Shown here piece by piece: positions 1 through 64,000 of a stretch of DNA of 64,000 bases; the first letter of the stretch is position 1; each line of letters begins with the position of its first letter. The DNA is taken from the NCBI GenBank assembly GCA_019637115.1, contig JAHBWH010000014.1, forward strand, positions 1-64,000, in the 5' to 3' direction. The position numbers and the translations under genes are program-made. Origin of the DNA: Myxococcales bacterium (GTDB lineage Bacteria > Myxococcota_A > Polyangia > Polyangiales > Houyiibacteriaceae). The notes beneath the pieces were generated by a model. It saw only the letters and a program-made list of their open reading frames with translations, ran no database searches and was not told the DNA's origin.

Positions 1-1018
1 GCAACGCGACGATGGCCTCTGCGTCCCGGTCCGCGCGCGCGAGCGCCCGCGCCGCGTGGAATGCGTCGACCTGCGCGTGCGGATGCCGCTCCCGCGCCGA
101 GGCCGCGAGCACGCGGGCCGCCTCCGCGTAGTGGTGGCGCGCGCGATAGAGCGACATCCCGAGGCGATGCAGCCACGCCCCGCGAATCGCGCTCGGCGGC
201 TCGACGCCACGAAGCGTCTCGACCGCCTCCTCGAAGCGGTGCGCGGAGAAGAGCGCGTCGGCGCGCGCGAGCCGCTGCGCCGGGGTGAGCAGCGCGAGCG
301 AGGTGGCCGTGTCGCCCCCGAGGAGCGCCGCGAGTTGGCCGCCGTCGGGGTGATCGGGGAGTTCGACGAAGAGCGCGAGCCTCGCGTCACGCGCCTCGCT
401 CACGCGCCCCAGCCGCTCGAGCACTTCGGCGCGGAGCGCGCGGAGCGAGAAGGTGTCGACGCCACGCACGGCCGCGGTGTCGCGGGCCACCCGCTCGAGA
501 TCTGCGAGGAGAGGCTCGAGCGTCTCGCGTCGTCCACCGCCCAGGGCCTCGCGCGCTTCGCACTCGACGCCGAGCGCGCGGGCGATCCCGCGCCTCGCGC
601 CCGTGGGCGAGGCGGCCTCGAAGAGCGGGCGCGCGTCCGCGCAGCGCCCGAGCCGCGCGAGCGCGTGCGCACCACGGAAGCGCGCGTCGCTGGCGACCGC
701 GTCGGGCAGCGGGTCGCGATCGGCCAGCGCCTCGGCGTATGCGCGCGCGGCCTCGGCGAGGCGCCCCTGCCGCTCGAGGAGCCGTCCACGCAGGTATCGG
801 TGGCCGGCGGTCGGCGCGAGCCGGTCGAGCAGCGCGAGAGCCTCGTCGTCGGCGTGGCGCGTCACGAGCGCCGCGAGCGATTCGCTCGCTTGCTCGGCCT
901 GCCCGGCCTGCTCGGCTTGCGTCGACTGCGTCACCTGCGTCGACTGCGTGGGCTGCGCCGCGAGCGCGGCGGCCCAGCCGAGCGAGACGATCAACGATGA
1001 GACGGCGCGAGCTCGCAC
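1..1018 (-). CDS. Exported TPR-like protein, possible lytic transglycosylase superhelical domain (partial, runs off window)
   Basis: The frame is open from a GTG at 1018 to the window edge, about 339 codons, and continues beyond base 1. A GAGGG Shine-Dalgarno-like stretch precedes the GTG. The product opens with a basic N-terminus and a hydrophobic stretch ending WAAALAAQ, which looks like a Sec signal peptide. After a Gln/Thr-rich spacer come paired helices of TPR type (for example LARLGRCADARPLFE and RLGRVSEARDARLAL). This layout resembles the alpha-superhelical N-terminal part of Slt70-type soluble lytic murein transglycosylases, which clip peptidoglycan in the periplasm. The catalytic domain would lie outside the window, so the enzymatic call is inference. 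A periplasmic TPR scaffold is the alternative. Confidence 0.7.
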   Translation of the reverse strand, partial: MRARAVSSLIVSLGWAAALAAQPTQSTQVTQSTQAEQAGQAEQASESLAALVTRHADDEALALLDRLAPTAGHRYLRGRLLERQGRLAEAARAYAEALADRDPLPDAVASDARFRGAHALARLGRCADARPLFEAASPTGARRGIARALGVECEAREALGGGRRETLEPLLADLERVARDTAAVRGVDTFSLRALRAEVLERLGRVSEARDARLALFVELPDHPDGGQLAALLGGDTATSLALLTPAQRLARADALFSAHRFEEAVETLRGVEPPSAIRGAWLHRLGMSLYRARHHYAEAARVLAASARERHPHAQVDAFHAARALARADRDAEAIVAL

Positions 1019-1168
1019 GACCCTCGGTTACCACGAATCGGGCTCGTTCGATTCCCTGGCCTCGAACGGGCCGCTCTCGGTCCGGCTTCCGTCGATCTCG
1101 TAGGTAGGTAGTGGCTGGCGGCACGAACCTCCGCGAGGGCTCGCCCACGAGCTCTACTCCGCTTCGCT
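1019..1168. other. Intergenic spacer, no gene seen
   Basis: This 150-bp spacer separates the SufT-like gene (stop at 1169) from the TPR protein (start at 1018), both on the minus strand. Apart from the GAGGG ribosome-binding stretch next to 1018, I see no hairpin, repeat or open frame that I would support. The downstream gene may be transcribed from its own promoter here, but no promoter motif is convincing. Confidence 0.5.
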
Positions 1169-1633
1169 TCAGAGTAGGCCCAGCTCCAGCAAGGCCTCTT
1201 CGGTCATACGCGCCTTCGTCCAAGGCGGATCCCAGACGAGCTTCACGTGCGCCCGCGCCACGCCTGACGTTGCTCCGACGCGCTCGGCGACGTCGCGCAC
1301 GATCTGGCCGGCGACCGGACAGGCGGGCGCCGTGAGGGTCATCGCGATCTCGACGTGGCCGGCCTCGTCGACCTCCAGCCCGTAGATCAAGCCGAGGTCG
1401 TAGACGTTCAGCGGGATCTCCGGGTCGTAGATCGACTTCAGGGTCGCGACGACGCGCTCGCGCAGCTCTTCGGGCGCCGCGAGCTCGCCAACCTCCCCAG
1501 AGCCACCGAAGGCCTCGTCGATGTCGTCGGCGGGCGGCGGCGCCCCCGCGACCGGAAGGTGCACACGGCCCCGGCGAGGCGCGATCTTGTGCACCTTCAG
1601 CCGCTCGATATCCAGATCGTCCGCGTCGCTCAC
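1169..1633 (-). CDS. MIP18/DUF59 family Fe-S cluster assembly protein (SufT-like)
   Basis: This 154-residue protein carries the hallmark DUF59 motif YDPEIPLNVYDLGLIY (about residues 69-84) and the conserved reactive-site motif TAPACP with Cys at about residue 105. The C-terminus ends VWDPPWTKARMTEEA, also typical of the family. Members (SufT, PaaD-like, MIP18/Fam96) help mature Fe-S proteins in the cytosol. The N-terminal 50 residues are a poorly conserved extension with a short basic stretch. No sufBCDSU genes are in the window, so it acts as a stand-alone maturation factor here. Two hairpins lie just upstream in its leader (1648-1682). PaaD of the phenylacetate pathway is a less likely alternative because no paa genes are nearby. 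Confidence 0.88.
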   Translation of the reverse strand: MSDADDLDIERLKVHKIAPRRGRVHLPVAGAPPPADDIDEAFGGSGEVGELAAPEELRERVVATLKSIYDPEIPLNVYDLGLIYGLEVDEAGHVEIAMTLTAPACPVAGQIVRDVAERVGATSGVARAHVKLVWDPPWTKARMTEEALLELGLL

Positions 1634-1647
1634 GCCGCGCTACCTGA

Positions 1648-1682
1648 CTCTTCGTCGAAGAGCTCCGCCCTTCGGCGGAGCT
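1648..1682 (-). promoter_or_regulatory. Two adjacent hairpins in the leader of the SufT-like gene (or read-through terminator)
   Basis: A perfect 9-bp stem (AGCTCCGCC / GGCGGAGCT, 4-base loop) occupies 1661-1682. A second palindrome, CTCTTCG with CGAAGAG, overlaps it at 1648-1662. They sit 15-50 bases upstream of the SufT-like ATG and about 260 bases beyond the PP2C stop codon. No clear T-run follows, so a structured 5' leader is as likely as a terminator for upstream transcription. Confidence 0.4.
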
Positions 1683-1853
1683 GCTCGTCTCGGTGAAGCT
1701 CCCGCTCGGCGCCGCCGAGGGGAGGTCGTTTCTCGCAGTGAGGAGGCCATCGAGGGACTCCGGAGCATCTCGACGCACTCCTAGCGCCCAGGCACCCGCA
1801 CGTCGACCCCGCTCCGCGCCGCGGCGTTGCGTCCCCTCAAAGCCGTCCGCGCG

Positions 1854-1927
1854 TCCGAGACCGAGACCGAGACCGAGACCGCGTCCGCGTCCCGAGTCCG
1901 AAGCTGCGTCCGGGTCCGAGTCCGAGG
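1854..1927. repeat. Degenerate hexanucleotide array (TCCGAG/ACCGAG/TCCGCG units)
   Basis: Consecutive six-base units, mostly ACCGAG followed by TCCGCG, TCCGGG and TCCGAG variants, fill about 74 bases. The array ends 17 bases from the stop codon of the PP2C gene (1945), on its 3' side. It is the shortest-range relative of the larger arrays at 10757, 36418 and 61401, all of which share a CCGA or CGGA core. Confidence 0.75.
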
Positions 1928-1944
1928 GTGCGGGTCCCCGGGTC

Positions 1945-3291
1945 TCAGTTGTTGACGGCTTTCCAGCAGAAGGGGCACACGTTCGCGGGGCCGTCGAAGA
2001 CGGCCTTGCAGTGCTCGCATCTGCGGCGGAAGCGGATCGTGGGGTCGCGCTCGTCGCGCGGCTCGGGGAGGTCGTGCAGCAGCATCTGCAGCTCCGCCGC
2101 CTTGCCGGGCGCCGCCGGCACCACCTTGACGGCCGGCCACTCGCTCGTCGACGGCTCGTCGTCCGTGGGCCGCGCGAGCTTCGGCAGCGGCGGGAGCGCG
2201 ATCTCCTCCGAATCCTCGCCCTCCTCGGGCGGGTCCGACCACGAGCCCTCGGGCGCGGTCGCCGACGGGGGCGCGTGGGTGGGCGGACGGCTGCGCTTCG
2301 GCTTGGGGAAGCGGCCGTGCGCGATCGAGATGCGCTCCTCCTCGTCGAAGTCGTCCTCCAGCGTGAGCGCGGGCTCGCCGCTCTCCGAGAGCTCCGCCTC
2401 GCTCGAGTCGGACACGGGCGGCTCGCTCGCCCCGCTCCCCAAGATCACGATCTCGGGGGCGTCGTCGTCCTCCTTGCGTCGCGGCCCGCGCAGCGCCGGC
2501 TGCGGGTAGTCGCTCGCGCCGAGCGCGTGCACGTCGAGGACCACCACCGCGACGTTGTCCCGCGCGCGGGCCGCGTGCGCGACGTCGAGCAGCAGCTTCA
2601 CGAGCGCGTCGGGGCGCAGCTCCTGCCGAAGCGCGTCCGCGATCTGCTCCTCCTCGAGCTGATCCGTCAGGCCGTCGCTGCAGAGGAGGTAGCGGTCCCC
2701 CGGCACGAGCGCGATCGACTGCATCGCCACCCGGATCGCGCGCTCCATGCCGAGCGCCCGCGTGACGACGCGCGTCGGCAGGGCCTTCGCGCGCGCATCG
2801 TCGAGCTCGGGCGCGAGCTCGAGCACGTCGTTGGCGAGGCTGTGGTCCTGCGTCAGGAGCTCGACGTGACCCCCGCGGAGCCGATAACAGCGGCTGTCGC
2901 CGACGTGCGCCAGGTGCATCACCGCCTTGTGCGGCTCGACGTAGGCCGCCACGACGGTCGTGCCCATGCCCTGGTAGCGCGCGGAGGTGTGCGCGAGCTC
3001 GACGATCTCGGCGTTCGCGCGGTGCACGGCGGCGCTCAGCCGTCGCGCGCCGGTGGGCAGGCCGATCACATCGAAGTCCGGCGCGTCCTCCTGCACCGTG
3101 CCCTCGAAGCGGTGGGCGATGGTGGTGAGCGCGAGGTTGCTGGCGACGTTCCCTGCGTTCTCGCCGCCCGCGCCGTCCGCCAGCGCGTAGAGGTCGAGCT
3201 CCCGCCGTAGGAGGATCGCGTCCTCGTTGTGCTCCCTCAGGCCGATGTGGGTATCCCCCGCGGCGATGATGCGTACGAGCGGCTCGCTCAT
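1945..3291 (-). CDS. PP2C-family Ser/Thr protein phosphatase with C-terminal zinc ribbon
   Basis: The protein is about 448 residues from the ATG at 3291. Longer upstream open frame in the same phase is arginine-rich repeat DNA and is not used. PP2C motifs occur in order: GDTHIGLREHNED near the N-terminus, ADGAGGENAG, GMGTTVVAAY, HVGDSRCYRL, QDHSLAND, LLCSDGLTD and ARDNVAVVVL. These supply the metal-binding Asp residues of a manganese/magnesium-dependent phosphatase. An acidic, Ser/Pro-rich linker of roughly 150 residues follows, and the last 25 residues form a CEHC...CPFC zinc ribbon. The gene is divergent from a Ser/Thr kinase (3622), so the two probably share a control region and may oppose each other. 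No transmembrane segment is seen, so it should be cytosolic. Confidence 0.93.
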   Translation of the reverse strand: MSEPLVRIIAAGDTHIGLREHNEDAILLRRELDLYALADGAGGENAGNVASNLALTTIAHRFEGTVQEDAPDFDVIGLPTGARRLSAAVHRANAEIVELAHTSARYQGMGTTVVAAYVEPHKAVMHLAHVGDSRCYRLRGGHVELLTQDHSLANDVLELAPELDDARAKALPTRVVTRALGMERAIRVAMQSIALVPGDRYLLCSDGLTDQLEEEQIADALRQELRPDALVKLLLDVAHAARARDNVAVVVLDVHALGASDYPQPALRGPRRKEDDDAPEIVILGSGASEPPVSDSSEAELSESGEPALTLEDDFDEEERISIAHGRFPKPKRSRPPTHAPPSATAPEGSWSDPPEEGEDSEEIALPPLPKLARPTDDEPSTSEWPAVKVVPAAPGKAAELQMLLHDLPEPRDERDPTIRFRRRCEHCKAVFDGPANVCPFCWKAVNN

Positions 3292-3394
3292 CGGGCCGAG
3301 CGTACACCAAGCCCTCGTCGATCGGGTGGGTGAAGTCCGGACGTGGGGACGGAGCCGCGAAGCGGCGTCGCGCGAGACGCTGGCAAGGTGCGCG

Positions 3395-3545
3395 GCCCGC
3401 GGGGCGCAGAGCCGCGCCCGGCGTGGTGCGTGGGGCGTAGAGCCGCGCCCGGTGGCGCGCGGAGGGTAGAGCCGCGCCCGGTTGGCGCGCGGGGGGGCTA
3501 GAGCCGCGCCGGGGTGGCGCGCCGGGCGTAGAGCCAGGCGAATCC
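3395..3545. repeat. Five imperfect ~30-bp tandem repeats between divergent phosphatase and kinase genes
   Basis: The core AGAGCCGCGCC begins at 3408, 3439, 3468 and 3500, with a diverged fifth copy (AGAGCCAGGCG) at 3530, giving a period of 29-32 bases. Each unit continues with CGGTGGCGCGCGGGG-type sequence. The array fills much of the 330-bp spacer between the PP2C start (3291) and the kinase start (3622), so it occupies the likely shared promoter region. No open frame runs through it that I would support. Confidence 0.8.
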
Positions 3546-3621
3546 GCGGGCACCTGCGCCGCCAACGCAAGGATCCTCCCGGCAACCAGCTCCGACGCGC
3601 CTGCGGTACCCTGGGCCACAG

Positions 3622-6600
3622 ATGACGCTCGCGACGGGCGCGTTGGTCCGAGATCGTTTCGAAGTTCGTGGGCTGCTCGGCCGAGGCGGCATGGGCACGG
3701 TCTCGCGCGCGTTCGACCGCGAGCTCGGCGTCGAGGTCGCGCTCAAGTCCGTGCGCGTCGCGAGCCCGCAAGCGTTCTACCAGCTCAAGGCAGAGTTCCG
3801 CGCGATCGCGGACATCCGCCACCGAAACCTCGTCCGACTCGGAGAGCTCTTCGGCGGCGAAGACGAGTGGTTCTTCTCGATGGAGCTCGTCGAAGGGCTC
3901 GACTTCCTGCACTGGGTGCGCGGCGTCTCGACGAGCGGGAACGTGTACGACACCGCCGTCTCACCGCGGCGCCGCGCCGACGAGTCGAAGACCGAGCAGA
4001 GCCCATCCCCCTTCGGCGGGAGCGTCGCGGGTGCCGACCGCGCGGCTGGCAAAGAGGACACGCTGCCGAAGACGGCGAGAAAGCCGAAGGACGCCGCGCC
4101 GCCACGCTTTCACGAGGCTCGGCTACGCGAGGTGCTCCGACAAGTCGGCGCCGGGCTCGAGGTGCTGCACCGCGCGGGCCGCGTGCATCGCGACATGAAG
4201 CCCTCGAACGTGGTCGTCGAGGCGGACAGCGGGCGCGTCGTCATCCTCGACTTCGGCCTCACGCGAGAGGCCTCGGTCGGCTCGACGGACTCCGGACGGC
4301 GCGTCGAAGGCACGGCCGGGTACATGGCGCCCGAGCAGGCGCGGGGCGAGCCCCTCGACGCGGCGGCCGACTGGTACGCCGTCGGGGTGATGCTCTACGA
4401 GGCGCTGACGGGGCGCCTCCCCTTCGACGGAAGGCCGCTCGAAGTCCTCGCGAAGAAGGTCGCCGAGGACCCGCCGCCCCCCTCGACCCACACGCTGGGC
4501 ATCCCCCACGATCTCGAGCGCGCCTGCCTCTCGCTCCTCGCGCGTGATCCCCGCGAGCGAGGCGGCGCCGAGGTGATCCGCGAGCTCGCGGGATCGCCCG
4601 CGCCGCGCTCGTCCGGCACGCTCGTCCTACCCGACGAGGGGCCCTTCGTCGGCCGGGCGGCCGAGCTCGCGGAGCTGCGAAGGGCCTTCGACGATGGGCG
4701 CCGGGGCCGCCCCGTGATGGCGCGGGTCATCGGCGAGTCCGGCGTGGGCAAGACCACGCTCGTGCGCCGCTTCCTCTCGGACGTCCTGGACGCCGAGCCG
4801 AACGCCGTGGTGCTCGAGGGGCGCTGCTACGCGCACGAGCTCGTGCCCTACAAGGCGTGGGACGGGATCGTCGACGCGATCAGCCGGTGGCTGCGCCGGA
4901 TCGAGACCGAGGAGGGCGCCGCGCACGCCGCTTGGCTCGTGCCCAAGGACGTGCACGCGCTCGCGCAGGTCTTCCCCGTGCTCCGGCGTGTCCCCGCGAT
5001 CGCCGAGCTCGTGTTCAAGGAGCGCATCGAGGCCGGCCCGACGACCCCCGAGCGCACCCGGCGCCTCGCCTTCGACGCGCTCCGCGAGCTGCTCCGGAAC
5101 CTCGGGAGCGACGGTCCCCTCTTGCTCTGGGTCGACGACTTCCACTGGGCCGATCGCGACAGCCGGATCTTGCTCGAGGATCTGCTCACCTCGAGCGAGA
5201 CCGCGTCGATGTTGCTCGTCACGACCGAGCGCCCCTCGGAGCTCGAGCTCCCCTCCATCGCTCGCACGATCGCGCTCGCGACGCTCCGCGAGGAGGAAGC
5301 CATCGCGCTCGCGACCGCCCTGAACGCTCAGCGTTCGAGCCGCGCGAGCCAGGCTCCCCCCGCGCTCGAGGGCATCGCCCGCGAGAGCGGCGGCCACCCG
5401 ATGTTCCTGCAGCAGCTCCTGCGCAGCGGCCCGCGCGACGGCAAAGCCCCCGCGCTCGACGCCGTGCTGCTCGAGCGTGTGGGCGCGCTCGAGCCAAAGG
5501 CGCGCCGTCTGCTCGAGGTCGTGTGTGTCTCGGTCGCGCCGCTCGCGCTCGGGGTCGCCTCGCGCGCGTCGGGCCTCACGCCTGGTTCGGGGGAGGAGGC
5601 GCGCGCCCTCCTCGAAGGAGAGCAGCTGCTCCGCCCCGCGCCCGGCGACGCGACGCGCTTCGAGCCCTTCCACGATCGCATCCGCGAGACGGTGCTCAGC
5701 GCCCTCGCGCCCGACGCGCACGCCAGGCACCACGCCGCGCTCGCCGAAGCGCTCGACGCGGGCGACGACGCGGACACCGATCGCCACCGCGTCTGGCACC
5801 TCTCCGAGGCGGGCCAGCGCGACGGCGCCGCGCGAGCGGCCGAGGCGGCTGCGCGGCGCGCCGAGGCGGCGCTGGCGTTCGACCGCGCGGCGGACCTCTA
5901 TCGCATGGCGCTTCACCTCGGGCAGCACACGCCCGAGGAGCACCTCGCGCTTCAGCTGCGCCTCTCCGAGTCACTCGCGAACGCCGGCCGCGGCGCGGTC
6001 GAGGCGGCGCAGGGTTTCCTCGCGGCCGCGGACGCGCACGACGACCCGGACGTCGCGCTCTCGCTGCGCACGCGCGCGCTCGAGCAGCTCGCGATGAGCG
6101 GCAACACCGAGCAGGCGATGGAGCTCCTCCGGCGCCTCTGCGACGACGTGGGCGTCGGGCTCGCGAAGGGTCGCCTCGGCGCGCTCGCTTCGCTCGTCCG
6201 GCGGAGGCTCCAGATCCGCTGGCGGGGGCTCCCGGCGAGCCTCCCGCCGCACTCGGGCACCGAGGCCGCCGAGTCCCCGGCCTACCGGATGTACCTCGCG
6301 GCGTTCGTCCACCTGCCCATCCTCGATCCGCTCCTCGCGAACGAGCTGCACTCCCGCACGTTGACGGACGCGCTGCGCTCGGGGGAGCTCGAGACGCTCG
6401 GCCTCTGCCTCTGCCGCGAGGCGGGGGTCTCGCTCACGTTCAACGAGCGCCGCGTGGCGCACGCGCAGCGGGCCATTCGCCTCGGGCGCCAAGTCTTCGC
6501 GCTCAGCGAGCACCCCGGCCACCACGCCTGGATCTCGGTCGGCGAGGGGCTCCAGCGCTACTTCCTCGGGCAGTTCGACGGCTGCTTGCCGTACTTCCGC

Positions 6601-7449
6601 GACGCGCTGGAGATCTGGTCGGACGACTCGGGCGACCACGTCATGAACGTGAGCCAGATGACGGTCTTCATCATGGGCGCGCTCCGCTACATGGGCCGCC
6701 TCGGCGACCTCCGGCGAGAGCTCGACCGCGCGCGCCGCGACGCCGAGTGGCGTGGCAACCGCTACCTCTGGACCCTCAGCACGGTGGCGTTCCAGCTGCC
6801 GATCCTGCTCCAGGACGGCCTCGACGCCTCGCGCCGGGACATGGCGCGCCTCGACCTCAGCATGCCGCTCGTCCAGACACAGGCGAACGAGTGGTACCTG
6901 CGCCGAACCCAAGCCGAAGAGGCCCTCTACCGCGGCGCCGGTGGGGAAGAGCTGGCGCGCCTCGGGGTCCTGCTGCGAGCGTTCCTCTACACGCCCTATG
7001 GGATGGTCGTGACGTGGGGCTCCGAGCTCCGTTGGCTCCTCGGGCGGCTCGCGCTCGCGCGCGCAGACGCCGGGGACACGCGCGCGCTGCGCGAGACGAA
7101 GAACATGATCCGGCGCCTCCGTCGTCGTCAGCTCCCTTATTGCAAGGTCTGGGCGGACGCGCTGACGGCGGCCGTCAAGCTTCACGCGGGCGATCTTCAC
7201 GGCTGCCGGGTCGCCCTGGAGGAGTGCGCGGTGCGCGCCGAGCTCGGCGGGCAGCTCCTCGTCGCCGCCGCGGCGCGCCTTCGCCTCGTCGAGCTCGGCT
7301 TCGCGGGCGACGAGACGCGCCGCGAAGCGCTCGCGTTCATGGAGTCCGAGCGCGTCCGGGACGTGAGCGCGACCGTGCAGCTCATGATGCCCGGCTTCCG
7401 CCCCCCGCGGCGGTTGGCGAGCGGCGCCGCGCCAGCGCTGCCCGGTTGA
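3622..7449 (+). CDS. Giant Ser/Thr protein kinase with AAA ATPase and TPR region (PknK/STAND-like)
   Basis: The protein has 1275 residues. The kinase domain spans about residues 10-290: glycine loop GRGGMG (20-25), catalytic Lys42 in VALKSV, HRDMKPSN with Asp191, DFGL with Asp210, and GTAGYMAPEQ in the activation segment. A polar insert of about 50 residues interrupts the kinase domain near residues 112-160. A P-loop ATPase module follows (Walker A GESGVGKT at 371-378, Walker B LLLWVDD with Asp505/506). The rest is alpha-helical and TPR-like, without membrane segments. This architecture is common in myxobacteria and resembles PknK-type signal integrators in which nucleotide and partner binding gate kinase output. 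The divergent PP2C gene is a candidate antagonist. All essential kinase residues are present, so it should be active. Confidence 0.95.
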   Translation: MTLATGALVRDRFEVRGLLGRGGMGTVSRAFDRELGVEVALKSVRVASPQAFYQLKAEFRAIADIRHRNLVRLGELFGGEDEWFFSMELVEGLDFLHWVRGVSTSGNVYDTAVSPRRRADESKTEQSPSPFGGSVAGADRAAGKEDTLPKTARKPKDAAPPRFHEARLREVLRQVGAGLEVLHRAGRVHRDMKPSNVVVEADSGRVVILDFGLTREASVGSTDSGRRVEGTAGYMAPEQARGEPLDAAADWYAVGVMLYEALTGRLPFDGRPLEVLAKKVAEDPPPPSTHTLGIPHDLERACLSLLARDPRERGGAEVIRELAGSPAPRSSGTLVLPDEGPFVGRAAELAELRRAFDDGRRGRPVMARVIGESGVGKTTLVRRFLSDVLDAEPNAVVLEGRCYAHELVPYKAWDGIVDAISRWLRRIETEEGAAHAAWLVPKDVHALAQVFPVLRRVPAIAELVFKERIEAGPTTPERTRRLAFDALRELLRNLGSDGPLLLWVDDFHWADRDSRILLEDLLTSSETASMLLVTTERPSELELPSIARTIALATLREEEAIALATALNAQRSSRASQAPPALEGIARESGGHPMFLQQLLRSGPRDGKAPALDAVLLERVGALEPKARRLLEVVCVSVAPLALGVASRASGLTPGSGEEARALLEGEQLLRPAPGDATRFEPFHDRIRETVLSALAPDAHARHHAALAEALDAGDDADTDRHRVWHLSEAGQRDGAARAAEAAARRAEAALAFDRAADLYRMALHLGQHTPEEHLALQLRLSESLANAGRGAVEAAQGFLAAADAHDDPDVALSLRTRALEQLAMSGNTEQAMELLRRLCDDVGVGLAKGRLGALASLVRRRLQIRWRGLPASLPPHSGTEAAESPAYRMYLAAFVHLPILDPLLANELHSRTLTDALRSGELETLGLCLCREAGVSLTFNERRVAHAQRAIRLGRQVFALSEHPGHHAWISVGEGLQRYFLGQFDGCLPYFRDALEIWSDDSGDHVMNVSQMTVFIMGALRYMGRLGDLRRELDRARRDAEWRGNRYLWTLSTVAFQLPILLQDGLDASRRDMARLDLSMPLVQTQANEWYLRRTQAEEALYRGAGGEELARLGVLLRAFLYTPYGMVVTWGSELRWLLGRLALARADAGDTRALRETKNMIRRLRRRQLPYCKVWADALTAAVKLHAGDLHGCRVALEECAVRAELGGQLLVAAAARLRLVELGFAGDETRREALAFMESERVRDVSATVQLMMPGFRPPRRLASGAAPALPG

Positions 7450-7490
7450 ACGTCCGTCCGCCTCGTGCCAGCTGCGCGAGCCGCGCGCGC

Positions 7491-10052
7491 TCACTCGCCC
7501 TCGAGCGCCTCGAGGATCTCTTCGCGGCTGATTGCCCACGGCGCGTCGGTGCCGTGGAAGTGACGCCAGAGCGCGCGGCTGAGGCCAGGCTGCTCGTCGG
7601 GCACGGAGAAGTCCCAGCGGAGCGACTGCGCCTCGAACGCGGTGCCGGTGCCCGCGGGGTTGATCTCCTCGGGCCACCGCCGCTCGATCGCCTCGTAGGG
7701 CGTGAAGTCGGGGGTGCTGGTGAAGAGGTCGTACATCGGCGAGGCGTTGGCCCAATACGCGTTCAACGGCTCGTCGACCCCGAAGATGAGCTGGATCGTC
7801 CGGAAGATGCTGGACTCGTTGTAGTGCACGCTCGAGACGTATCCGCGCTTCACCCAAGGGGAGATGACGAGCATCGGCGAGCGGTGGTTGTCGATGTGAT
7901 CACCGCCGTCCTGCGGGTCGTCCTGGATGATGAAGATGACGGTCTCGGGCCAGAAGGTCGAGCGGCTGATCGCGTCGACGAGGATGCCGACGGCGTGGTC
8001 GTTGTCCGCGATCATCGAGCGCGGCGTCGGCTGCCCCGGCTGCCCGCCGGACGTGTGGTCGTTGGGGAGGAGGACGTACGAGAAGGACGAGAGCTGGCAG
8101 GTCCGAAGCCAGCGGTCCTCGAGGAAGCGTGCCCGGTCCACGTCCCGCACGGAGAGGTTGTAGACCAGCCCGGGGTAGCGACCGAAGGGCGCCGCCGCGC
8201 GGCTCGCGACGATCTGACCGAAGTTCGTCACGCTGATCTCGTTGTCGACGAGCCAATCGAAGACACCGCCCTCTTCGGGGTAGCCGAGCTCTCCATCGAT
8301 CCCCTGCGGCGGGATACGCCAATAGCCGCGACCCCACGTCGTCAGCCAGCTCCGCTCGATGAAGTCGGTCGTGCGCCCGAGCGTCGTCCAGATGTGACCC
8401 TGCACGGACTGCTCGGCGAGCGAGTAGTAGTTGTCGCCGTGTGCGAACGCGCGCGCGAGGGCGCGAGTGTTCGGGATCACCTGCTCGGACTCCGGAACCA
8501 GCACCAGCGAGGGCTCGCCGGCGCCGTACGGGTTGCCTTCGTCGTCCGTGAGATCTCCGAAGTAGGCGTCGTAGGTCTTGTTCTCTCGGACGACGAGGAT
8601 GACGTGCCGGATGTGAGGCGAGGGCGCGCCCGCGTCAGGGCGCGGGATGGGGAAGTCGTACGGCGCCTCGGGCTCGCAGTCGACCTCGTGGAAGCGCGTC
8701 GCGCGATCGTTGTTGGACGCGATCTCGAGGTCCCAGCGGGCGAGGTTCTCGGGCGTGATCTCCTCGGCCGGGACGATCGAGAGGCTGCCGCCCACGAGGT
8801 CCAGGATGTCGTCGCGGCTCGGGTTCGTGTTCGCGCCGGTGCCCTCGTGTTTGCCGGCGAGCAGCAACACGCGGCCGTCCGTGAGCACCTGGACGTCGGT
8901 CGGGTACCACATCGTCGGGATCCGACCGAGCCGGGTCCAGCCGTCCGTCTCGAAGACGTCGACCGCGTTGTCGCCCGCGTTCACGGCGAAGAAGCGGTCG
9001 CCCGTCGCGTCGAAGGCCCCCGCCGAGGGCGAGCTCCCGCGTGGCGCCGCGTCGCTGGTCACGAAGCGTTGCCGTACTCGGCTGCGCGCGGCGACGTCGA
9101 GGATGGAGAGGCTGTCGCTGTCGCTGTCGGCGACGACGACCGTCGCGCCATCCGGGCTGATGGCCAGGCCCTCGGGGTTCTTGCCGACCGTGATCGCCTC
9201 GCCGACCGTGCCTGCGCCGACCTCGACGGGCACCACGGCGCGATCACGCCAGAGCGAGACGAAGACCGTGGCGTCCGCCGCCGACGTGTGCGGCGCCACG
9301 ACGACGTCGTAGGGGTAGCTCAGGTCGGGGAGCGCGACGCGCCGGACGTCCACGCCCGCCTCGGTGTCGTAGACGACGATCTGATCGCCGAAGAGGAGCG
9401 CCGCGATGAGCGTGCGGTCGTCGTCGAGCAACGCGAGCCCACTCACGTAGCCCTCCGAGACCTGATCGGCGAGGGTGATCGAGGCGCGATCCTCGAGCTG
9501 ACCGGTGGTGAGATCGAAGTCGTAGACGCGGATCACGTTCGAGCCACCGCCGCTCGCGAAGACGCGGCGGCCGTCGCTCGAGATCGCGAGCCCGAGGAAG
9601 AGCGCCTCGTCCACCCGGCGTCGGAAGAGGCGCTGGTCGACCACCTCGCCCGTCGAGAGGTTCACGACGCTGAGCTGCTCGGACGCGACGCCGCCGTCCG
9701 TGACGATCGCGAAGTCGGATCCCGGGACGGCGCGCACCCGCATCGGGAACCCGGGCAGCCGCACCTGCGTACCGAGCCGCAAGACCCGGCGCGCGCCAGG
9801 GACGATGTAGGCTGCATCTCCGTCGGCGCCGACCCGGAGCGTCGCTTCGGGGTCGGCGATGCGCGCCTCGCAACGCCCCGGCGCTGGCGTGGGGTGCTCC
9901 TCGGCGCGGCAGCCCGGACCCGCGTCGGGCGGGCCGGCGTCGACCTCTTCGTCGAGCCCCCCGTCCTCCCCCGGGCCGTCGTCACCGCCACACGCCACCA
10001 CGACGCCGAGCGCCACACACCCGAGCCACCAAGAGTTGCGAGCCACGGACAT
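7491..10052 (-). CDS. Lipoprotein with YncE-like beta-propeller and C-terminal phosphoesterase domain
   Basis: The 853-residue product starts with a lipoprotein signal (VALGVVVACGGDD, lipid-bearing Cys about residue 21) and an Asp/Gly-rich tether. Residues about 50-470 are repeated propeller blades with motifs such as GLAISPDGATVVVAD, as in YncE/lactonase families. From about residue 480 comes a PF04185-type phosphoesterase fold: HVILVVRENKTYDAYFGD, NDHTSGGQPG, FIIQDDPQDGGDH and HRSPMLVISPW. These match phospholipase C and acid phosphatase-like enzymes whose Asp and His residues bind metal. The two-domain combination is known in bacteria, but the substrate is unknown. It probably sits on the periplasmic or outer face of the cell envelope. 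The gene converges on the kinase gene with a 41-bp gap. Confidence 0.88.
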   Translation of the reverse strand: MSVARNSWWLGCVALGVVVACGGDDGPGEDGGLDEEVDAGPPDAGPGCRAEEHPTPAPGRCEARIADPEATLRVGADGDAAYIVPGARRVLRLGTQVRLPGFPMRVRAVPGSDFAIVTDGGVASEQLSVVNLSTGEVVDQRLFRRRVDEALFLGLAISSDGRRVFASGGGSNVIRVYDFDLTTGQLEDRASITLADQVSEGYVSGLALLDDDRTLIAALLFGDQIVVYDTEAGVDVRRVALPDLSYPYDVVVAPHTSAADATVFVSLWRDRAVVPVEVGAGTVGEAITVGKNPEGLAISPDGATVVVADSDSDSLSILDVAARSRVRQRFVTSDAAPRGSSPSAGAFDATGDRFFAVNAGDNAVDVFETDGWTRLGRIPTMWYPTDVQVLTDGRVLLLAGKHEGTGANTNPSRDDILDLVGGSLSIVPAEEITPENLARWDLEIASNNDRATRFHEVDCEPEAPYDFPIPRPDAGAPSPHIRHVILVVRENKTYDAYFGDLTDDEGNPYGAGEPSLVLVPESEQVIPNTRALARAFAHGDNYYSLAEQSVQGHIWTTLGRTTDFIERSWLTTWGRGYWRIPPQGIDGELGYPEEGGVFDWLVDNEISVTNFGQIVASRAAAPFGRYPGLVYNLSVRDVDRARFLEDRWLRTCQLSSFSYVLLPNDHTSGGQPGQPTPRSMIADNDHAVGILVDAISRSTFWPETVIFIIQDDPQDGGDHIDNHRSPMLVISPWVKRGYVSSVHYNESSIFRTIQLIFGVDEPLNAYWANASPMYDLFTSTPDFTPYEAIERRWPEEINPAGTGTAFEAQSLRWDFSVPDEQPGLSRALWRHFHGTDAPWAISREEILEALEGE

Positions 10053-10185
10053 CGCGGGAAAGCTTCGCAGAGATGCCAGCCCCCGGGAACCCGAGCCCTC
10101 GCCTCCGACACGAGAAGGTCACGCGCGCGCGCTCGCTGCTGCGCTCCTCGCCGCAAGGTGGGGAGCGACGTGGGGAGCGGGCTCG

Positions 10186-10746
10186 ATGAGCGACGGCGAC
10201 GGTGACGTCTTCGATCCCGACGTCTACCTCGACGCGCTGCAGGTCTCCTTCCCCCGGCTCCGCGTCGTCCACAAGGAGCGCGACGCCTTCAGCGCGCTCG
10301 TCCATCGCGCCCTGCTCGTCGTGACCTTCGGCGCGCAGCGGAGGTACCTCGACGACTACGTCACGACGATCGGTCAGACGCTCTACCTGCCGCGCGGATG
10401 GGACACGCGCAGCGCGAAGAGCCGCTACGTCACGCTCCGCCACGAGGCCGTCCACCTGCGGCAGTTCGCGCGCCTCGGGCTGCTCGGCGCGTCGCTGCTC
10501 TACCTGCTCCCCGTGCTCCCGCTCGGCCTGGCGTGGGGCCGCGCTCGCCTCGAGTGGGAGGCCTACGCCGAGACCTTTCGAGCGACGGCCGAGGTCCACG
10601 GCCGCGAGGCCGCGCACGCCCCCGCGCTTCGCGCCCACGTGCGTCGGCAGTTCACGAGCGGCGCCTACGGGTGGATGTGGCCCTTCCCTCAGGTCGTGGA
10701 CCGGTGGATCGACGGAGTGTTGGCCGAGATCGATGGAGAGGGCTGA
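10186..10746 (+). CDS. Membrane-associated protein with HEXXH zincin-like motif
   Basis: The 186-residue product has LRHEAVHLRQF with HEAVH at residues 86-90, the signature of zinc metallopeptidases. A single hydrophobic segment (LLGASLLYLLPVLPLGLAW, about residues 99-117) follows, then EWEAYAETF, whose Glu residues (123-129) could be the third metal ligand. Spacing is compatible with a minimal gluzincin, but the protein is shorter than most peptidases and I do not recognise a named family. The ATG at 10186 was chosen because the reading frame upstream overlaps the divergent lipoprotein gene and has no signal or domain. A hexanucleotide array begins about 10 bases after the stop. Peptidase activity is inferred only from the motif. 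Confidence 0.75.
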   Translation: MSDGDGDVFDPDVYLDALQVSFPRLRVVHKERDAFSALVHRALLVVTFGAQRRYLDDYVTTIGQTLYLPRGWDTRSAKSRYVTLRHEAVHLRQFARLGLLGASLLYLLPVLPLGLAWGRARLEWEAYAETFRATAEVHGREAAHAPALRAHVRRQFTSGAYGWMWPFPQVVDRWIDGVLAEIDGEG

Positions 10747-10756
10747 GGCCCGACCA

Positions 10757-11010
<254 letters not shown>

Positions 11011-11081
11011 GACGTGGGTGTGAATGGGAGCGTGGGGCTGGGCTCGTGAGCGGGGATCCCGTCGCCCTGCTAGGGTCCGCC

Positions 11082-11951
11082 ATGCGCCTGGCCATCCTCT
11101 CGCAGAGCCGCCGCCTCTACTCCACCCATCGGCTGCTGGCGGCGGCCCGCCGCGAGCGGATCGAGGCGCACGTGGTCGACTACCTCGAGTGCCGCGTGCG
11201 CATGACCACCGATCGGCTCGAGGTCGTCTCGCGCGGCAAGCCGCTCTCCAGCTTCGACGCGATCATCCCGCGCGTCCCGAGCTCGGAGACCGCCCAGGGG
11301 TGCATGATCGTGCGCCAGCTCGAGCACCTCGGCGCGCGCTCGCCGAACGGCGCGGACGCGATCGAGCGGTCGCGCGACAAGCTCCGCGCGATGCAGGATC
11401 TGGGGGCGGCCGGCCTGCCCATCCCGCCGACCGCCGTCGCGCACCCTGCCCGCGAGACGCGAGACCTCGTCGAGGACGTCGGCGGCGCGCCCGTCGTCGT
11501 GAAGCTCATCGAAGGCACTCAAGGCGTCGGCGTCATCCTCTGCGAGACGCTGCAAGCCGCGGAGGCGGTCGTCGACGCCATCCGGAGCCTGCGAGGCCGC
11601 TACCTCGTCCAGCGCTTCATCGCCGAGGCGCGCGGCAGCGACCTACGCTACTTCGTCGTCGGAGACACCGTCGTGGCGGCGATGCGCCGTACGGCGCAGC
11701 CGGGCGAGTTCCGATCGAACCTCCACCGCGGCGGTGAGGTGGAGGGCATCGCGCCCGACCCCGACGAGGCCGCGATCGCCGTCCGCGCCGCCAAGACGCT
11801 CGGGCTCGGCGTCGCGGGCGTCGATCTGCTCCGCTCGGAGGACGGGCCGATGCTCCTCGAGGTCAACTCCAGCCCTGGCCTCGAGGGCATCGAGAAGGCG
11901 ACGGGCATCGACGTCGCCCGCGCGATCGTGCGCCACGTCGCGCAGCGCTGA
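11082..11951 (+). CDS. rimK: RimK-family ATP-grasp alpha-L-glutamate ligase
   Basis: The 289-residue product matches RimK in length (E. coli RimK is about 300 residues) and layout. An N-terminal Rossmann-like region begins MRLAILSQSRRLYST and contains FDAIIPRVPS. The ATP-grasp core has DKLRAMQDLGAAGLPIP, the lysine of PVVVKLIEGTQGVGV, the adenine-contact region YLVQRFIAEARGSDLR and the metal site LLEVNSSPGLEGIE. RimK adds glutamates to the C-terminus of ribosomal protein S6, but family members also make gamma- or alpha-glutamyl chains on other substrates, so the acceptor is not certain here. The ATG at 11082 follows an AGGG stretch. The upstream neighbour is a HEXXH protein and may be functionally unrelated. 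Confidence 0.88.
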   Translation: MRLAILSQSRRLYSTHRLLAAARRERIEAHVVDYLECRVRMTTDRLEVVSRGKPLSSFDAIIPRVPSSETAQGCMIVRQLEHLGARSPNGADAIERSRDKLRAMQDLGAAGLPIPPTAVAHPARETRDLVEDVGGAPVVVKLIEGTQGVGVILCETLQAAEAVVDAIRSLRGRYLVQRFIAEARGSDLRYFVVGDTVVAAMRRTAQPGEFRSNLHRGGEVEGIAPDPDEAAIAVRAAKTLGLGVAGVDLLRSEDGPMLLEVNSSPGLEGIEKATGIDVARAIVRHVAQR

Positions 11952-12008
11952 GGAGCGTCGGCGCCGCCCCACGTCGCCCGTCCGCTGGGGTCGAGCGTCG
12001 GCCGGATC

Positions 12009-12773
12009 CTACCGCCAGAGCGCCGCGACGCTCGCCGCGACGACCCCGACGAAGACGATGAGCCGGAGCGTCCGCGGCTTCACGTCGAGGGCCGTGCGCA
12101 CGCCGAGGTGCGAGCCGAGCACCGTGCCGACCGAGAGCAGCGCGCCGTGGATCCACGCGACCTGTCCCGCGATCACGAAGACGGTCAGCGCGATCGACGT
12201 GAACGCGAGCACCCCGAGCATCTTGACGGCGTTCGCGCGGACGAGGTCGTAGCGCAGCACCCCCCCGAGCACGGCCAAGAGCACGAACCCGACGCCCGCC
12301 TGCACGAAGCCCCCATAGACGCCCGCGCCGAAGAGGCCGAGCGCGCCGAGCGGCGCCTGTCGCACCCGCAGGGCGTCGCCCTCCGCCGCCTCGAACGCCT
12401 TCGGGCGCACCAACATCACGAAGGCCATCGTGATCATCGTGCCGAGGAGCACGGGCTCGACCCAGGCGCGCGGCAGCAGGTACGCGGCGACGAGCGCGCC
12501 GCAGAGCGCGCCGAGGACCGTCGGCGCGAAGAGCCCGAAGGCGTCATCGAGGGTGAGGCGGCCGGCGCGCCGGAAGGCCAACACCCCCGCGATCGATTGG
12601 CTGACGACGGCGACACGGTTGGTGCCGTTGGCGACGTCCGCAGGCAGCCCCGCCAGCATCAAGGCCGGCAGCGTGAGGAGCGACCCGCCGCCCGCGAGCG
12701 TGTTCACGAAGCCCGCGACCACCCCCGCGACGAGCAAGACCACGAGCGGGATGGGGTCGATGACGTCGAGCAT
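12009..12773 (-). CDS. TauE/SafE-family membrane permease (sulfite/organosulfonate exporter family)
   Basis: The 254-residue protein has seven to eight hydrophobic segments and the family signature GFVNTLAGGGSLLTLPALML near the N-terminus, repeated in weaker form in the second half (FGAGVYGGFVQAGVGFVLL). TauE/SafE proteins move small anions such as sulfite, sulfoacetate or related organosulfur compounds across the inner membrane. No sulfur-metabolism gene lies beside it, so the substrate cannot be inferred. It converges on the RimK-like gene (57-bp gap), and the gene behind it ends in a strong terminator. Confidence 0.92.
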   Translation of the reverse strand: MLDVIDPIPLVVLLVAGVVAGFVNTLAGGGSLLTLPALMLAGLPADVANGTNRVAVVSQSIAGVLAFRRAGRLTLDDAFGLFAPTVLGALCGALVAAYLLPRAWVEPVLLGTMITMAFVMLVRPKAFEAAEGDALRVRQAPLGALGLFGAGVYGGFVQAGVGFVLLAVLGGVLRYDLVRANAVKMLGVLAFTSIALTVFVIAGQVAWIHGALLSVGTVLGSHLGVRTALDVKPRTLRLIVFVGVVAASVAALWR

Positions 12774-12826
12774 GTGCCGCGGCAGCGTAGCCCAAGGCGA
12801 AGCGGGCTCGACCCCTCGAACGAAGA

Positions 12827-12852
12827 ACGCCCGACCGCGAGCGGCCGGGCGT
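12827..12852 (-). terminator. Rho-independent terminator of the P-domain lipoprotein gene
   Basis: Read on the minus strand, the stem ACGCCCG/CGGGCGT encloses a second stem GCGG/CCGC and is followed by TTCTTCGTT. It lies 23 bases after the stop codon at 12875 and upstream of the TauE-like start (12773), so it separates the two transcription units. Confidence 0.7.
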
Positions 12853-12874
12853 CCTTCCGTTGCGATGGTTTAGC

Positions 12875-14929
12875 TCAGTCGGCGCAGACGAGGTTGAGCG
12901 TCCACTCGTTGAGGGTCCCCTCATCATCGGCTCCGGCGTCGACGACGGTCAACGTCCAGGTGCCGTCTCCCGAGGCGCCGACGAAGCTGGCGATGGCGAC
13001 GGCGCCCGTCCCGCTCGGCGCGAGGGTCTGATTGAAGTTGCCGACGAGGTCATCGGCGCCTTCACCCGAGCGGCTCCACAGCGTGTGTGTGGTGCCGCTC
13101 GGATCCGTGAGACGCACCACCAGATCACCCCGCCAGGTGTGCGTGATGTCGATGTCCAAGTTGATGCCGGCGACCGTCGCGCAACCCGCGACGACCGCCG
13201 CGCTCGAGACGCCCGTGGTGTCGTTGTCAGGGATCGCAGCGGCGGGGCTGACGCTCACGACGACGTCCGGCGTCGGTGGCGGCGCGACGGCTTCGACCTC
13301 CAGCGTGTAGGCGCCGGCCGCCATGTTGAAGCCATCGACGACCACGAAGTACGTGCCGGGCTCGAACTCGGCCTCGATGCGCGACAAGCTGCCGGCGCCC
13401 CCGTCGTCGTCGCAGAAGAGCGTGGTGCCGGCTCCCTCCTCACACGCAGGTCCGCCTCGGACGTGAAGTACCGTGTCGAAGCTCGTGGGCGCGACGGTCT
13501 GGATTCGTAGAACGGCCGTGTCGGTGACGACCATCTCATAGACGTGATCGCGGCCCGCGGCGGAGCCTCCGCACGTCGACGTAAAGTCGTTGGTGGCGGA
13601 GGTGGTGTTCCCCGTGACGGTGGTCGTACCGCCGACGGCGGGGACCGTGATCGTCCGGCGAGTGGCACAGTCCGTGGGCGGGATCACGCAAACCGAAGGT
13701 GAGCCGGAGCAGTCGTAGCCCGGCTCGCGGGTGCACGTTGCCGAGCAGCCGTCGCCGTCGATATCGTTCCCGTCGTCGCACTCCTCGTCGCCCACGACGA
13801 TCCCGTCGCCGCAGACGATCGGCGTGCACGAGACCTCGAGCGTGAACTCGTTCTCGGAGGGGGTCGATCCGAAGAGGTCGTAGATGACGTAGTAGAGGTG
13901 GTCGGCGTCCGCCACCCACGCTACCGTCTCGACCGGGCCGACGCCCTGGCTGGCGTCGAGGCACATCAGCGCGGTGTCACCGCACGAGAGGGACTCGTCA
14001 CCGCCGTCGACGACGAAGAGGTCGTAGTCCGGGTTCTCGGCCGTGCCCGCCCCGCGTGTCGCGATGACCTCGACGGCTACGCGCGACGCGTTTCGGAAGC
14101 GATAGATGCGCTCGCCGAGCGCGTAGTTCGTGATGGTCGTGCAACCCGGATACGCGCTCCGCACCGTCGAGGGCATCGCCGTCGTCCCCGTCACCGTCCC
14201 GCTCGCGCAGTCGAGCACCATCGGGTCCGCCTCGGGGCAAGCAGACACCTCGACGCACATCGCCGCCGCGCCGCTGTCGTCACAGACGTCCGCCGCAGCG
14301 GTGCAGTCGGTGCGGGTCTCGACCAAGCAGCCGACCGCGTCCATCGCACAGACGACGAGCTCGTCGCCGTCACAGGCGCGCCCCTCGGCTGCGCAGAGGT
14401 CGGTCCGCCCCTCGCACGGGTCGGGCACGACGCACGCGACCGGGTCGACCGTGTCGTCGCAGACGGCATCGTCGGTCATCGCGGGGCAGTCGGTGCGGGT
14501 CTCGACCAGGCAGCCCATCGCGTCCATCGCACAGACCACGAGGACGTCCTCGTCGCAGGAACGGGCCTCCGCCGCGCAGGTGTTCTCGACGTCGGCGCAC
14601 GGGTCGACCGTACACGCCGCGACGTCGTCCGTGACCTCGCAGGCCCCACCCATGGCGGCGCAGTCGCTCGTCGTCTCGACCAGGCAACCCGCGGCGTTCG
14701 CGGCGCAGGTCACGAGGCTGTCGCCGTCACAGCGGGTGCCGGCGGCCGCGCAAAGCGTGAGCCCCTGGCAGGGGTCGCCACCGTCACCCATCGTCATCGC
14801 GTCAGCGCCCGAGTCGCTCGTGCCGGTGTCGCTCACGCCACCGTCCGCCATCGGGCGGTCGTCGTCGTCGCCGCATCCCATCGTCACGGCGAGCCCCGCG
14901 AGCAACGCCATCCATCGCAATCGTACCAT
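12875..14929 (-). CDS. Cys-rich lipoprotein with DUF4215 repeat, PPC-like and P-domain modules
   Basis: The 684-residue product starts MVRLRWMALLAGLAV and has a lipobox ending TMGC followed by GDDDDRP. Residues about 45-230 are four similar Cys-rich units of the pattern CDGD(E/S)LVxCAxxxxGCLVET. Near residue 370 is a classic myxobacterial DUF4215 motif, CGDGIVVGDEECDDGND. About residues 420-550 form a beta-sandwich resembling bacterial pre-peptidase C-terminal domains (FDTVLHVRGG, GTYFVVVDGF). The last 120 residues are a proprotein-convertase P-domain (ITHTWRGDLVVRLTDPSG, GDGTWTLTVVDAGADD). No catalytic domain is present, so it looks like an adhesive or structural surface lipoprotein. It heads a run of five secreted-protein genes on this strand. 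Confidence 0.88.
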   Translation of the reverse strand: MVRLRWMALLAGLAVTMGCGDDDDRPMADGGVSDTGTSDSGADAMTMGDGGDPCQGLTLCAAAGTRCDGDSLVTCAANAAGCLVETTSDCAAMGGACEVTDDVAACTVDPCADVENTCAAEARSCDEDVLVVCAMDAMGCLVETRTDCPAMTDDAVCDDTVDPVACVVPDPCEGRTDLCAAEGRACDGDELVVCAMDAVGCLVETRTDCTAAADVCDDSGAAAMCVEVSACPEADPMVLDCASGTVTGTTAMPSTVRSAYPGCTTITNYALGERIYRFRNASRVAVEVIATRGAGTAENPDYDLFVVDGGDESLSCGDTALMCLDASQGVGPVETVAWVADADHLYYVIYDLFGSTPSENEFTLEVSCTPIVCGDGIVVGDEECDDGNDIDGDGCSATCTREPGYDCSGSPSVCVIPPTDCATRRTITVPAVGGTTTVTGNTTSATNDFTSTCGGSAAGRDHVYEMVVTDTAVLRIQTVAPTSFDTVLHVRGGPACEEGAGTTLFCDDDGGAGSLSRIEAEFEPGTYFVVVDGFNMAAGAYTLEVEAVAPPPTPDVVVSVSPAAAIPDNDTTGVSSAAVVAGCATVAGINLDIDITHTWRGDLVVRLTDPSGTTHTLWSRSGEGADDLVGNFNQTLAPSGTGAVAIASFVGASGDGTWTLTVVDAGADDEGTLNEWTLNLVCAD

Positions 14930-15155
14930 TCTAGCCTCCGAATCCGCTCCACCCACACGCAAGCGCCACACACTGCCGCCAATTCCGGAACATGCAAGGC
15001 GTTCACGAAACGTGCTCGCCGCTCGAGGAGAGGCGTTCGCACGTCCTCGCGGTTCGAGGAGGGGCGCTCGGCGCGCCCCTCGCGACATGCGAGCGCCTCT
15101 TGCGAGCCACCGCTCGCTGCGCGCCGTCCAACCGGGCGGCCTGCCAGAACGGCTT
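14930..15155 (-). other. Spacer with a terminator-like hairpin and a diverged copy of the 3'-end structured repeat
   Basis: A 23-base hairpin (GAGGGGCG / CGCCCCTC) sits at 15059-15081, about 75 bases beyond the stop codon of the 15156 gene. Bases about 15108-15155 (CGCTCGCTGCGCGCCGTCCA then GGGCGGCCTGCC) match the terminal part of the repeat found at 30973 and 44251, and they lie in the same position relative to a gene stop. I see no open frame worth calling. The promoter of the 12875-14929 gene must lie in this spacer. Confidence 0.55.
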
Positions 15156-15863
15156 TCAGCGACGCGTGAAGTGGACCTGGGCGCTGCCCCCGCCCATCCC
15201 CTCGATCGCCCACACGAAGGCGCCCGTGGCCGAGTCCTGCCGGAACGCCAGATCGAGGTAGAGCGTCATGCCCCGCGTCGACGGCGTGCAGCCAGCCGTC
15301 GTGGTGCACGCGCACACCCGCGCGCGTCGGCACAGGGTGAGCTTCAGGCAGTCGACCTCCGCGCGCTCGTCCTCCCCGTCGGCCTCGAGGTGACACTCGA
15401 ACGGAGTGGCGGTCCACGGCCGGTTCGGGAGGCACTGCGCCTCGTCGCTCCCCGGGAGGATTTGATGGGGTGTCTGGAGCGCGCACCAAGGCTCCCACAG
15501 CGCCGTGACGTTCAGGTCGAGCCTGAGCTGATCGCCCGTGCGCGCGCCACCGACGACCTCGTAGACGACGCCGTCCGCGACCGGTACCGCCCCTGCGAGG
15601 AGCGGATCGAGCCCCGTCGGCCAGCCGACCTCGGCGTCGACGGGAGGCGCCGGTGGGGGCCCCTCCCCGAAGACGAGGGTCGCCGCAACCGGGTCTCCGG
15701 TGGAGGCTTGCTCGACGTCGAGGGTGACCGTGGAGGACCCCGAGATCAGGAACCCCGAGCGGAGCTCGCCGACCCACGGGCCTTCCATGACGACACCCTC
15801 CGGGTCATCCCCCCCGCAGGCGGCGGCGAGCACGGCCGCCACGACGATCGACACGCTCTTCAT
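15156..15863 (-). CDS. Lipoprotein of unknown function
   Basis: The 235-residue product has a short lipoprotein signal (VAAVLAAACGGDDPEG). The mature part is predicted beta-rich (GPWVGELRSGFLISGSSTVTLDVE) and has a C-terminal half with several Cys residues (CRRARVCACTTTAGC) that could form disulfides. I do not recognise a family. It is 12 bases downstream of the 15876-17648 gene and probably co-transcribed with it. The WVGELRSGF stretch recalls lipocalin-like or calycin-like first strands, but this is only a resemblance. Confidence 0.75.
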   Translation of the reverse strand: MKSVSIVVAAVLAAACGGDDPEGVVMEGPWVGELRSGFLISGSSTVTLDVEQASTGDPVAATLVFGEGPPPAPPVDAEVGWPTGLDPLLAGAVPVADGVVYEVVGGARTGDQLRLDLNVTALWEPWCALQTPHQILPGSDEAQCLPNRPWTATPFECHLEADGEDERAEVDCLKLTLCRRARVCACTTTAGCTPSTRGMTLYLDLAFRQDSATGAFVWAIEGMGGGSAQVHFTRR

Positions 15864-15875
15864 GCGTCAGCGACC

Positions 15876-17648
15876 TCAGGGGATCGGGTTGAAGCGGATG
15901 CGCTGCCCCGCGGTCGGGATGCACATCCCCGTCCCACCCGGGCAAGCGTTGATGCCCTGCATTCCGGTCTGGTTCTCGATCCCGACGTATGCCGTCGACG
16001 ACGCGCCCATCATCGACTGATAGACGAAGTCGATCGTCCGCGTCGCCTCGCTCAAGATGATCTCGAAGGTGAAGCGCTGTTCGTCGCCGCCCAGCCAGTT
16101 GCGCACCTCCCGGAACTCGACCACCCACTGGCGGTTTGGCGCTTCCCCAACCGTCGCTATGCAGATCGGGCCGCGTAGGACGAGGTCACGCGAGAAAACC
16201 GCGACGACGCCATTCGGGGTGGACGTGCTCGGAACGGGCCCGCTCGACGAAAAGGCCGCAGGCCCGGCCAAGCTGATCCACCCGTTCGACGAGACCGCGA
16301 CGGGGCTCCCCGCGGCGAGATCGGTGGCCCAATATCGGAACGGGAAGGGCAAGTTCACGGTCGTCGTCTGATCGTCGGCGCCCGCCAACACACCCATCAT
16401 GCCGGGCGCGGCGCAGGCGTCGATGTAGGGCACCAGCTCCGGGGCCGGATCCTCGCGCTCGTAACGGATCGGCGGCGCGTCGGTGCACTCGGACATCAGG
16501 CAGACGTCACCCGCGTCACACGCCACGTCGCACGCGCCGCAGTGCGCGGCGCTCGTCGACGTGTTGAAGCAGGTCCCGCCGCAGTCGGTCGTGCCCGCGG
16601 GGCACCCGCACTCGCCGCCAGCGCAAACGCCGCCGATGAGCGCCGGACACTCGTTGTCGCACTCACCGCAGTGATCGAGCGAGGTCTGCAGATCGTGGCA
16701 GGAGGTCCCGCACATCGTCAGCCCCTCGGCGCACGTGCACATGCCCCCGCTGCACACTCCTCCAGGACCGCAGCTGTTCCCGCAGCTCCCGCAGTTCTCG
16801 GCGTCGGTCATAGGGTTCGTGCAACCCCCGCAGTCCAAGAAGCCCGTCACGCAATCACAGAGGCCGTCCGTGCACGTCTCGCGCGTTCCACAGCGCCGAC
16901 CGCAAGATCCGCAGTTGAAGGGATCCGTGTCCAGATTGACGCAGCGTCCCGAGCAAGCCTCACGATCGGCGCCGCAGCTCGTGCACGCGCTGTCCACGCA
17001 GACGCCGCCCATGCCGCAGGAGATCCCGCAAGACCCGCAGTTGTTGGCGTCCAGCGTCACGTCCACGCAGGACCGACCGCAGAGCAACGCGCCGGGCGCG
17101 CATTGGCAGAACCCAGCGAGACAGACCGTGCCCTCGGAGCACTTCGTGTTGCACGTTCCGCAGTTCATCGGGTCGGTCTGGAGGTCGGCACAGACGAGCA
17201 CGTCCTCACCGTCCTCGCCCTCGTTCGTGCAGACGACGTTCGGCGCGTCGCAGTCGAGCACGCACTCCCCGTCGACGCAGAGCTCCGTACCGGCGCAGCG
17301 ATTGCCGCAGGTGCCGCAATTCGCAGTGTCGGTGCGAGGATCGAGGCACACGCCCCCGCACCCGAGGAGGGGCGCGAAGCAGTCGCAGCGCCCGATCGCG
17401 CACGAGCTGCCCTCGGGACAAACGTTCCCGCAGCTGCCGCAGTTGTTGGAGTCCTCCGCCACCCGCACACATCCGTCGGTGCAGGGGACCTCGCCTGCCT
17501 CGCACGTCGTGGCGGCGTCGAGGGTCGACTCGGCGTCGACGTCTTCGACCATCGAGTCCCCGACACCGCCGTCGAGCGAGCCGCGCCGTTCGGTCTTGCA
17601 CCCGAAGAGCGACGCCGCGACGAGGGCAGCAAGGATCAGTGTCCGCAT
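15876..17648 (-). CDS. Cys-rich (Stig1-like repeat) lipoprotein with C-terminal beta-sandwich
   Basis: I take the ATG at 17648 (MRTLILAALVAASLFGCK), which gives a compact lipoprotein signal. An in-frame ATG at 17675 would add nine residues. About residues 45-400 are some eight units of the form NCGSCGxxC...GxCxC, as in myxobacterial Cys-rich and Stig1-like proteins, where spacing suggests disulfide-stabilised loops. The last 190 residues form a different domain (LPFPFRYWATDLAAGSP, VSSNGWISLAG, DFVYQSMMG, YVGIENQTG) resembling the beta-sandwich of NIDO-type extracellular proteins. An exposed, adhesive or protective surface role is plausible. Its neighbours on both sides are lipoproteins, with 12-bp and 39-bp gaps, consistent with one operon. 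Confidence 0.85.
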   Translation of the reverse strand: MRTLILAALVAASLFGCKTERRGSLDGGVGDSMVEDVDAESTLDAATTCEAGEVPCTDGCVRVAEDSNNCGSCGNVCPEGSSCAIGRCDCFAPLLGCGGVCLDPRTDTANCGTCGNRCAGTELCVDGECVLDCDAPNVVCTNEGEDGEDVLVCADLQTDPMNCGTCNTKCSEGTVCLAGFCQCAPGALLCGRSCVDVTLDANNCGSCGISCGMGGVCVDSACTSCGADREACSGRCVNLDTDPFNCGSCGRRCGTRETCTDGLCDCVTGFLDCGGCTNPMTDAENCGSCGNSCGPGGVCSGGMCTCAEGLTMCGTSCHDLQTSLDHCGECDNECPALIGGVCAGGECGCPAGTTDCGGTCFNTSTSAAHCGACDVACDAGDVCLMSECTDAPPIRYEREDPAPELVPYIDACAAPGMMGVLAGADDQTTTVNLPFPFRYWATDLAAGSPVAVSSNGWISLAGPAAFSSSGPVPSTSTPNGVVAVFSRDLVLRGPICIATVGEAPNRQWVVEFREVRNWLGGDEQRFTFEIILSEATRTIDFVYQSMMGASSTAYVGIENQTGMQGINACPGGTGMCIPTAGQRIRFNPIP

Positions 17649-17687
17649 ATTGGAACAATTCATGAATTCATCCATCCGCTGGCTGCG

Positions 17688-18392
17688 TCACTCGACGCAG
17701 ACCCCCGCTTCGCATTCGAAGTTCAGCTCGCACGAGTCCCCATCACCGCATCGGCACTCACCGGCCACGCAGCGATCCGACGACGCGGTGCAGGGCGCAC
17801 CGCAGAAGCCGCAGTTCAGGACGTCCGAGCGGACGTCGACGCAGCCCACGGCGCAGCATTGCTGCCCCTCGGGGCAAGGTCCGACGCCTTCGGCGGTCGA
17901 GCAATCGCACTCCCCCGCCAGGGTGCAGACGTCCGCGCGGTTCCAGCTCGCGCCGAGCGACGCGCAGCCCTCGCAGCACTCCGCCGACTCGTCGATGCGG
18001 CCGTTGCAGTTGTTGTCGATGCCGTCGCACACCTCGGGGGCGGCCGGACGGACGTCGGCGCGCTCGTCGTCACAGTCGCAGGTGCCGCTGGTGGGATCTT
18101 CCCCCGGCCGGCAGGCCTGCACGCCGTCCCGATCCTGATCGCCGCAGGAGGCGTCGTAGCCGCTGCAGTTCTGGTCGATCATGTCGCCGCAGATCTCGTA
18201 GGGAGGGTCCGCGGGGACACAGCAGGTGAACGTCCCGAAGTTGCAATAGGTATCGCAGTCTTCGTTCTCTTCGCAGGGGATCGGGCCCACCGCCGCGTCG
18301 ATCCCGCTGTCGGTGCGGGCGTCGTCGTCGTCACCACAGCCGACCCACGCGCCCGCGATCCCGACGAGGGCGAACATCCAAAGCGTCTTCAT
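17688..18392 (-). CDS. Cys-rich lipoprotein with MopE-like metal-binding motif
   Basis: The 234-residue product has the lipoprotein signal MKTLWMFALVGIAGAWVGC followed by GDDDDA. It carries the motif PEVCDGIDNNCNGRIDE, the Asp/Asn/Cys-rich calcium or metal-binding repeat seen in MopE and many myxobacterial surface proteins, and a related CDCDDERADVRPAAP stretch just before it. A C-terminal NCGFCGAPC unit is shared with the downstream protein. The gene sits between two other Cys-rich secreted proteins with short gaps (16 and 39 bp), so joint expression is likely. The function is unknown. The motif supports metal binding only by family analogy. Confidence 0.85.
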   Translation of the reverse strand: MKTLWMFALVGIAGAWVGCGDDDDARTDSGIDAAVGPIPCEENEDCDTYCNFGTFTCCVPADPPYEICGDMIDQNCSGYDASCGDQDRDGVQACRPGEDPTSGTCDCDDERADVRPAAPEVCDGIDNNCNGRIDESAECCEGCASLGASWNRADVCTLAGECDCSTAEGVGPCPEGQQCCAVGCVDVRSDVLNCGFCGAPCTASSDRCVAGECRCGDGDSCELNFECEAGVCVE

Positions 18393-18408
18393 GACTGGAG
18401 CTCCTTGC

Positions 18409-20073
18409 TCAGCGCCTGCGGCGACGACGGATCACGAGGAGACCCACGAGGCCGGCCATGGCCCCAGCCCAACCTGCCGGCACGCCGCCGGTCGGTTGGA
18501 CGCGGCAGCCGCAGCCACCCTCGTCCGGCTCTCGGACCATGCGGCCCGCGTCGGCGCCCGCATCGACGCCAGCGTCCATCGGCTCTTCCATGCCCGCGTC
18601 GCCGTCCAGCTCGCCGCCGTCCGGCATCCCAGCATCGCGCATGACGGGGCGGCTCGTGCAGTTGCCGTCCTGACAGGTCTGACCGAGCGGGCAGACGACC
18701 CCCTCGCACGAGTCATAGCAGCGGCCGCCCGAGCAGTACGCCCCATCGGGACAGGTCACGATGTCGCACCCGCGCTCGCGACATTGGCCATCGGCGCCAC
18801 AGGTCTGCCCCGACGGGCACGGGACGCACGGGCAATGCGGGACACAGATCCCGTCACGGCAGGACTGGTCGGCGTCGCAAGTCACCGATGCGCACGGGTC
18901 GACGCACTCACCCGAGATGCAGACCTGAGCATGCGGGCAGACGACGCCCTCGCAAGCGTCGAGGCAGACGCCGCCGATACAGCGCTGACCGGACTCGCAC
19001 TCGACCTCGAGGCAGGCGTCCTCGATGCACACGCCCGTGGCCTCCTGGCAGGTGTAGTCGGGGTCGCAGCCTCCCTCGAAGCAGCGCGGGACGCACGCAC
19101 CGAGCGAGCAGACGTGCGTCGGGACGCAGAGGGCCTCGTCGCCTTGCTCGTCGACCACGCCGTCGCAGTCGTTGTCGATGTTGTCGCAGCGCTCTTCGGA
19201 GGGCGTCGTCACCGGCTGGCAGACGATCTCGCGGCCGACGCACTGGGTGCGCCCCTCCGCGCACGCGCCGAGGGCGCCCTCGATCTGGCAGGGCATCCCG
19301 GCGTCGGGGCATACGACCCCGCCGCTACGCACGGCGAACTGCCAGATGCCCGGGACGCCGACGTTCGAGGTCGTGCAGAGGTTCAGCACGTCCATGGTGA
19401 ATGAGCCCGGAAGCTCGACGAAGTCCTCGAGGTTGCCAGCGTCGAAGCCAGCCTGCGCCGGGGTGCCACCGAAGCCGTCCGTGCCACCGCTCGCATTGCC
19501 CGTGGTCCATTCGCAGCGGTCGTAGCGAAACTCGACGTCGAAGTCGCCCGAGCCACACTCGAGGGTGTTCGTGATGACGAGCTGGAAGCTCATCCGCAGG
19601 TCGTTACGGTTCGAGAAATAGCCGACCTCGTACCACGTCACGATCAACCGCCCCGGCTCGAGGTGCCAGTAGACGAGGTTCTCGTTGGGGTTCGCGAGGC
19701 CCACGGTCGAGCGCGTGTCGACGTCCGCCCAATAGGGGGCGATCATCGGTCGGTCGGCGATCGGGAAGCGCGTCGGCGTGAAGTTGAAGACCGGGCCCGA
19801 GAAGGTGATGTTGCCGTTGTTGTTCACCCAGAACTGGTCGTAGGGCCCGCCGAAGAACCGCAAGCCTTCGGGGAACGCCCCGAGCAGGTCGATCTCCGAC
19901 GAGGACTGGTCGTCGTTTCGGTTCAGGACGTTGCTGCCAAACCCGGCAGGGCCGCCGAAGCCACGCAAGAGGGGGGCGGCGAACGCCTCCGAGGGGACGA
20001 CGGCCGACGCCAACGTCAGCACGGCGGTGAGGAGGCCCGTAGACCTAAGAAGGGTAACCCGATCGCTACGCAT
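18409..20073 (-). CDS. NIDO-like, Cys-rich surface protein with MYXO-CTERM sorting signal
   Basis: The 554-residue product starts at the ATG at 20073 with a Sec signal (LLTAVLTLASAVVPSEAFA). About residues 30-260 resemble NIDO-type extracellular domains (FWVNNNGNITFSGPVF, ADVDTRSTVGLANPNENLVYWH, QLVITNTLECGSGDFDVEF). Next come a MopE-like motif (RCDNIDNDCDGVVDE) and many short Cys-rich units of the type CxxxxCPHAQVCISGECVDPC. The C-terminus GCGCR, a hydrophobic helix and an Arg cluster form a MYXO-CTERM tripartite signal, which in myxobacteria is processed by a myxosortase and leads to surface anchoring. It is the first gene of the secreted-protein cluster and probably its main surface component. 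Confidence 0.9.
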   Translation of the reverse strand: MRSDRVTLLRSTGLLTAVLTLASAVVPSEAFAAPLLRGFGGPAGFGSNVLNRNDDQSSSEIDLLGAFPEGLRFFGGPYDQFWVNNNGNITFSGPVFNFTPTRFPIADRPMIAPYWADVDTRSTVGLANPNENLVYWHLEPGRLIVTWYEVGYFSNRNDLRMSFQLVITNTLECGSGDFDVEFRYDRCEWTTGNASGGTDGFGGTPAQAGFDAGNLEDFVELPGSFTMDVLNLCTTSNVGVPGIWQFAVRSGGVVCPDAGMPCQIEGALGACAEGRTQCVGREIVCQPVTTPSEERCDNIDNDCDGVVDEQGDEALCVPTHVCSLGACVPRCFEGGCDPDYTCQEATGVCIEDACLEVECESGQRCIGGVCLDACEGVVCPHAQVCISGECVDPCASVTCDADQSCRDGICVPHCPCVPCPSGQTCGADGQCRERGCDIVTCPDGAYCSGGRCYDSCEGVVCPLGQTCQDGNCTSRPVMRDAGMPDGGELDGDAGMEEPMDAGVDAGADAGRMVREPDEGGCGCRVQPTGGVPAGWAGAMAGLVGLLVIRRRRRR

Positions 20074-20171
20074 AGCCGCCCAGGGTAGCGTGGATCGGAG
20101 GAACGTCGAACCCACGCCTGTGAGCGAACCGCGTTACATGAGAAAACTCACGTTTCAGGCATTGCGCTTGT

Positions 20172-20918
20172 TCATTCGACGGACTCGAGCTCGATCTCCG
20201 TGGTGCCGCCGTCCTTCGCCGGCCGCTCGTCGATCGAGGCGGGGTATTCGCTCAAGCCCCGCAGCTCCGTGAAGCTCGAGCGCTTGGGCATCCCGAGCGC
20301 CTCCGCGCAGACCTCCACGAGCGCCACCGCGCGCATCGAGATGACGTCGGTCGCCGACGGGTCGTTGTCCTCGGGGAAGACGCCGCGGTCGACCACCGCC
20401 GCCGCCGCTCCCGCCTCGAGGAAGGCGGGCGCCGTCTCGACGTCGACGCCACCCGAGACGAGGAGCGGCGCGTTCGGGAAGATCTTCGCGATGGCGCGGA
20501 AGTGCTCGACGCCGTTCGAGAGCCCACCGACGGGGTGGATGGCCACGAGGTCGGCCCCAGCGGCGAGCGCTCGGTGGACCTCGGTCGGCGTGAGCGCGCC
20601 GACGATGGTGACGAGCCCGCGGGCCTTCGACGCCGCGATGATCTCCTCGTCTACGAGGGGGGAGAAGAGGAACTCGCCGCCCGCCGCCACCGCAATCGAG
20701 ACCTGCTCGGGCAGGACCACCCCCGTGATGCCGACCGTCAGGTTCGCGTCGTCGAGATCCGAGACGATCTCGGTGACGTTGGCCAAACCGACGGGCACGC
20801 CGAGCAGCTCGATACCGCCCTTCGAGACCGCCATGGCCCAGTCGAAGACGCGCTCTTCGATGGGGGCATCGATGACGGCGATGAGGCCATGCTCACGGAT
20901 GGTGCCGAGGGTCGACAT
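20172..20918 (-). CDS. KDPG/KHG aldolase-fold protein lacking the catalytic Lys and Glu
   Basis: The 248-residue protein aligns over its first 180 residues with Eda-type 2-keto-3-deoxy-6-phosphogluconate aldolases: GLIAVI, a GGIELLG strand, VGITGVVLPEQV, GGEFLFSPLVDEEII, GALTPTEVHRALAAGADL, HPVGG, and LLVSGGVDVETAPAFLEAGAAAAVV. Two key positions differ. The Schiff-base lysine of the KxFPA motif is Ala126 (VAIHPVG), and the catalytic glutamate of the EVTL motif is Gly40. The GAGT motif is also altered to GITG. A 60-residue C-terminal extension follows the barrel. The fold is retained, so it may bind a phosphorylated ligand or catalyse a different reaction. It is probably not a working aldolase. 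It stands alone, with a tandem 26-bp repeat upstream. Confidence 0.8.
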   Translation of the reverse strand: MSTLGTIREHGLIAVIDAPIEERVFDWAMAVSKGGIELLGVPVGLANVTEIVSDLDDANLTVGITGVVLPEQVSIAVAAGGEFLFSPLVDEEIIAASKARGLVTIVGALTPTEVHRALAAGADLVAIHPVGGLSNGVEHFRAIAKIFPNAPLLVSGGVDVETAPAFLEAGAAAAVVDRGVFPEDNDPSATDVISMRAVALVEVCAEALGMPKRSSFTELRGLSEYPASIDERPAKDGGTTEIELESVE

Positions 20919-20977
20919 GCGGCCGCAGCGTCGCGCGGGTCGTGAGTTTGGTCAACGCAATCGTGGCCGCGCCGCAA

Positions 20978-21031
20978 CTCTCGGAATCCGCGCTGACCGT
21001 GCCGGCTCTCGGAATCCGCGCTGACCGTGCC
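20978..21031. repeat. Exact 26-bp direct repeat (two copies, 2-bp spacer)
   Basis: CTCTCGGAATCCGCGCTGAC followed by CGTGCC occurs at 20978-21003 and again at 21006-21031 without a mismatch. The pair lies 60-113 bases upstream of the aldolase-like start (20918) and about 100 bases past the FHA gene stop (21130). This is a reasonable place for tandem operators of the aldolase-like gene, but I know of no regulator for them. Confidence 0.85.
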
Positions 21032-21129
21032 ACCTCGCCTGGCGCGTGACGCGGCCGGGTACCGCCCGCCTCTCACCTGGGCGAGGCCTCGCGTTCGCCC
21101 GCCTCGCAACCACCTTCGCGCCTGGCGCC

Positions 21130-22035
21130 TTACCGGTAGGTGAAGCGGATCTCGTAATCACAGATCGAGTAGACGTCGCCTTCCTCGATGCGCTTGCTGT
21201 CGATGCGACGACCGAGGTGCTCGATGCCGTTCGTGCTGCCCAGGTCCTTGATGTAGAAGGCGCCGCCCTGAAAGACGACGGCCGCGTGGCGGCGCGAGAT
21301 GTTGCCGTCTTTGATGGGGAGATCGGCGGTCTTGCTGCCCCGACCGATGACGAATTCGTCCTTGGCGACCGGGATCTTCTGCCCGTTGAAGATCGCGAAG
21401 AGGGTCGGCCGCGGTCCACCCGCCACGGGCGGACCAGCGCTCGGGAGGGGCGGGGGCGCGCTCGGACGTCCGGGGTACGCGGACGGGGCGGGCGCGGAGG
21501 GCGTTCCACCGTAGCCAGGCCCGGGCCGCGGTGGGTAGCCGCCGGGGGCGGGCGCGGCGGGCGGGTACCCGCCGGCGGCCGGGGGCGCAGGAGGATAGCC
21601 GCCGGCAGGCGGGTAGGCTCCCGGAGCCGCGGGGTAGCCTCCGTACCCAGGCGGCGCGGCCTGCGGAGGGTAGGCGCCCGGAGGGCTGGCTTGCGGCGGG
21701 TACGCAGGCGGGCCGGCCGCGGGGGCGCCCCCGTAGCCGGGGCGTGGGGGCGGCGGTGGCGCGGACGGGATCGGGGGCCGGGAGGGCGCCTTCGCGACGG
21801 GGGGGATCCCGGGGGCGGCTGGCGGTGGACCGGGCGGGGGCCCCGAGCGCGGGGAGGGCATGCCGGGCGTCGAGGGACTACGCACCCCGTAGTTCCGGGA
21901 CCGCGCGTACTGGCGCATCGCCTCGTTGATGAGGTAGTCGACCGAGCACTCCAGCTCGGCGCTCATCTGCCCGAAGATCTCCCAGAGGTAATCCCGACAT
22001 TGAAAGCTGCGGAGCGTCTTCTTGTTCTGATCCAT
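21130..22035 (-). CDS. FHA-domain protein with N-terminal helical (RHH-like) region and Pro/Gly-rich linker
   Basis: The 301-residue product begins at the ATG at 22035, which is preceded by GAGGAG. Residues about 10-55 (FGQMSAELECSVDYLINEAM) look like a ribbon-helix-helix-type dimerisation element. A long linker of Pro, Gly, Ala and Tyr follows (repeats of GGYPPA type). The C-terminal 95 residues are a forkhead-associated domain: FVIGRGSKTADLPI, ISRRHAAVVFQG and IKDLGSTNGIEHLG contain the Arg, Ser-Arg-Arg-His and Asn residues that bind phosphothreonine. The protein is cytosolic and is a likely reader of Ser/Thr kinase output. The gene starts 8 bases after the HEAT lipoprotein stop (22044), which suggests one transcript. 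Confidence 0.92.
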   Translation of the reverse strand: MDQNKKTLRSFQCRDYLWEIFGQMSAELECSVDYLINEAMRQYARSRNYGVRSPSTPGMPSPRSGPPPGPPPAAPGIPPVAKAPSRPPIPSAPPPPPRPGYGGAPAAGPPAYPPQASPPGAYPPQAAPPGYGGYPAAPGAYPPAGGYPPAPPAAGGYPPAAPAPGGYPPRPGPGYGGTPSAPAPSAYPGRPSAPPPLPSAGPPVAGGPRPTLFAIFNGQKIPVAKDEFVIGRGSKTADLPIKDGNISRRHAAVVFQGGAFYIKDLGSTNGIEHLGRRIDSKRIEEGDVYSICDYEIRFTYR

Positions 22036-22043
22036 GCTGCTCC

Positions 22044-23699
22044 TCACTCCGCGGCTGCGGCTCCACCCTCGCCTCCAGCCTCGTCCCGAGCTGCGCCTTC
22101 GGTCGCGCCCTGCTGGTCGTTGTTGCCGCCCGTGAGGCGCTCACGCAGCTTGCGGATGGCGTCCTCCGCCACCTTCCCCACCGTCGGGATCTGTCGGTTC
22201 GCCCAGCTCGCGCTCACGCCCGCCGCGCCGTCACCGACCAGCCGCTCGAGCTTCGGCACGTCCGCCTCGGTGCCGCGACGCTCGATGAAGCGCAGCCCGA
22301 TCACGCGGTGATACCACTGTGGCGAGCGGAGCTGCTGCTCGACGAGGGCGACGGGCGGGGGCGTCATCTGGCTCATGCGCGACGCGTAACCCGCGAGCTC
22401 CTCGGGCTCGTACTCGACGGCGCGGTCGGTCGGGAGCTTGGAGAGGAACTCGGGCACGATCTCCGGTCCGCCGAGCGCGAGGACGAGCTCACCGGCCCGC
22501 CACCGAAGCCGCTTCTTGAGCGCGTCGTTCTCGGCGCTCTGGACGAGCGGCCACAGGCGCGGGATGGCGTCGCGGCTGCCGATGTCACCGACGCGGTCGA
22601 ACGCGTAGTCGCGCACCGAGATCGGGTTGGTCTCGTCGAGCGCGAGGTCGAGCAGCGGCGTGAGCTCCGCGGCCGTCGCGTTGCCCTCGAGGGCCTGGAG
22701 CGCCTTCTGCCGGCGGATGCTGAACGCCTCGACGACGTCGGCCGCCACCCCCTCGGGAGCGCGCTGCTGGGCGACGTGCATGAGCCGCTCGCGCACCGCC
22801 GCGATCTGTCCGAGGTGCTTCATGGCGGGCAGCGCGCCTTCGTTGATGAAGTTGTCTCGGTTGATCTCGGCGATGAGCGTGATCCGCCCGTCGTCCACCT
22901 CGCGCCCTTGCGCGGCGAGCTCCGCGCGGATCTTGTTCTTCAGCCAGTCGAGGAACTCGTTGCCCTCCATCTCGCGCTCGATGGCCACGAGGCGCTCACC
23001 CGCGCGCTGCTTGGTGGCCGCCGAGCCGATCTGGCCGATCAGCTCGGCGATCTTCACGAGCGCCTGCTGGGGCTGCTGGGCGCTCATCGCGTCGACGAGC
23101 TGCTCGGCCGCGGGCGCCCCGAGCGAGCGCACCACCTGCTCGGCGCTGTAGTTGCCGCTCAGGTTGCGCGCCGCGAAGTCGACGGCGTACCAGCCGACCA
23201 CGGCCTCGACGAGCTGCTGACGCGCACCAGGTGAGGCGTGCGCGATGAGGATGTAGGCGGCGTCCTTCGCACGGACCTGCGAGGGCGGCGGGCCCAGGTT
23301 GGGATCCTGCGCGGCGTCGCCTCCGCGCATCATGGCCTGCAGCCCCGGCACCATACCGTCGACGATCTGCTGGACGGCGTCGGCGTCCTGGGTCTGCAGG
23401 GTCTGCAGCGCCTGCTGGAGCTGGGCGACGTAGTCCTTGTCGGTCCGGTCCATCTCGACGAGCGCGCTCGCCGCCTGCGTACGCAGCTCGATGTCGTACC
23501 GGTCGGCGAGCATCACCGCGATGATCTTGCCGGGGCCCTTCACGGTGCCCTTCCAGTACTCGATGTCGTCGGACGTGACCTTGCAGCCGACGAGCGCGAA
23601 GAGCGCGAGGACGGCCACGACCCACGACGAGGCGCGCGAGCGGAGGCCCGTCGACGAGGCGGGGTGCGAGGCCCCGAGGAGATGATGTCGCGCTTGCAT
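22044..23699 (-). CDS. HEAT-like repeat lipoprotein
   Basis: The 551-residue product has a lipoprotein signal with a longer N-terminal region and the lipobox ALFALVGC followed by Lys at +2. The rest is alpha-helical, with repeated pairs such as AIPRLWPLVQSAENDALKKRL and YRVIGLRFIERRGTEADVP-type helices, like HEAT/PBS scaffolds. No catalytic motif is seen. The C-terminus is rich in Gly, Ala and Glu. It is cotranscribed with the FHA gene (8-bp gap), so it may connect an envelope signal to a phospho-dependent partner, which is inference. The start at 23699 was chosen for the signal peptide. Upstream codons in the same frame are not protein-like. Confidence 0.85.
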   Translation of the reverse strand: MQARHHLLGASHPASSTGLRSRASSWVVAVLALFALVGCKVTSDDIEYWKGTVKGPGKIIAVMLADRYDIELRTQAASALVEMDRTDKDYVAQLQQALQTLQTQDADAVQQIVDGMVPGLQAMMRGGDAAQDPNLGPPPSQVRAKDAAYILIAHASPGARQQLVEAVVGWYAVDFAARNLSGNYSAEQVVRSLGAPAAEQLVDAMSAQQPQQALVKIAELIGQIGSAATKQRAGERLVAIEREMEGNEFLDWLKNKIRAELAAQGREVDDGRITLIAEINRDNFINEGALPAMKHLGQIAAVRERLMHVAQQRAPEGVAADVVEAFSIRRQKALQALEGNATAAELTPLLDLALDETNPISVRDYAFDRVGDIGSRDAIPRLWPLVQSAENDALKKRLRWRAGELVLALGGPEIVPEFLSKLPTDRAVEYEPEELAGYASRMSQMTPPPVALVEQQLRSPQWYHRVIGLRFIERRGTEADVPKLERLVGDGAAGVSASWANRQIPTVGKVAEDAIRKLRERLTGGNNDQQGATEGAARDEAGGEGGAAAAE

Positions 23700-24050
23700 G
23701 TGATTCCAGCCTGGTTCGGGTGACCGCTCGGTCCGCGCCCGCAACCCCTTCGGAGTCGGGAGGATACAGTATCGAACTCGTGCCTCTACATCCGGATTCG
23801 ACCGATTGGACCACTTTCGACGGCGCGGCTGCCGCCCGCTGAACGGGCGCTCGTGACCACCTCGACTCGAAGCCCTCTCGCTCACCATCCCTCGTAAAGG
23901 CCGGAGGAGGAAGGGGGATCCCCATCACCTGGCCCGCCCTGCGGGCGGCTGACGTGCTGGGCGACGGACGCTCGGACCCTGACTTCCGGCAGGGGATACT
24001 AGACGAGCCACCCAAGGGATCAAGACCCGCGAAGCATTCGTGATCGCGAG
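23700..24050. other. Divergent spacer upstream of the HEAT lipoprotein gene, no gene seen
   Basis: About 350 bases between the HEAT lipoprotein start and the ftsK upstream repeat. It includes a stretch of lower GC (GGATACAGTATCGAACTC near 23761-23778) that would suit a promoter for the minus-strand operon. I see no open frame with protein-like composition and no tRNA. Confidence 0.5.
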
Positions 24051-24280
24051 ACTTTATTTGTTCGGAGCGCAGCGACCGGTGCGGGGAGCCCCCGCCTCCG
24101 TGAGCGCGCAGCCAACGGAGGCGAGCGCGAAGCGCGCGACGCCGAAGGAGGACGCCGCAGGACGCTGACCGGAGCGAAGCGCAGGGAAGCGTCCGAGGTG
24201 GAGGGGTGCGGGGAGCCCTCTCCCCGCCTCGTGAGCGAAGCGCGAAGCGCGTAGCGAGCAGAACAAAAGCCGTTTATTTG
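24051..24280. repeat. Composite repeat element upstream of ftsK
   Basis: Two direct copies of GGTGCGGGGAGCC...CCGCCTC...GTGAGCG lie at 24078-24106 and 24205-24237, with small differences. The whole block is bracketed by TTTATTTG at 24053-24060 and 24273-24280, an AT-rich octamer that stands out in this GC-rich DNA. The block contains several GAAGCGC/GCGCTT-type short inverted repeats. It looks like an inserted or duplicated intergenic element and not coding sequence. Confidence 0.6.
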
Positions 24281-24313
24281 ACCGGACGTGGGCAATCCGT
24301 AGCGTGCGAGGGC

Positions 24314-24319
24314 GGAGGA
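24314..24319 (+). promoter_or_regulatory. Ribosome binding site deciding the TTG start of ftsK
   Basis: GGAGGA lies six bases before a TTG at 24326, which is in frame with FtsK. Upstream in-frame starts fall inside the repeat element or lack such a site, and the nearest ATG (24354) is out of frame. This makes TTG the best start. Confidence 0.6.
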
Positions 24320-24325
24320 CCCTAC

Positions 24326-26974
24326 TTGGGCGCACCACGGACTACATCTGCACATGGCGACCTTCACGCGCCGACGTTCCGCCCTGGGCGACGTCGGGAG
24401 GTGCTCGGTCTCCTTGCGGGCGCGGCGGCCTTGCTGACCGCGCTCGCGCTGCACTCCTACGACGCGCGCGGAGGCGAGAACCTCGTGGGCCCCGTGGGCG
24501 TGGGGCTCGCGGCGCTGCTCGTGTCGGCCCTGGGCCTCATCGCGTGGGCGGTCCCCGTCGAGCTCGGCCTCGCGACGGTCCGGCTCTTTCGCGGTCGCGT
24601 CGCCGTCCTCGGACCCGCGACCGCGGTCTCGACGCTGGTGATCGTCCTCGTCGGGTGCGCGCTCCTGCACCTCGCGCTCGCGGGCAACCCCGACGCAGCC
24701 CTCGCCGAGGCGCGCGCGGGTCGCGAGGTCTTTGGTGGGCACCTGCCGGGTGGCGTGCTCGGCGAGGTCCTGGGCGAGGTCCTGCGATCCCTGCTCGGTA
24801 CTGCCGGAGCGTACGTCGTCAGCGTCACGATCTTGCTCGTGACGTTGGTCTTGCGCACCCGCGTCTCGGTCGCCGCGGCGATCGTGTCCATGAGCGCGGC
24901 CGCGCGCGCGGGGCTCACGCGGGCGCGCGCGGGCGCCACCGCCCTCGTCGAGGCGTGGCGCGAGGCCCGCGAGGTCGAGCGCGCGCAACGGGCCGCGCAG
25001 GCTGAGCGAGACGCCCCGCGGATCGTCGAGGGGAAGACGCTCGACGAGGGCGTAGACGTCGACGACGACGAGGACGACGACGAGCCGTCCGCGGAGGCGT
25101 CGGAGCTCGAGGACGAGGACTTCGAGGAGGACGAGGGCTTCGACGATCAGGACGAGGACGAGGAGGAAGAAGATTTCGCGGAGGACGAGGATGAGGAGGC
25201 CTCGGACGACGAAGACCTCGACGATCAGGTCGTCGACGAAGCGCGCGAGGACGACGAGCACGAGCTGGTCGACGAAGACGACCTCCACGACGTCGAAGCG
25301 CCCGCGCCCAAGGCCGCGCGCAAGCCTTCGAAGAAGCCCGCGAAGGAGGTCGGCCCTCGCATCATCGCGCCGGTCGAGCGCGCCGAGGCGCCGCGAGCGA
25401 ACGTCCGCCGAGACGCCGTCCCGGCCGCGAAGGGCTACGCCTTCCCGCCCATCGGGTTGCTCGAAGAGCCGAGCGGCACGCGCATCAAGATCGACCCCGC
25501 GCAGCTCCGCGACAACGCGCGACGCCTCGTCGAGAAGCTCGAGAGCTACGGCGTGAAGGGGCGCGTGGACGAGATCCACCCCGGCCCGGTCGTCACGATG
25601 TACGAGCTCGAGCCCAAGGCCGGCACGAAGATCTCCAAGATCGCCGCGCTCGAGAACGACCTCGCGCTCGCGCTCGCGGCGCAGAAGGTCCGCATCGTCG
25701 CGCCGATCCCCGGCAAGGCGCGGGTGGGCATCGAGCTGCCCAACGACGACCGCGAGACGGTCTTCCTCCGCGAGATCCTCGACGACCCGCGCTGGGAGGC
25801 GCAGAAGGGGCCGTTGCCGATGGCGCTCGGCAAGGACATCGCCGGGCAGCCCGTCTACGCCGACCTCGCGAAGATGCCGCACCTCCTCGTCGCGGGCGCG
25901 ACCGGCGCAGGCAAGAGCGTCGGCATCAACGTCATGCTCGCCTCGCTGCTCTACAAACGGAGCCCTGAGGACGTGCGCATGCTGATGATCGACCCGAAGG
26001 TCGTCGAGCTCGCGGTCTTCGACGGCATCCCGCACATGCTCCTGCCGGTCGTCACCGACATGCAGAAGGCAGCGCTCGCGCTGCGCTGGGCGGTCGACGA
26101 GATGGAGCGGCGCTATCAGCTCTTCGCCGACGCGGGCGCGCGCAACATCGAGACCTTCAACCGCCGCGTCGAGCGGGTGCTCGCCGGCGAGCTCGCCATC
26201 GAGAAGCTCATGCCGAGCAAGGCGGGCAAGATCCGCGGAACGGACGAGCACGGCGGCGACGTGTGGGCCGAGGCCACCGAGGGCGAGTCGCCGAGCGACG
26301 AGGCGCTCCGCGCCGAGGTGCAGAAGCTCCCGTACATCGTGGTCGTCGTCGACGAATTCGCCGACCTGATGATGGTCGCCGCCAAAGAGGTGGAGGCCTC
26401 GATCGCGCGCCTCGCGCAGAAGGCGCGCGCGGCGGGCATCCACGTGATCCTCGCGACGCAGCGCCCCTCCGTCGACGTCATCACCGGCATGATCAAGGCG
26501 AACTTCCCGTCGCGCATGGCCTTCAAGGTCAGCCAGCGCGAGGACAGCAAGACCATCCTCGGGCGCATCGGAGCGCAGAACCTGCTCGGTCGCGGCGACA
26601 TGCTCTTGCTGCCTCCGGGGACGAGCGATCTGAAGCGCGTGCACTGCGCCTACGTGAGCGAGGACGAGGTCGCGGCCATCTGCGACCACCTCCGGGACCA
26701 GGGCAAGCCGATCTACGACGAGTCGATCCTGCAGCCGCGCGACGAAGGCGAGGTGCCGGGCCTCGGCGGCGGCGGCGACGACCCGCTCTACGACAAGGCG
26801 GTCGCGGTGGTCGCGCAGGCCGGCTATTGCTCGATCAGCCACCTCCAGCGCCAGCTCGGCGTGGGCTACAACAAGGCAGCCAAGCTCGTGGAGCAGATGG
26901 AGACGGAGGGCGTCGTCGGCCCCGCCACGAAGAAGGCGGGCGGCCGGCGGGAGGTGCTGGTGTCGCCGCTCTGA
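24326..26974 (+). CDS. ftsK: DNA translocase FtsK/SpoIIIE
   Basis: With the TTG at 24326 the protein has about 882 residues. The N-terminal third holds about four membrane segments (LGLLAGAAALLTALAL and following). An acidic Asp/Glu-rich linker then covers about residues 230-310. The motor follows: alpha domain (VGPVVTMYELEP-like GPVVTMYELEPKAG), Walker A GATGAGKS near residue 524, Walker B VVVVDEFADLMM, and the sensor region ILATQRPSVDVITG. The last 65 residues form the gamma winged helix (YCSISHLQRQLGVGYNKAAK), which reads KOPS-type sequences. FtsK pumps DNA at the division septum and promotes chromosome dimer resolution. The motor and gamma parts are fully conserved. The linker is shorter than in E. 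coli. Confidence 0.96.
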   Translation: MGAPRTTSAHGDLHAPTFRPGRRREVLGLLAGAAALLTALALHSYDARGGENLVGPVGVGLAALLVSALGLIAWAVPVELGLATVRLFRGRVAVLGPATAVSTLVIVLVGCALLHLALAGNPDAALAEARAGREVFGGHLPGGVLGEVLGEVLRSLLGTAGAYVVSVTILLVTLVLRTRVSVAAAIVSMSAAARAGLTRARAGATALVEAWREAREVERAQRAAQAERDAPRIVEGKTLDEGVDVDDDEDDDEPSAEASELEDEDFEEDEGFDDQDEDEEEEDFAEDEDEEASDDEDLDDQVVDEAREDDEHELVDEDDLHDVEAPAPKAARKPSKKPAKEVGPRIIAPVERAEAPRANVRRDAVPAAKGYAFPPIGLLEEPSGTRIKIDPAQLRDNARRLVEKLESYGVKGRVDEIHPGPVVTMYELEPKAGTKISKIAALENDLALALAAQKVRIVAPIPGKARVGIELPNDDRETVFLREILDDPRWEAQKGPLPMALGKDIAGQPVYADLAKMPHLLVAGATGAGKSVGINVMLASLLYKRSPEDVRMLMIDPKVVELAVFDGIPHMLLPVVTDMQKAALALRWAVDEMERRYQLFADAGARNIETFNRRVERVLAGELAIEKLMPSKAGKIRGTDEHGGDVWAEATEGESPSDEALRAEVQKLPYIVVVVDEFADLMMVAAKEVEASIARLAQKARAAGIHVILATQRPSVDVITGMIKANFPSRMAFKVSQREDSKTILGRIGAQNLLGRGDMLLLPPGTSDLKRVHCAYVSEDEVAAICDHLRDQGKPIYDESILQPRDEGEVPGLGGGGDDPLYDKAVAVVAQAGYCSISHLQRQLGVGYNKAAKLVEQMETEGVVGPATKKAGGRREVLVSPL

Positions 26975-26986
26975 CAGAAGGCGGGG

Positions 26987-27010
26987 CACGGCGCACCAAG
27001 TCGCGCCGTG
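26987..27010 (+). terminator. Hairpin terminator after ftsK
   Basis: A perfect 8-bp stem CACGGCGC/GCGCCGTG with an 8-base loop starts 13 bases after the ftsK stop codon. There is no T-run behind it, so it may be a Rho-assisted or weak terminator. Confidence 0.5.
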
Positions 27011-27055
27011 ACACCGACTCGTCACCTCCGTCTCGCTTCGGATACACTTCGCGCC

Positions 27056-28381
27056 ATGCTGTTTCGTGCGCGAGGACGAGCGTCGAGGGTGCTGGCGTCG
27101 AGCGATCTACTCCTTCCGCGGCGAGGCTTCGTGCGCGGAGGCCTCGCCGGGCTCGCGGCGACCCTCTGTCCGGGCGGGATCTTCGGGTGCTCGAAGGATG
27201 TCGAGGCGGAGGTCGACGCGGAGGTCGACGCGGAGGTCGACGGGGGGTTCGACGCAGGGATCGACGCGGGGATCGACGCGGGGCCGCGCGTGATCCCGCC
27301 CTCCCCTGCGCTCCGATCGCTCATGTCCGAGCTTGGTCCGCTCGAGCCGCCCGACGAGAACGGCATCAGGCTGCCGCCGGGCTTCCGGTCCCGCGTCGTC
27401 GCGCGGAGCGGCGAGCCCGCGCTCCCTGGCGGAGACTACGCGTGGCACCGCCTCCCCGACGGCGGCGCGACGTACGCGACGGAGGACGGCGGCTGGATCT
27501 ACGTCTCGAACTCGGAGCTGCCGCTCGTCGGCGGCGTCGGCGCGCTCCGCTTCGACGCGAGCGGCACCCTCGTGGCGTCCTACCCGATCCTGAGCCGCAC
27601 CCACGTGAATTGCGCCGGCGGCAAGACGCCGTGGCATACGTGGCTCTCGTGTGAGGAGATCGCGCGTGGGCGCGTCTTCGAGTGCGACCCGTGGGGCGAG
27701 CACGCCGCCATCGAGCGCCCCGCGCTCGGCATCTTCAAGCACGAGGCCGCGGCGATCGATCCCATCCACGCCCACGTCTACCTGACGGAGGACGAGCGCG
27801 ACGGCCGCTTCTACCGCTTCGTCCCGGACGCCCTGACCGCGGAGGGTCACCCCGACCTGCGCGCCGGACGCCTCGAGGCCGCGAGCGTCGACGCGGAGGG
27901 CCAGGTCCGCTGGCTCGAGATCCCCGATCCGCTCTTCGAGGGGAGCGAGCCCACCCGCGAGCAGGTCGAGGCGACGACCGCCTTCCGCGGCGGCGAAGGC
28001 ATCTGGTACCACGACGGCGTCATCTACTTCTCCACCAAGGGAGACGACCGCGTCTGGGCCTACGAGACCGCGTCGAGCCAGCTCGAGATCCTCTACGACC
28101 GCGCGACGGCCGACGCGCCCATCTTGCGCGGCGTCGACAACCTCACGGTCTCCTGTTGTGGCGACGTGCTGGTCGCCGAAGACGGCGGCTCGATGCAGGT
28201 CGTCGTCATCCTCCCGAGCGGCGAGCCGCGAGCGGTCCTGCAGGTCGTCGGCCAGGACGATTCCGAGGTGACGGGCCCCGCGTTCGACCCGAGCGGCACG
28301 CGGCTCTACTTCAGCTCGCAACGCGGAGACGGCGCGGGCATCACCTACGAGGTGACCGGGCCCTTTCACGAGCCGGTCTAG
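27056..28381 (+). CDS. PhoX-like (DUF839) phosphatase, Tat-exported lipoprotein
   Basis: The 441-residue product starts at the ATG at 27056. An in-frame GTG at 27008 would add 16 residues. The N-terminus has a twin-arginine motif, LPRRGFVRGGLAG, and a Cys in GGIFGCSKD that could be lipidated. A spacer of Asp-rich repeats follows (EVDAEVDAEVD, then GIDAGIDAGP). The rest matches the PhoX/DUF839 beta-propeller family: GIRLPPGFRSRVVARSGE, GGWIYVSNSELP, CAGGKTPWHTWLSCEE, FKHEAAAIDP, LTEDERDGRFYRFVP and DNLTVSCCGDVLVAEDGG. PhoX enzymes use calcium and iron, fold before export, and release phosphate from organic esters outside the cytoplasm. Activity is inferred from the family. Confidence 0.92.
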   Translation: MLFRARGRASRVLASSDLLLPRRGFVRGGLAGLAATLCPGGIFGCSKDVEAEVDAEVDAEVDGGFDAGIDAGIDAGPRVIPPSPALRSLMSELGPLEPPDENGIRLPPGFRSRVVARSGEPALPGGDYAWHRLPDGGATYATEDGGWIYVSNSELPLVGGVGALRFDASGTLVASYPILSRTHVNCAGGKTPWHTWLSCEEIARGRVFECDPWGEHAAIERPALGIFKHEAAAIDPIHAHVYLTEDERDGRFYRFVPDALTAEGHPDLRAGRLEAASVDAEGQVRWLEIPDPLFEGSEPTREQVEATTAFRGGEGIWYHDGVIYFSTKGDDRVWAYETASSQLEILYDRATADAPILRGVDNLTVSCCGDVLVAEDGGSMQVVVILPSGEPRAVLQVVGQDDSEVTGPAFDPSGTRLYFSSQRGDGAGITYEVTGPFHEPV

Positions 28382-28382
28382 T

Positions 28383-28560
28383 ACCCCCAATCCGAAGTTC
28401 GTTCCGGGTTGCCGTGGATGTCGGCGTGGAGGTCGTTTGCCGCGCAGGCGCTCGACAGGCCGAAGCCTATTCGACGAGGTCGGCGAGCGAGGTCCGCGCC
28501 CTTTGCCGCGGATACCCGGAACGAACCTCGGGTAGGCCGAAGCAACCTCGGGTTGGGGGC
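28383..28560. repeat. Inverted-repeat element between convergent genes
   Basis: GTTCGTTCCGGGT at 28397-28409 is perfectly complementary in inverted sense to ACCCGGAACGAAC at 28514-28526. Outside these arms, CCCCCAATCCGAAGTT (28384-28399) pairs with AACCTCGGGTTGGGGG (28544-28559) at 14 of 16 positions. The block fills the gap between the PhoX stop (28381) and the BamD stop (28600). It could be a bidirectional terminator or a small non-autonomous mobile element. No open frame is credible. Confidence 0.7.
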
Positions 28561-28599
28561 ACAGCGCTTCGCGCTCGCTATGTGAGGCGGCGTCGCCCC

Positions 28600-29385
28600 T
28601 CAGCTGCCGAGCGCGCCGAGGCGGCGCCGCGCGGAGCCGGCCTCGCTCGACTCGGGGAAGCGCTCGACGAGCTCCTCGAACGCGAGACGCGCCTCGGGTC
28701 TGTCCCCCGTCTCGAGGTACGTCTCTCCGAGGAGCAGCAGCGCCTCGGGCTCGAGCCCGCTGCCCTCGTAGGTCGTGAGCAAGGTCCGGAGCCTCGAGAT
28801 GACCGCGGGGTAGGCGTCGCGTCGCAGGTAGAAGCGCGCCGCGTAGAGCTCGTGCTGTGCGAGGAGCCGCAGACATTGGCGGATCATCGGCTGCGCCTCG
28901 ACCGCGCGATCGTCGTCGGGGAAGTCGAGGACGAAGCGGCGGAGCTGGCGGAGCGCCTCGAGCGTCGGACCCTGGTCGCGCTCGTGGGTCGGCGGGGAGA
29001 GCAGCCACTCACCCGGGATCTGCTCGTAGTGCGCCTGCGCGATGCGGAAGCGCGCGTAGGGCACCTCGGCGTGTGAGGGCCGGAAACGGACGAACTGCCG
29101 ATAGGCCGTGATCGCCTCCGCCCACTCGCGCGTCTTCATCTTGCAGTCGGCGATGCGGAGCTCGGCGAGCGCGGCGAAGCGGCTGTAGGGAAAGTCGCGC
29201 CGGATGGAGCGGAACATCGGCTCCGCCTCGAGGCAGTCGTCGTCGCGGAACTCGAGCAGCGCCGCCTCGTAGGCCGAGCGCGCGTCCTGCCCGTAGCTGG
29301 CGCGGCTGCGCCCCGAGCCCGCGTTGGACTCGCAGGTCGCCCCCATCGCCAGAAGGCACAGGCCCATCACTCCGAGGACGCGCAT
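28600..29385 (-). CDS. bamD: Outer membrane protein assembly factor BamD
   Basis: The 261-residue product has a lipoprotein signal (MRVLGVMGLCLLAMGATC) and then five TPR-like helical pairs. The order and spacing match BamD/ComL: ARSAYEAALLEFRDDDCLEAEPMF, DFPYSRFAALAELRIADC, FRPSHAEVPYARFRIAQAHY, FVLDFPDDDRAVEAQPMI, and a C-terminal YEGSGLEPEALLLLGETYLETG. BamD is the essential lipoprotein of the BAM complex, which inserts beta-barrel proteins into the outer membrane. Length is normal for the family. The next gene downstream on this strand is separated by the inverted-repeat element. A TPR protein lies 67 bases upstream and may share the transcript. Confidence 0.9.
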   Translation of the reverse strand: MRVLGVMGLCLLAMGATCESNAGSGRSRASYGQDARSAYEAALLEFRDDDCLEAEPMFRSIRRDFPYSRFAALAELRIADCKMKTREWAEAITAYRQFVRFRPSHAEVPYARFRIAQAHYEQIPGEWLLSPPTHERDQGPTLEALRQLRRFVLDFPDDDRAVEAQPMIRQCLRLLAQHELYAARFYLRRDAYPAVISRLRTLLTTYEGSGLEPEALLLLGETYLETGDRPEARLAFEELVERFPESSEAGSARRRLGALGS

Positions 29386-29452
29386 CGGTCGCGGGGTAGC
29401 GCAGCCTCCCCCCGACGACAAGGCCCGAGCCCCTGGGCGCGTCCGCGCGCCC

Positions 29453-30763
29453 CTACCTGGCGGTCGCGCGCTGGCGGACGGGCCCTCGCTGCGGCGCCTG
29501 GCGCACCTCGCGCAGCGCGGCCTCGACCCTCGCGCGGTCGAGCTCCCCCTCGCCTCGCAGCGCCCGCTCGTAGCGCTGCGCGGCCCCGCTGCGGTCGCCA
29601 CGGAGGCGGAGCGCGTCGCCGTAGTAGGCGTGCGCCGCAGCCAAGTTGGCGTGGACGCGCAAGAGCCGGTCGAGGAACCCGGTCGCGAGCACGTCGCGCC
29701 CCTGCGCGATCGCGAGCCGGGCCGAGTGCAAGAGCCCCGAAGGATCGCTCGGGTCGAGGTTGGCGGCCGCGCCATAACGCTCGAAGGCCTCCTCCGTGCG
29801 GCCGCGCTGCTCCTCGAGCTGACCGAGCGCGATCTGGGCCGCGGCCATGTTCGGGACGAGCTCGAGCGCCCGCATCAACGCGACCTGGGCCCGGTCGAGC
29901 TCCCCCTCGGCGGCGAGTAGGCGCCCGAGCGCGAGGTGCGCCTCCGCGTTGCGGCTCTCGCGCGCCAGGGCCGCCTCGAGGTTGCGACGCGCGGCGGCGC
30001 GGTCGCCATCCGCGAGCTGGTGCTCGGCGAGCGCGATCAGCGCCGCCGTCCACTGCGGGCGCGCCTGCACCGCGCGCTCGAGCAGCGCCTGCCCCTCCGC
30101 GCCGGGGGTCCGCCGCCCGAGCTCGTACCAGACCTCGGGAACGCCCGCATCCTTGCGCTGCGCCTCGCGCAGCTGGGCGAGCGCGTCCGCGTCGCGCCGC
30201 GCGTTGGCATGGAGCAGCGCGAGCCCCAGGTGGGGCTCGAAGCGCGTGGCGTCGAGCCCCACGGCGCGGCGGTACGCTTCCTCTGCCGGGCCCACCTCGA
30301 AGCGGAGCCGGTTGGCGTCGCCGAGGGCGAGCCAATACTCGAAGAGCCCGTCGCCTCCGCGCGCCGCGGCGGCCTCCAGCTCCTCGAAAGCGCGCCCAGC
30401 GCGGTTCCAGACGAGGAACGCCCGCGCGTTGCAGATGTGCGTGAGCGGCGCCGTGCGCTCGACCCGCTCGAGCGCGCGACAGGCGGCGCGGGCCTTGCGG
30501 TAATCGCCCTCGGCGAAGGTGACGCTCGCCACCTCGAAGAGCGCCTCGATCCCGCCGCCGCGCAGGCGCGCTGCCGCCTGCAGCGCGCGCTCGGCGTCGC
30601 GAAACCGTCCCGCCCGCAGCAACGCGCGTCCATGCGCGCGCTGCGCGTCGGCGTCGCGCGGGCTCTGACGCGCCGCCTGCGCCAGCGCGGGGAGATCGGT
30701 CGGAGATTGCGCGAGCGCCGGGGCGCCGAGCGAGAGCGTGAGGACGAGGGAGAAGGCGCGCAT
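29453..30763 (-). CDS. Periplasmic TPR-repeat protein
   Basis: The 436-residue product begins with a Sec signal (MRAFSLVLTLSLGAPALAQ) without a lipobox Cys. At least ten tetratricopeptide repeats follow from about residue 25 to 420, for example DADAQRAHGRALLRAGRFRDAE, AEAHLALGRLLAAEGELDRA and AAAHAYYGDALRLRGDRSGAA. TPR arrays bind partner proteins, and the export signal places this one in the periplasm. No enzymatic motif is visible. Placement just upstream of bamD on the same strand suggests a role in envelope biogenesis, but the link is only positional. I considered a secreted lytic enzyme scaffold, and nothing in the sequence supports it. Confidence 0.88.
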   Translation of the reverse strand: MRAFSLVLTLSLGAPALAQSPTDLPALAQAARQSPRDADAQRAHGRALLRAGRFRDAERALQAAARLRGGGIEALFEVASVTFAEGDYRKARAACRALERVERTAPLTHICNARAFLVWNRAGRAFEELEAAAARGGDGLFEYWLALGDANRLRFEVGPAEEAYRRAVGLDATRFEPHLGLALLHANARRDADALAQLREAQRKDAGVPEVWYELGRRTPGAEGQALLERAVQARPQWTAALIALAEHQLADGDRAAARRNLEAALARESRNAEAHLALGRLLAAEGELDRAQVALMRALELVPNMAAAQIALGQLEEQRGRTEEAFERYGAAANLDPSDPSGLLHSARLAIAQGRDVLATGFLDRLLRVHANLAAAHAYYGDALRLRGDRSGAAQRYERALRGEGELDRARVEAALREVRQAPQRGPVRQRATAR

Positions 30764-30808
30764 GGTTCGTCTCGGAGGAGGAGCTCCGGCCACTCGGCCG
30801 AGCTGCCT

Positions 30809-30852
30809 GAGCCGCCCGCGTGGGCGGCTCGGGGCTTCGCGGGGCGAGCCCC
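30809..30852. other. Two strong hairpins upstream of the periplasmic TPR gene
   Basis: GAGCCGCCC/GGGCGGCTC (4-base loop GCGT, 30809-30830) is followed directly by GGGGCT/AGCCCC (30831-30852). They lie 46-90 bases upstream of the TPR start at 30763. They could end transcription coming from the ThDP gene (31202) or structure the leader. The remaining 30853-30972 shows no feature I would support. Confidence 0.5.
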
Positions 30853-30972
30853 ACGGAGAACGGATGGGGAACAGACGGGAGATAGCCTAACAACTTCAAC
30901 CGTGGACGGACGGGCTCCCCCGATATGAGGTCCACGAGGCGTCAGACGCTCGTCCATGAGGGGCTGTCGCCA

Positions 30973-31198
30973 GGTCGCCAGCCCCTCCCCCACGGGGCAT
31001 GGTTCGAAGCGGAATCGTGCGAGGCGAAGCGGACGTAGTCCGCGAAGCCGCACGATTCCGCGAGACAGTCGCAACCGCGCGACAGCGCGGTGCGACGAAG
31101 CCCCGCGGGGCCCCCCTCCCACGAGCCTTCGCTCGCTGCGCTCGCTGCGCTCGCTACGCGCCGTCCAGTAGGGCGGCTTGCGAGATCGGCTGAGCTTC
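30973..31198 (-). repeat. Dispersed 3'-end structured repeat, copy A
   Basis: This 226-bp element is nearly identical to the inverse-oriented copy at 44251-44465. It begins 3 bases after the ThDP enzyme stop codon (31202). In plus-strand order it contains GCCCC/GGGGC at 30981-30998; GGAATCGTGCG/CGCACGATTCC at 31011-31059 enclosing GCGGAC-GTA-GTCCGC; GTCGCA-CCGCGC/GCGCGG-TGCGAC at 31068-31096; and the palindrome GCCCCGCGGGGC near 31100. The stems are kept in both copies, which suggests a folded RNA or a structured mobile element. No open frame is conserved. Confidence 0.85.
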
Positions 31199-31201
31199 TT
31201 T

Positions 31202-32830
31202 TCATACGCTGATCGCGTCCTTGCGGAAGTCGCTCTGCCCGATCTTCACGTTCACGAGCGCCGGCTCGGGGCAGTCGAAGGCGGCCGCGAGGGCCTTGGG
31301 GAGGTCCTCGTTCCGCTCGACCCAGAAGCCCTTGCCGCCGCAAGCCTCGACCACCTTCTCGTAACGCGTGTAGTCGAGCTTCGTCGCGACGCATCGATCG
31401 GCGCCGAAGATCTGCTTCTGGCCTCGGAGGATCTGCGTCCACCCGGCGTCGTTACCGATGACGCCGACGACCTTGATGCCCTGGCGCGCCATCGCCTCGA
31501 ATTCGAGGCCGTGCAGGCCGAACGATCCGTCGCCATACACCAGGATGACGCGCGACTTCGGCCGAGCGAGCTTGGCCGCCATCGCGTAGCCGGGGCCGAC
31601 GCCGAGCGTGCCGAGCGGGCCGGGGTCCATCCACACGCCCGGCCACTGGATGGGCAGCGTGTAGGCGGCCGTCGCGACGAAGTCCCCGCCGTCGCCGACG
31701 ACGACGCTGTCCTCCTCGACGAACTTCGCGAGCTCCTGGCAGACGCGGAGCGGGTTCGGGGGGTCGCTCGTGTCGGCGGCCTCCGCGTCCATCGCCGCGA
31801 TCGCTTGGCGGTCCTCCTCCGCGATCTTGGCGAGCCAGTCGCCGCCCTTGCGCTCGGGGAGCGCGCGCTCGAGACCCGCGAGGAAGAGCCCCGTGTCGCC
31901 GGGCACCGCGAGGTGCACGGGCCGGTTGTGCATCAGCACGGTCGAGTCGAGGTCGACCTGGATGACCTTCGCCGAGTCGGGGATCGCGCGGCCGTATTTG
32001 AGGCGGAAGTCGAAGGGGGTGCCGAACACGAGCACCAGGTCCGCCTGCTTGAGCGCCGACCCGCGGACGCGCTTGAACGCGCAGGGGTGCGTCGGCGGCA
32101 ACGCGCCGCGCGCCATGCCGTTGACGAAGACGGGGACCTCGAAGCGATCGACGAGGCGTCGGAGCGCCTCGCGGTCGGGCGACCAGCGGAGCTGCGTGCC
32201 GACGACCAGCACCGGGCGCTCGGCGGCCTCGAGCAGCTTCGCGGCCTCCTCGATCGCGCGGGTCTCGGGCTGCGCGACGCACGTCGCCCGATACGCCGAG
32301 GGGGGCGGCGCGTCGGTCTCCTTGGCGCCCATCATCAAGATGTCGAGCGGCATCTCGAGGAAGACGGGGCCGGGCACGCCAGTGGTCGCGTGGCGGAAGG
32401 CCATCTGCATCATCTCGCCGAGGCGCCGCGTCTCTGGGACCGTCGCCGACCATTTGGTGATCGGCCGCATCAGCTCGACGTGGTCCATGTCCTGGAGCGA
32501 GCCCTGGTGCTTGTTCACCGACGGCCCCGCGCCCCCGATGATCAGCATCGGCACGCCCGCGCGCTGCGCGTTGGCGGCGGCGGTGACCACGTCGGTCACC
32601 CCCGGCCCCGCCGTCACCAAGGCGACCCCAGGCTGCCCCGTGACCCGCGCCCACCCGTCCGCCGCGTGCCCGGCGGTCTGCTCGTGCCGAACGTCCACGA
32701 CGCGGATGCCCTCGTCGAGGCAGCCGTCGTAGATGTTCGCGATGTGCCCGCCGCACAGGGTGAAGACGTGGTCGATCCCCTCGGCCTTGATCGCCTTCGC
32801 GACCAGCCTGCCTCCGTGCACCATGCCCAT
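31202..32830 (-). CDS. Thiamine diphosphate-dependent enzyme (acetolactate synthase / 2-hydroxyacyl-CoA lyase superfamily)
   Basis: The 542-residue product has the three-domain ThDP fold. The N-terminal pyrimidine-binding domain holds the catalytic Glu50 in VRHEQTAGHAADG and VTAGPGVTDVV. The middle domain has a Rossmann-like VLVVGTQLRWS region. The C-terminal domain has the cofactor signature GDGSFGLHGLEFEAM...GND in place of the usual GDG...NN. MDPGPLGTLGVGPGYAMAA resembles 2-hydroxyacyl-CoA lyases and oxalyl-CoA decarboxylases more than IlvB, and no small regulatory subunit gene (ilvN) is adjacent. I therefore favour a lyase or decarboxylase of a 2-hydroxy or 2-oxo acid derivative. The substrate is unknown. 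The gene stands alone, with the structured repeat at its 3' end. Confidence 0.88.
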   Translation of the reverse strand: MGMVHGGRLVAKAIKAEGIDHVFTLCGGHIANIYDGCLDEGIRVVDVRHEQTAGHAADGWARVTGQPGVALVTAGPGVTDVVTAAANAQRAGVPMLIIGGAGPSVNKHQGSLQDMDHVELMRPITKWSATVPETRRLGEMMQMAFRHATTGVPGPVFLEMPLDILMMGAKETDAPPPSAYRATCVAQPETRAIEEAAKLLEAAERPVLVVGTQLRWSPDREALRRLVDRFEVPVFVNGMARGALPPTHPCAFKRVRGSALKQADLVLVFGTPFDFRLKYGRAIPDSAKVIQVDLDSTVLMHNRPVHLAVPGDTGLFLAGLERALPERKGGDWLAKIAEEDRQAIAAMDAEAADTSDPPNPLRVCQELAKFVEEDSVVVGDGGDFVATAAYTLPIQWPGVWMDPGPLGTLGVGPGYAMAAKLARPKSRVILVYGDGSFGLHGLEFEAMARQGIKVVGVIGNDAGWTQILRGQKQIFGADRCVATKLDYTRYEKVVEACGGKGFWVERNEDLPKALAAAFDCPEPALVNVKIGQSDFRKDAISV

Positions 32831-32963
32831 GAACGCCTCTGCTTCCCGCCGCAGCTCGTGACGAGCGCGAACGCTGCTCGGTGTATCAGGGCGCGGCGCC
32901 TGGCATCAACGATCGTCGGGCCGGGGTGTGTCGCGGCTCAACCCGGGAGCCGCTCCGCCAGCG

Positions 32964-33680
32964 TCAGCCCACCGCGGCGCCCTTGGCCATCCGCAGGTAC
33001 ATCTCGGCGGCCTTGTTGCCCGGGTCGTCGTCCAGGGCCTGCTCCCACTCGGCGAGCGCTTCGCGGTTCTTGCCCTGCGCGAGCAGCACGACCCCGAGCG
33101 CGACGCGGGCGGGGACGTACTTCGGCTTCTGGCTCAGCGCCTCGCGCAGCTCGAAGCGGGCCGCGTCGAGATCCCCTTGTTGCCGGTAGAGGTTGGCGAG
33201 CCGCAGGCGGAGGTCGGCGAAGTGGGGACAGAGGAGCACGGCTTTGCGCAGCTCGTGCTGCGCGTCCGAGATCATGCCGACGTCTTGGTAGGCCTGGGCG
33301 GTCTGGGCGTGGAGGTTGGCGATCTTCCCCTTCGCGAAGGGGTCGAGCTTGCCGGGGTCCTCGTCCCCGCCAGCGATCGCCTGCTGGTAGGTCTTCTTGG
33401 CCTCGTCGTAGAGCCCGAGATCGTTGTAGGTGACGGCGAGGTTGAGCGCCGCCTCCGTGTACTTCGGGTTCAGACCGACCGCGTTCTCGAAGTACTCGCG
33501 CGCGCGCTCGAGCTCCCCGCGATCGTGCGCGACCACGCCGAGCATGTTGAAGACGTCGGCGAAGGCGATCCCCCGCTCGACGACCTGCACGAGGTAGTGC
33601 TCGGCTTTGTCGAACTCCCGCTTCTCGTAATGCTCACGGCCGAGAGCGAGGAGCTGTTTCGTGCGGTCGTCCATGTACAT
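32964..33680 (-). CDS. Cytosolic TPR-repeat protein
   Basis: The product is about 238 residues from the ATG at 33680. Starts at 33683 (GTG) and 33674 (ATG) are also possible. There is no signal peptide. It is almost entirely TPR repeats: REHYEKREFDKAEHYLVQVV, VFNMLGVVAHDRGELERAREYFENAVGLNP, YTEAALNLAVTYNDLGLYDEAKKTY, ADLRLRLANLYRQQGDLDAARFELREAL and ARVALGVVLLAQGKNREALAEWEQAL. Such proteins act as adaptors. In myxobacteria similar short TPR proteins occur near motility and developmental genes, but here the neighbours give no lead (a ThDP enzyme downstream, ribosomal proteins upstream). Confidence 0.88.
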   Translation of the reverse strand: MYMDDRTKQLLALGREHYEKREFDKAEHYLVQVVERGIAFADVFNMLGVVAHDRGELERAREYFENAVGLNPKYTEAALNLAVTYNDLGLYDEAKKTYQQAIAGGDEDPGKLDPFAKGKIANLHAQTAQAYQDVGMISDAQHELRKAVLLCPHFADLRLRLANLYRQQGDLDAARFELREALSQKPKYVPARVALGVVLLAQGKNREALAEWEQALDDDPGNKAAEMYLRMAKGAAVG

Positions 33681-33683
33681 CAC

Positions 33684-33901
33684 CCCGAGCTAGCGGCCGA
33701 TCGAGTAGCCGCGTGCACCACGCCACTAGGGTAAGGGGGTCGCGTCCACTCTCGCAAGAATCCTCCGGTGGCCCATGGAGGATCGTCCGCGACGAACGGC
33801 GAGCGATGGCGATGGACGAACGGCGACGGACGCAGAGAACCCCGCGCACCGAGGAGGGTGGCGGGGTTTTCGGGTGGTCCAGCGATGGCTCGAGGGAGGG
33901 C
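33684..33901 (-). other. Spacer between rpmJ and the TPR gene with a terminator-like hairpin
   Basis: An 8-bp stem AACCCCGC/GCGGGGTT (33838-33868, 15-base loop) begins 34 bases after the rpmJ stop. It is flanked by short A/T runs on both sides, so it could end transcription in either direction. The rest, up to the TPR start, must hold the TPR promoter. I see no open frame of protein-like composition. Confidence 0.5.
33838..33868 (-). terminator. Likely terminator of the rpmF-rpmJ unit
   Basis: Stem AACCCCGC/GCGGGGTT at 33838-33845 and 33861-33868. On the minus strand it follows the rpmJ stop codon by 34 bases and is preceded by AAAA. A T-rich tail is weak (GTTCTCTG), so efficiency is uncertain. 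Confidence 0.45.
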
Positions 33902-34045
33902 TCAGCCCTTCTTCGCGCCGCCGCCCTGCCGCGCCTTGAAGCGCGGGTTGGACTTACAGATGACGTAGACCTTCCCCCGACGGCGGACGACGCGGCAGTC
34001 CGGGTGACGGGTCTTCGCGCTCTTCAGCGAGTTGACGACCTTCAT
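33902..34045 (-). CDS. rpmJ: 50S ribosomal protein L36 (type B-like, reduced zinc ligands)
   Basis: This 47-residue protein is too short for many gene finders. It starts [17 protein letters not shown] and continues [12 protein letters not shown] then NPRFKARQG, which is the L36 core. The insertion after residue 10 is typical of the alternative (type B) L36. Classical zinc-binding L36 has three Cys and one His. Here only Cys17 and Cys30 are kept, the first Cys is absent and the His is Phe, so a stable zinc site is unlikely. It ends with a basic GGGAKKG tail. Its ATG overlaps the rpmF stop in an ATGA, which indicates translational coupling. Confidence 0.93.
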
Positions 34046-34233
34046 TGCTCCACTCCGAGCTTCTCGAGCTCACGCTCGGTCAGATAGGGCAACGCCTTCG
34101 CCACGCGACGCGGCACGACGACGAGCTGCCCGTTGTACTCGATCTCGACCAGCGTCGGCGCCTCGATCTTGTCGTGGTTGGCGCGGCGCTGATCCCGCTT
34201 CATGCGGGAGGTCCTTCGCTTCGGAACGGCCAT
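34042..34233 (-). CDS. rpmF: 50S ribosomal protein L32, cysteine-free form
   Basis: The 63-residue product starts [20 protein letters not shown], the universal L32 opening, at the ATG at 34233. In-frame upstream codons add a non-conserved stretch and are not used. The C-terminal half, which usually holds two CxxC pairs that bind zinc, is replaced by [20 protein letters not shown] and ends [13 protein letters not shown], with no Cys at all. The protein therefore cannot bind zinc in the standard way. It is co-translated with the L36 gene. Such Cys-free paralogues are often zinc-starvation variants in other bacteria, but in this window no second rpmF is visible and the lineage may simply use this form. 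Confidence 0.93.
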
Positions 34234-34431
34234 GGGAGTCTTTCCTCGAAAGGCGCGGGGACGACGGGTCCCAGGCGCCAAGGGGCGCGTTGTGTACGGC
34301 GGGATCGGAGTCGATGCAACCGCTTTCGAACGGGGGGACTGGAATCTCCCCGGAGGGCGAGCCGTCGGCGGGTCCGGCGGCGCCAGGCGATCGAGAGAAC
34401 GCCTGGAAATTCGGGAGATCCCGGGCCGGCC
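34234..34431 (-). other. Leader region of rpmF-rpmJ and 3' region of the ferredoxin gene
   Basis: The spacer holds a 7-bp stem CCAGGCG/CGCCTGG (34383-34406) about 26 bases past the ferredoxin stop, a possible terminator. The rpmF ribosome site is GAGGAAAG near 34245. I looked for a Zur-like dyad in front of rpmF and did not find a convincing one. Confidence 0.45.
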
Positions 34432-34728
34432 TCAGGGCTCGACGACCCGAAGGACCACGCGGCCCTCGGAGCGGAGCCGGATCTGACAGCAGAGCCGGAT
34501 GCTCTTCGGGTCGTCGCCGAAGACCTCGAGGACCTCGAGCTCGTCGTCCTCGGGCTCGGCGATGAGCTCCATCCCTTCGACGACGGCGACCCGACAGGTG
34601 CCGCAGCTCGCGGAGCGGCAGCTGTAGGGGACCTCTGCCTCGGGATGCTCGTCCGTAACGTCGATGAAGCGCGTGCCGGGGGCGATCTCGGTCTCGTAAC
34701 CTGCGGGCTCGAAGCGTACCTTTGCCAT
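34432..34728 (-). CDS. Plant-type [2Fe-2S] ferredoxin
   Basis: The 98-residue product keeps the plant-type ferredoxin spacing: Cys37, Cys42 and Cys45 in SCRSASCGTC, with the fourth ligand Cys80 (or Cys81) in RLCCQIR. MAKVRFEPAGYETEI forms the first beta strands and the end reads RSEGRVVLRVVEP. It should transfer single electrons in the cytosol. The partner reductase or oxygenase is not in the window. It lies between rpmF and the PilZ unit with gaps of 198 and 89 bp, so it is probably transcribed independently. Confidence 0.93.
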   Translation of the reverse strand: MAKVRFEPAGYETEIAPGTRFIDVTDEHPEAEVPYSCRSASCGTCRVAVVEGMELIAEPEDDELEVLEVFGDDPKSIRLCCQIRLRSEGRVVLRVVEP

Positions 34729-34817
34729 GGGGGCGCAACCCTGCTCCGCAGCCGCGGAGCCGTCAATCGCTTCGCGACGCTCCGAGACCGACGCTGGTCG
34801 GCGACCCTCGCGCGAGG

Positions 34818-35162
34818 TCAGCCGTCGAGGACCGAGAGGAAGTGGCCGAGCAGCCGGGCTTGCGCCGGCTCGAGCTCCGCGAACTGGAGGCCCACCGCGA
34901 AGAGTCCGTCCTCTCGCTCGGCGACCCACCGCACGGCCCCTACGACCTCGAAAGGCTCGACGTCGGGGTCCTCGATCCCGTCCTGCGTGAGGAAGAGCGT
35001 GACGCGCAGCTTGGCGCCCCCCGCGACCTCGCGGTCGATCAGCACCGCGACGCCTCCGCCCGAGAGGTTCTGGGTGGACGCGGGCAGCGTCTCGGCGCCG
35101 ATCTGGACCTCTCCGGCCAGCTCGACGGGGTAGCGGGCGTGCTGGCGTTGCTCCTGGCTCAT
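34818..35162 (-). CDS. PilZ-domain protein (c-di-GMP receptor)
   Basis: The 114-residue product is a single PilZ domain. The N-terminal RQHAR gives the RxxxR motif and NLSGGG gives the (D/N)xSxxG motif. Both contact c-di-GMP, so binding should be intact. No signal or membrane segment is present. The ATG overlaps the stop of the upstream secreted-protein gene (ATGA at 35159-35162), so the two are translationally coupled. Single-domain PilZ proteins transmit c-di-GMP levels to motility or secretion machines. The coupling to two envelope proteins suggests the output is at the cell surface, which is inference. Confidence 0.92.
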   Translation of the reverse strand: MSQEQRQHARYPVELAGEVQIGAETLPASTQNLSGGGVAVLIDREVAGGAKLRVTLFLTQDGIEDPDVEPFEVVGAVRWVAEREDGLFAVGLQFAELEPAQARLLGHFLSVLDG

Positions 35163-35800
35163 GGGCTCGTCTCGTGGTCCTCGCGGGGGGAAGCCCGCGG
35201 ACGGGCGGGCAAGCGGGACCGGAGGATCCGAGAGAACGCCCCAGATGTAAAGGTGTCGAGGAGCGCCTCGAGCTCGACGATGCGCAGGTGCGTGGGCACG
35301 TCGTGGCGGCCGAGCAGGTCGCGCTCGAGCTGCAGGCGCCGCCGCTCGAAATACGCCGCGACGACCAGCCGAGCGCGCAGGTCGCGCGCGTCGGCCCTCG
35401 CGCGGGCCTCTCGCGCCAGCGCCACCTCGTTGGGCCCATAGGCGACGCGATCGAGCCGGACGGTGAGCGTGGCGTCGATGACCAGGTTGTCGTCGGTCGC
35501 GAGCCGCGTGCGATCGTCGTAGAGCTGGATCGAGAGGCCTTGCCCCCGCCCGCGCCGCATGCCGACGCGGATCTGCGGTAGCCAGCCGCTGCGGCGCGCG
35601 CGGCGGACGAGCTGGCGGATGACCCGCGGGTCGAAGGCGGCCTCGTCGTCCACGTGCGCGACGAGCTCCTCGACCGTCGGCTCGTGCGCGTAGCGCGCGA
35701 GGGCGTCGCGGAGCCGGCCAGGGTCGACGACCGGCTCCTGCGCGCGGCCCATGCCGGTCACGCCGACGACGACCACGAGCGCGCCGAGCACCACGCGCAT
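35159..35800 (-). CDS. Secreted protein of unknown function, coupled to PilZ gene
   Basis: The 213-residue product from the ATG at 35800 begins with a Sec signal (MRVVLGALVVVVGVTGMGRAQ), and GAGGCGG precedes this ATG. A longer start at 35905, overlapping the upstream stop codon, would add 35 residues coded by short GTGATGCG-type repeats. The mature protein is charged and helical in its second half (VAAYFERRRLQLERDLLGRH), with a beta-like stretch before it (LPQIRVGMRRGRG, LVIDATLTVRLDRVAYGPNEV). The pattern recalls short relatives of outer-membrane efflux or barrel-associated proteins, but no family is recognised. It is the middle gene of a three-gene unit. Confidence 0.75.
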   Translation of the reverse strand: MRVVLGALVVVVGVTGMGRAQEPVVDPGRLRDALARYAHEPTVEELVAHVDDEAAFDPRVIRQLVRRARRSGWLPQIRVGMRRGRGQGLSIQLYDDRTRLATDDNLVIDATLTVRLDRVAYGPNEVALAREARARADARDLRARLVVAAYFERRRLQLERDLLGRHDVPTHLRIVELEALLDTFTSGAFSRILRSRLPARPRASPREDHETSP

Positions 35801-35901
35801 CAGGCCGCCTCGCGTCACCGGCGCCCCCCGCATCACCGTCACCCGCATCACCGGGGTCCCTTGCGTTGCCGGCGCCACTCGCTTCGCTCGAGCCGACGTC
35901 C

Positions 35902-36249
35902 TCATCGCGCACCTCCACGCGCGAGCTGGCGGGTGACCTGGCGGTTCGCCTCGTGGCGCGCACTCCGCTCCCACTCGCACGTCTCGGGCACGACGCAGGC
36001 GAGCCGCCCCGGTACGGTCGGGAGCCGACGAGGTGCGCCGCGCGGCGTGCGCAGCGGCGCCGGCGCGGCGCGCGAGAGCGAGACGGAGGCGTAGAGCCCA
36101 TGCGCCCATCGCTCGCGCGCGGTGCTCGCGCCCACGCTCGGATCCGAGAGCACGTGGAAGCGGCGGGAGGTCAGCGTGAGGTGGAGGTCCGGGACGAGCG
36201 AGCCACCACATCCAGCGGAGAGGGCGGAGAGCAGGGCGAGCGTCTTCAC
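35902..36249 (-). CDS. Small lipoprotein, first gene of the PilZ unit
   Basis: The 115-residue product starts at GTG 36249 with a short signal and lipobox, LLSALSAGC, then GGSLVPDLHLTLTSRRFHVL. The rest contains SLSRAAPAP, two Cys in RLACVVPETCEWERS and a basic C-terminus. I recognise no family. It overlaps the longest possible start of the next gene by four bases, consistent with an operon of lipoprotein, secreted protein and PilZ protein. A hexanucleotide array and low-complexity DNA lie upstream, so its promoter is unclear. Confidence 0.65.
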   Translation of the reverse strand: MKTLALLSALSAGCGGSLVPDLHLTLTSRRFHVLSDPSVGASTARERWAHGLYASVSLSRAAPAPLRTPRGAPRRLPTVPGRLACVVPETCEWERSARHEANRQVTRQLARGGAR

Positions 36250-36417
36250 GGCCCCCTTCTCGCCACGACGACGCCCCGATTGCGTGCGATTCGCGCCCCT
36301 CGGCGAGCAACGAAGCGAAGGCGACGCGCGGCGAAGCCCGCGTGGCGCGACGGTGCTCGGACACGCGCGGGCCGAGTTGCGTCGCGCCGACGCATACCAC
36401 CACACGATGGCGGCCCC

Positions 36418-36510
36418 GGACCCGACACGGACCCCGACACGGACTCCGACACGGACTCCGACACGGACACGGACCCCGACACCGACACGGACCCCGACAC
36501 GGATCCCTGA
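36418..36510. repeat. Degenerate hexanucleotide array (ACGGAC / CCCGAC / TCCGAC units)
   Basis: About fifteen six-base units alternate ACGGAC with CCCGAC or TCCGAC. The array ends 17 bases from the stop codon of the C45-family gene (36528), again on its 3' side. The plus-strand product would be a Thr/Pro/Asp repeat, which I do not consider a gene. The rest of the spacer (36250-36417) shows no feature. Confidence 0.88.
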
Positions 36511-36527
36511 CGGGACTCGGCTGCGAC

Positions 36528-37625
36528 TCAGCCGCGCTCGAAGCGAAGCTCGACCCACGCGCCGCGGTCGGCCGGGCCCCGACACGCCCACGCGCGGCGC
36601 TCGGAGGGCGACGCGATGAAGACGGCGTTGGTCGCCGTCCCCTGTCCGTCCTCGGCGTAGCGGTTCACGCTCAGCACACCCTCGCTGCGGTCGGCGAAGA
36701 GCGCGCGCAGCCGGAGCTCGTCGAAGCCACGTTCGTCGACCAGGCGCGCGACGCTCTCGAAGCGCTTTCGGCTGCTCTCCCCCGGGACCTCGCCCTCGAG
36801 GGCTCGGTGCGCTGGCGCGAGGCAATGGTTGGTGCGCCACAGGGGCCGCTCGGGGGCCACCTCGCGCAAGAAGGCGCCATTCGGGGACGCCTCCCACTCG
36901 AGCTGGCGGACCTCGTCGGCGAGCCAGTACGTGTGCGCCCCCGCGTGGGGCGCGCCCTGCACCAACGCGGTCGCCTCCTCGACGTCCCGCGCGCGCACGG
37001 CGCGGTGCAGGATGCAGAGGTAGCCGACGCCCGGCCTCGAGCCGAAGGTCTTGATGTTCGTGGTCCCGACCACGAGCCCGTGCTCGTTCATCCCCATGAG
37101 TGTCAGGCAGCCGACGCACGTCACGCCCCAGGTCTCCGGCCCCTCTGCGGGCCGTCGGTGGACGCCGATCACGAAGTCGACGTCGGGCGGGTTCAGGTCC
37201 CAGGTCTGCCCAACGAGCGGCTGCGCGCTCTTCGTGTGGCTGCCGGGCAGGAGCACGCTCGTGCAGCCCTCGTCGACGACCTTGCGGAGCGGCTCGCCGC
37301 GCGGGGCGGAGAGCAGCACGGCGTCGCGCATGTCGGTCATGTTCGCGACGGTGAAGAGCTCGGTCGCGTCGAGGTTTGCCCCCTCTGCGATCCCCACGTG
37401 CTCCTCGAACCCGTCCGGATCCCAAGCGCGGTAGATCGCGAAGCTCTCGCGGCCGACGTCCATCAGCCGCTCGGCGCCCCCTTGGCCGCGCTCGGCGAAA
37501 TAGGCCCGCACCGCCTCGAGTCGCATCCCAACGAACTCACGGATCTTCTCGCGGAACGCCTCGCCCTGGCCTCGTCCGAGCGCGCGGGGGGCACCATGAA
37601 CCTCGAGGGTCGGCAACTCCAACAT
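36528..37625 (-). CDS. C45-family autoproteolytic acyltransferase/hydrolase
   Basis: The 365-residue product (ATG at 37625) matches the peptidase family C45 fold, the Ntn-hydrolase group that includes acyl-CoA:6-aminopenicillanate acyltransferase and phospholipase B-like enzymes. Cys121 in DEGCTSVLL is the expected N-terminal nucleophile after self-cleavage. Other conserved parts are GRGQGEAFREKI, GIAEGANLDATEL, GQTWDLNP, GCLTLMGMNEHGLVVGTTNI and RTNHCLAPAH. No signal peptide is seen, so it is probably cytosolic. The real substrate is unknown, and amide-bond acyl transfer or hydrolysis is expected. It stands alone between a repeat array and an SRPBCC gene with a 49-bp gap. Confidence 0.88.
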   Translation of the reverse strand: MLELPTLEVHGAPRALGRGQGEAFREKIREFVGMRLEAVRAYFAERGQGGAERLMDVGRESFAIYRAWDPDGFEEHVGIAEGANLDATELFTVANMTDMRDAVLLSAPRGEPLRKVVDEGCTSVLLPGSHTKSAQPLVGQTWDLNPPDVDFVIGVHRRPAEGPETWGVTCVGCLTLMGMNEHGLVVGTTNIKTFGSRPGVGYLCILHRAVRARDVEEATALVQGAPHAGAHTYWLADEVRQLEWEASPNGAFLREVAPERPLWRTNHCLAPAHRALEGEVPGESSRKRFESVARLVDERGFDELRLRALFADRSEGVLSVNRYAEDGQGTATNAVFIASPSERRAWACRGPADRGAWVELRFERG

Positions 37626-37674
37626 CGGCGTGTGTATACGGCCGACGTCCCGCTCGCGCACCCTTCTGGGTGGC

Positions 37675-38319
37675 TCAGGAGCCGCGAGGCGCGTAACGCT
37701 CGCGCCCGGCACCCTCGACGTAGTTCTTCATCGTCCACGGGATCTTCAAGATCCACTCGTGCAACGTCGGGCGGACCAGGCCGCCGATGAGCCCCTGCCC
37801 GACGTCGACCATCGCGCCGAAGCTCAGCAAGGTCTGGCCGTTGCCCCAGCTCCGCACCCGCATGAAGCCCCACCCGGCGCGGATGGAGTGCGGCTCGGAC
37901 TCGTCGAGCTGGAACATCACCGCCTTCTGCGAGTCGTCGTATTGGAGCCGCATGGCGTACGCGGCTCGGACCACGCCTGCGCGGTGCTCGAAGCGGATGA
38001 CGCGGAGGTTCTCCGCCCGACGCACGATGCGGGCCGCGTGCACCTGAGGCAACATCTGCCGGAGGTGGTCCGGGTCGTCGTGCAGGGCCCGCCAGACCGC
38101 GCCGGGCGGCAGATCGACGACTTGGAAGCTCGTCCCGCCGATCAAGGTGAGGGGCCCACGTCGCTCCGTGGTCCGCCGAAGGACGATCTGCCCGCGCTCG
38201 AGCTGCGCTCGCTCGGCGCTCGTGAGCGGCGTGCGAATGGAGAGCTGCCCGCGCCCAGTCGACGCGACGAACGCTGGCACGAGCGCCAGCAAGAGCGCCA
38301 CGACGGTTCCCGACCGCAT
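37675..38319 (-). CDS. Exported SRPBCC/START-like protein
   Basis: The 214-residue product has a Sec signal (VVALLLALVPAFVASTGRG) and a helix-grip layout: FQVVDLPPGAVWRALHDDPDHLRQMLPQV, ARIVRRAENLRVIRFEH, YAMRLQYDDSQKAVMFQLDE, WGFMRVRSWGNGQTLLSFGAMV. These are the strands and helices of a START-like hydrophobic-ligand pocket. A secreted SRPBCC protein may carry a lipid or polyketide-like ligand in the periplasm, but the ligand is unknown. It lies 49 bases upstream of the C45-family gene on the same strand and may be expressed with it. Confidence 0.82.
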   Translation of the reverse strand: MRSGTVVALLLALVPAFVASTGRGQLSIRTPLTSAERAQLERGQIVLRRTTERRGPLTLIGGTSFQVVDLPPGAVWRALHDDPDHLRQMLPQVHAARIVRRAENLRVIRFEHRAGVVRAAYAMRLQYDDSQKAVMFQLDESEPHSIRAGWGFMRVRSWGNGQTLLSFGAMVDVGQGLIGGLVRPTLHEWILKIPWTMKNYVEGAGRERYAPRGS

Positions 38320-38482
38320 CCTTTTGCCTTTAGCAGCCAATGACGCGTCGTGCCAAACCGCAGCGTCAATCGGGCGTCCCGCGGCCGCGTGTGGGGACAT
38401 GCGCGAAGCGCGCTCGTTCGTCGCGCGTCGATCGTCCATGGGGTTCGAGACGCGCGAAGCGGGCGCGCGCTTCAACGCTCGT

Positions 38483-38884
38483 TCAATCCGCGCACGTGAC
38501 GCAGACGCCGCGGAGGTGGACGTCCTGCACGTGGGCGACCCCCTCGACCTTCACCGCCTCGGGCGGGAGGCACGCGACGGTGCCGCACTCCGTGCAGACG
38601 AAGTGCGCGTGCTCGTGCAGCTCGGCGCCGGAGTGCTCGAAGCGCCAGACGTGGTCCCCGTGGTCGGATCGTCGCGCGAGGCCGACGTCGACCAGGTCCG
38701 TGAGGTTGCGATAGACGGTGGCGCGATCGAACCCGCCGCCCTCGACGAGGTCACAGACGTCGGCGTGGCTGAGCGGTCGGTCGGCGTCGAGCAAGACGCG
38801 CAACACCGCGACGCGCGCCCCCGTGGCGCGGAGCCCGCGCTCGCGGAGGTTGGCTCGCAGATCGGCGTCGGACGGCTTGGTCAC
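38483..38884 (-). CDS. Fur-family transcriptional regulator
   Basis: The 133-residue product has a winged helix (LRERGLRATGARVAVLRVLL, then DRATVYRNLTDLVDVGLARR) and a metal-binding C-terminal half with HEHAHFVCTECGTVACL and a terminal GVCVTCAD. The two CxxC pairs form the structural zinc site, and nearby His residues form the sensing site. The family includes Fur, Zur, PerR and Mur. The sensing residues do not let me choose among them. No target operon is adjacent: it lies between an SRPBCC gene and mpl. A Zur role would fit the Cys-poor L32/L36 pair 4.3 kb away, but that is speculation. Confidence 0.92.
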   Translation of the reverse strand: MTKPSDADLRANLRERGLRATGARVAVLRVLLDADRPLSHADVCDLVEGGGFDRATVYRNLTDLVDVGLARRSDHGDHVWRFEHSGAELHEHAHFVCTECGTVACLPPEAVKVEGVAHVQDVHLRGVCVTCAD

Positions 38885-38949
38885 GGCCCCATCCTATCCC
38901 ACGAAGCGCCGAGGGGGGCAATCGAGGCGACGCGCGGCTCGAGCGCGGC

Positions 38950-40377
38950 TCAAGCGCGGGTGGGCGTCAAGCGCGCGAGCACGCGGTCGTAGATGCCGCC
39001 GAAGCTCCCGTTGCTCATCAACACGACGGCGTCTCCTGAACGGGCGGTCGCCCCGATCCTCGCGACGATCGCGTCGAGGTCGGCGCAGGCCTCGGCGTCG
39101 CCACCTCGGCTCGCGATCGCGCGCGCGATCGCGCCGACGTCGAGCCGCTCATCGTCAGGGATCTCGGGCCGACCGACGGGGGCGATCAACGTCAACGAGG
39201 CGGCGTCGAACGCCACCTCGTAGCGGGCCTGATGGATCCGTCGCGACGCCGTCGCGCTGCGCGGCTCGAACGCGCAGATCACGCGGCCTTCGGGGTGAAA
39301 CGACGCGATGGCGCGGAGGGTCTCCTCCACCGCGGTCGGGTGGTGCGCGAAGTCCTCGTAGACGTAGACGCCCCCCGCGACGCCGATTCGCTCCTGGCGC
39401 CGGCGCACCCCGCCGAAGCGCGCGACCGCGTTCATGACCGTCGCGGCGTCCGCGCCCGCGCCCTCGGTGGCGAGCGCGATCGCCGCGAGCGCGTTGCGCA
39501 CGTTGTGGGCGCCGGGCATCGGGCTCGACACGCGCCCGAGGAAGGTCCCGCCGCCGTAGAGATCGAAGGGCTGCACGCCGGCGCTCGCGCGCGCGGGGGC
39601 CGCGAACCAGATCGGCGCCGTGTCCCCGAAGTCGTCCCCCTCGATGCCGTAGAAGCGCACCCTGCACCGCGCGCGGGCCGCGAGCTGGCGCACGTTTGGG
39701 TCACCCGCCCACGCGACGAGGAGCCCATCCGAAGGGATGCGATCGACGAGCCCCTCGAACGCGGCGAGGTAGCTCGCCTCGTCGGGGTAGATGTCGATGT
39801 GGTCGTGCTCGCAGCTCGTGAGCACGACGGCGAAGGGGCAATAACGCCAGAACTTCGGGCTCTTCTCGAAGAACGCGCTGTCGTATTCGTCGCCCTCGAT
39901 GACGAAGGGGGCGCCCTTCCCCCCGAGCCGGTAGCTCACGTCGAAGTCCCGCGGGATGCCCCCGACGAGCAGGCCGGGGTCGACGCCCGCTTCCCGCAGA
40001 ACGAAAGCGAGCAAGCTCGTCGTCGTCGTCTTCCCGTGGGTGCCGGCGACCACGTAGCCAGGCCGGCCGGCGCCGGCGAGGAAGAGCTCCTCCATCACCT
40101 GCGGGAAGCTCATCACGCGCAGGCCCCCGTCGATCGCGGCGCGGGCCTCGGGGTTGGTGGGCCGGCAGACGTTGCCGACCACGACGAGGTCGGGGGCGGG
40201 ATCCAGGTGCGCGGGGTCCCAGCCCTCGAGCAGCTCGATCCCCCATCGGCGGAGCGCCGGGCCCATCGGAGGATAGAACGCGAGGTCGCTGCCGCTCACC
40301 CGGTGCCCCTGCGCCTTCAGCAGACCCGCGAGCGCTCCCATCCCGGTCCCGGCGACGCCGATGAGGTGGACGTGCAT
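38950..40377 (-). CDS. mpl: UDP-N-acetylmuramate:L-Ala-gamma-D-Glu-meso-DAP ligase
   Basis: The 475-residue product is a Mur-ligase relative. It opens MHVHLIGVAGTGMGALAGLL, has the ATP-binding GTHGKTTTTSLLAFVL, the Mur Glu/His region EGDEYDSAFFEKSPKF, TSCEHDHIDIYPD, NVRNALAAIA, and the Mpl-specific YEDFAHHPTAVEETLRAI, EPRSATASRRI and SNGSFGGIYD. Mpl differs from MurC by accepting the free tripeptide released from old peptidoglycan and joining it to UDP-MurNAc in cell-wall recycling. MurC is the main alternative, but the EPRSAT and HHPTAV motifs favour Mpl. Length is normal. The gene follows the Fur-family regulator at 65 bp on the same strand. Confidence 0.93.
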   Translation of the reverse strand: MHVHLIGVAGTGMGALAGLLKAQGHRVSGSDLAFYPPMGPALRRWGIELLEGWDPAHLDPAPDLVVVGNVCRPTNPEARAAIDGGLRVMSFPQVMEELFLAGAGRPGYVVAGTHGKTTTTSLLAFVLREAGVDPGLLVGGIPRDFDVSYRLGGKGAPFVIEGDEYDSAFFEKSPKFWRYCPFAVVLTSCEHDHIDIYPDEASYLAAFEGLVDRIPSDGLLVAWAGDPNVRQLAARARCRVRFYGIEGDDFGDTAPIWFAAPARASAGVQPFDLYGGGTFLGRVSSPMPGAHNVRNALAAIALATEGAGADAATVMNAVARFGGVRRRQERIGVAGGVYVYEDFAHHPTAVEETLRAIASFHPEGRVICAFEPRSATASRRIHQARYEVAFDAASLTLIAPVGRPEIPDDERLDVGAIARAIASRGGDAEACADLDAIVARIGATARSGDAVVLMSNGSFGGIYDRVLARLTPTRA

Positions 40378-40663
40378 CGTCGTTCGCTGCCTGCATCGGG
40401 GGATCGTGTCAAGCGGCGCCCGGCTCTCCGAGCGCGCTCCTCCGAACGCGCGCCTCCGAGCCAGCTCCTCCATCCACCGACGCTCGGTCTACCGTCGCTC
40501 CATCTACCGTCGCTCGCTCCACCGTCGTTCCGTTGCTCGGTCCACGCGGCTCGAACCCACTCACCGACCTCAGACGCGGACACTTCCACGTTCAGCGAAA
40601 AATTACTCCCTAGATGCCTGAAGGGGGTTGCAAAACACCTCTTCCACTTCGAAGATACCGACC
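40378..40663. other. Spacer upstream of mpl and the small STAS-like gene, with a 15-bp tandem repeat
   Basis: The 286-bp spacer separates divergent mpl and the gene at 40664. It contains the repeat at 40474-40533 and an AT-rich patch (GAAAAATTACTCCCTAGATG near 40597-40617) that would suit a promoter for the plus-strand gene. A frame on the plus strand (40361-40621) translates to YRRS-type pentapeptides and is rejected as repeat-derived. Confidence 0.5.
40474..40533. repeat. 15-bp tandem repeat, four units
   Basis: The units are CCACCGACGCTCGGT, CTACCGTCGCTCCAT, CTACCGTCGCTCGCT and CCACCGTCGTTCCGT. They agree at the core (C)CACCGTCGCTC with three to five changes each and cover exactly 60 bases. 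The array sits in the divergent spacer between mpl and the gene at 40664. Confidence 0.8.
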
Positions 40664-41158
40664 GTGATACCCGAGCTGTCCACGGACCACGAGGTGATCG
40701 GCTCGTATCCGGAGCGGGGTTTCGAGATCGATCGCACCCGCTGGCCCCTGGTCGTCGTCCGGATCGGCCGCACCCTCACGCCCGCCGACCTCGAGCGCTA
40801 CTACGAGCGCGCCATCGAGGAGGCCGAGCGGCGCCAGTCCCGCTACGTCAACGTCGTCGACGCGCGCGCGCTGACCGCCCAATCCTTCAGCGGCGTCCTC
40901 CGCACCCTCGTCACGAGCTTCCTCCGCCGCTACCAGCGAAAGCACGGCGGCCGCCTCGCCGCCGAGGTCGTCGTGCACGACGGCTTCCTCGCCCGCGGTC
41001 GGTTCGCCGTGATCGCGCACGCCTACCGTCCCCCGTGGCCCTTCCGCCTCTTCCCCACCCTCGAGGAGGCCGAGCGCTTCGCCTTGCGCGTGTGGCGGCG
41101 GGAGCAGAGCGGGGTCCTGTCCGTCGACGTGGACGACCCGAAGCGCCGCGAGGGTTGA
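40664..41158 (+). CDS. Small protein of unknown function, STAS/SpoIIAA-like fold suspected
   Basis: The product is about 164 residues from the GTG at 40664. A TTG at 40628 is also in frame but its GGGG is too close to act as a ribosome site. It reads RTRWPLVVVRIGRTLTPADL, YYERAIEEAERRQSRYVNVVDARAL, FLRRYQRKHGGRLAAEVVVHDG, RFAVIAHAYRPPWPFRLFPTLEEAERFALRVWRRE. The alternating strands and helices resemble the STAS-like domain often annotated next to anti-sigma and chemotaxis-like genes, but I do not recognise a named family. The gene precedes a permease pair with a 122-bp gap and seems unrelated to it. Confidence 0.6.
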   Translation: MIPELSTDHEVIGSYPERGFEIDRTRWPLVVVRIGRTLTPADLERYYERAIEEAERRQSRYVNVVDARALTAQSFSGVLRTLVTSFLRRYQRKHGGRLAAEVVVHDGFLARGRFAVIAHAYRPPWPFRLFPTLEEAERFALRVWRREQSGVLSVDVDDPKRREG

Positions 41159-41280
41159 CGGCCACGTCCTCGCGCTCGAGCGCGCGTCGTCGCCAGCGCC
41201 CCAACGCCGCGCTCAGCCGCCCCTCGGGCCGGCGCTCGTCGCTTTCTGGCCCCGTCCGCGGGACCAAGTAGCGTCGACGC

Positions 41281-42225
41281 ATGCGCGGCGGCTCTACACG
41301 CGGCGGGCGCCTGGTCCGTCGCTCCCTTCGCGCCCTCCTCACGGCGGCGGGCGTCGTCCTGGCCGTCTTCCTCCTCGTGCGGCTGGTCCCGGGCGATCCG
41401 GTCGCCACCATCCTCGGTGATCACGCCTCCCCCGAGGAGCGCGCTGCCTTACGGGAGCGCCTCCACCTGGACGCGCCGTTGCCCGCGCAGCTCCGCGCCT
41501 TCTGGTCCGACGTCGCGAGCGGCACGCTCGGGCGCTCCTTCCGAGACGATCGGACGGTGTCCGCGCGCATCGCCGAGGTGCTGCCCGACACCGCCGCGCT
41601 CGCCCTCGCGTCTCTCCTCGTCGCGTGGACCCTCGCGATCCCGCTCGGGGTGCTCGCCGCGCGCTTTCGAGGGCGCTGGCCCGACCGGATCGCGAGCACG
41701 ACCGCGGTGCTCGGCCTCGCGATCCCGAACCTCTGGCTCGGTCCGCTCCTCATCCTGCTCTTCGGCGTCGCGCTCCGTTGGCTGCCGATCCCTGGCGACG
41801 ACGCCGTCGGCCTCGCGGGCCTCGTCCTGCCCGCGCTCACCCTCGGCACCGCGCTCGCGGCCGCGCTCACGCGCCAGACGCGGGCCGCGGTCGCCGAGTC
41901 GCTCTCGATGCCCTACGCCACCGCGGCGCGAGCGCGCGGCCTCTCCGAGCGCGTCGTGCTCTTCCGGCACGCGCTCCCCAACGCCGCGCTGCCGCTGCTC
42001 ACGGTCGCGAGCGCCCAGGTCGCGGCGCTCCTCTCGGGGGCGGTCGTCGTCGAGAAGATCTTCGAGCGCCCCGGCCTCGGCGCGCTCTTCCTCGACGCCT
42101 TCTTCGCGCGCGACATCCCGGTGGTGCAGGGCTGCGTGCTCGTCATCGCGCTCGTCACCGTCGCCGTCAACCTCGTGCTCGACGCGCTCTACGCCGCGCT
42201 CGACCCGCGGATCCGGCTCGCCTGA
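41281..42225 (+). CDS. Peptide/nickel-type ABC transporter permease (DppB/OppB family)
   Basis: The 314-residue product has about six membrane segments, beginning LLTAAGVVLAVFLLVRLVPGDP, and the binding-protein-dependent transport signature in the second half (EKIFERPGLGALFLDAF). LGRSFRDDRTVSARIAEVLP and TALALASLLVAWTLAIPLGVL match DppB/OppB-type permeases that move oligopeptides, dipeptides or nickel complexes inward. The ATG at 41281 is 122 bases after the preceding stop. Its stop codon TGA overlaps the ATG of the next gene, which encodes the partner permease. No ATPase or substrate-binding protein gene is nearby, so the remaining subunits must be encoded elsewhere. Confidence 0.93.
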   Translation: MRGGSTRGGRLVRRSLRALLTAAGVVLAVFLLVRLVPGDPVATILGDHASPEERAALRERLHLDAPLPAQLRAFWSDVASGTLGRSFRDDRTVSARIAEVLPDTAALALASLLVAWTLAIPLGVLAARFRGRWPDRIASTTAVLGLAIPNLWLGPLLILLFGVALRWLPIPGDDAVGLAGLVLPALTLGTALAAALTRQTRAAVAESLSMPYATAARARGLSERVVLFRHALPNAALPLLTVASAQVAALLSGAVVVEKIFERPGLGALFLDAFFARDIPVVQGCVLVIALVTVAVNLVLDALYAALDPRIRLA

Positions 42226-43013
42226 TGCGGCTCGGCCTCCCCCTCGTGATCCTCTTCACGCTGGCCGCGCTCGTCGGCCCGTGGATCGCGCCGCACGACC
42301 CGCAGGCCATCGCGTTGCGCGACGCCTACGCCCCGCCCTCGGCCGCGCACCCGCTCGGCACCGGCGACAACGGCGTCGATCTCGCGAGCGTGGTGCTTCA
42401 TGGCGCGCGGCTCGCGGGCGTCGTCGGGCTGCTCGTGGTCGGCTTCACCGTCACGGTCGGCACCGCCCTCGGCGCGCTCGCGGGCTACGTCGGCGGCAAG
42501 GTCGACGAGGCCTTCGGCGCGCTGGCCGATCTGCTGCAGGCCTTCCCCGGCCTCGTCCTCAACGTGGCGATCCTCGCGCTCGTCGACGCGCCGGGCGTGC
42601 GGCACGTGGTCATCGCCCTCTGCATCCCCGGCTGGGTCCTCTACGGCCGCATCGCGCGCGCCGAGGCGATGAAGCTGCGCGAGGCCGAGTATGTGCAGGC
42701 CGCGCGGGCGCTGGGCGCGAGCCACGCGCGCGTGCTGCTGCGACACGTGCTCCCGAACCTAATGGGGCCGATCGTGGTGCAGGCGACGACCGCCTTCGGC
42801 GGCGTGATCCTGGCCGAGTCCACGCTCTCCTTCCTCGGGCTCGGCCCGAGCGACGGGATCAGCTGGGGCGCCCTCCTCGACCAGGGCAGCGCGGTGCTCC
42901 TTCGTTTCCCCCACGTCGCGCTCGTCAGCGGCGCGGCGATCGCGCTGACGGTCCTGGGCTTCAACCTGGCGGGCGACGCGCTCCGCGACCGCTGGGATCC
43001 GCGGAGTCGGTGA
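42225..43013 (+). CDS. Peptide/nickel-type ABC transporter permease (DppC/OppC family)
   Basis: The 262-residue product starts at the ATG overlapping the previous stop (TGATG). It has an N-terminal hydrophobic segment, the phrase HPLGTGDNGVDLASVVLHGAR typical of DppC, and the C-terminal signature AEAMKLREAEYVQAARALGA with LNMG-like NLMGPIVVQATTAFGGVILAESTLSFLGLG. About five membrane spans can be counted. Together with the DppB-like protein it would form the membrane channel of an ABC importer. Its stop codon lies inside the first copy of a 34-bp tandem duplication (43001-43068). Confidence 0.93.
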   Translation: MRLGLPLVILFTLAALVGPWIAPHDPQAIALRDAYAPPSAAHPLGTGDNGVDLASVVLHGARLAGVVGLLVVGFTVTVGTALGALAGYVGGKVDEAFGALADLLQAFPGLVLNVAILALVDAPGVRHVVIALCIPGWVLYGRIARAEAMKLREAEYVQAARALGASHARVLLRHVLPNLMGPIVVQATTAFGGVILAESTLSFLGLGPSDGISWGALLDQGSAVLLRFPHVALVSGAAIALTVLGFNLAGDALRDRWDPRSR

Positions 43014-43068
43014 CGAGCTGACGGAGGGGCCGCCGCGGAGTCGGTGACGAGCTGGCAGAGGGGCCGCC
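43001..43068. repeat. 34-bp tandem duplication spanning the stop codon of the DppC-like gene
   Basis: GCGGAGTCGGTGACGAGCTG plus a GGAGGGGCCGCC-type end occurs at 43001-43034 and, with a couple of changes, at 43035-43068. The first copy contains the last codons and the stop. The second copy lies downstream. A recent local duplication is the simplest explanation. Confidence 0.8.
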
Positions 43069-43128
43069 GCCGACTCGGCGTCGGCGACGTCGTTCCGCGG
43101 TCGATGGACGCTGCGCTGGGCGCGCTGC

Positions 43129-43266
43129 GCGTCGACGCCGCGACTCCGCTGGCCCGCGCGTCGCGATGGAGCCGAGCGATTCCAGGTGGAGCGGCGTGCG
43201 TCGACGCCGCGACTGCGCGGGCTCGCGCGCCGCGAGGAACCGAGCGACTCCAGAAGGAGGCCACGC
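43129..43266. repeat. 69-bp imperfect direct repeat in the permease-SDR spacer
   Basis: GCGTCGACGCCGCGACT begins at 43129 and again at 43198. Each is followed by CGCTGGCCCGCGCGTCGCGA-like and CCGAGCGA(T/C)TCCAG sequence, so the unit is about 69 bp with several changes. No frame in the spacer (43014-43342) looks coding. The spacer must contain the SDR promoter. Confidence 0.7.
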
Positions 43267-43342
43267 GTCCCGGACTCGGCAGACTGCGCTGGCCCAGCGC
43301 CGAGGTTGATCCGGGCGACGCCGACGTCGCATCCTCGCCCCG

Positions 43343-44203
43343 ATGCAAGACCTCGCGGGTAGCCGCGTCCTCGTCACGGGTGCCAACACGGGGATCGGGC
43401 GGGTGACGGCGCGAGAGCTCGCCGCGCGCGGTGCGCACGTGCTCCTCGCCACCCGCTCGCTCGAGCGCACGCGCGAAGCGCTCGACGAGATCGCTGCGCT
43501 CGGGCGCGGCTCGGCCGAGCACCTGCCCCTCGATCTGGGCGACCTCGCGTCGGTGCAGCGCGCGGTGCGTGCCCTGCGCGACCGGGACGAGCCGCTGCAC
43601 GTCCTCCTGAACAACGCCGGCCTCGTCGGGAGCCACGGGGTCACGGCGCAGGGCTTCGAGCTCGCGTTCGGGACGAACCACCTCGGGCATTTCTTGCTGA
43701 CGCGCGGCTTGCTCGACCTGCTCGCGCGGGGCGCCGCCGAGCGAGACGCTCCCTCGCGCGTCGTCAACGTGGCGAGCAAGGCGCACGTGAACGCCAAGCG
43801 CGTCGACTGGGAGGCGCTGCGACGGCCGACCGCCACGCGCACGGGCTGGCGCGAGTACGCGGTCAGCAAGCTCTGCAACATCTGGCACGTCTCCGAGCTC
43901 GCGCGTCGCGAGACGCCTCGACGGGTCCACGCCTACGCGCTGCACCCCGGGGTCATCGCGTCGGATCTATGGCGCCGCGTGCCGTGGCCGATCCGCGCGA
44001 TCGCGACCCGCGGCATGATCTCGAACGAGGAAGGCGCGCGCACCTCGATCTGGTGCGCGGCCGCGCCGGAGCTCTCCGGCGAGACGGGCCGCTACTACGA
44101 CGATCGCCGAGAGCGCACGCCGACGGCGCTCGCACGAGACGCGACGCTCGCGCGCGAGCTCTGGGAGCGCAGCGAAGCTTGGGTGGCGCCCTTCGCGGAC
44201 TGA
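43343..44203 (+). CDS. SDR-family NAD(P)-dependent oxidoreductase (retinol dehydrogenase-like)
   Basis: The 286-residue product has the classical SDR motifs: nucleotide-binding TGANTGIG (residues 12-19), NNAG, a catalytic Ser in RVVNVASKAH and the YxxxK motif YAVSK. FELAFGTNHLGHFLLT and LHPGVIASDLWR are typical of the retinol dehydrogenase/WW-domain oxidoreductase branch. The substrate is unknown and probably a small alcohol or ketone. There is no signal peptide. The gene follows a repeat-rich spacer and is followed by a structured repeat copy 48 bases after its stop. Confidence 0.92.
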   Translation: MQDLAGSRVLVTGANTGIGRVTARELAARGAHVLLATRSLERTREALDEIAALGRGSAEHLPLDLGDLASVQRAVRALRDRDEPLHVLLNNAGLVGSHGVTAQGFELAFGTNHLGHFLLTRGLLDLLARGAAERDAPSRVVNVASKAHVNAKRVDWEALRRPTATRTGWREYAVSKLCNIWHVSELARRETPRRVHAYALHPGVIASDLWRRVPWPIRAIATRGMISNEEGARTSIWCAAAPELSGETGRYYDDRRERTPTALARDATLARELWERSEAWVAPFAD

Positions 44204-44250
44204 GTACAGTTCCCCGAAAGTTCGGCAGATCCATTCCGTCCAGCGGCCTA

Positions 44251-44465
44251 GAAGTTCAGTCGATTTCGCAAGCCGCCCTACCGGACGGCGCGCAGCGAGC
44301 GGAGCGAGCGTAGGCTCGTGGGAGGGGGCCCCGCGGGGCTTCGTCGCACCGCGCTGTCGCGCGGTTGCGACTGTCTCGCGGAATCGTGCAGCTTCGCGGA
44401 GTACGTCCGCTTCGCCTCGCACGATTCCGTTCGAACCATGCCCCGTGGGGGAGGGGCTGGCGACC
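44251..44465 (+). repeat. Dispersed 3'-end structured repeat, copy B
   Basis: The inverse complement of this 215-bp block matches copy A (30973-31198) over nearly its whole length with few changes. It keeps the GGAATCGTGC/GCACGATTCC stem, the GCGGA...TCCGC inner loop, the GTCGCA-CCGCGC stem and the GCCCCGCGGGGC palindrome. It begins 48 bases after the SDR stop codon (44203), so its orientation relative to the upstream gene is the same as in copy A. Confidence 0.85.
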
Positions 44466-44866
44466 CTCATAGGAAGCTGACACCGAGCCATCGACCCGAC
44501 CGATGATGGCGAGTTGCCGCGCGGGCCCGCCGGTCTGCTTGATCGCCTTCCGGCGTTCCGCCCGCTCGCCTTCCGGGTCCGCTCCGCTCACCTCGCTCGG
44601 ACGGTCTGCGGACCGGTACCACGGAGGTGCGTGGCTCGCGGAGGTCCGTGGGTTGCACAACCGTGTGCCGACGCGGGTGTTCGACGTGCAGGACCTTGCA
44701 CAACGGGGCTCGCATTCGCGAGCGAAGTCGTTCGGCACGGATGCTGCTCCAACTCCGACGCGAGAAGACTCGGTGCTCGGCGACGGCTCGCCCCCTCGTG
44801 GGGTGCATCCGCGTTCGGAACCCATCCGTCTCGTCTCGTTCGGACTCGGTCGTGTCGGAGGCTCAT
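44466..44866. other. Spacer without a supported gene, upstream of the PA14 protein
   Basis: About 400 bases lie between repeat copy B and the ATG at 44867. Frames exist on both strands, but they are rich in Arg, Ser and Pro and resemble nothing known. The end of the spacer carries the ribosome site GGAGG at 44857-44861 for the PA14 gene. A short minus-strand stretch (RRKAIKQTGGPARQLAII) looks more protein-like than its surroundings and might be a remnant, but I cannot support a gene. Confidence 0.4.
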
Positions 44867-47800
44867 ATGAAGGTTGTCATCCCCATCACTATCGCCCTTT
44901 CGGTCAGCTGCGGCTGCGTGGCGTCGCTGGCCCCGGACGACCCCAACGCGGTCGACTTCGCCGACGACTCGCTCGAGCACGCCCGTGGACTCCTCGGGAC
45001 CTACTTCCGAACCAACGACCTCTCGGGCGACGAGCTCGTCCGAGTGGACTCGACGATCGACTTCGATTGGGGCCGGTCCTCTCCCGACCCGAGCATCCCG
45101 GTGGACGGCTTCTCGGTGCGCTGGCAGGGCTTCTTCGTCGCCGAAGAGACGGGCCCGCATCGGTTTGCCGTGCGGTCGGATGACGGCATGCGGCTGTGGG
45201 TGGGAGATGTGGATGGTGAGCCGCTGGTCGAGAACTGGCGGGACCAAGCGCCAGTGACCGTTCGGGAGAGCATCGAGTTGGTGGCGGGTGAGGTCTATCC
45301 GATCAAGCTCGAGTACTACGAGAATCGCGGCGGAGCGCTGGTGGAGCTGCGCTGCGCTCCGCCCAGCCTCCGCGCACGCTCCGAGGAGCCAATCGTTCCG
45401 GCCTCGCAGCTCCGGGTCCGGTACCCGACGGCCCAGCCGGGACTCGTCGGGAGCTACTATCCCACCATCGATCTCTCAGGGGAGCCACTCGTGCGCGTGG
45501 ACCCGACGATCGACTTCGACTGGGGTCGATCCTCGCCAGGCTCGAGCATCCCGGTGGATGGCTTCTCGGTGCGCTGGCAGGGTTTCTTCGTCGCCGAAGA
45601 GACGGGGCTCCACCGGTTCGCCGTGCGGTCGGACGATGGCATGCGGCTCTGGGTGGGCGATGTAGACGGGGCGCCACTACTCGCGAACTGGCGCAACCAG
45701 TCGGCGGTGACCGTCCGGGAGAGCATCGAGCTGGTGGCGGGCGAGGCCTATCCGATCAAGCTCGAATACTTCGAGAATCGCGGCACGGCGTTGGTGGAGC
45801 TGCGTTGCGCTCGACCGAGCCTCGGCGCAGCCGCGGAGCCGATCATCCCGACCTCGCAGCTGCGCACGACGCGCCCCACGGCGTCGCCGGTGGCGATCGA
45901 GAACGTCGCGCTCGGCAAACGCGCGAGCCAAGTGTCGGTCGACCACGGAGGAACCCCCGACCGCGCGGTGGATGACAACACGAGTGGGCGATACGCCGAC
46001 CGATCCGTGACGCATACGACGTACACGACCCGCCCGTGGTGGATGGTCGACCTCGATGGTAGCCATTGGGTCGAGCGCGTGACGTTGTTCAACCGAACGG
46101 ACTGCTGTGTCGACCGCCTCTCCGACTTCGACGTCGAGTTGCTGAACGCGGCCGACGAGGTGATCGCTGCGACACATCATCCAGGCACGGCCTTCGGGTC
46201 CACGGAATTCGCCTTCGGGGTCGATGACGTCCATGCCGTCCGCGTGCGACTGCGGGGCACGAACTACCTCTCGCTCGCCGAGGTACAGGTTTGGGGTGCG
46301 CCCAGCCGGAGTGTTCCGGAACCTGCCCCTCCCGCGGGTCCGCGGATCACGCTTCCGATCGAGGTGCTTGGTCCCGCCGGCACTCGCGAGACCGAACAAT
46401 TCCACATCGCTGACCCGAGCGGGATCACGCACCTATACCTTCGCTGCAACGGCTGCGGCTACCACGACACGAGGCTCGACGGGAACGCCTCCATGGTCAA
46501 AGCGACCGTGCGCATCAACGGTGGCCCCGCGATCTCGATCAAGCACTACACGGGTGGCGGCAGCCTCGTCGGTAACCGGAACATCCAAGTGATCGGCGGC
46601 GAGGCCGACTACGGCGGCATCGGCGGCGCGTTCCGAACCACGCGTCTCATGGTTCCGGTGACGGGGCTCGTCGCGGGCCTCAACACCATCACCTTCGAGC
46701 ATACGACGCCCGCACCGCCGAGCATCGGATACCGAATCATCGAGATGGATTTTCTTCGGCGAGGCTCACTCTCCGACAGAGTGCTCACGGACCGCGACGT
46801 CATTCACGACGATCCGGCGTCGTGGCGTCCCCCATCGAGCCGCGCAGCGGACATCGCTGCGGGCGCTGCGTTGTGGCATCAACGCGATCGGCTCTACGAC
46901 GTCGGACTCGACATGACCGACGGCGAGGGCAATGGGCGAGGCCCCATCAACGGACGAATGCGCGCGTCATGCGCGGACTGCCACGCTTCTGACGGACGGG
47001 ATCTGAAGTACTTCAACTACTCGAACCGCTCCATCATCGAAAGATCCCGATTTCACGAGCTAACCCGAGCGGAAGGCGAGAACATCGCATCGTATATTCG
47101 CAGCCTGGACATTCCGTTCGTCGCACAGGCTCGTCCGTGGAATCCGGCATACCAACCAGGCCCGGGAATGGACAGCCGCCCCGTTTACGAATGGGCCGCC
47201 GGCGCGGGCGTCGACGCCATCCTCGACCGCGACCGAGACCTGGCCCCCTACCTGTTGCCGCGCGGCAACTCCATGAACGAGGTGCGCGCCGTCGTAGATC
47301 GCTACGCAACGCTGAACCTCAGAGAACTTCCAATCAACATTCCGATGCCGGAGTGGAAAGAGTGGCTGCCCAGAATTCACCCCGATGACGCTTTCAACAC
47401 ATCGGCGACACCCATTCGATCGGATCACCGAGGCATCAATGTGAACATGCCATACTATACGAAGATACACAATGACGCCGTATCGAACCCGACGCCAGCC
47501 ACCCTAGGCGGGTTCTCGCGCGGCATCAAAGAATGGCTGCGTCGTGGCATGACCTGCTCGACATCAGGGCTCAATTCAGGAGAACCCATTCGGGGCCTAA
47601 ACGGCGGCGTCCTTAGCTCGCTCAGGCTGCCATCGCCGTCCGTGACGAACAGCAACTGTACCAGCATAAATCGCGCTTCATTGGCCAACCTCGAGCACGC
47701 CAAGCGCGGACTCCTATCGTGGGCTTCCGTCAAGATGTGGGAAGTAATTCACACCAACGGACTCGAAGAAGAATCAAGGAACGTAGGAAGACGAATCTGC

Positions 47801-48532
47801 ATCGGCAGCACCTGTGTCGACGGCAGCGAGCCTCGCGGTTGGGTAGCCGACGGCAGAAACGTCTTCGATCGCACGGCGCACTTTCTCGGCGTCATGCCGG
47901 GCCGTGCGTACGTCAGCCAGACAGAGATGGAGGGCGTCTTCGAGAGCAACTCGTGGTACCATCTAAACATGATTCTGAACCCAGGTTACCGGGTGAGCAT
48001 GCCTTCGCATTTTGCCTACACGTACAGCCACGTCGAATGGCTTCAGCGCCTCTCTGGAGTCGACCAAGGATACCGGTTCTGGGCAACCATGATCAAGCAG
48101 CGGCAGCTTCAGACCAATGGCCGATACGGTGTCGAGGCAGGTCTCGATCTGCGGACCGCTCAGCCCTACGTGTACTATGGCACCGCAAGGGGCAGAACGA
48201 ACACAGACACGCAATCCAGTGTTGGACAGCCTTTGTGGGGCAGGTTTGCACAGGCCATGATCGAGGACTTCGTTGCCGATGCCAATCGGGCAACACCCGA
48301 AGACTGGGCGAGCGCCACTCAAAACCGAGCGGTTCAGCCGAGAAACAGCACGGACTTCTCGACGTGCGGGAACCCGTGCACGTTCGACCTGGGACCGCTC
48401 CAGGGCAGAAATACCTATCGAGTGATTCCTCTGTTGCGTGAGATCGGGGTGTCCAACTCGGTCGTGAACAGCCTGATCGACTGGGGACAACGAACCTGGC
48501 CGAACGGCCCATGGAGCCGCCTGAGGATGTAG
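44867..48532 (+). CDS. Large lipoprotein with two PA14 domains, a discoidin domain and a haem-binding CxxCH motif
   Basis: The 1221-residue product starts MKVVIPITIALSVSCGC at ATG 44867, with GGAGG six bases before. Two PA14 domains (about residues 38-185 and 190-335) are near duplicates: FDWGRSS, SIPVDGFSVRWQGFFVAEET and HRFAVRSDDGMRLWVGDVDG recur with an offset of 151 codons. A discoidin (F5/8C) domain covers about residues 345-485 (WWMVDLDGSHWVERVTLFNR). After a beta-rich stretch, RASCADCHASDGRDL supplies CxxCH at residues 702-706, the only clear haem site. The final 450 residues are unfamiliar, rich in Asn, Ser and Trp, and richer in A/T than the front half. It probably binds polysaccharide or cell surfaces and carries a c-type haem. 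Confidence 0.88.
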   Translation: MKVVIPITIALSVSCGCVASLAPDDPNAVDFADDSLEHARGLLGTYFRTNDLSGDELVRVDSTIDFDWGRSSPDPSIPVDGFSVRWQGFFVAEETGPHRFAVRSDDGMRLWVGDVDGEPLVENWRDQAPVTVRESIELVAGEVYPIKLEYYENRGGALVELRCAPPSLRARSEEPIVPASQLRVRYPTAQPGLVGSYYPTIDLSGEPLVRVDPTIDFDWGRSSPGSSIPVDGFSVRWQGFFVAEETGLHRFAVRSDDGMRLWVGDVDGAPLLANWRNQSAVTVRESIELVAGEAYPIKLEYFENRGTALVELRCARPSLGAAAEPIIPTSQLRTTRPTASPVAIENVALGKRASQVSVDHGGTPDRAVDDNTSGRYADRSVTHTTYTTRPWWMVDLDGSHWVERVTLFNRTDCCVDRLSDFDVELLNAADEVIAATHHPGTAFGSTEFAFGVDDVHAVRVRLRGTNYLSLAEVQVWGAPSRSVPEPAPPAGPRITLPIEVLGPAGTRETEQFHIADPSGITHLYLRCNGCGYHDTRLDGNASMVKATVRINGGPAISIKHYTGGGSLVGNRNIQVIGGEADYGGIGGAFRTTRLMVPVTGLVAGLNTITFEHTTPAPPSIGYRIIEMDFLRRGSLSDRVLTDRDVIHDDPASWRPPSSRAADIAAGAALWHQRDRLYDVGLDMTDGEGNGRGPINGRMRASCADCHASDGRDLKYFNYSNRSIIERSRFHELTRAEGENIASYIRSLDIPFVAQARPWNPAYQPGPGMDSRPVYEWAAGAGVDAILDRDRDLAPYLLPRGNSMNEVRAVVDRYATLNLRELPINIPMPEWKEWLPRIHPDDAFNTSATPIRSDHRGINVNMPYYTKIHNDAVSNPTPATLGGFSRGIKEWLRRGMTCSTSGLNSGEPIRGLNGGVLSSLRLPSPSVTNSNCTSINRASLANLEHAKRGLLSWASVKMWEVIHTNGLEEESRNVGRRICIGSTCVDGSEPRGWVADGRNVFDRTAHFLGVMPGRAYVSQTEMEGVFESNSWYHLNMILNPGYRVSMPSHFAYTYSHVEWLQRLSGVDQGYRFWATMIKQRQLQTNGRYGVEAGLDLRTAQPYVYYGTARGRTNTDTQSSVGQPLWGRFAQAMIEDFVADANRATPEDWASATQNRAVQPRNSTDFSTCGNPCTFDLGPLQGRNTYRVIPLLREIGVSNSVVNSLIDWGQRTWPNGPWSRLRM

Positions 48533-48705
48533 GTCCTCACGCTGCTCGTACGAAGGAGCGCGGGCTGAAGCGCGGGGACGCGGGCCGGAGCGCGGCCAAG
48601 ATGCGGCGCGGCCGTGACCGAAGACGAAGCTGCCGCGGCTCGACGGCCTCGCCCGAGGACGGCTGGGGCTGGCGAGGCCGGCGGTCGCCGCGCTATGACC
48701 CTGGC
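48533..48705. other. Spacer between the PA14 protein and the barrel-like protein
   Basis: The 173-bp spacer is GC-rich. Several frames pass through it, including the upstream extension of the next gene, but none has domain support. I see no clear terminator behind the PA14 gene. The promoter of the sigma-factor cluster is expected here. Confidence 0.4.
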
Positions 48706-49875
48706 GTGGGATGGAGGACGCCGCGCTGGGCCGCCTCGGTCTGCGCCTTGTGGCTCGTCGCCGCGGCGTCGACGGCCCACGCACAGCTCGCGCTCGAGTG
48801 GCGGGCGCCCGCGGGATGTCCCCGCGCGGACGCGGTGCGAGCCGACGTCGATCGTCTGCTCGGCGGCGAGGTCCCCGCGCTCGCGGCGTCGGGTGAGATC
48901 GTCCGCACCGCCGACGGCTGGGAGCTCCGGCTGCGCGTCGGCGCCGAAGGCGAGCGCGTGCTCGTCGCTCATGAGTGCCGCCTCTTGGCCGAGGCGACCG
49001 CGCTGATCCTGGCCCTCGCCATCGACCCCGTGCGAGTCGTCGAGGTCGACGAGGGGCCGGCTACCTCGGGGGCGGTCGAGCCACCGCCCGCCCGATCGCG
49101 CGGGGTGGATCGCGGGGAGACCCCTGGTGCGCTCGGGATCCCACGGGGCGTCCCGGGCGAGGCGCTCGTCCGGCCCGAGGACCCCGCCGTGCGGGCTCGA
49201 GCGCAGGCCACGCCGCGCCGCCTGGCACCCGACGACGATCGCGCTGATGCGCCGGGCCCGCCGCGCGCGCGCGACGATCGAAGTGACCCCCCGCGCACGC
49301 GGGATGCTCGAGTTGATCGGGCCCGATCGCGCGCCGCTCGCCGAGTATCCGCGCCGCCGCTCGAGGCGCGCGGCGTCCTCGCCACTGGCGGCGTCGAGAT
49401 CGGCGCCCTCCCGGCCGCGAACGCGACGTTCAGCGCCGACGTTCGGGCGCAGCTCGGACGCCTCGCGCTCGAGGCGGGCGCGGTGGTCTCGTTGCCCCGC
49501 GAGGCTGCGCTCGTCGGGGACACGCCGGGCCGCGGGGGACGCCTGGGCGCAGGGGCCCTGCGTGGCGCGCTGCTCGTGCCTTTCGCGGTCGGTCCGCTCC
49601 GCCTCGCCCCGGTCGTGCTCGCGGAGCTCGGTGTGGTCGGCGCCCGCGGTCGCGGGGTCAGCGACCCGCGGCTCGGTTGGGCCCCCTGGATCGCGGTCGG
49701 CCTCGGCGCGCATGTGGACGTGCGGCTCGGGCAACGCGCGCTCGTCGGCTTGTCGGCCGACGCGCGGCTGCCCCTCTGGCGGCCAGCCTTCGTCCTGGAA
49801 CCGGCTGGCGAGGTCCACCGCGCGAGCCCGGTGGTTGGGCGGTTCTTGCTGCGCGTGGGCGCTTTCTTTCGATGA
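48706..49875 (+). CDS. Exported protein with C-terminal barrel-like region, upstream of an ECF sigma factor
   Basis: The 389-residue product from the GTG at 48706 has a Sec signal (AASVCALWLVAAASTAHAQ). An in-frame ATG at 48601 is possible but gives a poor signal. The first 120 mature residues form a small domain with GCPRADAVRADVDRLLGG and CRLLAEATALILALAIDP. A Pro/Arg/Asp-rich linker follows. The last 130 residues show alternating hydrophobic strands (ALRGALLVPFAVGPLRLAPVVL, IAVGLGAHVDVRLGQRALVG) ending in RVGAFFR with a terminal aromatic-Arg, as in outer-membrane proteins. This two-part layout in front of an ECF sigma gene is familiar from myxobacterial genomes, though I know no name. It may act in sensing at the envelope. 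Confidence 0.72.
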   Translation: MGWRTPRWAASVCALWLVAAASTAHAQLALEWRAPAGCPRADAVRADVDRLLGGEVPALAASGEIVRTADGWELRLRVGAEGERVLVAHECRLLAEATALILALAIDPVRVVEVDEGPATSGAVEPPPARSRGVDRGETPGALGIPRGVPGEALVRPEDPAVRARAQATPRRLAPDDDRADAPGPPRARDDRSDPPRTRDARVDRARSRAARRVSAPPLEARGVLATGGVEIGALPAANATFSADVRAQLGRLALEAGAVVSLPREAALVGDTPGRGGRLGAGALRGALLVPFAVGPLRLAPVVLAELGVVGARGRGVSDPRLGWAPWIAVGLGAHVDVRLGQRALVGLSADARLPLWRPAFVLEPAGEVHRASPVVGRFLLRVGAFFR

Positions 49876-49990
49876 TGGCGGAGGTCTGGGGCGGGGGTCT
49901 GGGGCGGGTTGGGGGCTGGGGTCGCGCTTGGCGGGGCGGCGGGCGACAATCTCGGTGACGGAAGTGGGCGGAGGCGTCCACGGAGGAGTT
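49876..49990. other. Short spacer before the sigma factor, with its ribosome site
   Basis: The 115-bp spacer is G-rich with GGTCTGGGGCGGGG-type repeats around 49885-49905. GGAGGAG at 49982-49988 precedes a GTG at 49991 by two bases and supports that start. Another in-frame GTG at 49955 lacks such a site. Confidence 0.45.
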
Positions 49991-50566
49991 GTGCTCGCGG
50001 TGGGATCCCCAGATCGAAAGGCGGCTAGTGAGGCGAGCGGCGTTCGTCCGCAGCCGGCGACGTCCTTCGAGGAGGTGTACCGGACCCGCTTCGACTTCGT
50101 CTGGCGGAGCGCGCGCCGGCTCGGCGTCGGGGACGACGTCATCGACGACGTGGTCCAAGAGGTCTTCTTGGTCGTGCACCGCAAGCTCGCGGAGTTCGAG
50201 GGGCGCAGCCGCCTCGAGACGTGGCTCTTCGCGATCACCCGCCGCGTCATCAGCGACCACCGACGCTCGGCGCGACAGCGCCGCCCCCACACGCCCCTGC
50301 CCGAGACGCTCGCCGGCCACGGCACGCCGCACCGCGACGCCGTCCGGCAAGAGGCCGCCTGCGTGCTGCACGACTTCCTCGACTCGCTGCCGGACGAGCA
50401 GCGCGAGGTCTTCGTCCTGGCCGAGCTCGAGCAGATGACCGCTCCCGAGATCGCCGAGGCGACCGGAGCGAACGTGAACACGGTCTACTCTCGCCTGCGA
50501 CTCGCGCGCGAGGGCTTCGAACGATGCGTCGCGCGTCACCGCGCCCGCGCGGGGAGAGGGTCATGA
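49991..50566 (+). CDS. ECF-family RNA polymerase sigma factor
   Basis: The 191-residue product begins at GTG 49991 behind GGAGGAG. Region 2 runs through SFEEVYRTRFDFVWRSARRL and GDDVIDDVVQEVFLVVHR, with the DNA-melting stretch RSRLETWLFAITRRVISDHRR. Region 4 contains LDSLPDEQREVFVLAELEQM and the helix-turn-helix APEIAEATGANVNTVYSRLRLARE. There is no C-terminal extension. The stop overlaps the ATG of the next gene (ATGA at 50563-50566), so sigma factor and partner are translationally coupled. The partner is a membrane protein without a recognisable zinc anti-sigma domain, so control may be non-canonical. Confidence 0.94.
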   Translation: MLAVGSPDRKAASEASGVRPQPATSFEEVYRTRFDFVWRSARRLGVGDDVIDDVVQEVFLVVHRKLAEFEGRSRLETWLFAITRRVISDHRRSARQRRPHTPLPETLAGHGTPHRDAVRQEAACVLHDFLDSLPDEQREVFVLAELEQMTAPEIAEATGANVNTVYSRLRLAREGFERCVARHRARAGRGS

Positions 50567-51543
50567 AGGAGTTGAGCCCCGAGGCGAAGTCGCTCCTGGA
50601 CGCGGCGAGAGACGTCGACGACCCGACGCCGAAGGATCGCGAGCGCGTGCACCGGGCGCTCGTCGCGGCGCTCGGCGCGAGCGCGGTCGGTGTGGGCGTC
50701 GCGAGCGGCGCGGCAGCGAGCGTCGCCCCCAGCGCGGCGTCGGTCGCGGGCGGAGGCGCCACGGCAGGAAGCACCGCGGCGGTCGTCAGCGGCGCGACGG
50801 GGATGGCCACCGGCGCGAGCGTGGTCGGGACCGGCGGGCTCACCACCAAGGTGCTCCTCGCGCTCGCGGTGGTCGGCGCGACCAGCGGCGGCGTGTGGGT
50901 CGCTACCGGCGACTCGGCGTCCAGCACGGTCGCGAGCGTCGAGACCGAGGGCACGACGGCCACTGTGGCCGCGTTGGCCACAACGCCGGACTCGCGCCCC
51001 GGCGCGACGCCTTCCGGGCTCTCGGACGAGACCCCGGACGAGGCCCGCGACGAGGCCCTCGACGAGGCCCTCGACGAGGCCCTCGACGAAGTCTCCGACC
51101 TCGCCGTCGACGGCGCGCTCGACGACCGCCTCGCGGTCTCGAGCGCGAACGGGGCCGCGCCCTCCGAAACGCGCGTAGACCCGAGCGTCCGTCGCCCCCG
51201 CGTCGCCCCGAGCCCGAGCGAGGCAGCGACGCCACGACCCGCCGCCGAACCGTCCGCAGCGGCCACCGCGGGATCTCCCGAGACGCTGGCCGCCGAGCTC
51301 GCGCTCCTGCGCCGCGCGCGCGCCCGCTACGCCGCGGGCGACGCGGTCGGCGCGCTCGCGCTCCTCGACGAGCACGCTCGCGACCACGCCGACGGCGCGC
51401 TCGCCGCCGAGCGGGACGGCACACGCGCCATCATCCGCTGCGAGTCCGGCCGAGCCGGCGCCGACGAGTCGCGCCGCTTCGCCGCCGCGCACCCGCGCTC
51501 GCCGCTCGTGCCCCGCGTCCGAAGCGCGTGCGAGTCCCCCTGA
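50563..51543 (+). CDS. Single-span membrane protein coupled to the ECF sigma factor, candidate anti-sigma factor
   Basis: The 326-residue product begins MKELSPEAKSLLDAARDVDD, a short cytosolic helix of about 40 residues. A small-residue stretch (Ala, Gly, Ser, Thr, Val) leads to one membrane segment, KVLLALAVVGATSGGVWVA (about residues 90-110). The periplasmic part has repeats of DEAL (DEALDEALDEALDE), a Pro/Ala/Ser-rich section and a helical pair LLRRARARYAAGDAVGALALLDEHARDHADG like a TPR or YbgF unit. Position and topology fit an anti-sigma factor that holds the sigma through its N-terminal helix, but no HxxxCxxC zinc motif is present. It could instead be an unrelated envelope protein. The first interpretation rests on coupling to the sigma gene. 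Confidence 0.78.
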   Translation: MKELSPEAKSLLDAARDVDDPTPKDRERVHRALVAALGASAVGVGVASGAAASVAPSAASVAGGGATAGSTAAVVSGATGMATGASVVGTGGLTTKVLLALAVVGATSGGVWVATGDSASSTVASVETEGTTATVAALATTPDSRPGATPSGLSDETPDEARDEALDEALDEALDEVSDLAVDGALDDRLAVSSANGAAPSETRVDPSVRRPRVAPSPSEAATPRPAAEPSAAATAGSPETLAAELALLRRARARYAAGDAVGALALLDEHARDHADGALAAERDGTRAIIRCESGRAGADESRRFAAAHPRSPLVPRVRSACESP

Positions 51544-51626
51544 TCCCCGTGATGCCCTCGACCGCGCGCGCCCCGCGTTCGGAGCGAGTTCCCCCGATGC
51601 CTTCGACGTCTTCCTTGGAGCCTCCC

Positions 51627-52718
51627 ATGCGAACCATCCTCTACGACGCCGCGCGGACCCTGCTCTTGTCGGCGGCGCTCCTCTCGATCGGGTGCACGAA
51701 CAGCCGGGTGTTGATTGGCGAGGACGACGCTGGCGCGCGCGACGGCGGCTCGCCGGGCACGCCGTGCGGCCCGAACGTCTGCGCCCCGGGCACCGAGTGC
51801 TGCAACGAGTCGTGCGGGCATTGCGTCGCCCCCGGTGGTTCGTGCACCGAAGAGTTCTGCGCGCCCGTGACGTGCGGCGGGCAGGTCTGCCCGGTGGGCA
51901 CCGCCGAGTGCTGTCCTGGCTGCCCCGGCGAGCGCGCGACCTGCGCGGGCCCCGGCGGAGAGTGCCTGCCGGTCGCGTGCCCTGGCTGCGCGGCCGGTGA
52001 GTGCGGCGACGGCCAGCTCTGCTGTCCGACATGCGATGACGGCTACCTCTGCGTCTCGCCCGAGCTCGGCTGCCCGGAGATCGAGTGCCCGCACCCAGGT
52101 TGCGAGACGTCGGCCGACTGCGAGAGCGGCGCGTGCTGCACCGACTGCACGACGGGCGAAGGCTACTGCACGTCGGGCCCATGCGCGGCCTGTCCGAACC
52201 CCGGCCCCTGCGCCCCGATGGACGCGGCCGGCGTCGGCCCCTGCGACGCCGAGCTGGGCGTCGTGTACGACGGCGGGCGCTGCCACACGCTGAGCGGCTG
52301 CTCTTGCTCGGGCGCCGATTGCGGCCGCCTCTACCCGACGCTCGCGGCGTGCGTCGAGGCGACCTGGAGCTGCCTCCCGACCTGCGAGCTCGACGGCGAG
52401 TGTGGCCTCGACCAGTGGTGCGATGGTTGCGCGCGCGGCTCGTGCCCCTTCTGCGCGGACTGCGTGCAAGCTTGCGCGCCGAGCCGCTGCGCGACCGGCG
52501 AGCACCCGACCTGCCGCGCCGTCCGACCCGAGTGCGGCGCGAGCGGCACGGCGATCGTGGTGGACGGCTGCTGGGTCTGCGTGGACGGCTACACCTGCGA
52601 GCGGCTCCCCGACGGTGATTGCCGGACCACGGGTTGCCCGGACCGACACAGCTGCACCGCGTGCCGCGTGGACGAGCCGTGGGTCTGCTTGCCTCCCGAC
52701 CTCGCCTGCGCGCTCTGA
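51627..52718 (+). CDS. Cys-rich lipoprotein following the sigma-factor pair
   Basis: The 363-residue product from the ATG at 51627 (GGAG about seven bases before) has the lipoprotein signal TLLLSAALLSIGC followed by TNSRVLIGEDD. About one residue in six of the mature part is Cys, in units such as CGGQVCPVGTAECCPGC, GDGQLCCPTCDDGYLC, CESGACCTDCTTGEGYC and TCELDGECGLDQWCDGC. The pattern suggests many disulfides and an extracellular location, as in the Cys-rich cluster at 15876-20073. It lies 83 bases downstream of the candidate anti-sigma gene and could be a target or part of the same unit. The function is unknown. Confidence 0.85.
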   Translation: MRTILYDAARTLLLSAALLSIGCTNSRVLIGEDDAGARDGGSPGTPCGPNVCAPGTECCNESCGHCVAPGGSCTEEFCAPVTCGGQVCPVGTAECCPGCPGERATCAGPGGECLPVACPGCAAGECGDGQLCCPTCDDGYLCVSPELGCPEIECPHPGCETSADCESGACCTDCTTGEGYCTSGPCAACPNPGPCAPMDAAGVGPCDAELGVVYDGGRCHTLSGCSCSGADCGRLYPTLAACVEATWSCLPTCELDGECGLDQWCDGCARGSCPFCADCVQACAPSRCATGEHPTCRAVRPECGASGTAIVVDGCWVCVDGYTCERLPDGDCRTTGCPDRHSCTACRVDEPWVCLPPDLACAL

Positions 52719-52751
52719 TCGGCTCCCCGTTGGGGCCGCCCAGCTCCCAGG

Positions 52752-52824
52752 CAGTTCGAAGTGGCGCCGTGCGAGACGGATCGGACGCAGTCCGCGAAGC
52801 GGCGCGACTCCCTGAAACGACGCT
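52752..52824 (-). repeat. Diverged partial copy C of the 3'-end structured repeat
   Basis: TTCGAAGTGGCGCCGTGCGA...CGGAC-GCA-GTCCG...CGAAGCGGCGCGACTCC follows the order of the central hairpin of copy A, with several substitutions. It lies directly next to the stop codon of the GH31 gene (52825) and also close behind the Cys-rich lipoprotein stop (52718). Outer stem pairing is weaker than in copies A and B, so this copy is decayed. Confidence 0.5.
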
Positions 52825-54705
52825 TCAGTCGCCGAGCGTGACCACGAGCTCTGCCGCGCTCGCGGCGAGCTTCACCCAGACGGCCTCCCCGTCGATCCAA
52901 TAGCCGCTCGCGGCGGCCCGGAGCGCTTCGAGATCGGCAGCGGACGCGAGGGCCTCACCGTCGACGCGGACGCTCGCGGGCACCGCGCGGGGCACCAGCC
53001 GCAGCAACGTCGGCTCGCGCACGCGCGAGAGCGTGAAGGCGCTCGAGCCGAAAGAGAGCGTCGTCGTCTCGTCGTCTTCGTCGTGCACGACGAAGGTCGA
53101 GCCAGCGACGCTCTCCCACGCGAGCACGGTGGGGACGTTGGCCCCATCGACGCCGAAGCCCGTGACGGCGTTGCGAGGCCGCAGCGGGACGATGGCGCCG
53201 CTCCTCACGAAGACTGGCACGCGACCGAAGGCCTCGGCGCCAGCGAAGGCCTCGAGCGTCGTTCCGCCGGCGTAGCTCGCCGTGAGCTCGTACCAATCGT
53301 GCCAGCGGTCACCCTCCGGCAGCGCAGGCAGCGCGACGTCGCGGACGCCGACCGGCCGCGTGGCGTCGCCGGGCTCGAAGATCGGCGCGACCAAGAAGGC
53401 GTCGCCGACGAGGAAGCGCCAGTCATCGTCCCAACCCGCGACCTCGCTCACCACGGGCGCCATCATCGTCGCGCGCCCGGCGTACGCCTCCTCGGCGAGC
53501 GAGTACCAGAAGGGCACCATCTCGGAGTGCAGCGTCGCCCAGTACGTGTAGGCGGGAAGGATCCGCTCGGCGTCCTCGACGTTCCACGGCTCGAGGTTGG
53601 CGCGACCGTGGAGCTGGAAGAAGGGCATCATGCCCGCGAGCGCGATCCAGCGGCCGAAGACCTCGCTGTCGTAAGGGATGATCTCGAGGAGGTTGTCTTC
53701 GCGACGATCGAGGTAGCCACCGACGTCGCTCCCGATCACGACGTAGCCCTCGACGGCCGATCGGAACGAGTGGTCCAGCACGTCGACGACGCCGGTCCAG
53801 TCGCGGTGGTTGTCACCGACCCAGACGACGGGCGCGTGCTCGGGGCGCGCGTGGAAGCGCGCGGGGTGGTCGTAGGAGACGTCCCACGCGCGCACCATCG
53901 TGAGGAAGTCGCGGCCGCGGCGCGCGACGCCGTAGCGAAGGAAGTCCGCGTAGTAGGCCTCCGAGTACTCCTGATGGGTGCGCGGCCCGGCAGCGGTCGT
54001 CACGTCCTCGTGGGTGAAGGGCGCGCGGCGGATGTAGCTCTCTCCGAAGTCGAGCTTCCATCCGTCGATGCCCGCGTCGAGGACGAGATCCTGCTGTTCG
54101 CGCCACCACGCGACCGCCAGCGGGTTGAAGAAGTCGAGGGCCGCGCCGTTGCCCTTCCACCACGCGTAGTCGCGCCCGTCGTTGACGAAGAAGCCGCAGC
54201 GCTGCCCCTCGCTGTAGTTCGGCGATGGGCCGCGGTAGGCGTCCCCGCCGTCCTCGGCGTCGAAGCTGAAGCGGTTCACCATCTGGGTGATCCACATCAC
54301 GATGCGGACGTCGCGCTCGTGCAGCCACTCGACCATCTCCGGGAACTCCGGGTAGCGCGAGGGGTTCGGGACGAAGGTGTTGTAGTGGGTCTCCCATGGG
54401 GAGTCGATCACGACGACCCCGACGGGGATGTCGCGATCGAGGAAACCCTGGACGAACGAGTAGGTGTCGTCGCGGTCCGAGATGTCCTTCGAGATCCACG
54501 GCTCGAACGCCCAGCGAGGCGTGTGCCGCGCTGGATCGGTCAGCGGCTCGGCGGGCTCGCCCTCCCAGGTGCATCCGGGTCCGGCGTCCACCCCCGCGTC
54601 CTCTCCAGCGTCGGCGCCCGCGTCGGGGAGCGGGCCGTCGTCGTCCCCGCAGGCGACGAGCATCGAGAGTAGCAACGACAGAACCAAGCGAACGCGAACG
54701 ACCAT
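52825..54705 (-). CDS. GH31-family glycoside hydrolase lipoprotein, N-terminal sandwich absent
   Basis: The 626-residue product has a lipoprotein signal (RLVLSLLLSMLVACGDDDG, ATG at 54705) and an Ala/Asp/Gly-rich tether. The GH31 barrel follows: PVGVVVIDSPWETHYNTF, GWKLDFGESY with catalytic nucleophile Asp219, and VVWVGDNHRDW with the acid/base Asp298. GYVVIGSDVGGYL, RWIALAGMMPFFQLHGR and FLVGDAFLVAPIFEPG complete the catalytic core. A C-terminal beta-sandwich ends the protein. Classical GH31 enzymes carry an additional N-terminal sandwich of about 200 residues, which is missing here. Alpha-glucosidase, alpha-xylosidase or related activity is expected on surface-accessible oligosaccharides, and the exact substrate cannot be read. 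Confidence 0.93.
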   Translation of the reverse strand: MVVRVRLVLSLLLSMLVACGDDDGPLPDAGADAGEDAGVDAGPGCTWEGEPAEPLTDPARHTPRWAFEPWISKDISDRDDTYSFVQGFLDRDIPVGVVVIDSPWETHYNTFVPNPSRYPEFPEMVEWLHERDVRIVMWITQMVNRFSFDAEDGGDAYRGPSPNYSEGQRCGFFVNDGRDYAWWKGNGAALDFFNPLAVAWWREQQDLVLDAGIDGWKLDFGESYIRRAPFTHEDVTTAAGPRTHQEYSEAYYADFLRYGVARRGRDFLTMVRAWDVSYDHPARFHARPEHAPVVWVGDNHRDWTGVVDVLDHSFRSAVEGYVVIGSDVGGYLDRREDNLLEIIPYDSEVFGRWIALAGMMPFFQLHGRANLEPWNVEDAERILPAYTYWATLHSEMVPFWYSLAEEAYAGRATMMAPVVSEVAGWDDDWRFLVGDAFLVAPIFEPGDATRPVGVRDVALPALPEGDRWHDWYELTASYAGGTTLEAFAGAEAFGRVPVFVRSGAIVPLRPRNAVTGFGVDGANVPTVLAWESVAGSTFVVHDEDDETTTLSFGSSAFTLSRVREPTLLRLVPRAVPASVRVDGEALASAADLEALRAAASGYWIDGEAVWVKLAASAAELVVTLGD

Positions 54706-54793
54706 CACACGACGATACCCCACGTAGTGGCTCGCATCGCAAAAGGTTCGTGTCGCGTCGCGCGACGCCGTCCTCGCAGGCCGCGCCGGCGCG

Positions 54794-55816
54794 TCAGAAG
54801 GCGAGCGGCGGCGTGCAGTGGTGCGCCGGCGCGCTCAGGTGCGTGAAGAGCTCGCCGTCGCCGGAGGCCACGCACACGCCGACGTAGTGAAAGACGAGCT
54901 CGCCGACGCTCGCGTCGGGCGCGCGGAAGAGGATCGACCCCCACAGCCAGCCCACGCCGTTGCACGTGCCCGCCGCCGCCTCGGGGTGGTTCGCGCCGGT
55001 GACGAGGCGGCCGATGGGGCTCGTGACCTCGGCGAGGATGCTCGAGCCCGCGGGCGCCGTCGCGAGGGCCGAGGTCCGGGACCGCGCGAGCCCCTCTCGA
55101 AGGTTGGCGTGCGTGAGGCCGCCGCGAGAGCGGTCGACGAGCTCGTTGCCCGGGTTCAGATGCCGTGCGGCCATGGGGTACGCAGCCAGGCTCGGCCGAT
55201 ACGCGCCGAGCTCCGTCGCGGTCCTCGGCATCTCGGCGGCCGTGTACGCGGCGAGGTAGGCGTCGTAGACGGTGTGCACGCCGCCTTCGGCCACGCACTC
55301 GCAGCTGTCTTCACCCTCCGGCGGCATCGTGCCCCCGGCGCAGTGTCCCCAGCGCCCGTCGGCCTCGCAGACCTGGCTGCCCCACGCGCAGCCCGCGGGT
55401 GGGGCGTCGGTCGGCCCGGGGTAGCAGAGGCGCACGGAGTCGGGCTCGCAGCTCGGAGTCGGGGTGGGGACGAAGCCGGGGTCGGGGAGCGGGAGCGGGA
55501 GCTCGGGCGGCGGGATCAGGTTGGGCATGAAACCCGGATCGGGGAGCGGGAGCGGCCGCGACGGCGTGGGGAGGCTCGGGTTGGGATCCGTCCCCCAGCC
55601 CGGCAGGCCGCTCCCCGCGTCCGGGCAGGCCTGCGCGAACTCGCCGCCCCACTCGACGCACCCTGCGTCACCAGTCGGTCCGACGTCGGGGCGCTCCGAC
55701 GTCCCTGCGTCGGTGTGGTGCTGCGCCAGGCTCCCGCGCTCACACCCCGCGAGCGCGACGGCGCCCAGGAGCACCATGAGGATGTCGAGTTTCCGTCCGC
55801 GCTGCGTTACATCCAT
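54794..55816 (-). CDS. Lipoprotein with proline-rich repeats and a Cys-containing C-terminal domain
   Basis: The 340-residue product from the ATG at 55816 has the lipobox LLGAVALAGC followed by ERGSLAQ. Residues about 60-140 are Pro-rich with the phrase LPLPDPGF repeated (PLPLPDPGFMPN, LPLPLPDPGFVP). A Cys-pair region (CEPDSVRLCYPGPTDAPPAGC, CEADGRWGHC) recalls tails of myxobacterial surface proteins. The C-terminal 150 residues (YDAYLAAYTAAEMPRTATEL, NGVGWLWGSILFRAPD) belong to no family I recognise. It lies 88 bases upstream of the GH31 gene on the same strand, so the two could be co-transcribed. Confidence 0.78.
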   Translation of the reverse strand: MDVTQRGRKLDILMVLLGAVALAGCERGSLAQHHTDAGTSERPDVGPTGDAGCVEWGGEFAQACPDAGSGLPGWGTDPNPSLPTPSRPLPLPDPGFMPNLIPPPELPLPLPDPGFVPTPTPSCEPDSVRLCYPGPTDAPPAGCAWGSQVCEADGRWGHCAGGTMPPEGEDSCECVAEGGVHTVYDAYLAAYTAAEMPRTATELGAYRPSLAAYPMAARHLNPGNELVDRSRGGLTHANLREGLARSRTSALATAPAGSSILAEVTSPIGRLVTGANHPEAAAGTCNGVGWLWGSILFRAPDASVGELVFHYVGVCVASGDGELFTHLSAPAHHCTPPLAF

Positions 55817-55900
55817 GCAGGAAGTTTTCGCCAACAACGGACACGATGCAAGCCGGCGGATCCCTGACGGCGGACGTCGAACGACACGCACGCCGGTCCG

Positions 55901-57277
55901 TCAACGCGCGGGGCCGACCCAGACCTGCTGCGCGTTGACGAGCTCGCGGATGCCATGCGGCCCGAGCTCACGACCATAGCCCGAGCGCTTGATGCCCCCG
56001 CTCGGGAGGCGGGGGTCGGTCTTCACGAGGCCGTTGACCACCACCTGCCCGGCGAAGATCTCCTTGGCCAAGGCCTCACCACGCTCGGCTGACGTCCACA
56101 CGCTCGCCGCGAGCCCGTAAGGCGTGTCGTTCGCGACCCGCACAGCGTGCGCCTCGTCCTCGACCCGCATCACGACCGCGACGGGGCCAAAGGTCTCCTC
56201 ACGCGCGGCCGGCATCGCCGCCGTGACGCCCGTCAGCAAGGTCACGGGGTAGAAGTATCCAGCCCCCTCGGGGAGCGAACCGCCCAACACGGCGGCCGCG
56301 CCCGCCTCGACGGTGTCATGCACCTGTCGGTGCAGCTCCGCGCGGAGGTCGGCGCGCGCGATCGGCCCGACGTCCGTGCGCTCCTCGCGCGGGTCGCCGA
56401 CGACGAGCGGTTCGAGGCGCTCCCGCAAGAGCTCGACGAGCTGGTCGTGCACCGAGGGCACCGCGAGGATGCGCTTGGGCGCGATGCACGACTGCCCCGC
56501 GTTGATGATTCGCGTGCGCGCCAGCGCGTCCGCGGCCGCGGCGAGATCCGCGTCCTCGAAGACGAGCGAGGGGTCGGAGCCGCCGAGCTCGAGGATGGTT
56601 CTCTTCACCTCCGAGCCCGCGATCGAGGCCACCGCGGCGCCGCCTCGGGTCGAGCCCGTGAACGAGACGCCCTCGATCCGCGGGTCGCGGATCACCGCCT
56701 CGACGGCCGACGTCTCGATCGGGAGGTTCGACATCACGCCCTTGGGCGCGCCGGCCTCTTCGAAGACCCGCGCGATCGCCGCGGCGCAGCCCGGCACGTG
56801 AGGGTCGTGCTTCATCACGCACGTGTTGCCGGCCATGAGCGCGGGCGCGCAGAAGCGGAACGCCAACCAGAAGGGCGCGTTCCACGGCAAGATCCCGAGC
56901 ACTGGCCCGAGGGGCAGGTACTGCACGTAGCTGCGTGTCGCGTCCGAGCCGATGACGTCCGTCTCGAGGTAACGCGCGGCGTGCTCGGCGTAGTGCTCGG
57001 CACACCACGCGGACTTCTGCACCTCGGCGCGCGCCTCGCGGATGGGCTTGCCCATCTCCTCGGTCATCAGGAGGGCCAGCCGCTCGACGTCCTCGCGCAT
57101 CCGCGCCGCGACGTCGCGGAGCACGCGCGCGCGCTCATCGAAGCTCCTCGCGCGCCAGCCCCCGAACGCCTCGTTCGCCGACGCGAGGATCGCCTCGGTC
57201 TCGGCGGGGGTGGCGGCCTTCACCTCGCGCACGACCTCGCCCGTCGACGGATCCGTCGCCCGAAGCACGCCGCTCAT
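55901..57277 (-). CDS. doeC: Aspartate-semialdehyde dehydrogenase of ectoine degradation (DoeC-type, SSADH-like)
   Basis: The 458-residue product is an NAD(P)-dependent aldehyde dehydrogenase of the succinate-semialdehyde dehydrogenase branch. It carries the catalytic Cys264 in NAGQSCIAPKR, the general base Glu230 in LELGGSDPSLV, SFTGSTRGG and the C-terminal PSGGIKRSGYGRELG. In ectoine breakdown DoeC oxidises L-aspartate-4-semialdehyde to aspartate. This assignment relies on the adjacent DoeA- and DoeD-type genes. Its start codon overlaps the DoeA stop (57274-57277, ATGA), so it is the last gene of that unit. A general SSADH role is the alternative. Confidence 0.85.
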   Translation of the reverse strand: MSGVLRATDPSTGEVVREVKAATPAETEAILASANEAFGGWRARSFDERARVLRDVAARMREDVERLALLMTEEMGKPIREARAEVQKSAWCAEHYAEHAARYLETDVIGSDATRSYVQYLPLGPVLGILPWNAPFWLAFRFCAPALMAGNTCVMKHDPHVPGCAAAIARVFEEAGAPKGVMSNLPIETSAVEAVIRDPRIEGVSFTGSTRGGAAVASIAGSEVKRTILELGGSDPSLVFEDADLAAAADALARTRIINAGQSCIAPKRILAVPSVHDQLVELLRERLEPLVVGDPREERTDVGPIARADLRAELHRQVHDTVEAGAAAVLGGSLPEGAGYFYPVTLLTGVTAAMPAAREETFGPVAVVMRVEDEAHAVRVANDTPYGLAASVWTSAERGEALAKEIFAGQVVVNGLVKTDPRLPSGGIKRSGYGRELGPHGIRELVNAQQVWVGPAR

Positions 57278-58485
57278 GACGCCGCCTCCTCGTCCGACGC
57301 GCCGTTCGCGCCGCCCGCGTGCTCCGGCAGCCGGTTCATCGGCGGCTTCACCACGAAGTCCTCGGAGAGCTCGAAGAACGACGCACAACCCTTCTCGGTC
57401 ACGTAGACCGTGTCGGAGATGCCGCAGGTCTTGTCGCCCTCGACGCCCCACATCCACGGGATGATGTGGAAGGTCATCCCCTCCTCGAGCACCGTCGAGT
57501 CCCCTTGCTTGAGGCTGATGATGTAGCCCTCGTCCCAGCTCGGCGGGAAGGCGATGCCGATCGAGTAGCCCGAGCGCGTGATCAGCTTCGCGCCGACATC
57601 GTTCTGCGTGATGATCTTCCGCACGAGGTTGTCGGCGTCCGACACCGTGAGGCCTGGCCGAATCGCCGCGCGGATCTCGGCCAGCGCGAGCTTCATCCGG
57701 CGTTGTGCCCGCTCCATCGCTGGAGAGAGCTCGCCGAGGATCACCGTGCGCATCATCGCCGTGTGGTAGCGGCGGTAGCAGCCACCGACCTCGAGGAAGA
57801 CGTGCTCTCCGGGCTCCACCTTGCGGCCCTCCCAGGTCGCGTGACCGATCATCGTGCGCGGCCCCGAGGTGACGTAGGGCATCACGGCCGGCGGCTCGCC
57901 TCCGGCGCGGAACATCGCCGCGCTGATGGCGGCGCCGATCTCATTCTCGGTGACGCCGGGCGCGCACGCGTCGAAGCCAGCGACCATCCCGGCCTCGGTC
58001 GCCCGCGCGGCCTTGCGCATCACCTCGATCTCTTCCTCCGACTTGCGAACGCGTCCCTGCTCGACGATGCCGAAACAGTCGAGGAGGTGGCCGTCGGTGA
58101 ACGAGGTGTGGATGCGGTCTTGCTGGTAAGCGGGGAAGAAGTAGCTGTTGCGCTCGTAGCCGACGTTGCGGCCCGCGAGGCCGAACTCGTAGAGGCTCGA
58201 GACGAGCATCTGGATGGCATCGCCCGTGTCGGGATAAGGCCGCGTGAGCTCGACCCACGTGCGCGCATGCACGTTCGACTCCTCGAGCGCGCGCGTGATC
58301 ATGAAGGGCTCGCCCTCGAGCGGGACCACGAGCGCCTGAAAGAACGAGTATCCTGTCGTCTGGTACTCGGTGAGGTAGGTGAGGTTCTCGGGGTCGGTGA
58401 TGACGACCGCGTCGAGCAGGCGCTTCGCCATGCGCTCGCGCAGCTCGCGCAGCCGCCGCTCGTGCTCCTCGAAGGAGAAGGTCAT
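57274..58485 (-). CDS. doeA: Ectoine hydrolase (DoeA-type M24-fold enzyme)
   Basis: The 403-residue product is a creatinase/aminopeptidase-fold protein (MTFSFEEHERRLRELRERM, ITDPENLTYLTEYQTTGY). The canonical metal ligands of M24 peptidases are altered: the region that normally reads DxGxxxxxYxxDxxR is LEVGGCYRRYHTAMMRT, with both Asp residues replaced. Retained features include GHATWEGRKVEPGEH, GITRSGYSIGIAFPP-like RSGYSIGIAFPP and EEGMTFHIIPWMW. This metal-free creatinase-like arrangement is known for ectoine hydrolases (DoeA/EutD), which open the ectoine ring to N-acetyl-diaminobutyrate. The flanking aminotransferase and dehydrogenase support this. It lies 14 bases after the DoeD stop. Confidence 0.88.
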   Translation of the reverse strand: MTFSFEEHERRLRELRERMAKRLLDAVVITDPENLTYLTEYQTTGYSFFQALVVPLEGEPFMITRALEESNVHARTWVELTRPYPDTGDAIQMLVSSLYEFGLAGRNVGYERNSYFFPAYQQDRIHTSFTDGHLLDCFGIVEQGRVRKSEEEIEVMRKAARATEAGMVAGFDACAPGVTENEIGAAISAAMFRAGGEPPAVMPYVTSGPRTMIGHATWEGRKVEPGEHVFLEVGGCYRRYHTAMMRTVILGELSPAMERAQRRMKLALAEIRAAIRPGLTVSDADNLVRKIITQNDVGAKLITRSGYSIGIAFPPSWDEGYIISLKQGDSTVLEEGMTFHIIPWMWGVEGDKTCGISDTVYVTEKGCASFFELSEDFVVKPPMNRLPEHAGGANGASDEEAAS

Positions 58486-58499
58486 GTCGTCGCGGCGCC

Positions 58500-59756
58500 T
58501 CATGCGGCCTCCAGCACGTCGCGGACGGCGCCGCGGAAGATCTCGAGCCCTTCGTTCAGGTCGGCGCTCGGGGTGGTCAGCGGTGGGATCAGCTTGAGCA
58601 CGCGCCCACCGCTGCCGCAGGGGCCGATCAGCAGGCCCCGCTCGAAGCACCTCGCCGCGACGGCCTTCGCCTTGGCACCGTCCACGACGTCCAGCGCCTG
58701 CATCATCCCCTTGCCGCGGGCAGCGGCGCCGCGCGCTTCGTATCTTTTCGCGAGCTCGTCGACGCAGCGCCGCATGACGGCGCCCTTCTCGCGCACCTCG
58801 CTCATGAGCGTATCGTCCTGGAAGTACTCGAGCGCGACGCGACCGGCGACGAAGGAGAGACCTTGTCCGCGGAAGGTGCCGGTGTGCTCGCCAGGCGACC
58901 AATGCGCGTCGTGCTCGGGCTTGACGAGGTTCATCGCGAGCGGCGTGCCGAAGCCGCCGATGCCCTTCGCGAGCGTCACGATGTCGGGGTCGAGCCCCAT
59001 TCCGTCGAAGCTGAAGTACGAGCCCGTTCGACCACAGCCCGCCTGGATGTCGTCGATGACGAAGAGCGCGCCGTGCTCGCGCGCGATCTCTTGCACGCGG
59101 CGGAGCCACGCCTCGCTCGCGACGTTCACGCCCCCCTCGGCTTGGATCGGCTCGACCAGGATCGCCGCCGGAGGCCGCAGCCCGCTCGACGGATCGGCGA
59201 GCGCCGCGCGGTAGGCCTCGAGCCCCTCGAGGCCCCCGCCAGGGGCGCTCTCGAAGGGGATGCGATCGACGTGCGGGAGCGGGACGCCCGCGGCCTGTCG
59301 GAAGTAATCGTTGGCGGTGCAGGCGAGCGCGCCGAGCGTCATCCCGTGGAACCCGTGGCTGAACGCGAGGACGTTGGGGCGCCCCGTGACCCGCCGCGCG
59401 AGCTTGAGCGCCGCCTCCACGGCGTTCGTGCCGGTGGGTCCGGTGAACTGCATCTTGTGCGTCATCTTCCGTGGAACGAGGATCGTCTCCGCGAAGGTCC
59501 GCACGAAGTCGCGCTTCGCACTCGTGTACATGTCGAGGCTGTGCGCGACGCCGTCTGACTCGAGGAATGCGATGATCGCGCGCTTCATCTTCGGGTCGTT
59601 GTGACCGAAGTTGAGGACCCCCGCGCCCGCGAAGAAGTCGATGTACGATCGCCCCGCTTCGTCGACCTGCCGCGACCCCGACGCCGACGCAAAGACCGTC
59701 GGGTAGGCGCGGCAGTACCCGCGAATCTCAGACTCCCATCGTTCGAAGACCTGCAT
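58500..59756 (-). CDS. doeD: Diaminobutyrate--2-oxoglutarate aminotransferase (DoeD/EctB-type)
   Basis: The 418-residue product is a class-III PLP aminotransferase with the EctB/DoeD layout: MQVFERWESEIRGYCRAYP, DFFAGAGVLNFGHNDP, FTGPTGTNAVEAALKLAR, DDIQAGCGRTG and the PLP Lys264 in VTLAKGIGG. Such enzymes interconvert L-2,4-diaminobutyrate and aspartate semialdehyde. EctB runs toward diaminobutyrate for ectoine synthesis, while DoeD runs the other way in degradation. No ectA or ectC is in the window and DoeA follows directly, so the degradative role is favoured. It is the first gene of the doeD-doeA-doeC unit, with a 392-bp spacer upstream. Confidence 0.88.
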   Translation of the reverse strand: MQVFERWESEIRGYCRAYPTVFASASGSRQVDEAGRSYIDFFAGAGVLNFGHNDPKMKRAIIAFLESDGVAHSLDMYTSAKRDFVRTFAETILVPRKMTHKMQFTGPTGTNAVEAALKLARRVTGRPNVLAFSHGFHGMTLGALACTANDYFRQAAGVPLPHVDRIPFESAPGGGLEGLEAYRAALADPSSGLRPPAAILVEPIQAEGGVNVASEAWLRRVQEIAREHGALFVIDDIQAGCGRTGSYFSFDGMGLDPDIVTLAKGIGGFGTPLAMNLVKPEHDAHWSPGEHTGTFRGQGLSFVAGRVALEYFQDDTLMSEVREKGAVMRRCVDELAKRYEARGAAARGKGMMQALDVVDGAKAKAVAARCFERGLLIGPCGSGGRVLKLIPPLTTPSADLNEGLEIFRGAVRDVLEAA

Positions 59757-60148
59757 CTAGCGCTCCGTTCTCGCTCGACGGACGGAAGCTCGACCCCGGT
59801 CGGGGGGAGCAGGTTCGTCGAGCAAGCCAGCGACCCTCTCTGGGTCACGACTCTTGGTTCAAATGCCCACGCTCACTGGCGGCACCGTGCCGCGCTCGAA
59901 GCGAAGACGAAATGACGCCGCCGATCGAGGATCGACGACAACGAATAGGCGATACCACGAGGTACGCGTCGAATGCAAACGCGCTCCCCGAAGCCCGAGA
60001 TTTCGTCCGAGTTTCTCGGAGGATTCGCGAGTTCGCGCTCCCGTCGCCACGTTCGACGGACCGGCGCCCACCCGACCGATGGCGCCGACGGCGCCGACGC
60101 GCCGTTCAGCGCGCAGACGTCAGGGCGCGCTTCGCCGGAGGGTCGCCC
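59757..60148 (-). other. Promoter-bearing spacer upstream of doeD
   Basis: The 392-bp spacer between doeB2 (stop at 60149) and doeD (start at 59756) contains lower-GC patches (CTTGGTTCAAATGC near 59852 and CGACAACGAATAGGCGATACC near 59936) suitable for a regulated promoter. I see no hairpin of note. Frames through it are Arg-rich and not credible as proteins. Confidence 0.45.
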
Positions 60149-61306
60149 TCACTCGAGCGGCGGCAGCGGCGCACCCGCGAGGCGCACGTAGACGCGCGCG
60201 ACACGAGCGATGAGGGCGTCGTCGAAGTCGTAGTGCGGGCTGTGGCAGGGCGGATCGTCCTCGCCCTTGCCCGAGCCCACGAGCGCGAACGCGCCGGGGA
60301 TCGCCGCGAGGTAGTAGCTGAAGTCCTCCGAGGCCATGATCGGCGCCGGGATCTCGCTCCGCCACGTGGGCCCGAGCTCGGCGGCGAGGGCGGCGCGCAT
60401 CGCCTCGGCCTCCGGGGGGTGGTTCGTGGTAGCGCCATAACGGGGTCGCGACTCGACCTCCGCGCGGACCCCATAGGCGCGCGCGGTCTGCTCGGCGATC
60501 TCGGCGATCCAGCGATCTACGGAGGGACGAAGGGCGTCGTCCGCGAGCCGGATGCTCCCGGCGAGCACGGCCTCGTGGGGCGTGACGGTCTCGGCGCTCG
60601 GCGCGACGATCGAGGTCACCGCGACCACCACGGCCGACTGCGGCGCGACGCGGCGGCTGACGATCTGCTGCAACGCCAAGGTGATCGCGGCCGCCGCCAG
60701 GACGGGATCGGCGCACCGCTCGGGTTGGCTCGCGTGCCCTCCCGCGCCCGACACGAGGATGCGGAAGGTGCCGTTCGCCGACATCACGGGGCCGTCGGGG
60801 CAGACGGCCTGGCCGCGCGGGATGGCGGGCCAGTTGTGCCAGCCGTAGATGGCCTCGACGCCCTCGAGGGCGCCCGCTTCCAGCATCCGCTTGGCGCCAT
60901 GGCCGCCCTCCTCGGCCGGCTGGAAGACGAGGGTGACGGGGCCAGGGAGGGCGCGCTCGTGCTGGACGAGCCATTGCGCGGCGGCGAGGAGGGTCGCCGC
61001 GTGCCCGTCGTGGCCGCACGCGTGCATCTTGCCGTCGTGCTCGGAGGCCCAAGGCGCGCCGGTCGCTTCGTGGATGGGCAAGGCGTCGATGTCGGCACGG
61101 AGCGCGATGTGGCGGCCGGGCGCGCGCGGCGCCAGCGTCGCGACCGTCCCGGTGTCCGCGAAGGCCTGCCACGCGATCCCGAGCGCCGCGAGACGCGCGC
61201 GGATCGTCCGCGCGGTCTCGACCTCGGCCCAGGGCAGCTCCGGGCGGGCGTGGAGCGCGCGCCGAAGGGTCACGGCCTCGGCGACGATCTCTCCCCAGCT
61301 CGTCAT
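60149..61306 (-). CDS. doeB2: M20-family amidohydrolase, likely N2-acetyl-diaminobutyrate deacetylase (DoeB2-type)
   Basis: The 385-residue product (ATG at 61306) is an M20/M40 carboxypeptidase-like amidohydrolase with LRADIDALPIHE, HACGHDGHAATLL, VFQPAEEGGHGAKRM and GGHASQPERCADP. These hold the metal-binding His, Asp and Glu residues of the IAA-amino-acid hydrolase group. In some ectoine degraders the deacetylation of N2-acetyl-L-2,4-diaminobutyrate is done by such an M20 protein (DoeB2) in place of the DoeB family. Its position 392 bp upstream of the doeD-doeA-doeC unit on the same strand supports that role. An amino-acid amide hydrolase of other function is the alternative. Confidence 0.82.
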   Translation of the reverse strand: MTSWGEIVAEAVTLRRALHARPELPWAEVETARTIRARLAALGIAWQAFADTGTVATLAPRAPGRHIALRADIDALPIHEATGAPWASEHDGKMHACGHDGHAATLLAAAQWLVQHERALPGPVTLVFQPAEEGGHGAKRMLEAGALEGVEAIYGWHNWPAIPRGQAVCPDGPVMSANGTFRILVSGAGGHASQPERCADPVLAAAAITLALQQIVSRRVAPQSAVVVAVTSIVAPSAETVTPHEAVLAGSIRLADDALRPSVDRWIAEIAEQTARAYGVRAEVESRPRYGATTNHPPEAEAMRAALAAELGPTWRSEIPAPIMASEDFSYYLAAIPGAFALVGSGKGEDDPPCHSPHYDFDDALIARVARVYVRLAGAPLPPLE

Positions 61307-61483
61307 GGGGGGCACGCTAACAGGCGAGGAGTGCGGGCGCACGAGCTGCGGCCTGCATCTGCGCTCCGCGTTCGTGTCGGGTTCCGCCTCCGGGGAGAGG
61401 TCCGTTTCCGTTTCCGTTTCCGTTTCCGGGTCCGGGTCCGGGTCCGGGTGGTCTCGTTCGGATCGGCGTCCGCGGCGCGGCGC
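61307..61483. other. Spacer between doeB2 and a lipoprotein gene, mostly hexanucleotide array
   Basis: The 177-bp spacer contains the TCCGTT/TCCGGG array (61401-61448). The rest is GC-rich and unremarkable. The promoter of doeB2 must lie between 61307 and the array or within it. Confidence 0.45.
61401..61448. repeat. Perfect hexanucleotide array: four TCCGTT units then four TCCGGG units
   Basis: Eight consecutive six-base units start at 61401. The first four read TCCGTT and the last four TCCGGG, with no interruption. The array ends 35 bases from the stop codon of the lipoprotein gene at 61484, on its 3' side, as in the other three arrays of the window. Confidence 0.93.
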
Positions 61484-62152
61484 TCAGCTCGGCGGCTCGA
61501 CGGACTCGACGATCTCGACGCCGCCCTCCGTCGTCTCGACGACCACGTCGGTCCGCTCGCCGCCGCTCGTCGGCGTCGTCGCGATGCTCTCGAAGCCCCA
61601 GCGGAAGTTCACGCGGTTGATCGAGAAGACGACGCGGTCGGTCGCCAAGGTCACCCGGCCGTGGTTGGCAAAGCAGACCACGCCGCTGCCGACGCTCCGG
61701 AACCACGTGGCCGGAACCCAGCGGGACTCGTAGACGGGCCGCTGCTCCCACCGCTGGCAGTTGTTGTTCGAGTCGCGGGCGACACACTCGTTCGAGGTGC
61801 CGACCTGGTACTGCTCGAGCACGCGCCCGGCGTACGACGACACCTCGGTTGGGCGCATCTCGACGATCTCCGCGTCCTGGTACCAGTGCTCCCCGGCCTT
61901 CATGAGGAGGTTCTGGTTCGGCAGCTCGGCGTCCGGCGGCTCGTGCGGCTGCTCGACGTCGAACGTGACGTCGACGCAGACCGCCTCGGGATCCAGGCGC
62001 GTCAGCGTCGCGTGCCAGGTCCGCTGGTAGATGGTGTTCGGCTGGTCGACTTGGCCGACCTCGAGCGGGTGTCGCATCACCACGTCGAGGCGCTTGCCGC
62101 AGCCGACGGCGGCGAGGGAGAGGAGGCAGACGAAGAGAAGACGGTAGGGCAT
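61484..62152 (-). CDS. Lipoprotein of unknown function
   Basis: The 222-residue product from the ATG at 62152 (GAGG six bases before) has the signal RLLFVCLLSLAAVGC followed by GKRLDVVMRHPLEVGQVDQ. The mature part is beta-rich: TWHATLTRLDPEAVCVDVTFDVE, VPATWFRSVGSGVVCFANHGRVTL, TDRVVFSINRVNFRWGFESI, and a short Cys-bearing loop NECVARDSNNNCQRWEQ. I recognise no family. It is divergent from a large propeller-like lipoprotein gene and followed by the hexanucleotide array. Confidence 0.8.
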   Translation of the reverse strand: MPYRLLFVCLLSLAAVGCGKRLDVVMRHPLEVGQVDQPNTIYQRTWHATLTRLDPEAVCVDVTFDVEQPHEPPDAELPNQNLLMKAGEHWYQDAEIVEMRPTEVSSYAGRVLEQYQVGTSNECVARDSNNNCQRWEQRPVYESRWVPATWFRSVGSGVVCFANHGRVTLATDRVVFSINRVNFRWGFESIATTPTSGGERTDVVVETTEGGVEIVESVEPPS

Positions 62153-62296
62153 GAGCGACCTCGGGTGAGGGTCGGAGGATGTCCGACGGACGGCGGGCGG
62201 ACGAGCACGATTCAGCGCCTTCACACGGCCTCACGTACGACCAGCGCCGCCGATGCTTCCCTGGGTATGGCACGCGGGTTGCGAAGGCCACGTACG

Positions 62297-63829
62297 ATGC
62301 CCTCCGTGACCCGCCGGATCTCGCCTCAGGCCGTGCTTCCACGGCGAAATCCGCGAACAACGCTCGCGACGACGTCGCCTGACGAGGGCCCCCGCTCGGC
62401 TCGGATCTTGGACGCCCGCGCTCCGCTCCGCGACGTGTTGGCGCACGTGCTGTTCCTCGGCGCGCTGTCCGCGTGCGCGGGGGTCGCCGAGGACGAGGGC
62501 GCAGGACGAGACGCCGCGCTCCCGGACGGCGCGCCTCCCAGCTCGCGCGACGCCAGCGCGCACGACGCCAATGAGGAGCCGGACGCGGCGCCAGCGCTCG
62601 ATGACGGCGGCGTCCCTTCGGATGCCGTGGCCCCGGACGCGCCCGATCCCGCGGCGCCCGACGCGGGCCCGCCCCAGCCTGCGTGCGGCCCGGTCGACTG
62701 CGCGTCGATCCCGACCACCACCCTCGGTCGCCTCCGCAGCTACGACGAGTGCGCGCACGGCCTGCGGCTGCAGCGCCCGCTCGCCGAGGGCCGCGCGCTC
62801 GCCGACGCGCTGCTGGCGCGCCTCGAGTCCGCCGGCCTCGGGCAGCGCCGCACGCTCGCGCAGGTCGCCGCCGACCTCAACCGCACCGGCCGCGCCGGGC
62901 TGACCTCCCAAACCACCACGCGCCTGTCCGGCCTGTCGCCGGTTGGCTTTCGTTGGAACACGGGGGACGACGCCGTCGACTATTGGTACCCCCAGGGCAT
63001 CACGGGATCCGCGGACGCGGGGCGCGCGGACGAGCTCCTGATCGTGAGCTGGTACCACCGCACCGACGAGCGCCCGACGCGCGGCGCGCGCATCACGCTC
63101 GCCGACGTCAGCGACCTCTCGAGCCCGCGCTACCGGCACCTCTTGTTGGTCGATCCCGTCGACGGCCCCGAGGGCCCCGACTTCGGACCCGCCGAGTACG
63201 ACAGCGGCGGCGCGCTGCACGCAGGCGGCATCGCCTGGGTCGGAGACAACCTCTACGTGGCCGACACCGCGCAGGGCCTGCGCGTCTACGACCTCTCCCG
63301 CATCTTCCGCCCGAGCGCGACGAACGACAACGCCCGCATCGGCGTCTCGGCTGGGCGGAGCGACGCGCATGGCTACGCCTACGCCGTCCCGCGGGTCGGG
63401 CGCTGGCGGAACGCCGGCGGCGCATGCGCGGCGCGCTTCTCCTTCGTCGCACGCGGGGACGTCGGCGGCGCGCCCGCGCTCGTCTCGGGCGACTATCGCG
63501 CGAACGACGTCAGCGCTCGCGTCATGGCGTGGCCGCTCGACGGCGCCGAGCTCGCGGTCGACGCCACGGGCGTGGCGTGGGCGCGCGCCGCGGCGGTGGT
63601 CGGACAGACCCGCGTGCAAGGCGCGCTTCGCGTCGGCGACGCCTGGTACCTCTCGTCGTCGAGTCAGGACGGCTCGAACGGCCGCCTCTACCGCGCGACG
63701 ACGTCGGGCACGACGAGCGTGCCCTGGGTCTACGGCGCGGAGGATCTCTACCGCGACGCCCGCGACCGCCTCTGGACGCCCGCCGAGCACCCGGGCCGCC
63801 GAGACGTCGTCGCGATCCCGAGGCCCTGA
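62297..63829 (+). CDS. Lipoprotein with beta-propeller-like repeats
   Basis: I use the ATG at 62297 (510 residues). The lipobox FLGALSAC comes unusually late, about residue 60, so the true start may be a later GTG or TTG near 62408-62440. An Asp/Ala/Pro-rich tether of about 70 residues follows (DAALPDGAPPSSRDAS). The folded part has propeller-like stretches: DELLIVSWYHRTDERPTRGA, GDNLYVADTAQGLRVYDLSR, DAHGYAYAVPRVGRWRN, GDAWYLSSSSQDGSNGRLYRATTSG. I recognise no specific family. The earlier part of this open frame, upstream of 62297, overlaps doeB2 and is not coding. It may bind extracellular ligands. Confidence 0.75.
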   Translation: MPSVTRRISPQAVLPRRNPRTTLATTSPDEGPRSARILDARAPLRDVLAHVLFLGALSACAGVAEDEGAGRDAALPDGAPPSSRDASAHDANEEPDAAPALDDGGVPSDAVAPDAPDPAAPDAGPPQPACGPVDCASIPTTTLGRLRSYDECAHGLRLQRPLAEGRALADALLARLESAGLGQRRTLAQVAADLNRTGRAGLTSQTTTRLSGLSPVGFRWNTGDDAVDYWYPQGITGSADAGRADELLIVSWYHRTDERPTRGARITLADVSDLSSPRYRHLLLVDPVDGPEGPDFGPAEYDSGGALHAGGIAWVGDNLYVADTAQGLRVYDLSRIFRPSATNDNARIGVSAGRSDAHGYAYAVPRVGRWRNAGGACAARFSFVARGDVGGAPALVSGDYRANDVSARVMAWPLDGAELAVDATGVAWARAAAVVGQTRVQGALRVGDAWYLSSSSQDGSNGRLYRATTSGTTSVPWVYGAEDLYRDARDRLWTPAEHPGRRDVVAIPRP

Positions 63830-63849
63830 GACGGGAGGACCGCGCGGCC

Positions 63850-64000
63850 TCAACCGAGGGCGGGCGCCAGCGCGCCCGCCTCGTCGCGACCGAGCGCGTC
63901 GATCAGCGCGTCCGCCTCGGCGTCGGGGACGTTCGCGACGTGGAAGCTCGCGCCTCCCCCGACCGTCACGCGGACGGTCGCCACCCGATGCCAGCGGTCG
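63850..64000 (-). CDS. C-terminal end of an unknown protein (partial)
   Basis: A frame on the minus strand is open from the window edge to a TGA at 63850 and encodes 49 residues ending DEAGALAPALG. The stretch RVATVRVTVGGGASFHVANV followed by an Ala/Asp-rich helix looks protein-like, and it lies 20 bases beyond the stop of the convergent gene. The start is outside the window and no family can be named. Confidence 0.5.
   Translation of the reverse strand, partial: DRWHRVATVRVTVGGGASFHVANVPDAEADALIDALGRDEAGALAPALG

Follow-up and report, generated by a model that had tools for sequence, protein, structure and literature searches.

A block of ~220 bp that recurs at the 3' ends of two genes in a 64,000-nt stretch of DNA from a Myxococcales bacterium (contig JAHBWH010000014.1, positions 1 to 64,000; hereafter the window) is not one repeat but two, and its two copies (A and B) are probably composites of nested, gene-less, hairpin-rich and non-autonomous mobile repeats: i) an outer repeat of ~150 bp that is bounded by TGA (the "core"), and ii) an insert of ~97 nt with two hairpins, which is independent of the core ("HP"). 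The first-pass annotation had taken A and B for a single element, a view that gives way here, as each copy is found to consist of a core and an HP insert nested in it. The surprising part of the finding is that HP represents a tRNA-linked family.

Within the window, block A (30973-31198) matched the inverted block B (44250-44465) at 92% identity (E = 5.1e-88), confirming the inverted recurrence that had been reported, and the inverted-repeat arms shared by A and B measured 106 nt (98% identity), 64 nt (89%) and 36 nt (100%). The start of block A at 30973 needs moving, as core sequence is recognisable already from 30956. On the plus strand, copy A comprises the left part of the core (30956..31001; 100% identity to core 10-55), with the left-terminal hairpin GAGGGGCT...AGCCCCTC and the first arm of the central hairpin; the HP insert (31001..31097; 94.5 bits with R1, the covariance model of the first HP hairpin, HP1), which splits the core between CAT and GAAG and carries the hairpins HP1 (31001-31066) and HP2 (about 31067-31097); and the right part of the core (31097..31204; 87% identity to core 55-152), which ends in TTTTCA (TGAAAA on the minus strand). 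Copy B, on the minus strand, comprises the right part of the core (44250..44342; 96.8% identity to core 55-147), the HP insert (44342..44437, with HP1 at 44373-44437; 96.9% identity to the A insert and 72 bits with R1) and the left part of the core (44437..44486), which has lost the 5' arm of the left-terminal hairpin and ends in ...CATAGGAAGCTGA. The stems named by the first-pass annotation, which counted at least three as preserved, do exist, but their preservation is incomplete: B is without that 5' arm and has one mismatch in the GCGGAC/GTCCGC stem. Copy A folded at -130.7 kcal/mol vs -108.3 +/- 4.9 for dinucleotide shuffles (z = -4.6).

Both copies have the same orientation relative to the upstream gene, as had been noted, with the "right" end of A and of B facing that gene. 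Both also adjoin a stop codon, at distances that we revise: that of A is effectively zero, since the same TGA (31202..31204, minus strand) both closes the core and stops ORF 31202-32830, and that of B is 47 bases, a gap made up of a further module, M3 (44201..44247, plus strand; 81% to the M3 consensus), which starts with the stop TGA of ORF 43343-44203. The window also contains a core right-end fragment (15111..15154, plus strand; 82% identity to core 96-139, E = 3e-7) and a third, diverged HP1 hairpin with no core around it (52753..52818, plus strand; 64 bits with R1, and 81% over 58 nt by blastn), which lies ~35 nt past an apparent stop codon. Separately, a 300-bp direct repeat (83%; 44987-45286 and 45440-45739) inside the long ORF 44627-48532 is probably a duplicated protein domain.

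The first-pass annotation had staked its reading on further copies in the genome, and these were found: ~85 core copies are present in the window's own genome (G000; a draft of 8.88 Mb in 434 contigs, 98% complete). With copy A as query, 76 matches were obtained there, which form a mosaic, many of them confined to query 1-37 and 133-240 with nothing between the two; a right-end pattern gave 88 matches (<=3 mismatches) vs one for the reversed control. When loci were read side by side, cores without an insert ran ...CACGGGGCAT/GAAGCCCCG..., i.e., CAT/GAAG, and A and B were interrupted at this same junction (...CAT/GGTTCGAAGCGG...GTGCGAC/GAAGCC...) by an insert of ~97 nt that is present only in some cores. 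Moreover, the spacing between the two end motifs is quantised: ~94 or 102 nt without the insert (one or two copies of an 8-mer), ~186-212 nt with HP, and up to 293 nt with two HP-type inserts. Neither transposase nor integrase was found between or beside core ends. The suspicion that the copies might be fragments of a known transposon was rejected, with no autonomous copy within 1.5 kb of ~100 right ends and no Y1 transposase; a plasmid or phage origin found no match, and two pattern matches on viral contigs, being without HP1 by the covariance model, were treated as chance.

Other modules accompany the core. M2 (~97 bp, TGAAAAGAAACTCGACTCGCACGCC...GGTCAGGAGCTGA; loci L101, L063, L108, L037 and L086) has the end motifs of the core, occurs in tandem and joins cores directly, while M3 (TGAGTACAGTTCCCCGGAAGTTCGTGACCAGG...) begins at TGA and gave 11 distinct matches in the own-genome loci that were fetched. 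In contrast to other copies, one shortened core (L209, own genome, about 1485-1640) has a direct repeat of 16 bp, AACGGGCGAGCGAGCC, on either side.

HP also occurs outside the core. Several Y2 (IS91-like) transposase genes, of which L091 has the uninterrupted form, carry it at one site, where it shifts their reading frame, and it lies antisense at another site of the same gene family; such sense and antisense copies in one transposase family point to DNA mobility. HP was further found within two four-helix-bundle-like genes, and a second HP subfamily occupies, in antisense, another site in the core. HP1 is also contained in repeats bounded by inverted ends of 20-25 bp, which vary from one genome to another (L298 and L340 in G053; L326 and L327 in G010), and some HP copies lie in minisatellites (G040, G218). 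Several copies come right after GAAC, which we take to be the target tetranucleotide of IS91. In all, Y2 transposase genes have been entered by HP at three different sites and in both orientations (L044, 447-514 and 1013-1079; L055). An intron was rejected as a general explanation of HP, given the antisense copy in another Y2 gene and the completeness of the adjacent tRNA genes.

R1 found matches in 32 of the 184 genomes of the order; at a stricter threshold, matches were obtained in 19 of the 379 genomes sampled from the phylum, four of the 19 lying outside the order and one of these (G218) holding many copies. In an alignment of 59 distinct HP1 matches, 95.6% of the cells were paired and 15 of 21 pairs had double changes, and double-changed cells numbered 159 vs 41 in shuffles and 10-31 with the partners slid; this alignment is biased towards the model to which it was fitted, but a MAFFT alignment of 14 sequences gave the same picture. 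The apex (GGACG...GTCC) and the internal loop are nearly invariant, while the outer stem varies and covaries. Thus the covariation that had been suggested as a check exists and is strong for HP1. The structured RNA then envisaged keeps its support for the inner HP, as strong base-pair covariation, but covariation does not separate RNA from single-stranded or cruciform DNA. Apart from the tRNA and tmRNA genes, covariance-model searches against Rfam 15 gave no match at gathering level, either in the window or at HP (best sub-threshold E = 1.6-1.8), so that a known RNA family was rejected, in keeping with the earlier remark that no described family has this structure.

Outside the window's genus, HP is frequently a neighbour of tRNA and tmRNA genes: of the 71 HP matches examined there (drawn best first from search lists, so that the ratio is no census), 32 are no more than 250 nt from such a gene, while the other 39 have no tRNA gene at that distance. 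By chance, such linkage would be expected, generously, in <2%. The linked copies are nearly all on the 3' side of the gene, 28 of the 32 in the opposite orientation, and often ~80 nt away. Beyond HP there often follows an exact copy of 19-33 bp of the 3' end of the gene, from the T-loop to the end (shuffles reach ~12); these exact repeats were present in L297, L300, L315, L316, L325, L328, L329 and L335, and those at other tRNA-adjacent copies were shorter or imperfect. Furthermore, the unit of tRNA 3' end plus HP is found in tandem at the tmRNA gene of G010 and at tRNA-Leu genes of G018 and G026; congeners are not alike in how many units they have at the tRNA-Leu and tmRNA loci. The HP unit is gene-less and fairly uniform in length (~110-165 bp).

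The linkage to tRNA is not universal, because HP lies elsewhere in the inverted-end repeats (G053, G010) or the minisatellites (G040, G218) mentioned above. In the window's genus, no tRNA-type direct repeats surround any HP copy examined, and one of the 46 own-genome HP loci has a tRNA gene, at >200 nt. As for enzymes, no Phage_integrase gene (PF00589) was beside HP copies in the seven genomes searched, and the Y2 family (PF04986) had no match in nine HP-bearing genomes, drafts included (among them G001, G010, G013, G035 and G218); neither family is therefore supported as the resident mobiliser.

By analogy, HP at tRNA genes has the anatomy of an integrated element, but without a gene, and would work like one. 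We accordingly raise, as a tentative proposal about which we remain somewhat doubtful, that HP forms a class of gene-less miniature integrative elements, which would insert at the T-loop of tRNA and tmRNA genes, duplicate the 3' end, build tandem arrays and then colonise other repeats across Myxococcota, moved in trans by a recombinase that reads the folded apex. Two alternatives bear on the same observations. Firstly, HP might be a structured noncoding RNA that is co-transcribed with the tRNA or tmRNA, the duplicated tRNA 3' end serving processing and no integrated element being involved. The strong covariation, the conserved apex and internal loop and the recurrence of the ~80 nt spacing downstream of tRNA genes in many genomes agree with such an RNA, but it is made unlikely by the antisense position of 28 of the 32 copies relative to the tRNA, by the solitary copies in cores, transposase genes, inverted-end repeats and minisatellites, and by the sense and antisense insertions in the same transposase family, which point to mobility of DNA. 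Secondly, HP might be a remnant, reduced to the attachment or terminal region, of either genomic islands or rolling-circle (Y2, IS91-like) transposons. Islands are usually marked by direct repeats at tRNA 3' ends; also, G000 has Y2 transposase genes that carry HP copies, and several copies follow GAAC, the presumed IS91 target. On the other hand, the Y2 family went undetected in the nine HP-bearing genomes, no Phage_integrase gene stood beside HP in the seven searched, and fairly uniform units in tandem arrays are unlike decayed islands, so that we regard such an origin as improbable.

Turning to the core, the terminal sequences are TGAAAAGAAGCTCAGCCGATTTCGCAAGCC... on the right and ...CCCTCATAGGAAGCTGA on the left; one and the same strand has TGA at either end, in imperfect terminal repeats that are direct and not inverted. 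At the left end, TCA on the other strand (= TGA) was counted in 48 cases; where a single copy has deviating end trinucleotides, these do not match each other. Among the 45 distinct right ends with a sense coding frame upstream (both congeners), the stop of the gene falls within the terminus in 42, and at the terminal TGA itself in 31 to 33, depending on one base of slack; one of the stops is TAA and the others are TGA. The remaining right ends are antisense to a gene (19) or have no clear coding frame (34). In genes without the element, the stop accounts for 53.5% of all TGA in the 100 nt starting at the stop, and against this baseline 33 of 45 (73%) is a moderate excess (p about 0.005). Because the baseline is already this high, we tone down a preference for stop codons as a special mechanism. 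The simplest reading is that TGA is either the terminus or the target of the core, stop codons being those TGA sites where it does no harm.

The congener G001, of which about 5% was sampled, lacks the element at three orthologous sites, and therefore core presence differs between species; the intergenic DNA of G001 is too diverged for a clean empty site, so that these sites prove neither a TGA target-site duplication nor an exact core boundary. G001 has core copies of its own, in which the left hairpin GAGGGGCT/AGCCCCTC is changed to GAGGGTCT/AGACCCTC; at one locus (L253, about 16480-16630), two inverted core right ends form a short palindrome that is REPIN-like. Diverged cores were also found in G059, G071, G005, G035, G074 and G007, which represent more than one family of the order, and in these the left and central hairpins are kept while the stems differ. 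That hairpins are retained while their stem sequences change argues that the folded or palindromic form itself is recognised or functional. The terminal hairpin was further matched exactly in two MAGs, one of Sandaracinaceae and one of groundwater Deltaproteobacteria.

These data also bear on whether the block is instead a functional RNA device of the 3' end (terminator, mRNA-stabilising hairpins or RNase target) that is kept by selection and for which mobility is secondary: with a gene stop at 42 of the 45 sense-oriented right ends, hairpins kept across the order with changed stems and a fold far stronger than that of shuffles, the idea has some appeal, but the absence of the element from three orthologous 3' ends in the congener, the 19 antisense right ends and 34 without a clear coding frame, the HP copies inserted into transposase coding sequence and the lack of an intrinsic terminator pattern make it very doubtful. 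In particular, no site with a GC stem followed by a T-tract was detected in 30700-31500, so that an intrinsic terminator is rejected and the combined terminator suggested at first finds no support.

Most likely, then, both layers are non-autonomous, recognised through their hairpins and moved in trans. We propose that the core spreads into TGA sites next to genes, where its terminal TGA would replace or keep the stop of the gene; an insertion would thereby be harmless, which may be why the core sits so precisely at 3' ends. Placement at stop codons would thus reflect the TGA termini together with the purging of harmful insertions. HP, which would be the older of the two, may have entered a core once, at CAT/GAAG, and then multiplied along with it. 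In relatives, HP often lies immediately 3' of a tRNA or tmRNA gene, has the 3' end of that gene repeated on its far side, as integrated elements do, and can form tandem arrays. Core and HP alike would be mobilised in trans by an enzyme, for which the hairpins would be the recognition structures.

For the gene-end repeats of a poorly studied order, the work defines a family whose boundaries and copies are given and for which a usable covariance model is provided. A repeat terminus that doubles as the stop codon of the host gene is a simple way to live at gene ends harmlessly. Should the proposed integrative class hold for HP, integration at tRNA genes would need no gene-bearing island: 110-165 bp of folded DNA would suffice and would then seed other repeats, and which enzyme moves HP would become a testable question.

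No description of the core or HP was found in the open-access literature, which is weak evidence for novelty as most subscription papers are outside that scope; several known systems nevertheless offer comparisons. The REP/MITE-like character first suggested fits the behaviour of the core, but neither the enzyme nor the termini: no Y1/RAYT transposase was found in the genome (no match to the IS200/IS605-type Y1 family, PF01797, in the 98% complete draft of G000), and the terminal repeats are direct. Like REP and BIME of the GTAG and CGTC superfamilies, the core is a many-copy, palindromic, extragenic repeat that lies mostly downstream of genes (PMC3733652); mosaics and inverted dimers are shared as well, as in the two inverted right ends of G001, and REP termini can likewise supply a stop codon, TAG in the case of GTAG REPs (PMC3733652). 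REPs mobilised by RAYT, however, consist of a hairpin of 20-40 bp with an unpaired tag, GTAG or CGTC, at its foot (PMC3733652), whereas the core is ~150 bp long and in its right-end hairpin, GCCGTCC-GGTA-GGGCGGC, GTAG runs across loop and stem and is not at the foot.

With BOX, RUP and SPRITE of pneumococcus (PMC3049150) there is in common a modular composite structure, with an optional internal module, repeats inside repeats and stem-loops, and SPRITE is enriched at gene 3' ends (PMC3049150). The repeats described here differ in their direct, TGA-bounded termini, in their GC-rich DNA, and in having as internal module an independent element that is phylum-wide. We know of no sequence relation between the core or HP and BOX, RUP or SPRITE. 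In the intergenic mosaic elements of Neisseria, dRS3 is interleaved with other repeats (PMC3733652), much as core, M2 and M3 join here at GAAGCTGA-like borders; dRS3 belongs to the CGTC REP superfamily (PMC3733652), and no such tag is seen at the borders here.

MITEs are defined by terminal inverted repeats, but the core ends, TCAGCTTCC...AGCTTCTTTTCA, are direct. Integron attC sites have GTTRRRY and RYYYAAC boxes at the ends of the fold, but the HP copies inspected by eye begin with GGTTCGAA or GGTTGTGA. Rickettsia palindromic elements (named in PMC3733652) are mobile palindromes found within coding genes, where HP too occurs; HP differs in shifting the frame of the Y2 transposase copies. Compared with the elements that tyrosine recombinases integrate at tRNA and tmRNA genes, HP is only ~110-165 bp long and gene-less, with no integrase gene of its own or adjacent to it (PF00589 matches did not lie beside the listed HP copies of seven genomes), and it has a conserved, covarying hairpin; what it shares with these elements is the position 3' of the gene, the direct repeats that flank it and correspond to the gene between T-loop and 3' end, and the capacity to form tandem arrays.
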